Origin: a virus
Direction: 5' to 3' (one strand)
Virus record (IMG/VR): IMGVR_UViG_3300007734_000464
Span: 1 to 21,711 of that record
Length of the DNA: 21,711 nt
The translations under genes and the position numbers were made by a program. Of this stretch, positions 1 to 21,711 are shown one piece after another (positions within the stretch are counted from its first letter, which is position 1; each line of letters begins with the position of its first letter). Under the pieces are notes generated by a model. It was not told where the DNA came from and made no database searches. It saw nothing but the letters and a program-made list of their open reading frames with translations.

Positions 1-422
1 GGCCGAATCACATTGCCCCATACGCTAGGCTTGAAGTCGCCATATTCGTCAAGGTATACGCCGTTAAAGCCTAGTCCCCGCATAGCGTCAGCGTTGTCTG
101 AGCCAAACAGCATAATCTTTGCGCCGTTAATCAGTTCCACCATCAGATCGGCTTCGTTTGTGTTTTTGGTAATTGGGGCAGCGTAATGCTTAAGGTAATC
201 CCACGCCACACGCTTGGCCTGGCTGCGGAACGGGGCAATGTAAGCATACTGGGCGCTGCGGTTGCCCTCTGTGATTGCCCGCTTAATCACATCGTTGATT
301 GCCGCCACAGTCTTACCGGCCCTGCGGTGGGCGACCAAACATGACCAACGGGTCGTGCGGTTGTGGAACGGCATAAATGCGTCCCGAGGGCTATACGGCA
401 GGATTATTTCCCTGCTGCCCAT
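1..422 (-). CDS. terL: Terminase large subunit, N-terminal part (runs off left edge)
   Basis: This is the ATPase motor and nuclease that packages DNA into the prohead. The visible 140 residues hold the start of the ATPase domain: a Walker A motif AHRRAGKT at residues 31-38, an aromatic-rich stretch with YIAPFRSQAK at about 61-70, and a Walker B motif GVYLDE at 121-126 ending in the catalytic glutamate. The ATG at 422 overlaps the 3' end of the small-subunit gene by 19 bases, a normal terS-terL arrangement. The nuclease domain lies outside the window. Motifs and position leave little doubt; the exact start could also be the in-frame ATG at residue 17, but that would leave a large gap before Walker A unexplained and a needless loss of overlap. 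Confidence 0.93.
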   Translation of the reverse strand, partial: MGSREIILPYSPRDAFMPFHNRTTRWSCLVAHRRAGKTVAAINDVIKRAITEGNRSAQYAYIAPFRSQAKRVAWDYLKHYAAPITKNTNEADLMVELINGAKIMLFGSDNADAMRGLGFNGVYLDEYGDFKPSVWGNVIR

Positions 423-742
423 TTGATCACCAAGTCATTGCCGTCCGCGCCGGTGATTTCCTGCTTAACCGTCTCAGCCCAGCGCATTTGCGTCTTCGTC
501 CACCATATCAGCGCCGTGGTGTCCCCGCTGGTGGCCTTGCTAAACAGCGTCTTGGCGATCTGCCCGTTAGCTTTGGCCTTGCCCAAGTCCAATTCGGTGC
601 GGTAATACTTCCGCAAAGTTTTGTCGTCTATGCCCACCAAAATGGCAATTTGCTCATGGGGCAAGCCCAATCCGCTGGTGCTTTCGACCATCCTGCGGCT
701 TTCATCGGTTGGCTTGTGAGCCTCTTGTGCAATGATTGGCAT
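404..742 (-). CDS. terS: Terminase small subunit-like protein
   Basis: Probable DNA-recognition subunit of the packaging terminase, 112 residues, which is short but within the range for such proteins. An N-terminal helix-turn-helix-like segment is visible at about residues 18-50 (GLGLPHEQIAILVGIDDKTL, then a Tyr-Tyr-rich helix), followed by a helical region with TSGDTTALIWWTKTQMRW typical of phage small terminases. The start is fixed because an in-frame TAA stands two codons upstream of the ATG. There is no clear Shine-Dalgarno sequence. The gene directly precedes and overlaps terL, which is the strongest support for the call. The family assignment is from motif pattern and synteny, not from a database match. 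Confidence 0.8.
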   Translation of the reverse strand: MPIIAQEAHKPTDESRRMVESTSGLGLPHEQIAILVGIDDKTLRKYYRTELDLGKAKANGQIAKTLFSKATSGDTTALIWWTKTQMRWAETVKQEITGADGNDLVIKWAAGK

Positions 743-850
743 TTTTTAGAGGGGAACTCGTATCAAGTTAGGGTTTATCATAACGAAAAAGACTGATCTT
801 TGCTTGGTTTTCCATTAGACTCAAGTTAAGCCAACTTAAAAAGGTCTTTT
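743..850. other. Short intergenic control region between terS and the gene at 851
   Basis: About 108 bases separate the divergently transcribed terS (minus) and the small plus-strand gene at 851. The stretch is AT-rich. It contains a Cro-type palindrome at 827-838, which sits 12 bases before the plus-strand ATG. A TATGAT hexamer on the minus strand (rc of about 772-777) could be a -10 element for the terminase operon, but no convincing -35 element was found for either direction, so I do not place promoters here. Confidence 0.5.
827..838. promoter_or_regulatory. Cro-type operator O4, distant copy
   Basis: TAAGCCAACTTA fits the palindrome TAAG-N4-CTTA. It is the exact reverse complement of operator O2 at 6304-6315, and with one flanking base the two share the 13-mer TAAGTTGGCTTAA. 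It lies between terS and the gene at 851, and just upstream of the latter's ribosome binding site. The match to the sites around the cro-like gene is seen in the sequence; binding by that protein is inferred. Confidence 0.6.
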
Positions 851-1075
851 ATGCAAACTAAATTAAGCCAAGTTAAAGCGGAATTTGATGCAGGCAATTT
901 TGCCAAAGCTATTCGCATTGCTTCTAAATTCCAAGATTTAGGCACGCAGCGCAATGCCATCCTTGATGCTAACCTTGCCATTACAAACCCACGTTGGATG
1001 ATTGGACTTGGCAAAGACATTGAGCAATCCATTGCAGCAGGCGTTGAGGCTTTACGCATCCGCTACGCTTTCTAA
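851..1075 (+). CDS. Small conserved phage protein of unknown function
   Basis: A 74-residue, predicted mostly helical, soluble protein. The pattern (QVKAEFDAGNFAKAIRIASK, then LGTQRNAI, then LGKDIEQSIAAGVEALRIRY) resembles a small hypothetical protein I recall from many phages of Proteobacteria; no function is known to me. It has a ribosome binding site AAAAAGG seven bases before the ATG. It is the only plus-strand gene in the left 6 kb, it has its own operator upstream and its own terminator downstream, and its 3' end overlaps the convergent methyltransferase gene by 24 bases. This isolated, individually controlled layout suggests a moron-like or regulatory gene, but that is inference. Confidence 0.75.
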   Translation: MQTKLSQVKAEFDAGNFAKAIRIASKFQDLGTQRNAILDANLAITNPRWMIGLGKDIEQSIAAGVEALRIRYAF

Positions 1076-2383
1076 TTCCAACACGCCTAAATCCACTTGG
1101 ACCTCGCCGCAGGCTTGAGCGGCTTTTTTTCCATCGCCTTTTACAAACACCAACACATTTTGGTGGGCTTTGCCTAGCTTGCGGCTAGATGAAAATGATT
1201 TTCCTGCCCTCATTGCTACAGAGCCACAAGGCGTTACCAAAATGGCTTCATTGTAATAATTTAAGCCAGCCTCCTTAAAAGCCTGCACGGTATCGCCCAC
1301 AAAATCGTAATAATTGCCTTTTTTGTCGCGCACTTCGCCCACTACAAAACAAGCAAACCGGTCTTTTTTAAGCAAAACACACGTTTTTTTGATAATTTCA
1401 AAGTAAGCGGTCCTAAATTCTGCGTAACCAAGGGTGCTTAAATCTTTTGGGTCATGGCTATAAACTTCCAAATCAGCATAAGGCGGGCAACTAAACACAA
1501 AATCGGCTTGCACATCTTTGCAAGTGCTGTTTATGGTTCGGCTATCCCCACAAACCCAAGCTGGCGGCGCATTGTCATCTATGCACATTTCGCTGGCTTG
1601 CTCTCGATTAGCGTTGACTTGTTCCTGGCGCAATTTGTGCCCAATATATTGCCGACCTAGCTTGCTTGCCACAATGCCGCGCACGCTACCACCCGCAAAA
1701 GGGTCAAGAACTATGCCGCCAACAGGTGAAAACCAAGCATAGGCCAATTCGCAAACAACAGGATCAAATATGCTTGTTCCCGATTCTCCTCGTTGCCTTG
1801 CAACCATATCAGGAGAACCGCCTGCGGGAGCATCTCTGCCTTCTTCAGATTTAATGCCCAAAGCAAGCCAAGCGCGTTTGCGATCTTGCCACCAACCTTC
1901 TCGAGCATTAAGAACGCTAAACGGAGGAATTAAAAATCTATCGGATAAATTGCCTTTTTCCGCAATGCCGTTTTGTTCTTCTTTTGCATCATCCAACAAT
2001 TTTTCTAATTCATCGGCATCAAACCCCAGCAATTCCAGCGCAAAACCGTCTGCCAGCAAGTCGTTTAACTCAATGGTCAGCATCTCATTGTCCCAGCCTG
2101 CATTCAGCGCCAAGCGGTTGTCGGCAATGATGTAAGCCCGCTTTTGCGTCTCGGTCAGGTCTGCCAGTTCAATGGTTGGCACTTCCTTGTAACCCAACTT
2201 ACGCGCCGCCATAAGCCGCCCGTGGCCCGCAATGATGCCGTTGTCCCCATCCACCAAAATGGGGTTTGTCCAGCCAAATTCCTTAATGCTTGCCGCAATC
2301 TGCGCTACTTGTGCGTCCGAATGAGTGCGGCTGTTCTTTACATAAGGAATAAGGTTGTCAACTTTTTTTTGGGTGATTTTCAT
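1052..2383 (-). CDS. ParB-domain / DNA methyltransferase fusion
   Basis: A two-domain protein of about 443 residues (numbered here from the ATG at 2383). An N-terminal ParB/Srx-like domain contains the signature AGHGRLMAARKLGY at about residues 47-60. A C-terminal amino-methyltransferase domain carries the SAM-binding motif LDPFAGGS near residue 225 and the catalytic motif FSCPPYADLEVYSHDPKDLS near residue 294, which points to N6-adenine or N4-cytosine methylation of DNA. Order is motif I then motif IV. The ATG at 2383 overlaps the stop of the hydroxylase gene as ATGA, so I prefer it over the TTG at 2443 or the ATG at 2416. In phages such enzymes usually protect DNA from host restriction; no partner nuclease is present. 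Motif II, usually with an acidic residue after a glycine, reads YIGHKL here, which is odd. The gene is the last of the early minus-strand operon. Confidence 0.88.
   Translation of the reverse strand: MKITQKKVDNLIPYVKNSRTHSDAQVAQIAASIKEFGWTNPILVDGDNGIIAGHGRLMAARKLGYKEVPTIELADLTETQKRAYIIADNRLALNAGWDNEMLTIELNDLLADGFALELLGFDADELEKLLDDAKEEQNGIAEKGNLSDRFLIPPFSVLNAREGWWQDRKRAWLALGIKSEEGRDAPAGGSPDMVARQRGESGTSIFDPVVCELAYAWFSPVGGIVLDPFAGGSVRGIVASKLGRQYIGHKLRQEQVNANREQASEMCIDDNAPPAWVCGDSRTINSTCKDVQADFVFSCPPYADLEVYSHDPKDLSTLGYAEFRTAYFEIIKKTCVLLKKDRFACFVVGEVRDKKGNYYDFVGDTVQAFKEAGLNYYNEAILVTPCGSVAMRAGKSFSSSRKLGKAHQNVLVFVKGDGKKAAQACGEVQVDLGVLELESVADA
1106..1130 (+). terminator. Rho-independent terminator of the gene at 851
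   Basis: The plus strand reads GCCGC (1106-1110), an 8-base loop, GCGGC (1119-1123) and then seven T residues (1124-1130). It begins 30 bases after the stop codon at 1075. It lies inside the 3' coding part of the convergent methyltransferase gene, which therefore carries terminator sequence on its antisense strand. Confidence 0.8.
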
Positions 2384-3135
2384 TTGTTGCGCGGTGCGTG
2401 AAATGTCTTTTCCCATTTCTTGTGCCGAAAATAAGGAATCCAAATGTAAGGAAAAAGCAAAGCCGCTGAAAGTATAAGCCGGTTTAACATGGCGTAGGGC
2501 CAGGGCAATGGTCTGAGAACGTCCAAAAACAGGACAACCCTGATTTCGTCGGTTGGGTTGTGGGCCTCATGTTCATAGGTGTCATCAAAGAACACCACTT
2601 CGCCTTCTTTCCATTCGTAGCGCAAGCCGTCCACAATCAAGTGCCCCTTTTTGCTGGCATCTGCTGGAACTGAAACCACCATGCCAAGGTGCGCCCTAAG
2701 TACGCCTGACCACGGGCCTCTGTGCATTGGCAACGATTTGTGTGGCGCAAGAATTGACAAATAGGCGCTTACGATTTCGGGGTACTTATCCACAATTGCC
2801 ATTGTCTGAGGCATCAACGCGGCGTTTTTGCGGAATTTGATGTTGGCGCACTTGAGAAAGAAAAATTTCCATTTGTCATCGTTAGACAAGTGTTCCTGAT
2901 CCGGCGACATGGTCTGAAATGGGGTCAATTCCTCATAGCGTTCTAGGATTTTTAAGACTTCTTCCTTGATTTGTGGGTGCGCGGCTTCTAATTCTTTGGC
3001 TGGGCGCAAAATCTTTTTGCTAAAAAATGGGTGATCACCAATTAAGCAACGATTGTGGAAAACCCGAAAAACGGCGTTGTATAGCCAAAATTCCACACGC
3101 CTAGACAAAAGAACAAATGCGTTAAGCATATGCAT
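2380..3135 (-). CDS. LpxO/aspartyl-asparaginyl beta-hydroxylase-type dioxygenase
   Basis: A 251-residue Fe(II)/2-oxoglutarate oxygenase of the AspH/LpxO family. The active-site pattern is complete: MHRGPWSG with H138, VLRAHLG with H149, the metal-site segment FFDDTYEHEAHN with H189, and the 2-oxoglutarate-binding arginine R199 in EIRVVLFLDVLRPLP. These correspond to the HCGP, RMHLG, FDDSFEHE and R residues of AspH known from the family. A hydrophobic stretch at about 215-235 suggests membrane association, as in LpxO enzymes that hydroxylate lipid A acyl chains. Protein hydroxylation is the alternative. It overlaps the upstream glycosyltransferase by 14 bases, so the two are probably made together. 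A second ATG two codons later is equally possible as start. Family confidence is high, substrate unknown. Confidence 0.87.
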   Translation of the reverse strand: MHMLNAFVLLSRRVEFWLYNAVFRVFHNRCLIGDHPFFSKKILRPAKELEAAHPQIKEEVLKILERYEELTPFQTMSPDQEHLSNDDKWKFFFLKCANIKFRKNAALMPQTMAIVDKYPEIVSAYLSILAPHKSLPMHRGPWSGVLRAHLGMVVSVPADASKKGHLIVDGLRYEWKEGEVVFFDDTYEHEAHNPTDEIRVVLFLDVLRPLPWPYAMLNRLILSAALLFPYIWIPYFRHKKWEKTFHAPRNK

Positions 3136-3799
3136 TTTTCATCTTAATTAAACCGTCCAACATACGGCTTTTGGTATTAAACCAAGGCTTGCTGTAGTCG
3201 CAATCGACGTAGTGGTCAAATTCCGGTATTCCCAAAGTGAAGTGCGCTATCTTTGTTCGCAAATGGTCGTGTTCGCCCACCAGCACGTTCCATTCCCTTG
3301 GCAAGTCGCCAATCAGTGAGTCGGGCAACCATTGGAATCGGTGCAATTCTTCACCGCTAGATTCTTCAATGAATTCGGGTGTCAACACTCTGTTGCGGTT
3401 GTGTTCACAGTTCCACAGCATCAGGCTTGACCAGTTTTTTCTTGGGTAGTCGCCGTTTCGGGATTCCATCGGTGTGCCAATGTACTTTCTTGGGTGTTTG
3501 GTCTGATAGTCGTGCTTGACAACCTGTACGGCATAGCGCGCATCGAACAGGCTTTCTAGGTCTTCAATGTCTGCCAGCATGAGCATATCGCTGCCATCCA
3601 AAAAGATAGCCTTATTCTTATATCCACACAGAAATGGTACTAGAAACCGCTGGTAGGTAAATGCGTTAGTCCCGTCCCGCTGTTTGCCGGATAAGGGCGT
3701 GATGCTGACCAGCCCCTTAGTGCGCTCTATGACCGATTGGCAAAATACATGGTAACCCACGGATTCCCGAGGGTCGTATCCTGCAAATATGCGGATCAT
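3122..3799 (-). CDS. GT8-like glycosyltransferase
   Basis: A 225-residue protein with the layout of a small GT-A fold glycosyltransferase. MIRIFAGYDPRES at the N-terminus resembles the nucleotide-binding strand of this group. IFLDGSDMLML at 65-75 looks like a metal-binding DxD-type site, NWSSLMLWNC at about 122-131 matches the usual asparagine-containing acceptor/donor loop, and KIAHFTLG followed by KPW near residues 185-207 matches the C-terminal metal-binding HFxG...KPW pattern of GT8 enzymes. Sugar and acceptor are unknown. It overlaps the ferritin-like gene before it as ATGA and the hydroxylase after it by 14 bases, which suggests a joint role in modifying the cell envelope or a protein. 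Confidence 0.78.
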   Translation of the reverse strand: MIRIFAGYDPRESVGYHVFCQSVIERTKGLVSITPLSGKQRDGTNAFTYQRFLVPFLCGYKNKAIFLDGSDMLMLADIEDLESLFDARYAVQVVKHDYQTKHPRKYIGTPMESRNGDYPRKNWSSLMLWNCEHNRNRVLTPEFIEESSGEELHRFQWLPDSLIGDLPREWNVLVGEHDHLRTKIAHFTLGIPEFDHYVDCDYSKPWFNTKSRMLDGLIKMKNAYA

Positions 3800-4152
3800 T
3801 TGAGGGTTAGCTTGTAGATCGTAGAATCCACCAACGCGGCAATTTCGTCCACGATGTTTTGCAATTGGCTGTCATCAGGCAGGGCCACACGATTCTTTTC
3901 AACAAACGCTTTCATGCTTGCCATGTACTTTTGCGGGTCTTTGGCGTTGTGAAAGTTCTCGGGGTAATCCTTAATTTTCTCGTAACCACCGTTGTATGCC
4001 TCGGCAAACTGGTCGGTCAGTTCAATGATTTCGGTGTAATACGCGCCCAATGCCATGTGTACGGCAAAGCTGTCGGTTGCCAAATGCATGAAATGGGTAA
4101 CCGTGCCGCTGTGCAGCATAGTTGAAATAAAGTCCGCGACATTTTTTTTCAT
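3796..4152 (-). CDS. Small helical ferritin/Dps-like protein (DUF5856-like)
   Basis: A 118-residue, strongly helical protein. The segment HFMHLATDSFAVHMALGAYY followed by an acidic helix with EIIELTDQFAEAYNGGYEKI resembles a phage family I recall as DUF5856, with the look of Dps or ferritin-type four-helix proteins (His, Glu and Asp spaced along helices). Metal binding is not proven: the ligands cannot be assigned from one sequence. The gene starts four bases inside the end of the HNH-like gene and its stop overlaps the glycosyltransferase start as ATGA. Function is unknown; a possible link to the iron-dependent hydroxylase two genes away is speculation. Confidence 0.65.
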   Translation of the reverse strand: MKKNVADFISTMLHSGTVTHFMHLATDSFAVHMALGAYYTEIIELTDQFAEAYNGGYEKIKDYPENFHNAKDPQKYMASMKAFVEKNRVALPDDSQLQNIVDEIAALVDSTIYKLTLK

Positions 4153-4487
4153 AGTGCCACCTCTAAAGCCCCATTGTAAGGCAATGGTACGTCTTTAGGC
4201 CATTGCCCCATACTGGTCAATGCGTCCACCGTCTTTTGGTGCGCCTGATTCCATAGCTGCTGGCGCTCATTCTTGTCCAAATTTGCGCCTTGGTCAATCT
4301 CAAAATGGCAATGTAAGCACAGCGCAGCCACCAAATTATCGTCGGCCTTGATGCCCCGACCCTTGCCGCCGCCCCAGTTTGTGTGTGCGGCCTGCACCAT
4401 TTGGCCTGACCCGCAACATTGGCAGTCAAGGCTTGCCACTAATTTCAGCAGTTTTTTGCTTCTGACGTATGCGTGTTTTTGTAGCAA
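4149..4487 (-). CDS. HNH/Ref-like zinc nuclease
   Basis: A 112-residue protein with a zinc-binding frame: C22-x2-C25, H35 in QAAHTNW, and C57-x2-C60-H61 in ALCLHCHFEID. The GKGRGIKADDN segment between them is typical of small phage nucleases related to HNH and Ref (RecA-dependent) enzymes. It probably nicks or cuts DNA during recombination or packaging and sits among other recombination genes. The reading frame begins with TTG at 4487, inside the zinc-ribbon gene (62-base overlap); family-like sequence starts by about residue 9 and no ATG lies upstream of it, so TTG is the best available start. A GTG at 4439 would cut into the conserved part. The nuclease call is from motifs only. Confidence 0.7.
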   Translation of the reverse strand: MLQKHAYVRSKKLLKLVASLDCQCCGSGQMVQAAHTNWGGGKGRGIKADDNLVAALCLHCHFEIDQGANLDKNERQQLWNQAHQKTVDALTSMGQWPKDVPLPYNGALEVAL

Positions 4488-4614
4488 TTACAGTCTCCAA
4501 GGTAGTGAATCGATGCATATTGGCGCATTCAATTCGGCGGCGGCGGGCGTTGCCAGCTTCTAATTGCGTTTCTTTCACGATTGTCCATGTCCCGCACTCA
4601 GGGCACTTAATCAT
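4426..4614 (-). CDS. NrdR-like zinc-ribbon protein
   Basis: A 62-residue basic protein. CPECG near the N-terminus, then GNARRRRIEC and NMHRFTTLE, copy the layout of the zinc-ribbon half of the bacterial repressor NrdR (CPxCG ... RRRRxCxxCxxRFTTxE). The last zinc ligand appears to be His instead of Cys (C-x3-H), and the ATP-cone domain of NrdR is absent. It could bind DNA or act as a small zinc adaptor. I chose the ATG at 4614 over the in-frame TTG at 4620; it overlaps the ninB stop by 8 bases. Function unknown. Confidence 0.68.
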   Translation of the reverse strand: MIKCPECGTWTIVKETQLEAGNARRRRIECANMHRFTTLETVIATKTRIRQKQKTAEISGKP

Positions 4615-4888
4615 CAACAAATGCCCTAAATTTCACGCCCTGTTGTGTGCCAAAGGCTGTGGATAACTCTATCAGTTCGGTCATTTCGAGCACGGTCATC
4701 TTGCTTGTTCGCGCACCAATCACGACAAAGCCGCCCTCTATGCCAGGCACAACCTTTTGTTTTTTAAGCGCGGCGGTCAAAACATCTTTCCATTCGTCTT
4801 TTGTCAGCTTAACACCGTACCAAATTACTTGCTGGGCAATGTCTTCAAGGTTTGCCCACATCATGCGGTTTTGTTCAAGGCTCCGCAT
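4607..4888 (-). CDS. ninB: NinB recombination protein
   Basis: A 93-residue protein of the lambda NinB (Orf) family, which binds single-stranded DNA and helps RecF-type or phage recombination. The family pattern is clear: SLEQNRMMWANLEDIAQQV at the start, WYGVKLTKDEWKDVLTAALK in the middle, and VVPGIEGGFVVIGARTSKMT followed by EMTELIELSTAFG. The ATG at 4888 is preferred to the TTG at 4900 because it begins directly with the conserved segment. It overlaps the nuclease gene upstream by 14 bases. Confidence 0.9.
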   Translation of the reverse strand: MRSLEQNRMMWANLEDIAQQVIWYGVKLTKDEWKDVLTAALKKQKVVPGIEGGFVVIGARTSKMTVLEMTELIELSTAFGTQQGVKFRAFVDD

Positions 4889-5150
4889 TGGCAACCCCAA
4901 TCATTTGTAAAGCCGCCTCTGGGCTGTCAACCCTGCATAACGTGCCACCGGCCCACCTTAAAAAAAAGTCGGCTTGTAGCCCCGTTAAACGCTTTTTAGA
5001 GGTGGTTTTGATCTCCATCAAGTAAGTGTGTTGTTGATAGCCAACCAAAAGATCAACCGGCAGGCCAATGATCCAAACATAGCAGCCAACAGCCCGCAAC
5101 GCAGCAACTATGGCTTGTTGGTTAGCGTCAACCCTGGCTGCGTGTCGCAT
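4875..5150 (-). CDS. VRR-NUC-like nuclease
   Basis: A 91-residue PD-(D/E)xK-type protein. D33 in LPVDLLVGY and the pair E46-x-K48 in LMEIKT form the expected catalytic frame, and the N-terminal ARVDANQQAIVAALRAVG helix is usual for small phage VRR-NUC proteins. Enzymes of this type resolve or nick branched DNA. It is flanked by ninB and other recombination genes, which fits a role in processing recombination intermediates. The ATG start at 5150 lies inside the previous gene (23-base overlap). Confidence 0.78.
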   Translation of the reverse strand: MRHAARVDANQQAIVAALRAVGCYVWIIGLPVDLLVGYQQHTYLMEIKTTSKKRLTGLQADFFLRWAGGTLCRVDSPEAALQMIGVANAEP

Positions 5151-5307
5151 TCATTTCTTCCAAAACGTGGGCTTTGATGCCCGCAAACATAACGTCTTCA
5201 TCCATGCGCTGCACTTCGCGCCAAGCCCAATCTTTCCAAGCTGGCAAACGGCACAGGCGCACCATGTCGGCAAACACACGGGCGCGGATAGCTTTAGGGT
5301 CATACAC
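5128..5307 (-). CDS. Small conserved phage protein of unknown function
   Basis: A basic, helical 59-residue protein with YDPKAIRARVFADMVRLCRL near the start; I recall similar small proteins in phage replication regions but know no function. A GTG at 5307 overlaps the preceding stop codon by 8 bases; a GTG at 5316 (62 residues) is the alternative. It has no visible Shine-Dalgarno sequence and probably relies on coupled translation. Confidence 0.6.
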   Translation of the reverse strand: MYDPKAIRARVFADMVRLCRLPAWKDWAWREVQRMDEDVMFAGIKAHVLEEMNATRSQG

Positions 5308-5665
5308 GGCGACCACGCAATTCTTTTAGACGTTCCCGAATGTGATCAGGCATTGGCACGGCTTTTTTGTCATTCTCAAAAATCTTTTGCAGCGCGGAAT
5401 CAACCTGATTTTTATCGGGCATCTCGGGCACTTCAGCCCCGTCCCAGCGTTGTTGATTAAGGTAGACCAAAGGCGCGGGAATGAATGCGCCGTTTGCTTT
5501 TAGCCATTGTTCGGTGGTTTTCATCCATTCAATGTGTTTGATGATTTGGTCGGCCTGAGTCTCACAATAAAACTTGACCCACTTTTTTTGACATTCAGAC
5601 TTTGCGCCTTTGCGAGGAGTCTTAGGGTAAGCAATCCAAAACTTATCAAATCCTGATTCAAACAT
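5300..5665 (-). CDS. Putative replication-associated protein
   Basis: A 121-residue protein. The N-terminal FDKFWIAYPKTPRKGAKSEC segment followed by a helical region and the motif FIPAPLVYLNQQRW is typical of the C-terminal part of phage replication initiator (O-like or DnaT-like) proteins; here it stands alone without an N-terminal DNA-binding domain. Start choice: the ATG at 5665 has a strong Shine-Dalgarno sequence (GGAGAAGG ending two bases before it), whereas the frame stays open to 5773 with no ribosome binding site. It overlaps the 36-codon ORF upstream by 8 bases. As the first recognisable replication-type gene after cro it may help load the host helicase, but this is inference. Confidence 0.62.
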   Translation of the reverse strand: MFESGFDKFWIAYPKTPRKGAKSECQKKWVKFYCETQADQIIKHIEWMKTTEQWLKANGAFIPAPLVYLNQQRWDGAEVPEMPDKNQVDSALQKIFENDKKAVPMPDHIRERLKELRGRRV

Positions 5666-5768
5666 CGCCTTCTCCATTTGCTTTTTGGTGAATGTTGGAG
5701 CAAAGCACAGCCTTACCGTGGTCATAACCAAAGTTCGCTCTGTGCCGTGACTTGCTTTTCGGAGCCAT
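5658..5768 (-). CDS. 36-residue basic small ORF
   Basis: Beginning ATG at 5768 and ending TGA at 5658, this ORF encodes a basic peptide with MAPKSKSRHRANFGYDHGKA at its start. Its stop overlaps the start of the replication-associated gene by 8 bases, matching the coupling seen across the operon. It has no clear ribosome binding site, and I do not recognise it. It is listed because its position and overlap are what a real gene would show. Confidence 0.4.
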   Translation of the reverse strand: MAPKSKSRHRANFGYDHGKAVLCSNIHQKANGEGDV

Positions 5769-5902
5769 GTCATCGCATCGCACTGGACAGACTATTTCAA
5801 CCACCGCGCTCTATCCTTAGCCCACGCTCCCCGCTTTGGTTTGCTCGTGTAACGGGGTATCTCATGCCCAACCATCGACGTACCGCATTGGGCAGTCCAA
5901 AA

Positions 5903-6063
5903 GCAAAAACCCCGCAAGATGCTCTGTGGTCTTGGCTCTTGGCGAGAGCAACAGCAAGACGATTGAACAGAAGGTCAAAAGACTCGCTTGCCGTACGACA
6001 AGACCACACAGTACCCTGCGGGGTTATTTCCATCTGTTCATCGCCTAGATGCCACTCTAGACG
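5903..6063 (-). ncRNA. Candidate structured regulatory RNA (unclassified)
   Basis: A 160-base transcript is proposed from a perfect TATAAT box to a large hairpin with a U tract. The hairpin arms, 27 bases each (5999-6025 and 5908-5934), pair at 25 of 27 positions (two of them G-U). The loop is 64 bases, and its 3' end folds into GCTCT-CGCCA-AGAGC (5949-5935). The second arm is followed on the minus strand by five T residues, as in a terminator. It sits between cro and the replication genes, where lambdoid and P1/P4-type phages often keep antisense regulators such as C4 RNA, but I cannot match it to that family. The ORFs in both strands here have no ribosome binding sites and probably do not code. 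Confidence 0.45.
5908..6025. repeat. 27-bp imperfect inverted repeat with 64-bp loop
   Basis: Arms are 5908-5934 and 5999-6025. Both begin with AACCCCGC and end with GTGGTCTTG when read from the outside in, and differ at four positions, two of which still give G-U pairs in RNA. It is the longest dyad I noticed in the window. Confidence 0.85.
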
Positions 6064-6069
6064 GGTCGG

Positions 6070-6098
6070 ATTATACATAAAATTTAAGGGTTAAACCA
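6070..6098 (-). promoter_or_regulatory. Promoter within the end of cro
   Basis: On the minus strand a perfect -10 hexamer TATAAT (6075-6070) follows, with a 17-base spacer, the poor -35 candidate TGGTTT (6098-6093), which lies in the last codons of the cro-like gene. The predicted start is near 6063. It would drive the structured RNA and possibly the downstream replication genes independently of cro. Confidence 0.5.
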
Positions 6099-6239
6099 CT
6101 CAGGCCGTAAATTTTTAAGCTGCCACAGACGCGCCCTTGGAATGAACGTCCATTGGCTGATGGCTGCCAAGCTGATGCCTAGCAACTCAGCCAGCGCCTT
6201 GCGGGAGCCTGCTTTGTCAATAAGTTCCTGTTTGGTCAT
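6084..6239 (-). CDS. cro: Cro-like helix-turn-helix repressor
   Basis: A 51-residue DNA-binding protein. MTKQELIDKAGSRKALAELL is followed by the helix-turn-helix GISLAAISQW and a short C-terminal tail with RLWQLKNLRPEWF, which matches the P22/HK022-type Cro layout. The frame extends upstream to 6356, but that would translate across the operators; the ATG at 6239 begins exactly with the family sequence. No good Shine-Dalgarno sequence precedes it. The gene stands first in the minus-strand early operon and faces the plus-strand operon, with three palindromic sites between them. It probably represses both early promoters. No CI-type repressor gene was found in the window. Confidence 0.8.
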   Translation of the reverse strand: MTKQELIDKAGSRKALAELLGISLAAISQWTFIPRARLWQLKNLRPEWFNP

Positions 6240-6249
6240 TTTGCGATTG

Positions 6250-6261
6250 TAAGCTAACTTA
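6250..6261. promoter_or_regulatory. Cro-type operator O1
   Basis: TAAGCTAACTTA, extended by one base on each side to the 14-base GTAAGCTAACTTAC, which is palindromic except for its centre. It lies 10 to 24 bases upstream of the cro ATG, just after the predicted start of the cro transcript, so it would mediate autoregulation. Confidence 0.65.
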
Positions 6262-6270
6262 CGGGCATCA

Positions 6271-6301
6271 AACATAGGGTTTGCCCTAACGCATTTCGCA
6301 A
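6271..6301 (-). promoter_or_regulatory. Possible promoter of the cro operon
   Basis: On the minus strand TTGCGA (6301-6296) and TATGTT (6276-6271) are separated by 19 bases. The spacing is long and the boxes imperfect, so this is a weak call, but operator O1 falls right after the predicted transcription start. Confidence 0.35.
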
Positions 6302-6303
6302 TG

Positions 6304-6315
6304 TAAGTTGGCTTA
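6304..6315. promoter_or_regulatory. Cro-type operator O2
   Basis: TAAGTTGGCTTA, a TAAG-N4-CTTA palindrome. It covers the -35 region of the plus-strand early promoter and is centred 19 bases from O3. The reverse complement occurs exactly at 827-838. Confidence 0.65.
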
Positions 6316-6338
6316 ATGTGTGTAAGCTGGCTTATACT
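6308..6338 (+). promoter_or_regulatory. Plus-strand early promoter
   Basis: TATACT (6333-6338) is a near-consensus -10 box. The best -35 candidate is TTGGCT (6308-6313), 19 bases upstream. Predicted start near 6345 leaves a leader of about 40 bases before the first gene. Operators O2 and O3 overlap its two boxes. Confidence 0.6.
6323..6334. promoter_or_regulatory. Cro-type operator O3
   Basis: TAAGCTGGCTTA, which differs from O2 by one base. It reaches into the TATACT -10 box of the plus-strand promoter, so occupation would block that promoter directly. Confidence 0.65.
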
Positions 6339-6385
6339 TGCCTCAACCCGCAACATCCCGTAGCGGTCTTTTTAGGAAACTTAAC

Positions 6386-6607
6386 ATGACATTTGCACAA
6401 CGTATTGAAGCAGCAGCGCAATTAGCTCACGCAACAGCAGCTCCATTTATGGCATCAAAAGCTGAGATTGAAAACGCAATTCAGCCAATAATTTTAGAAC
6501 TTTTAGCAATGCCTCAACAACAAGCATGGGTTTATATCCGCGCCAGCTTTTCACACATTGGACATCAAGCACTTGCAGTGCGTATGTTTAAGGGTCAACC
6601 TACATAA
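6386..6607 (+). CDS. First gene of the plus-strand early operon, unknown function
   Basis: A 73-residue, mainly helical protein beginning MTFAQRIEAAAQLAHATAAP and ending with a segment AWVYIRASFSHIGHQALAVR. The AGGAAA ribosome binding site eight bases before the ATG at 6386 decides the start over the ATG at 6338, which would lie on the promoter. I do not recognise the family. Being the first gene after a Cro-controlled promoter, it may be a regulator or a host-takeover protein; this is positional inference only. Confidence 0.65.
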   Translation: MTFAQRIEAAAQLAHATAAPFMASKAEIENAIQPIILELLAMPQQQAWVYIRASFSHIGHQALAVRMFKGQPT

Positions 6608-6643
6608 ATCAAATAGGGCGCAAGCTCTTTTAAGGAAAGTCAA

Positions 6644-6736
6644 ATGACTAAAGAAAATTGGGACACCATCATCACAACGGCAGCCATTGCCATCATCAGC
6701 TACACCATTGGCTATTTTGTTGGAGGCGGCGTATGA
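6644..6736 (+). CDS. 30-residue membrane peptide
   Basis: A good ribosome binding site (TAAGGAAAG, eight bases spacing including TCAA) precedes the ATG. The peptide, MTKENWDTIITTAAIAIISY and then a Gly-rich tail, has one predicted transmembrane helix at residues 7-27. The stop overlaps the next start as ATGA. Function unknown. Confidence 0.65.
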   Translation: MTKENWDTIITTAAIAIISYTIGYFVGGGV

Positions 6737-6927
6737 ACACAACCCTTGCCACTTACGAAGGCGCGGTTTTTGAAATTGAATACGAAGTCAACAGCCTAGA
6801 TGAGCCGACCGAAACATGGACAAGCATTTGGTCTATCAAGCACAACGGCGTTGAGTTTTTGGACATCTTAAGCAAAGACTTGATTAGGCATCTAGAAGAA
6901 AAACTTGACAAAACATTGGTGGACTAA
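6733..6927 (+). CDS. Small acidic protein, paralogue A
   Basis: A 64-residue acidic protein starting at the ATGA overlap at 6733. Its pattern YEV....WSIKHNGVEFLDILSKDLIRHLEEKL lines up with the next gene, so the two look like an ancient tandem duplication. No known function or motif. Confidence 0.68.
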   Translation: MNTTLATYEGAVFEIEYEVNSLDEPTETWTSIWSIKHNGVEFLDILSKDLIRHLEEKLDKTLVD

Positions 6928-7137
6928 ATGGCTTACAACGCATTTATGGAAATTGAATGGGATTTAAAAGACAACGGCGAATATGCCAAGTTGCTGGTCG
7001 GTTACGAATACGACATGAAAGATGACAGCTTGACCGTTTTTTCTGTCATGCAGGACGGGTTGGAATGGGTGGATTACCTTAACACCGCCACCCGTCAGTA
7101 CCTGTGCAAATACATCAACGAAAGGCTTAAAAAATGA
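6928..7137 (+). CDS. Small acidic protein, paralogue B
   Basis: A 69-residue acidic protein with YEYDMKDD....FSVMQDGLEWVDYLNTATRQYL. The Gly-Leu-Glu-aromatic-x-Asp-x-Leu core matches paralogue A. It begins directly after the stop of A with no spacer. Function unknown. Confidence 0.68.
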   Translation: MAYNAFMEIEWDLKDNGEYAKLLVGYEYDMKDDSLTVFSVMQDGLEWVDYLNTATRQYLCKYINERLKK

Positions 7138-7322
7138 AATCCGCTAAAATTATTAAAGACTGTGAAGACCGCGCCAATGCTTACAGCACCAACACCGCTG
7201 ACCGGCTGGCTTACGAAGTTGGCTGCTTGCGGGCGCAAGTGCGGCATCTGTGCCAAGAAATTGAATACGCCGTAGAAGAAATCAGCAACATTGAAAAGAT
7301 GTTGATGGGAGAACGCGCATGA
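7134..7322 (+). CDS. Small coiled-coil protein
   Basis: A 62-residue helical protein; the C-terminal half (LRAQVRHLCQEIEYAVEEIS) has heptad-like spacing, so it may dimerise as a coiled coil. ATGA overlaps link it to both neighbours. No function recognised. Confidence 0.65.
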   Translation: MKSAKIIKDCEDRANAYSTNTADRLAYEVGCLRAQVRHLCQEIEYAVEEISNIEKMLMGERA

Positions 7323-7555
7323 AATACTTGCTATGCCTTGCGCTGGTAGGCTGCGCCAGCGAACCAGCCATGACCGAACAAGAATTGGTCATGGACAAGA
7401 AAATCCAATCGATGGGCCGGTCTGAGGTCATTCAAGCTGTCAAACAATGTGAGACATCCGGCCTGCGGGCAATCACGGTGTTTGGCAAACGAAAAATCAA
7501 TGGCTATACCGCTGAAACCATTGTCGATGTAACTTGCGGCCCGAGGTACTACTAA
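7319..7555 (+). CDS. Small predicted lipoprotein
   Basis: A 78-residue protein with a short signal sequence ending in the lipobox LVGC (residues 9-12), predicting cleavage before Cys12 and lipid attachment. The mature part holds two more Cys residues (QCETSG and DVTCGP) that could form a disulfide. An early phage lipoprotein is often linked to superinfection exclusion or entry blocking, but there is no direct evidence here. It overlaps the previous gene as ATGA and the next as TAATG. Confidence 0.65.
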   Translation: MKYLLCLALVGCASEPAMTEQELVMDKKIQSMGRSEVIQAVKQCETSGLRAITVFGKRKINGYTAETIVDVTCGPRYY

Positions 7556-7716
7556 TGAAAACAGATGCTACTTTTGACAGACCCCGTGAAGATTACGAAT
7601 GCCCAATCTGTGGCAATGATTGCGGTGAATTAACGCGACACGCCTTTGACGATGTGACCGTCATTTGGTATTTTACTTGTGAAAAATGTGGTGAAGAATT
7701 TGGAGGTGACCTATGA
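7555..7716 (+). CDS. Small zinc-ribbon protein
   Basis: A 53-residue protein with two CxxC knuckles, CPICG at about 16-20 and CEKCG at about 42-46, the frame of a zinc ribbon. Start ATG at 7555 shares one base with the preceding stop (TAATG). The frame is open to 7534 but lacks a ribosome site there. It precedes erf and could bind DNA or RNA. Confidence 0.7.
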   Translation: MKTDATFDRPREDYECPICGNDCGELTRHAFDDVTVIWYFTCEKCGEEFGGDL

Positions 7717-8312
7717 AAAATATTGCATCAGCTTTGGTACGCGCCCAGCGCGGATTTGCACCGGCGTTAAAAACGTCTACAAACCCGCATTTCCGGTCAA
7801 AGTACGTTGACCTTGCCGGTTGTATTGAGGCCGTTGTGGATGCCTTAAATGCCGCAGGAATAGCCTTGATTCAACGCACCAGCGAGGACAACACCGGAGT
7901 AACTGTGGAAACGGTGTTTGTGCATGAATCGGGCGAAATGATGGAATGCGGAAAATTGCACGTTCCCGCCAGCAAACAAGACCCGCAAGGGTACGGCTCG
8001 GCGTTGACTTACGCCAGGCGTTACAGCCTCATGGCGGCGGCTGGAATAGCGCCCGAAGATGATGACGGCAATGCCGCCAGTAAGGTCAAAGTGTCAGCAA
8101 CCAAGACTGACCTTGTGCCGCCCAGCCGCATGGCAATCGTTGCAGACGTTGCAGCAGCCATTGATGAGCGCATGAGCGCCAATGACCTAATCGGTGCGTT
8201 TGAAGAATATTTGGGCGTTACCGATGTGGAAGAAAAGACCGCTTTGTGGGGAATGCTTGACAGCAAAACCCGCAGCAGCATTAAGAAACACGCCGAATCA
8301 CTTAAAGGGTAA
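7713..8312 (+). CDS. erf: ERF-family single-strand annealing protein
   Basis: A 199-residue recombinase of the P22 Erf superfamily, which anneals complementary single strands and helps circularise or recombine phage DNA. The family signature is clear: NPHFRSKYVDLAGCIEAVVD at about 23-42, GIALIQ, HESGEMME, then QDPQGYGSALTYARRYSLMA near 87-106 and IAPEDDDGNAA. The C-terminal part (about 120-199) is a separate helical tail. It overlaps the zinc-ribbon gene as ATGA and stands just before an SSB-like gene, a common ERF neighbourhood. Confidence 0.93.
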   Translation: MKNIASALVRAQRGFAPALKTSTNPHFRSKYVDLAGCIEAVVDALNAAGIALIQRTSEDNTGVTVETVFVHESGEMMECGKLHVPASKQDPQGYGSALTYARRYSLMAAAGIAPEDDDGNAASKVKVSATKTDLVPPSRMAIVADVAAAIDERMSANDLIGAFEEYLGVTDVEEKTALWGMLDSKTRSSIKKHAESLKG

Positions 8313-8314
8313 TC

Positions 8315-8563
8315 ATGTCAAAAACCAAAATGGAAGTCACTTGTATCGTTGGAAGTTACACCAATGCCGAGGGCCAAAAGAAAAACCGTTACCAGCGCAT
8401 TGGGTCAATCATTGAAACGCAAAAAGGCGAAATGCTCAAACTGGATGTGATTCCGCTAAAAGATGGCGGTTGGGACGGTTGGGCGTTTTTGAATGAACCA
8501 CGCGCCCGCGAGGACAAGTTCCAAGGTTTGCCAAAGGACAATGAAGATGACATACCGTTCTAG
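8315..8563 (+). CDS. Small SSB-like single-stranded-DNA-binding protein
   Basis: An 82-residue protein with beta-rich core sequence (VGSYTNAEGQKKNRYQRIGS, then LKLDVIPLKDGGWDGWAFL) and an acidic end NEDDIPF. The DDIPF tip is the known docking tail of bacterial SSB, which recruits recombination and repair proteins. The size is half that of bacterial SSB, and it is placed two bases after erf, which favours a single-strand-binding partner of the annealing protein. SSB identity is inferred from tail, aromatic residues and context. Confidence 0.72.
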   Translation: MSKTKMEVTCIVGSYTNAEGQKKNRYQRIGSIIETQKGEMLKLDVIPLKDGGWDGWAFLNEPRAREDKFQGLPKDNEDDIPF

Positions 8564-8843
8564 AAACACCGATCCGGTGACAAGCTGGATGGCGGCAGAA
8601 CAGGCCAATGGCCTAGCTAAAGATCACGCCATCATTATTGTTGATTGCCTACAGCGTCACGGGGCGCTGGGCAAAGACGGCATCATGCTGCTGTCCAAGT
8701 TGGACAAAAATCAGATCAGCCGCCGGTTGCCCGAATTGGAACGCCAAGGGCTGATCAAGCAAACAGGCCAGTTGGTCAAATCATTGTCTAACCGATTGGA
8801 ACGTGAATGGGCTTTTCAACCACAACAGAGGTCATTGATATGA
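8547..8843 (+). CDS. Winged-helix-like DNA-binding protein
   Basis: A 98-residue protein. RNTDPVTSWMAAEQ near the start, a helical segment IIVDCLQRHGALGKDGIMLL and a helix-turn-helix-like NQISRRLPELERQGLIKQTG are typical of small phage proteins with a winged-helix fold. The ATG at 8547 is preferred (an AAGG lies about nine bases upstream) and overlaps the SSB-like gene by 17 bases. Probably a transcription or replication helper. Confidence 0.7.
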   Translation: MTYRSRNTDPVTSWMAAEQANGLAKDHAIIIVDCLQRHGALGKDGIMLLSKLDKNQISRRLPELERQGLIKQTGQLVKSLSNRLEREWAFQPQQRSLI

Positions 8844-8977
8844 GACTGATTGAAACCATTTTTGCTTTGATTGGCGTTTGGTCTGTGATGATGGCGGGAT
8901 TTTTTTGGGTTGGCTACGCCACTTATTGCCCGCCATGTGGCAGTGTGCTGGCAATCTTCACGGAGCAATGCAAATGA
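8840..8977 (+). CDS. 45-residue membrane protein
   Basis: An ORF with one transmembrane helix at about residues 5-27 (IFALIGVWSVMMAGFFWVGY) and three Cys residues after it. It overlaps the preceding stop by four bases and the next start as ATGA. Function unknown. Confidence 0.6.
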   Translation: MRLIETIFALIGVWSVMMAGFFWVGYATYCPPCGSVLAIFTEQCK

Positions 8978-9174
8978 ATTTTAACCAAATCCCAACACAC
9001 GACGAATTGCATGGAGGAAAAGCCAAAGACATGACCTTGCGTGACTATTACGCTGGGTTAGCAATGCAATCTTTGATTAGCGGAAAAGATTACATAAATG
9101 AGCCACCAAAAATGATTGCTCTTGATGCATACACATTGGCAGACGCAATGTTAAAAGCAAAGGCTTACAAATGA
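8974..9174 (+). CDS. Small conserved phage protein
   Basis: A 66-residue protein. The segment MTLRDYYAGLAMQSL followed by LDAYTLADAMLKAK is a pattern I recall in many phage and prophage hypothetical proteins near recombination genes; the function is not known. The ATGA overlap at 8974 decides the start over the longer frame from 8878. Confidence 0.7.
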   Translation: MNFNQIPTHDELHGGKAKDMTLRDYYAGLAMQSLISGKDYINEPPKMIALDAYTLADAMLKAKAYK

Positions 9175-9296
9175 ACGATGAAGACGATTCCGGCGGTGGT
9201 TTTTTTGTTGACATGATCAAGGCCATCATTGCCATATTTTTCTTTGTGCTGTTTATGTCTGTGGTTGCAAGCATTGTGTGGGGATTGATAGCATGA
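9171..9296 (+). CDS. 41-residue membrane protein
   Basis: An acidic N-terminus (MNDEDDSGGG) leads into a single long hydrophobic helix at about 15-39. ATGA overlaps at both ends. Function unknown. Confidence 0.62.
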   Translation: MNDEDDSGGGFFVDMIKAIIAIFFFVLFMSVVASIVWGLIA

Positions 9297-9505
9297 TCCA
9301 TGTTCTTTACATCCCCGTTTTGTTTGTGTGCATGAATAACAATTGCGAATTTATGCAAGCGCAAACTTGGTACAAATCCGAACAGCAATGCCGCGCTGCG
9401 GTTGACGCGCAAAAAGAAAATTTGCAAAAGATGGCGCTGAAAGGCGGTCAGATGGTCACGCTTATTGAGGGCACTTGCATCACACTAAAGAATGGAATGC
9501 TATGA
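9293..9505 (+). CDS. Small cysteine-containing protein
   Basis: A 70-residue protein with a hydrophobic N-terminus (MIHVLYIPVLFVC) that may be a signal sequence, followed by a soluble part with four Cys residues (NNCEF, QQCRA, GTCIT and one in the leader). It may be exported and disulfide-bonded. ATGA overlap fixes the start at 9293. Family not recognised, though the YKSEQQCRAAVDAQKENLQK stretch is a style often seen in small phage periplasmic proteins. Confidence 0.6.
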   Translation: MIHVLYIPVLFVCMNNNCEFMQAQTWYKSEQQCRAAVDAQKENLQKMALKGGQMVTLIEGTCITLKNGML

Positions 9506-9885
9506 CCGGATTTAATTCAAAACGTGAGGCGGCTGCGGACAAGTTGCAGGAGCCTGACGCACTAACCATTGCATACCAGTCTGGCTTTTACGATGGCAAA
9601 AAAGCAGCCTTGGCACAGCCACCCCTGCCAGTGCAGCCAGCGCAGGAGCCTGTGGCGTATGTAACTGGAATGTCTTTTGGTAGGTTTATTGTTGAGCCGT
9701 TAAACCCCGCAATGGTTTTACCTGTTGGCATGGCGTTCTACACCGCCCCACCAAAGCGCCAATGGATTTGGTTATCAGATGCTGACATCAGAGAAACCAT
9801 TGATAGCATTTGTCAATACAGCGGCGACTACGATGAATTTTTATGCAAAAAAATTGAAAGAAAAATAAAGGAATTAAACACATGA
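9502..9885 (+). CDS. Phage protein with proline-rich linker
   Basis: A 127-residue protein in two parts: an N-terminal helix ending in GFYDGKKAAL, a Pro/Gln-rich linker (PPLPVQPAQEPVAY), a short beta region ending in PVGMAFYTAPPKRQW, and a C-terminal segment IWLSDADIRETIDSI that looks like a small helical domain seen in many phage early proteins. No enzymatic motif. Start at the ATGA overlap at 9502. Confidence 0.65.
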   Translation: MTGFNSKREAAADKLQEPDALTIAYQSGFYDGKKAALAQPPLPVQPAQEPVAYVTGMSFGRFIVEPLNPAMVLPVGMAFYTAPPKRQWIWLSDADIRETIDSICQYSGDYDEFLCKKIERKIKELNT

Positions 9886-10517
9886 GTTACATCGTTGCGG
9901 CGTTGCCGCCATTGAAATGTTTTGTGCGGCGTGAGTTTTTGCACAATTTCACCAAAGGCCACGGCGAACTAGAGCCAGCAATTTGGGTCAGCATCAAAGC
10001 CTTGCGCGGGCAAGTATTTCGCATTGAATCCTTATTGCCAGCTTACGGGGCGCTGTACGACAAGCTGCCCATTCATGCCTATGTGTGGAAAGCTGACCAC
10101 GGTGATTTGCCCATTGACTTTTTGCAGTTGTGGGATTGCATGGGTTACCGGTTTACGGTTGTGGAAAAAATTGCATTGCGTAATTTGGGCGTAAAGTTTT
10201 TGGGCAAAGACAAGCAATGGCATTACGGCACATATCTTTTCACAGTGGATTTTTGCGCCGATGGGCAAGACCTTGACACCGGCTTTACCGAACAGGCCGA
10301 AGAACACAAATCGTTTAATTTTATGCGCTTAGAAAACGGGCAATTTGCTTGTCAGCCAAACAACCGATGTCTATGGTATGACCAAAGCCTTGTGCCCGCT
10401 GAAACAAAGTTTCCTGATTTCCAAGCCGCGCAAACTTTTTGGACAGTGGACGGTACACGCAAGTGGAGTGCTGGAGACGATTGGTTTTACGACATCAAGG
10501 AGAAAAACCATGAATGA
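9882..10517 (+). CDS. Conserved phage protein of unknown function
   Basis: The largest plus-strand gene here, 211 residues, aromatic-rich with many charged residues and without signal or membrane segment. Features visible are VWKADHGDLPIDFLQLWDCM, HYGTYLFTVDFCAD and a C-terminal TFWTVDGTRKWSAGDDWFYD. I recall similar unnamed proteins in environmental phages but no function. It is translationally coupled to its neighbours (ATGA upstream, 8-base overlap downstream). Confidence 0.65.
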   Translation: MSYIVAALPPLKCFVRREFLHNFTKGHGELEPAIWVSIKALRGQVFRIESLLPAYGALYDKLPIHAYVWKADHGDLPIDFLQLWDCMGYRFTVVEKIALRNLGVKFLGKDKQWHYGTYLFTVDFCADGQDLDTGFTEQAEEHKSFNFMRLENGQFACQPNNRCLWYDQSLVPAETKFPDFQAAQTFWTVDGTRKWSAGDDWFYDIKEKNHE

Positions 10518-10656
10518 TATTGTGAAATGGCATTATTCAGAAAACATAGTAACCATGATATGCGCCTGCGTGTCGGCGTACTTCATAAGCCCCTGGTGCT
10601 TTCTGCTGTTGTTAAACATTAGTTACATAAAAGTTAAGGAGAAGAACGGTGATTGA
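10510..10656 (+). CDS. 48-residue membrane protein
   Basis: A short N-terminal amphipathic part is followed by a hydrophobic segment at about 14-40 rich in Cys and aromatic residues, and a basic tail. Start ATG at 10510 overlaps the previous stop by 8 bases. Function unknown. Confidence 0.58.
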   Translation: MNDIVKWHYSENIVTMICACVSAYFISPWCFLLLLNISYIKVKEKNGD

Positions 10657-10822
10657 TTACGCTAGACCCTGCATGAACGCTGAAAAAGCCCTCAAGGACG
10701 CGCATTGGGCCGTGTTGGACAACAAGTATGACTTGGCTGTCAAATTGACGTTGCAGGCGCTTGTAGAGGTTTCTAAGATGCATTCCGCATTGGTGCATCA
10801 AGTTGAAACACAAGCTAAGTGA
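10649..10822 (+). CDS. Last gene of the plus-strand operon, small helical protein
   Basis: A 57-residue helical protein starting with GTG at 10649. The strong ribosome binding site AAGGAG, seven bases before the GTG, decides this start. Residues MNAEKALKDAHWAVLDNKYD and the following helix give a two-helix look. The stop at 10822 overlaps the convergent endolysin gene by 8 bases. Function unknown. Confidence 0.68.
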   Translation: MIDYARPCMNAEKALKDAHWAVLDNKYDLAVKLTLQALVEVSKMHSALVHQVETQAK

Positions 10823-11231
10823 TTTTTGCGCCTTGCTGAAGTTGGGCAAGAGTCATTCCACCCGTATATTGAAAGTGCGGGTACTCTTTAAAAGTTTTCC
10901 AATCGCCAGCCCATTCTAGGCCGCAGGATTTGCCGATCTCGCCGATTTGTTTCCAAACAGCTTGATCGTCCCATATAGCTTTTCCATTAACCAACGGCAC
11001 AACATCTAGGGCGCAGCGGTGGTTGTGCCAGGATTGCCCTGCTTTGGCTCTTGTGACTACGTTGCCAGGCGTTGTGCGGCCTTGGGCGTAAAGCGCGTTT
11101 TGGCTTTCACTGTCTCGATAGGTGGAGGTCACTAACAAATCAATGCCCTTGGCTTTGGCAGCGTCTACAAACGCTTGTGCTCGCTGTTTAACGGGCGGTG
11201 CTAGGTCATCCAAGCTGCGGGAATTGATCAT
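10815..11231 (-). CDS. Endolysin, M15-type peptidase
   Basis: A 138-residue zinc peptidase of the L-Ala-D-Glu / VanY-like M15 group that cuts peptidoglycan stem peptides at lysis. The zinc frame is visible: H69 and D76 in SWHNHRCALDVVP and H119 in EYPHFQ; STYRDSESQNALYAQGRT at about 36-53 is the usual substrate-side segment. No signal peptide, so it needs a holin, and holin-type genes lie directly upstream with an ATGA overlap. Confidence 0.9.
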   Translation of the reverse strand: MINSRSLDDLAPPVKQRAQAFVDAAKAKGIDLLVTSTYRDSESQNALYAQGRTTPGNVVTRAKAGQSWHNHRCALDVVPLVNGKAIWDDQAVWKQIGEIGKSCGLEWAGDWKTFKEYPHFQYTGGMTLAQLQQGAKIT

Positions 11232-11635
11232 TTGGCGGCAACCCCGTTAATTTTTTCCGCAGTTCTCAAACCGCCAAGGCCAAGCATTCCCAACAAAAGC
11301 GGCATGATTGTGCCGGTGTCCATAGCGGGAAACTTTACTGGGTGACCGTAAAGCATTGATCCCCATTCAGCCAGCGGGCCAATGACAAACTGAACGGCAA
11401 AACCTGCACCGCATACCCAGCCAATGCCTGGTCGCCAACCGCTGACAAACACCGAGGGGTTGGTAGCTTCGGCCTTGTTGATGTCAAGCTGGCCCGCAAT
11501 CATTGCCAGTTCGCCGCTTTGCTGTAGCTTGAACAATTCCAATTTTGCAGCAGCAGCTTGCGCTGGATCAGGCCACAACCGATCCATCACCTTGCCGCCA
11601 ATGTCCAAAAGCGCAGATACGGGATCAAGTGCCAT
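11228..11635 (-). CDS. Holin of the 3TM-type family
   Basis: A 135-residue protein with an amphipathic N-terminal half and hydrophobic segments at about 70-92 (GWVCGAGFAVQFVIGPLAEW) and 108-128 (MPLLLGMLGLGGLRTAEKI). NPSVFVSGWRPGIGWVC before the first segment is typical of the phage and gene-transfer-agent holin family with three membrane segments. It would open the inner membrane for the endolysin. Its start overlaps the preceding gene by 11 bases. Confidence 0.8.
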   Translation of the reverse strand: MALDPVSALLDIGGKVMDRLWPDPAQAAAAKLELFKLQQSGELAMIAGQLDINKAEATNPSVFVSGWRPGIGWVCGAGFAVQFVIGPLAEWGSMLYGHPVKFPAMDTGTIMPLLLGMLGLGGLRTAEKINGVAAK

Positions 11636-11855
11636 TTGATGTTCCTTTGTTGGTGCGGATGTCTACAATTTTCTCTGCGGTTTTACCAGCAAAAATTGCG
11701 GTGATCACGATGATCATGGCCTGACCTAGCAAATCCACATATGCGCCCCGTGTTTCCAAATTGAAAACTGACAATAACGCAAAAAAGAAATAAGAAAACA
11801 GCAAGAACGCAACCGTTACGGGCTGGATGTTCCGCGCTAACCACGATTCATTCAT
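11625..11855 (-). CDS. Small holin-like membrane protein
   Basis: A 76-residue protein with two predicted transmembrane helices, about 13-32 (TVAFLLFSYFFFALLSVF) and 43-62 (LGQAMIIVITAIFAGKTAEK). The N-terminal MNESWLARNIQPVTV pattern is one I associate with small phage holins or holin partners. Position between lysis genes supports that role; it could be a second holin or antiholin. Confidence 0.62.
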   Translation of the reverse strand: MNESWLARNIQPVTVAFLLFSYFFFALLSVFNLETRGAYVDLLGQAMIIVITAIFAGKTAEKIVDIRTNKGTSNGT

Positions 11856-12130
11856 TTTGATGCCCTTTCATGCAATTGCTCAATTCTTGCCCGAATTTTC
11901 ATGCTGTCCGATGACCCCATAAGGGTTGGTAAATTTGCGTAAATCAGGGTCAATTGCTGTTTGTTGCAAGTTGGCCCTGATTCTTCCAACCATTCCCACG
12001 CCTTGTCTGCGCGTTCTTTTGGGTTATTGTTTGAATACATGAGGTTTACAAAATCAGAAACGCTGCATTCGCGTTTGATTGTTGAGCCGTACACAAAAGC
12101 GGCAATCAAAAAAATAACAAGGCCGCGCAT
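11852..12130 (-). CDS. Small exported or membrane-anchored protein in the lysis cassette
   Basis: A 92-residue protein with a hydrophobic N-terminus (MRGLVIFLIAAFVYGS) followed by a soluble helical part with two Cys residues. The N-terminus could be a signal peptide or anchor; there is no lipobox. A spanin-like role is possible from position but not shown. It follows the previous gene with no spacer and overlaps the next as ATGA. Confidence 0.58.
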   Translation of the reverse strand: MRGLVIFLIAAFVYGSTIKRECSVSDFVNLMYSNNNPKERADKAWEWLEESGPTCNKQQLTLIYANLPTLMGSSDSMKIRARIEQLHERASK

Positions 12131-12364
12131 TCATTTGTCGGCTTTTGCTTCTAGCTTGTCAAAGATGCGCTCTAGCGTTGCGTCGATCTTGTCAAACCGG
12201 CTTTCAATGTCGGTCTTTGAGACGTAGTTTTTGGGCAGATCAATCTCAATGGCCTTGATGTCAGCTTTAAGGGCTTTCACCGAATCCCATATTTCCTTAC
12301 ACCACCAACCAATAGCAACAAGCAATATGCCTGCAACAAAGTTAAACATTGCTTGGTATTCCAT
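12131..12364 (-). CDS. Membrane-anchored coiled-coil protein
   Basis: A 77-residue protein with one transmembrane helix at about 7-22 and then a charged helical region with heptad spacing (DSVKALKADIKAIEIDL and IESRFDKIDATLERIFDKL). This single-anchor plus coiled-coil form is seen in inner-membrane spanins and in some tail-associated proteins; the call is uncertain. The ATG at 12364 follows the upstream stop by two bases and is preferred over an in-frame start at 12415 inside that gene. Confidence 0.58.
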   Translation of the reverse strand: MEYQAMFNFVAGILLVAIGWWCKEIWDSVKALKADIKAIEIDLPKNYVSKTDIESRFDKIDATLERIFDKLEAKADK

Positions 12365-12366
12365 AA

Positions 12367-12627
12367 TTAAACTTTTGGGTATTTGTTTTTGACGGTTTGA
12401 ATAGTTGCTTTCCACGCATCCATGCCGCCGTGGTACATCAAATCAAGTTGATCAACTATAGACGGGTACTCAGCAGCGCGTTTGTATTTGTACGCATTGG
12501 GGTCTACCCAAGCAGCAACTGCGGCAAGGTCAATTTCTACCTTGTTGCCGTTTTTGTCAAACGCGCCAGCGCCATCATCAATCGTGACAACTTGCGAATA
12601 AAGAGCATATATTGCTTCGTGATTCAT
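12367..12627 (-). CDS. XkdW-like tail-associated protein
   Basis: An 86-residue protein. MNHEAIYALYSQVVTIDDGA at the start and RAAEYPSIVDQLDLMYHGGM near residues 50-70 is a pattern common in short phage proteins encoded right after tail fibre genes, often annotated as XkdW-like. It may assist fibre assembly. It overlaps the fibre gene as ATGA. Confidence 0.7.
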   Translation of the reverse strand: MNHEAIYALYSQVVTIDDGAGAFDKNGNKVEIDLAAVAAWVDPNAYKYKRAAEYPSIVDQLDLMYHGGMDAWKATIQTVKNKYPKV

Positions 12628-13817
12628 GCTGCTATCTCCATGACAGTAATTGTCGATGCTATTCGGGCAAAACTTGCAGAATCCGTATCGGTTTGTGTTC
12701 GATTAAAGTAAAAAGTCCCAGAGCCAAGTTTAAATTGAATTTTATAAGTTGTTGCTGATGTTGTTGCTGGAGAATCTAAAAAGTGAATAGCAAACGGGCC
12801 TAATTGACTAGCATCTGAAGAATAGCTATTAGTGCTTGCAGTTGTTCTGCTACCCGCTGTATCTCCTATGGAAATTGCAGTAGAACCTCTTAACAATTGA
12901 ACTACAAGACTACTCACTCCAACTTGACCCATACCCGCGCCAGTTACATGAACAAGAATTTTGCTTGTATTTGATGTTGGCGTAATGCTTACAGACATAC
13001 CAGTAATATCTGTATATGTGCCAGTAACAGTAGATGTAAATGTATCTGTTTTAGTTGTGCTTACAACTTGCAATATTTTTCCACCAGTTGGTGTAGACCA
13101 TACAGGCGCAGAACCGGAACCAGCAGAAGTCAATACTTGACCAGCTGTTCCAGCCGCACTTGTTAAAGTTAATGCCGTAGTGATATTTGGAGATGCAAGA
13201 GTAGGGCTAGTCAATGTCTTGTTGGTGAGGTTTTCAGAACCCGCAAGAGTTGCCAATGTGCCTGTGGTTGGGAATGTGACATTGGTTGCCGCTGTAGCGG
13301 TCAAGGTCAATGAATACGCGCCTGATGTGGCAAGGGTTGCGCCGTCCGCAATGGTCAGCGTTGCAGCCGTTGCAGGCGCTGTGAATGCAACCTTGTTAAT
13401 GCTGGTTGCCGTAGCCACGCCCAACACTGGGGTAATCAATGTCGGCGTGTTGTCCAACACCATTTTGCCCGTGCCGGTCACCGCTGCTGATAAGGTCACG
13501 CCGCCATAAGTAATTGTGCTTGCAAAATTAGCCAACCCACCAACCCACAACGCCTTGGCAATACCTACACCGCCCGCTGTAATTATTGAGCCTGTGGTGG
13601 TGTTTGTAGCGTCTGTAATGAGGCTTGAGTTGATGCCTTGTGCAAATGGGATTCGCACGGTGGTCGCCGTCTGCCCGTCCTTTGTGATTGCGGTGGACAA
13701 GCCGGTGGCTAAGTCTGCGGTCAGCGCATTAAATGCGGAACTGCTGATAACCGTGCCGGTCACCACGGGCTGACCCGAGGTGTTAATCTGAAATGTGCCG
13801 GAGCCGTTGTAACTCAT
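12624..13817 (-). CDS. Tail fibre / receptor-binding protein
   Basis: A 397-residue protein rich in Thr, Ser, Ala and Gly without charged stretches, typical of fibre shafts. LAGSENLTNKTLTSPTLASP at about 190-210 is a widespread phage fibre motif. The C-terminal 150 residues, from about KILQVVSTT onward, look like a separate beta-rich head domain (GTYTDITGMSVSITPTSNTS, then SKILVHVTGAG), which probably binds the host surface. The DNA encoding this head is much more AT-rich than the shaft, suggesting it was exchanged. The gene lies upstream of the lysis cassette and four bases after the ejection-type gene. Confidence 0.8.
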   Translation of the reverse strand: MSYNGSGTFQINTSGQPVVTGTVISSSAFNALTADLATGLSTAITKDGQTATTVRIPFAQGINSSLITDATNTTTGSIITAGGVGIAKALWVGGLANFASTITYGGVTLSAAVTGTGKMVLDNTPTLITPVLGVATATSINKVAFTAPATAATLTIADGATLATSGAYSLTLTATAATNVTFPTTGTLATLAGSENLTNKTLTSPTLASPNITTALTLTSAAGTAGQVLTSAGSGSAPVWSTPTGGKILQVVSTTKTDTFTSTVTGTYTDITGMSVSITPTSNTSKILVHVTGAGMGQVGVSSLVVQLLRGSTAISIGDTAGSRTTASTNSYSSDASQLGPFAIHFLDSPATTSATTYKIQFKLGSGTFYFNRTQTDTDSASFARIASTITVMEIAA

Positions 13818-13821
13818 GGTT

Positions 13822-15552
13822 TCACCTTTGTTGCTGTGCTAGTGCTTCTTGATTAAGGCGCAGCCATTCATCAAGTCCGCTTTGTTGGTTGCCCGCTTGC
13901 CCTGCTAACAGAGCCGCCATCTTAGCTTGCTGTGGGGTAATTTGAATGCTAGGAATTGCTGGGACGTTTTTTATTGGGTTGTAAGGCGATTGCGCCGCCG
14001 CAGTCAATGCGTTTTGTGCTTGCGCCGGAAGTGCGCTGTAAGCAGCGCCACCAATGTTTTTTGCTGTTTGAACTGGGCTTGATAGCGCATTAGCCATCTG
14101 CCCGTATTTGTATGCCGTTTCGCCAACAACCCTGGGGCTAGATGACAAAACATCAGCAACAGCCAAAGCTGGGCCACCCGCGCCATATGCCAAATAAGCT
14201 GTTGGAACATTAGATACGCTTTGCAATCCGCGAGGTGTCAAGCTGTTCATGGCTTGGCCTGCCAATGCGGGCATCAAGTCTATGCCGCCTGCGTTTGACA
14301 ATTCTTGCGCCAAACTGATTCGCCGCCCATAGTTGGTGTTGACATTGTTTCGCATCAGCGATTGCAACTTACGCATTGCAGTGTCGGAAGATGCTTTGTC
14401 GCCCAATGACAATGTGCGCTCAATTTCGTTGATCAAATCAGACGATTCGCTGTAGCCCTTCATCACTTGGGCATAGGTCGGCGCTTGTTTGCCAATCTCA
14501 GATTTGACCGAATCGTAGACTTGTTTACCAGCAGCGTATGCAGTTTTTTCTTCTTTTCCTAATTTGCCAAAATATTGCCAAAGCGTTTGCTTTAGGGCAT
14601 CCATAGCTTCCGGCGTGTGGTACTCAGCAGGATTAGAATTTTTCCAATTTTCTACTTCTGCTTTCATGTTTTGCAAAACATCGGCGGCAGTTGGGTCTTT
14701 GACTTTGCCCTTGTAATACGCCATGCTTTCCGCATTTTTTAGCGCATTGTCAATGCCGGTGAAATCAAGAACAGTCTTGTCGTTTTTGATGTTGACCATG
14801 CCCGACCGATAGTCTTTCATTTTGTCGGCGTTCATCTGAGCCAAATTTGCTTTGGCATCATCCAAAACTTGTAGAGACGGCACTTTGTCGCGCATATTCT
14901 CTAAAAAGGTTTGATTGCCTTCCGCACCAGCTTTGATGGCTTGATTGATTGGCTCCATGCCAACACCTGACTTTGCAGCCAAGTAGCCTTTTCCAATAGT
15001 TTCAGCGCCTTTGCCAACAGCTTTGGTGGCGGCAATGGCTTGGGTAACCGGATTGAGAACGTCCGATGCCTTGGTCAATATGTTGCCAGCCTGCGCTGTT
15101 TTTGCACCAATATTGGCGGCTTTTAACCCTGCGCCAGCACCACCGGCAAGCATTGAAACATCGCTCAAAATGCGAAATGGGTCTTCTTGTACAGTTTGCT
15201 TAAAGCCTTGGGTTGAACTGTAAGGCTTTACCAATTCTTGACCAACAACATTGGCAGTTTGAATAGCACGTTGTTGCGCTGCGGGGTTAACTTCAATGGC
15301 GTTGATGCCGCGCTGTACGGCGGCAGGCATGGCGTTGTAAAACCCACCAGCGGCAACATCAGCAATGCCTCTTGCGGTCTGTACGGGGCTTGAAATGGCC
15401 TCTACCAAACCATCAATTACATTTTTCTTAAAACTGCCAGGCGCATTAGCCAGCATTTTCATTGTGCTAAATGGAATTGGCTCAACAGACGCAACATCCC
15501 ATTGCGGCGGCGCAGCAGGCGCTACAGATACAACTTCCCATTGGTCTGCCAT
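13822..15552 (-). CDS. Large virion protein, probably an ejection/internal protein
   Basis: A 576-residue Ala-rich helical protein without membrane-protein or enzyme motifs. Its N-terminal repeats (QWEVVSVAPAAPPQWDVASV) show an internal duplication of a Trp-Glu/Asp-Val-x-Ser-Val unit. The middle holds long helices and glycine-rich hydrophobic patches (AGGAGAGLKAANIGAKTAQA). Such proteins in short-tailed phages are ejected with the DNA to form the trans-envelope channel; I infer this from size, composition and position between tail and fibre genes. It shares one base with the preceding gene (TAATG). Confidence 0.58.
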   Translation of the reverse strand: MADQWEVVSVAPAAPPQWDVASVEPIPFSTMKMLANAPGSFKKNVIDGLVEAISSPVQTARGIADVAAGGFYNAMPAAVQRGINAIEVNPAAQQRAIQTANVVGQELVKPYSSTQGFKQTVQEDPFRILSDVSMLAGGAGAGLKAANIGAKTAQAGNILTKASDVLNPVTQAIAATKAVGKGAETIGKGYLAAKSGVGMEPINQAIKAGAEGNQTFLENMRDKVPSLQVLDDAKANLAQMNADKMKDYRSGMVNIKNDKTVLDFTGIDNALKNAESMAYYKGKVKDPTAADVLQNMKAEVENWKNSNPAEYHTPEAMDALKQTLWQYFGKLGKEEKTAYAAGKQVYDSVKSEIGKQAPTYAQVMKGYSESSDLINEIERTLSLGDKASSDTAMRKLQSLMRNNVNTNYGRRISLAQELSNAGGIDLMPALAGQAMNSLTPRGLQSVSNVPTAYLAYGAGGPALAVADVLSSSPRVVGETAYKYGQMANALSSPVQTAKNIGGAAYSALPAQAQNALTAAAQSPYNPIKNVPAIPSIQITPQQAKMAALLAGQAGNQQSGLDEWLRLNQEALAQQQR

Positions 15553-16382
15553 TAGTTCACCTTTTCCGGTTTACCGTTTGTCAAAGTCCATTGCTGCCCG
15601 TTCTTAAAAGTTGTAACGTGGCCTTCTTTTAGCGCGGCAACGGGTGGTGCAGCAACGGGTGCTGGCGAAAAATTGGATGGTGCAGATTGAAAATTCTCTA
15701 CATTGAAATTTGCTTTTCCAAGGTTTTCAAGGGTGTTTTTGCGTTTTGCCTCAATCAATGCCGCACGTTCTTCCATCCGTTTTTTAATCATTGACGGGGT
15801 CATGCTTATATCGACTGTTGTTGCTTCCCATGACTTTGTTTCGCCAGGAGTCAAAGATGCACCATATAACGCATTACGGGCAATATTGTCATTGGCGTTA
15901 TACGATTTCCACCAATCGGCTTGCGCTTCTTTATCACCGCCAAATGTGCTTGCCATTGTGTTAGCAATGTCACCGGCAAATTTAACTTTGTACCCGCCAT
16001 ATTCCGGCCTAAATGTTTCCAATAAACGTGTTTGTGCACCAAGTGAATTGTCTATTGCCGTGATTTTTTCTACTTCACCTGATGGCAAATCACGCTTTTT
16101 GACAGGCGCTGCCGCTTCCCGTTGTGCTTTATCAGTTTCTTCTCGCGCCTTTGCCATGCGTTGATCAAATGCTTTGGGGCTTTCGTTAGCTTGACGAGGC
16201 ATTGGCGCTGCAACAGCGGCAGGCGCAGCACCGCCAACTACTGATTGCATGGCAGCAACCAATGGATCAGGCGCTGCCGCCGCAGCAGGCTGGGGCATTA
16301 CAACCGGCGCAACACGGCGGGGCGTAGCCGCTGGTGCAGCGGGTGCGGGCGTACCATAAAGATCATCGTACAAAGCCATCAT
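15552..16382 (-). CDS. Virion-associated protein with Ala/Pro-rich N-terminus
   Basis: A 276-residue protein. Residues 1-60 are Ala/Pro-rich and probably unstructured, the middle is helical and charged (about 60-130 and 200-230), and the C-terminus ends with a small GHVTTFKNGQQWTLTNGKPE beta segment. Function is not recognised; position suggests another ejection or tail-interior protein. The ATG at 16382 overlaps the previous stop as ATGA. Confidence 0.57.
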   Translation of the reverse strand: MMALYDDLYGTPAPAAPAATPRRVAPVVMPQPAAAAAPDPLVAAMQSVVGGAAPAAVAAPMPRQANESPKAFDQRMAKAREETDKAQREAAAPVKKRDLPSGEVEKITAIDNSLGAQTRLLETFRPEYGGYKVKFAGDIANTMASTFGGDKEAQADWWKSYNANDNIARNALYGASLTPGETKSWEATTVDISMTPSMIKKRMEERAALIEAKRKNTLENLGKANFNVENFQSAPSNFSPAPVAAPPVAALKEGHVTTFKNGQQWTLTNGKPEKVN

Positions 16383-17908
16383 TGCACCTTATAGCCTTTT
16401 GCGACTGCATCGCGGGTTACTTGTTCAATTGACTTGCCGCTACGTTTTGCCACATCTGCAATTTCTGCGCGGGTGGTGATTTTTAGCGCAGCATCCGTTG
16501 CGGGTGCGGGCGCGCCACCTTGCAAAATTGTGAAGTTTGGCAATTGCGGTGTAAGTCCAGCAGGACTAAATCCTGGCACTCCTTCGTAGGCAAGACGCGA
16601 GGCAGCTTCTGCAATTCTGACTTTTAGGCTTGCCAAATCTTTTGGTGTAATGCCGCCAGCTTTGTTGATAAGATTTTCGCGCACCAATCCAGCAATTTGC
16701 GGAATGCTTTGCCAATTTTTTGGCAGTTGACCGGCCTCTGCCATGTCCGACATAAAGCCTTTGTATTGACCAGGAATGTCGCCCAATGTGGCAAGTTGCG
16801 CCTTGTCAACATAACGGGTAACCGGCTTTCCATTCTCATCGTTGGTTTCGATTTTTTCAAGGTTGTTGCGAATTGGCCCTTTAACTTGAGCATTTGCCAA
16901 ACGCTGATCTGCTGGCTGATTCATGTCAATAATGACAATATTTCCATCTTTTTCCACTTCGCTGTAATGAGGCGGCGTTTTTACGGCTTCTTTTTCAATT
17001 GCACCGGCTTGACGTTTTGCAGGATCAGTTTCGTTGAAATTTTCGTAATAAATCTTGCCATTTCGCACCACTTCTTTCCAAACAGGCGCAACAGCTTTTG
17101 CTTCGGCTGGTTTTGCGCCAGCAACAAAAGAAGCCGCTTTGTCTGCGGCATTTAAATTAATCCAACCAGCCACAGGTTTTCCATCAACTTCTTGGGTTGT
17201 TGCTTCCCAATGTGGTGCAAGTTTGTCCGCTTTTGCTGTGCCCGTAACCAATGGAGTAAGTGGGCCATTTATGCCAGTTTGCGTATACAAACTTTCGTTT
17301 GGCCCAAGTTTGACTTGTTTAGGCTCAAACTGCTGCAAATATCTAGCCATTGCCAATTGCTTGACTTCGGGAATGTCAATTCCTTTTAGCATCTCTGGGC
17401 TAATGTAACCCGCAGGAACTGCTGGCCTTGCAGAAATTGCGGCTTGGCCTGGCACAGCTTCTTTGCCTGCTACAGCGGGAGAAACTTCGTATTGCCCAAC
17501 TTCTCGCGGCATTCCATAACCGCCAAAACTTTTTTCAATTTGGGGAGCCATTACTGCTGGTTGCGCTGCAATAGCTTCTTGACCTGGCACGGCTTCTTGT
17601 CCGGCAAATGCTTCTTGCGCTGGTGATGACAATGCTCGCGCAAAATTTTCAAATTGCGTGTTGTACTTGTTGCGGTAATCGGTTTGCAATTTGGCGTAAT
17701 CTTCCCGCGCTTTTTTTTCTTGATATGAACCAAGACCAGCTTCTAAGATTTTTGCCAATCCAGCATAAGGACTAATTGGAACACCTGGCGTTGTGGGCAT
17801 TTGCAAAACTTGCGATCCTGATTCTTGCAATGCTTGCGCCATGCGTTGTCGCCGCGCAATTTCTTCCGCTTGTTGCGAGTAAGGATCAATTAAGTTGACG
17901 TTTGCCAT
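16379..17908 (-). CDS. Large virion protein with internal repeat
   Basis: A 509-residue protein with a helical N-terminus, a repeat region at residues 101-164, a central part with beta-strand-like HWEATTQEVDGKPVAGWINL units, and a helical C-terminus ending in RSGKSIEQVTRDAVAKGYKV. The ribosome binding site AAGGAAAA lies about eight bases before the ATG. It is probably part of the tail or ejection apparatus, by position; I do not recognise a specific family. Confidence 0.57.
   Translation of the reverse strand: MANVNLIDPYSQQAEEIARRQRMAQALQESGSQVLQMPTTPGVPISPYAGLAKILEAGLGSYQEKKAREDYAKLQTDYRNKYNTQFENFARALSSPAQEAFAGQEAVPGQEAIAAQPAVMAPQIEKSFGGYGMPREVGQYEVSPAVAGKEAVPGQAAISARPAVPAGYISPEMLKGIDIPEVKQLAMARYLQQFEPKQVKLGPNESLYTQTGINGPLTPLVTGTAKADKLAPHWEATTQEVDGKPVAGWINLNAADKAASFVAGAKPAEAKAVAPVWKEVVRNGKIYYENFNETDPAKRQAGAIEKEAVKTPPHYSEVEKDGNIVIIDMNQPADQRLANAQVKGPIRNNLEKIETNDENGKPVTRYVDKAQLATLGDIPGQYKGFMSDMAEAGQLPKNWQSIPQIAGLVRENLINKAGGITPKDLASLKVRIAEAASRLAYEGVPGFSPAGLTPQLPNFTILQGGAPAPATDAALKITTRAEIADVAKRSGKSIEQVTRDAVAKGYKVQ
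17417..17608 (-). repeat. Two-copy coding repeat in the virion protein gene
   Basis: Residues 101-119 (17608-17552) and 146-164 (17473-17417) of the 509-residue protein share the pattern (A/V)AGxEAVPGQxAIxAxPAV. The copies are similar in DNA too and are separated by about 80 bases of unrelated sequence. It looks like an unstructured Pro/Ala linker that grew by duplication. Confidence 0.7.
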
Positions 17909-17918
17909 TTATTTTTCC

Positions 17919-18809
17919 TTACGCAAATGCATATTTAGCGGCTGCACCACCCAAACTGTACATTCCTGCGGTGTTTGCATTTGCTGCTGCCATTTGTTGG
18001 TTGTAAGTATTTTGATCAGCTTGGCCTTTTGCTTGGGTAGCTGCAAAAATTGGCGTTGTTGCCACGTTTGTGCCTTGGTAAGCGCCAAATTGCGGGTTTT
18101 GAATCTGACTGCCGGACATCAATGCGGTGATCTCATTTAGCGGCATTTGACGCTGCTGAATAGCTTCTGCAAGCGCCTGCTGCTGTGCGGTGTTGGCAAA
18201 GGTTGCGCCGGTCGCAGCTTGGCTAAAGCCTTGGGCATTTGCGCCCATGTCCACATTGATGCCTTGCAATGCCGCTTGCGTGCGGGCATCGTTCTCTTGT
18301 TGTCCCAATAATTGAATGGCGTTGTCATAAGCCTCAGTTCCAGGCCGTAGTCCTTGGTTGATCAGTTGGGTTTCGGTGCTAACACGCTGCTTTGCCAATG
18401 ACGGCTCCAAACGCGACATGATGGCTTCTTGCGCCGTTGTTCCGGCGTTGACCGGCATCTTGGCAATGTTGCTTAAATCTAGCGAAGTTTGTACATCCGG
18501 CCCGCCAAAATTGAAACGCTTGTCAAGCACATCGCTTGCAAGGGTAGCGCCTTTGCCGCCAAGTGAGGCAAGCTGATATTGGACGTTTTGCTGTTCTTCT
18601 AGTGTTTTCTGCGCCTGCGGGGTCAGCGTTTGCGTAATGGTTGGTTGATCGCCATCATAGGACACCAATTGCGTACCGTAAGGCGTGTATGTGTTGGGAT
18701 TGTTCAGCTTAGACTGAACACGCGCCGTTTCGACGTTTGCCGCGCCTTGCTCTCTTGCAGCGCCTACATAGTCAGGCGTTGCGGGTGCTGCTGGTGCACT
18801 TTTTCCCAT
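17919..18809 (-). CDS. Podovirus-type tail/internal protein
   Basis: A 296-residue Gln/Ala-rich protein. MGKSAPAAPATPDYVGAARE at the start, followed by the NNPNTYTPYG segment and LTPQAQKTLEEQQNVQ, is a pattern I know from unnamed virion proteins next to the tail genes of podovirus-like phages. The C-terminal half is helical and rich in Gln/Ala. It is probably a DNA-ejection or tail-core protein. It starts 38 bases inside the end of the GNAT gene. Confidence 0.65.
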   Translation of the reverse strand: MGKSAPAAPATPDYVGAAREQGAANVETARVQSKLNNPNTYTPYGTQLVSYDGDQPTITQTLTPQAQKTLEEQQNVQYQLASLGGKGATLASDVLDKRFNFGGPDVQTSLDLSNIAKMPVNAGTTAQEAIMSRLEPSLAKQRVSTETQLINQGLRPGTEAYDNAIQLLGQQENDARTQAALQGINVDMGANAQGFSQAATGATFANTAQQQALAEAIQQRQMPLNEITALMSGSQIQNPQFGAYQGTNVATTPIFAATQAKGQADQNTYNQQMAAANANTAGMYSLGGAAAKYAFA

Positions 18810-19218
18810 ATCGATTCTCCAAATATTTGCATCGTTCCTTTGGCATGGTGAAAATTACCATGTCCCCATCTGCCATTGCATTCTTGATCCGCGCTTCTTC
18901 ATGGAAACCCATTTTTTCAACAAATCTGATGCTTGTGATGTTTGCGCTGCTGACCGGCACAATGATTTTGCCGACCTTGCAAACATTAAACGGGTAGTCA
19001 AAAATGGCTGCCAAGTAAGCCGGAGTCATTCTGCCGGTGACCGCAATGTGGCAAGTGATTGACTTGCCATGCCAGTTTTCGTAGATGACACCGGCGACAA
19101 ATTCGCCGTCTTTCTTCAACCCGATAGACCGGCTGCGCTCTTGAAAGTAGCCACCATCGACCTTTTTTGCAGTCCAAAAGCCTGCTGAATGGTCTGAAGT
19201 GATCTCAAAGGACACCAC
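18772..19218 (-). CDS. GNAT-family acetyltransferase
   Basis: A protein of about 148 residues with the GNAT fold signature: a beta-strand with GEFVAGVIYENW, the HIAVTGRMTPAYLAAIFDYP region, and IIVPVSSANITSIRFVEKMG near the C-terminal third, corresponding to the typical acetyl-CoA-binding and N-x-x-S-x-R-x-x-E-K-x-G-F motif. Its target is unknown. The start is uncertain: the frame begins at a TTG (19227), but GTG codons at 19218 and 19215 fit the GAGG ribosome site better. It overlaps the tail protein gene upstream. Such acetyltransferases recur in podovirus structural modules. Confidence 0.82.
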   Translation of the reverse strand: MVSFEITSDHSAGFWTAKKVDGGYFQERSRSIGLKKDGEFVAGVIYENWHGKSITCHIAVTGRMTPAYLAAIFDYPFNVCKVGKIIVPVSSANITSIRFVEKMGFHEEARIKNAMADGDMVIFTMPKERCKYLENRYGKKCTSSTRNA

Positions 19219-20752
19219 CAGCCTCAAACACCAAGTCGGTTGCGACCCATTGCAATTCTATACCCTGAGTAGCGGTGTTCAACGTGGGCGCAAAAGAATA
19301 TCCGATGCCGGTCGTTCCCTGCCAATCAGCGGTAGGGTTAAGTCCGCCGCCCCAATAGGCAACATCCCACAGGCCGCTGTCCCAAACCCCGTACGGCGAG
19401 GTGGAAAAACTAAGCTGAGCACTTTGGTCGGCAAGGTTGTAATCGACGTTTACATTGCCAAAAATTGCCGGTGTGCCGTTACTCAACAAGTGATAGCGGA
19501 TCATCTTGCATTGTTTTTGAGTTGCCGACCCGTAGTTTTGGAAACTCTGCAAGGCAAACCCGTTAATGTTGGATGTGTCATCAATCGTGCCATTCCACGC
19601 TTTGCCAACATAGCCATCGCCGCCAAAATAAGGGTCATCTTGCCAAATTTCCCAACAATTGGCATACCAACCGGTAAAATTACACCAGCTTTTTGTGATG
19701 GTGTTCATCACATATTGTTGTTCTTGCCCCGTAGCAATCGGAACATTCATAATCAGTTGGTTTTCCTTGGGGTAGTAAAGCAAACTCCACCCAAAGTTTT
19801 GTCCATAAGAACTGACCGCCTGGCTGACCGCATATTGGATTTTGTTGGTGATTGACACCCGAGGGTCAAGGCGGGACGATTGCAAGCTGCCAGACATGGG
19901 AACCACGCCGTCTTGCGTAATCATCAACAAATCGCCGCCGTACTTGAGCCAGCAGCGCCGACCGATAGGTGCGCCCACTTTCCACAAACCGGTCATGGAA
20001 ATGCCGCTTGGCGTTGTTGGGTCGGTTAATCGCCAAACCACCACTTCGCCATTGCTGGTGATGAACGCAAGATAATCGTCCATGCCGTAACCGGCATCCA
20101 GCGTCCAAGTCATCCCCGCCATGATGTAGCCACCATATTGGACAAGGCTGGTCATGTCTAACGACACCGCCGCGCCGCCAATGCTGTTGATTGGCAAATA
20201 CCATGTTTTCAGCGACCCGTTTTCTACCAACCACACACGATTTTTAAACAACGTGATGTTGGAGCAATTGGCGGTATCTACGCCGGTAATGTTGTAGGGC
20301 AACCCATCGCCGTCTTTGTGCCAAGCAGAACCATCATAAGTCCGCAGCTTGTCCGCACCATTAACGCACATCAAATATGACCCGCCTGTGGTGGTCATGT
20401 TAATGTATTGAAATTTGGCGTTGGATAGGCCGGTGACATCCGCAGAGCCAACCGCGCCCCCAGCAGTCACATCGTAGATTGAATCCACCGCCGCAGCAAA
20501 AAGCTGATTAGATGTGCCCGAACTGTACGCAAGAATAGACTGCACCGTGCCGGTGATGCCGGTGGCAAATTTGGTGTAGCCGTTTCGCAAGATGACCGAG
20601 TTTGTGCCAGGCCAAAAGTTTGTCAACGTGACCGCATCCATCGGCTCCATTGCGCCCAAAGCATCACGGGCATTCCACCCGCCAATAGGGGCAGCTACAG
20701 ATACCGTTTGACTGCGCTGAGTCGTTGGGGCTTTGCCAAATGATGCAAGCAT
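19205..20752 (-). CDS. Large podovirus-type tail protein
   Basis: A 515-residue protein starting at the TAATG junction (ATG 20752). The N-terminal VAAPIGGWNARDALGAMEPM and NFWPGTNSVILRNGYTKFAT segments are typical of a tail-hub or P22 gp10-like tail protein family found directly after gp4-like adaptor genes. The rest is beta-rich with repeated aromatic-Gly strands, as in beta-propeller or beta-helix tail proteins. It probably sits at the head-proximal end of the tail. The longer frame to 20788 would overlap the adaptor gene needlessly. Confidence 0.75.
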   Translation of the reverse strand: MLASFGKAPTTQRSQTVSVAAPIGGWNARDALGAMEPMDAVTLTNFWPGTNSVILRNGYTKFATGITGTVQSILAYSSGTSNQLFAAAVDSIYDVTAGGAVGSADVTGLSNAKFQYINMTTTGGSYLMCVNGADKLRTYDGSAWHKDGDGLPYNITGVDTANCSNITLFKNRVWLVENGSLKTWYLPINSIGGAAVSLDMTSLVQYGGYIMAGMTWTLDAGYGMDDYLAFITSNGEVVVWRLTDPTTPSGISMTGLWKVGAPIGRRCWLKYGGDLLMITQDGVVPMSGSLQSSRLDPRVSITNKIQYAVSQAVSSYGQNFGWSLLYYPKENQLIMNVPIATGQEQQYVMNTITKSWCNFTGWYANCWEIWQDDPYFGGDGYVGKAWNGTIDDTSNINGFALQSFQNYGSATQKQCKMIRYHLLSNGTPAIFGNVNVDYNLADQSAQLSFSTSPYGVWDSGLWDVAYWGGGLNPTADWQGTTGIGYSFAPTLNTATQGIELQWVATDLVFEAGGVL

Positions 20753-21669
20753 TACTGCGCGGGCCAATTGCCGTCTTGAACACTCCACGGGCCGACCAGC
20801 GGATTCATGCCAATTGGGGCAAGAGACTGCGCCGGTACAGGCACATCCTGCGCTTTGGTGTAACTCAACGCCCGTGTAAATTCACCCAATTCCACGGCGT
20901 AATCCAGCTTTTTAGCTTTGAGAAAATAGAATTTCAGACCCGCCAACATGAGGTCATCAGGAAAAATTGTCGTGTCGGAATCGGCGGTAAACGCGCCTTT
21001 GTCGCCTGCCGTTGCGCCGGTAGACATTACCCAATAATTGCTAACGTACTCAAACGCAAAAGTGTAGATGCTTGTCAATGCTTGGAAAATTCGCAGGCGG
21101 TTGTTGTATATACGATAGCGTTCCCGTGGGCCAACAGAGATGATGCCGCCTTGCAACCATTGCCATTCTTGGCTGGTTTTTGTTCCAAGATTGCGCCAAT
21201 GGTTTGTGCGATCCCAATTTGTATCCGAGATCATGCGGTCAAAGTCGGTCGGCATCGCATAGTCTTGCTTGGCAAACGTCATAGACACCGCCGCCGTTGA
21301 GGTTGCCACAGGCGTGTTCAACGTGACTTGAGTTCCCGAGTCAATAGTCAAAATCTCAGCATATGGAGCCTGACCCGTGCCGGTCACCACATTACCCACT
21401 TCTAAGCCTACGGTCGTGCCCATACTGGTGATGACCTTTGAGCCTGCCGTAATTGTGCCGGTGGTGCTGATTCCGGCGGTTGTTTGCAGGACGTAAGCCT
21501 TGACCAGCCGCTGCCACTCAAATTCGCGCACCAAGTCTTTGCCCAACCGCTGCGCCAAAGCCAGCAGTTGGACGGTTTGGTTGTTGGTGGAGCCAATTAC
21601 TGCCGCTGGTTGGGACAAGCCCATTTCGCCCGAAACTTGGTCAACCAGTTGCAGTAATGTGTAAGCCAT
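20752..21669 (-). CDS. Head-to-tail adaptor (P22 gp4-like)
   Basis: A 305-residue protein. Helical ends (LLQLVDQVSGEMGLSQ and LAQRLGKDLVREFEWQRL at the start; MLAGLKFYFLKAKKLDYAVE near 245-265) enclose a beta-rich insertion at about 70-132 with GTITAGSKVITSMGTTVGL, a beta-sandwich unit that recurs in phage tail proteins. The helical parts and the DYAMPTDFDRMISDTNWD segment are typical of adaptor proteins that dock on the portal ring. The gene follows the AT-hook protein with no spacer and shares a base with the next gene (TAATG). Confidence 0.75.
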   Translation of the reverse strand: MAYTLLQLVDQVSGEMGLSQPAAVIGSTNNQTVQLLALAQRLGKDLVREFEWQRLVKAYVLQTTAGISTTGTITAGSKVITSMGTTVGLEVGNVVTGTGQAPYAEILTIDSGTQVTLNTPVATSTAAVSMTFAKQDYAMPTDFDRMISDTNWDRTNHWRNLGTKTSQEWQWLQGGIISVGPRERYRIYNNRLRIFQALTSIYTFAFEYVSNYWVMSTGATAGDKGAFTADSDTTIFPDDLMLAGLKFYFLKAKKLDYAVELGEFTRALSYTKAQDVPVPAQSLAPIGMNPLVGPWSVQDGNWPAQ

Positions 21670-21711
21670 TTATTCCACCAGTTCTTTCTTGGGTCTGCCA
21701 GCCTTCTTGGT
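21670..21711 (-). CDS. C-terminal end of a small AT-hook-like protein (runs off right edge)
   Basis: Fourteen codons are visible, reading TKKAGRPKKELVE and a TAA that directly abuts the adaptor ATG. GRPKK is the core of an AT-hook minor-groove DNA-binding motif, and the surrounding residues are basic. The rest of the gene is outside the window, so function cannot be judged; capsid or portal genes would be expected further upstream. Confidence 0.6.
   Translation of the reverse strand, partial: TKKAGRPKKELVE

Follow-up and report, generated by a model that had tools for sequence, protein, structure and literature searches.

The AT-rich 3' end of the tail fibre gene in the window, by which we mean the whole 21,711-nucleotide stretch of viral DNA analysed here, is in our judgement likely to be a modular tip that is exchanged together with the next gene and whose synonymous composition is held near the value of an AT-rich pool. 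On sequence comparison, the predicted head of the fibre and the small gene that follows it appear to form a cassette that can be exchanged and that occurs in many different phages, and the unusual composition of the tip is probably the footprint of cassette exchange.

A Composition Step Within the Tail Fibre Gene

The features on which the argument depends are as follows.

13817..12624, minus strand: tail fibre open reading frame (ORF), 397 codons
13521..13817, minus strand: N-terminal anchor of the fibre, codons 1-99, common to many phages with many different C-termini
13206..13520, minus strand: shaft of the fibre, codons 100-204, with near-normal GC3 and 85-95% amino-acid identity to loci L081-L087
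13197..13217, minus strand: left joint, coinciding with the GC3 break at 13205
13083..13205, minus strand: linker, codons 205-245, from PTLASPNITT after LTNKTLTS, with GC3 of about 0.2
12624..13082, minus strand: head, codons 246-397 and stop, a predicted TNF-like jelly-roll (lectin-like), PHROG 6942 tail fibre
12367..12627, minus strand: partner gene, 86 amino acids, overlapping the head gene by ATGA
12364..12369, minus strand: right joint, where DNA collinear with ten other loci of the group starts again

The initial annotation had sampled a G+C content of about 63% at 13321-13380 and of about 30-32% at 13021-13080 and 12721-12780, and the contrast is real: recomputed values are 65%, 30% and 31.7%, respectively. 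The segment 12624-13090 has 38.5% G+C compared with 48.5% for the window as a whole, and among 2125 frames of 467 bases moved in steps of 10, a single one, which overlaps that segment, lies lower. For total G+C the likelihood break falls at codon 245.7 (window position 13081), in agreement with the earlier placement of the change near residue 245. The break in GC3 is stronger and comes earlier, at codon 204 (window position 13205), where the value drops from 0.593 to 0.191. Neither break was matched in shuffles (0/2000 for GC3; 0/1000 codon shuffles for total G+C). The proposed coincidence of the step with the junction of shaft and head thus holds for total G+C, whereas GC3 and the homology joint both place it some 41 codons upstream, at codon 204.

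The step is carried by synonymous sites. Relative to an amino-acid-corrected expectation derived from the codon usage of 14 other window genes, codons 1-243 of the fibre contain 124 GC-ending codons against 120.6 expected, and codons 244-397 contain 27 against 73.7. In the sliding codon-usage comparison that the initial annotation had proposed, the 3' segments of the fibre were the most AT-skewed in the window ORFs, supplying all of the 12 most extreme among 287 segments of 120 codons (ORFs of at least 120 amino acids).

Joints of the Exchanged Segment

Codons 1-204 share 84.7-86.7% DNA identity with L081-L085, and the local alignments stop at 13197-13210; in blocks of 60 bases, identity to these loci is 0.78-0.88 just before 13217 and 0.43-0.47 just after. 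One other low-identity block of this size lies in the shared part (13577-13518, 0.47-0.53), near codon 90-100, close to the second joint described below. The anchor and full shaft together occur in seven loci (L081-L087), all of which carry another tip that lacks a match to the window linker or head; in L081-L085 this tip has mostly normal GC3, with L085 dropping to 0.3-0.4 at its end. Because L086/L087, at 70-71% DNA identity, have the same shaft and the same tip family as L081-L085, the simplest view is that this other tip has been paired with the shaft for longer and that the window head is the newcomer. The shaft (codons 1-204) has no match in cultured phages.

On the other side, DNA collinearity is back at 12364-12369, directly after the 86-amino-acid gene, in L081, L082, L084, L089-L093, L107 and L116; it is back at 12319 in L095/L096, at 12400 in L124 and at 12500 in L121, and the latter two loci have a match to the partner gene. 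As homology ends at about 13205 and restarts at 12364-12369, the swapped unit comprises the linker, the head and the 86-amino-acid gene. The tip named in the initial annotation as the exchanged unit is therefore too short a description: the head is exchanged, but the unit also takes in the gene downstream. Over 13226-13104 the DNA identity to L089/L090 is 81%, though the tip of those two loci differs.

A second joint is found near codon 99. The anchor-sharing fibres were drawn from 128 loci, 7 of them truncated, and 86 distinct fibres were kept once duplicates, fibres shorter than 240 codons and loci with fewer than 500 codons of other genes had been dropped; these 86 fall into 21 C-terminal clusters with no cross-match at E<=1e-4. 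The motif LTNKTLT occurs in 18 contexts (that of the window being removed as redundant with its near-copy L265), which join 5 upstream clusters to 8 downstream clusters in 10 combinations, and this is suggestive only of a hub of joints. With the exception of the near-copy L001, no fetched locus combines this full shaft with this head; the pattern that the initial annotation had set against an exchange, the same shaft, head and step over a long evolutionary distance, was thus not found. As regards a diversity-generating retroelement (DGR) acting on the tip, the longest direct repeat at 10800-15600, too short for a template repeat, was 27 nt at 67-70%, and no reverse transcriptase was found among the 20 window ORFs scanned with Pfam, a subset of the ORFs of a window that is itself a fragment.

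The Predicted Head and Its Overlapping Partner

The window fibre matches PHROG 6942 at 1.1e-17, with residues 173-396 aligned to positions 472-707 of the 708-position profile and the C-terminal end included, as do all 59 of 59 aligned head homologues. An AlphaFold monomer of the head (pLDDT 95.1, pTM 0.89) resembles TNF-like domains with structural Z scores of 12.6-13.9 overall and Foldseek E-values down to 1.5e-6, and a TNF-like, lectin-like fold is accordingly predicted with confidence. The matches include the C-domain of Chlamydia Pgp3 (Z 13.9), PLTL (13.6) and the N-domain of BC2L-C (13.1); these proteins share the fold, at 14-19% identity, but are not phage fibres. The head is probably trimeric and, on the strength of the model, probably glycan-binding. 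What the initial annotation called a receptor-binding tip is thus upheld as regards a predicted fold of a suitable kind, from which receptor binding itself would follow by inference. The head profile also matches chain AE (orf22) of PDB entry 9efk at residues 500-658 (E 8e-40), a homologous head region with a different upstream part; this homologue is present there in 18 chains, which would fit six trimers. Eight matches to the head were found in bacterial genomes, 7 of the 8 in metagenome-assembled genomes. A Klebsiella phage fibre with a TNF-like domain is mentioned in the accessible text of one further source (PMC12671077).

A scan with the 86-amino-acid partner protein recovered 51 loci, several groups of near-identical contigs among them. 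With the near-copy L265 excluded, a head homologue, in a few cases only partial, stands directly upstream of the partner in 42 of 50 loci; 6 of the 50 have no head match and 2 have the head elsewhere, and the window anchor has no match in any of the 50. The 4-base overlap of head and partner is present in 39 of 49 scorable junctions (near-copy included). The structure model of the partner is confident and mostly helical. Foldseek found no match to it in the PDB (best E 4.9), and sequence comparison with the PDB gave one weak match, 2vnl (E 0.025). Among 37 members of the partner family, no Pfam chaperone family (such as DUF4376) appeared at E<=0.01, the sole Pfam match being a stray AIG2_2 in one member; the PHROGs matched (9114, 2687 and 1787) are all of unknown function. 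From its position and by analogy with known pairs, the partner is probably a fibre chaperone, an assembly partner or a tip cap. The partner gene is a mosaic in its own right, with a half beyond the motif EYP that occurs in approximately three types.

Reuse of the Cassette and Recent Transfers

The head and partner recur as a pair in phages without this shaft. The cultured Limnohabitans phage DC33 has the pair with the same ATGA overlap, and both homologues are present in P-SSP7, HTVC010P, MEP301 and MEP402. The annotated gene neighbourhood of the cultured phages was checked in DC33 and P-SSP7; in P-SSP7, another tail fibre gene lies between the head and partner homologues, and the partner match in HTVC010P is partial. 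The heads of P-SSP7 (Prochlorococcus), HTVC010P (Pelagibacter) and DC33 are 40-49% identical in amino acids to that of the window and are annotated as tail fibre, uncharacterized or hypothetical protein; they sit on other shafts, and the window shaft has no match in the phage collection.

The search with the head alone against fibres with different shafts, as had been proposed, thus retrieved it from phages that lack this one. Direct comparison accordingly bears out the claim of a horizontally exchanged tip, with one shaft carrying different tips and one head occurring without the shaft. The same cannot be said of the route by which the claim was originally reached: the step alone neither proves nor dates a recent import, because it is present in dozens of phages and the co-located partner is near normal.

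Recent movement can be seen directly in some pairs. Among 114 heads compared, 22 pairs have at least 80% DNA identity over 300 bases, most of them collinear copies, and four pairs with differing flanks were compared further at the protein level. In the clearest, L276/L277 and L279 share 903 bp at 97.8%, a stretch that takes in the head gene, its partner and 38 codons of the gene after it, and this island starts with the base immediately following the preceding gene. Upstream, the three ORFs of L277 (bases 1-4461) all lack an L279 protein match at E<=1e-5, and three downstream ORFs do match (40%, 92% over 66 amino acids, and 46%); the two phages are therefore not unrelated throughout, having downstream genes in common. 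Weaker cases are L268/L285 (611 bp, 82%) and L266/L271 (1162 bp, 89%), with some flanking pieces in common, and L067/L078 (728 bp, 81%), where the partner is not included. L268, L266 and L325 (P-SSP7) have several small fibre ORFs in a row, and in L268 and L266 the first 40-60 residues of a fibre gene have matches at two or more sites of the locus they were compared with, a pattern suggestive of fibre genes set out in arrays.

Composition Across Loci

Near-identical contigs occur in all sets (e.g., L089/L090, L086/L087, L297-L299), and clustering was therefore used when heads and partners were compared over 49 clusters. For the cassette set, head and partner had to lie within -30 to 120 bases of each other, the head match had to start at or before residue 30, and at least 300 codons of other genes had to be available; with identical heads counted once, 58 loci were kept, the window included. 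In these, the median GC3 deviation from codon-usage expectation is -0.12 for the head and -0.02 for the partner. The head deviates below the partner in 55 of 58 loci and below the portion of its ORF that precedes it in 40 of 44, and it is the more AT-shifted of the two in 46 of 49 head clusters (82 loci). The difference is largest in the 20 clusters with genome GC3 of at least 0.38 (median head -0.23, partner -0.03; head lower in 19/20), and 44 control gene pairs from the same loci have medians of -0.03 and -0.01. Across the 49 clusters, head deviation correlates with genome GC3 at a rho of -0.83, the partner at -0.31. The notion that head and partner are equally foreign can be discarded, the head being far more AT-shifted.

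Forty-two loci were kept for a positional GC3 profile along the cassette. Where genome GC3 is at least 0.38, the median deviation upstream of the head is +0.11 at 40-20 codons (16 loci) and -0.11 in the last 20 codons (19 loci); it runs through -0.19, -0.26, -0.28 and -0.20 across the head and stands at -0.10 and +0.06 in the partner's two halves (20 loci). In 16 loci with genome GC3 below 0.30, the head deviates by only -0.05 to -0.09. The window itself is at -0.03 at 70-40 codons before the head and at -0.39 in the 40 codons before it, at -0.38 to -0.22 within the head, and at -0.06 and -0.08 in the partner halves (partner GC3 0.41 observed, 0.48 expected). Plain GC3 in DC33 is 0.59 before the head, 0.26 in the head, 0.38 in the partner and 0.57 in the next gene.

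Head homologues in GC-rich phages, in loci with no detected partner gene, reach a GC3 of 0.53-0.75, and the TNF-like fold therefore does not demand AT. Over 81 loci not thinned for relatedness, head GC3 tracks genome GC3 (rho 0.88, slope 0.86), which rules out a head family that is AT-rich everywhere, and head GC3 lies below that of the genome in 92.6% of them; the slope is 0.36 in loci with the partner gene, so that the value of 0.86 is not valid for the cassette class.

Among the 21 tip clusters on the anchor, 13 have median deviations of -0.11 or lower and 8 lie between -0.04 and +0.10, the window cluster being the most extreme (median -0.33). The anchor itself is above genome expectation (median +0.12 over 86 fibres), opposite to most tips, and the start-to-end contrast that 84 of 86 anchor fibres display is consequently due in part to the anchor. 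That structural genes of phages show elevated codon adaptation is described in the accessible text of an earlier study (PMC2266997). Trees of head and partner were built from 44 loci. Genome GC class changes 10 times on the head tree, compared with about 15 in shuffles, and 7 times on the partner tree; its clustering on the head tree implies that exchange between GC classes is somewhat restricted. The nearest head relative of the window, L004, is AT-rich (GC 0.35), at an SH-aLRT of only 91 and with no star.

Other Genes of the Window and a Taxonomic Observation

One further gene bears on the mechanism considered below.

7713..8312, plus strand: ERF-family protein (PF04404, 5e-22)

The ERF family is one of single-strand annealing proteins, and the gene is a possible driver of mosaic recombination. 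Elsewhere, window positions 2380-3799 encode an aspartyl/asparaginyl beta-hydroxylase (PF05118, 1.8e-38), here in a phage, adjoining a weak match to glycosyltransferase family 8 that is below the Pfam cut-off, and positions 1052-2443 encode one protein that combines a DNA methylase (N6_N4_Mtase) match with a ParB-like N-terminal match slightly below that cut-off. Limnohabitans phage DC33 (L324, PQ492659.1) is filed under Inoviridae; at 39 kb, and with its tail fibre head homologue near a lysis peptidase, its taxonomy line looks wrong.

Origin of the Compositional Trough

In the reading that we favor, the 3' end of the fibre gene and the next gene would have been replaced by recombination, with one joint in the linker, around codon 204, and the other immediately ahead of the gene starting at 12364. 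The ERF-family protein (7713-8312) is a plausible candidate for the recombinase that would join such diverged sequence. The head and partner would travel together, as one cassette, between phages whose genomes differ in composition, and the tip would be swapped more often than its flanks, out of a pool in which AT-rich phages predominate; at synonymous sites the composition of the tip would therefore stay near the value of the pool, not that of the genome, and the trough would be centred on the head. Frequent replacement of the tip out of such a pool accounts for the position of the deficit, for the fading of its median on two sides and for its scaling with genome GC3. We infer that an AT-rich pool is the cause of the trough that is observed in medians over loci. 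That a trough centred on the tip and fading into shaft and partner is a general footprint of continual exchange through such a pool is a broader claim, which we put forward tentatively and which may well prove wrong.

The main rival, which we consider unlikely, is that selection keeps the synonymous sites of the head AT-rich, whether for translation speed or mRNA openness while the trimeric tip folds or because the head is coupled to the partner gene that overlaps it; the modular swap would then be real but independent of composition. Selection would fit a head more AT-shifted than its partner in nearly every cluster though both can move together, as well as a step that recurs in phages with other shafts, and a constant head GC3 under selection would equally give the negative correlation of head deviation with genome GC3. 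It sits poorly with the high GC3 of head homologues in GC-rich phages (where no partner gene was detected), with a median deficit that fades into both flanks, and with the several other tip families that share the anchor without any deficit. Somewhat less probable again is a single recent import of head and partner from one AT-rich phage, the step being its unameliorated scar. The joints are indeed sharp, the other tip of the relatives is of mostly normal composition, and the nearest head relative, weakly supported, is in an AT-rich phage; yet the partner of the same cassette is near normal, the same step is present in many other phages, and no near-identical donor was found among the matches listed. 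Amino-acid composition alone, chance heterogeneity or chimeric assembly we regard as very improbable indeed. The head is Ser/Thr-rich, and 263 control genes have a slight end deficit (median -0.05), but the effect lies at third codon positions and persists after amino-acid correction, which rules out amino-acid composition as sole cause, and a start-to-end contrast of 0.3 is reached by 2.3% of those controls against 28% of the 86 anchor fibres. Chimeric assembly is ruled out by a second contig identical to the window across both joints (100% over 7013 bp, possibly from the same sampling effort) and by the cultured DC33, which has the same arrangement and step.

The pool reading has difficulties of its own. 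No close donor is found for the window head: near-copy aside, the best relative has 60% amino-acid identity among the best 80 of 128 and of 127 relatives. Since head and partner moved together in L277/L279, both would be expected to bear the signature of a donor, but the partner is close to normal; under the pool reading this needs either an additional head-only exchange or a faster adjustment of the partner. The left edge in the window is a sharp step, the fading being a property of medians over loci. GC class is clustered on the head tree, and the 8 of 21 tip clusters noted above lack an AT excess.

Relation to Known Systems

Exchange of fibre genes among unrelated phages has long been known, and was reportedly described by Haggard-Ljungquist in 1992. 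Tip swapping as such is therefore not new; in the window case the tip is TNF-like and compact, and the partner gene that overlaps it is very small. The quantitative trough is a modest, testable addition. No description of a trough in head relative to partner was found in the literature consulted, which covers few subscription journals, and the trough may already have been published elsewhere.

Two published systems come close, as far as the accessible text of each describes them. In Alteromonas phages V22 and A5, a fibre and a downstream chaperone are likewise common to distantly related phages, a sharing attributed to transfer and recombination (PMC10579305). The chaperones there are of 195 and 239 amino acids with DUF4376, whereas the partner here has 86 and no member of its alignment matches DUF4376; the joint here, moreover, lies inside the fibre gene. 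Pam3 gp24/gp25 likewise pairs a TNF-like fibre domain with a separately encoded two-domain chaperone (PMC9608196), but Pam3 has a glycine-rich distal domain, and its gp25, at about 162 amino acids, includes a beta-sandwich domain, unlike the 86-residue and, in its model, mostly helical partner described here.

Implications

The swapping of tips determines which bacteria a phage infects. Here one compact cassette can be traced through uncultured phages, with the joints in the window placed to tens of bases, and relatives of it are present in cultured phages that infect Limnohabitans, Pelagibacter, Methylophilales and Prochlorococcus. Should the trough indeed be left by exchange, composition alone could serve to flag host-recognition modules in metagenomes; were that reading true, host-range modules and their rates of exchange would become readable from single genomes, without relatives.
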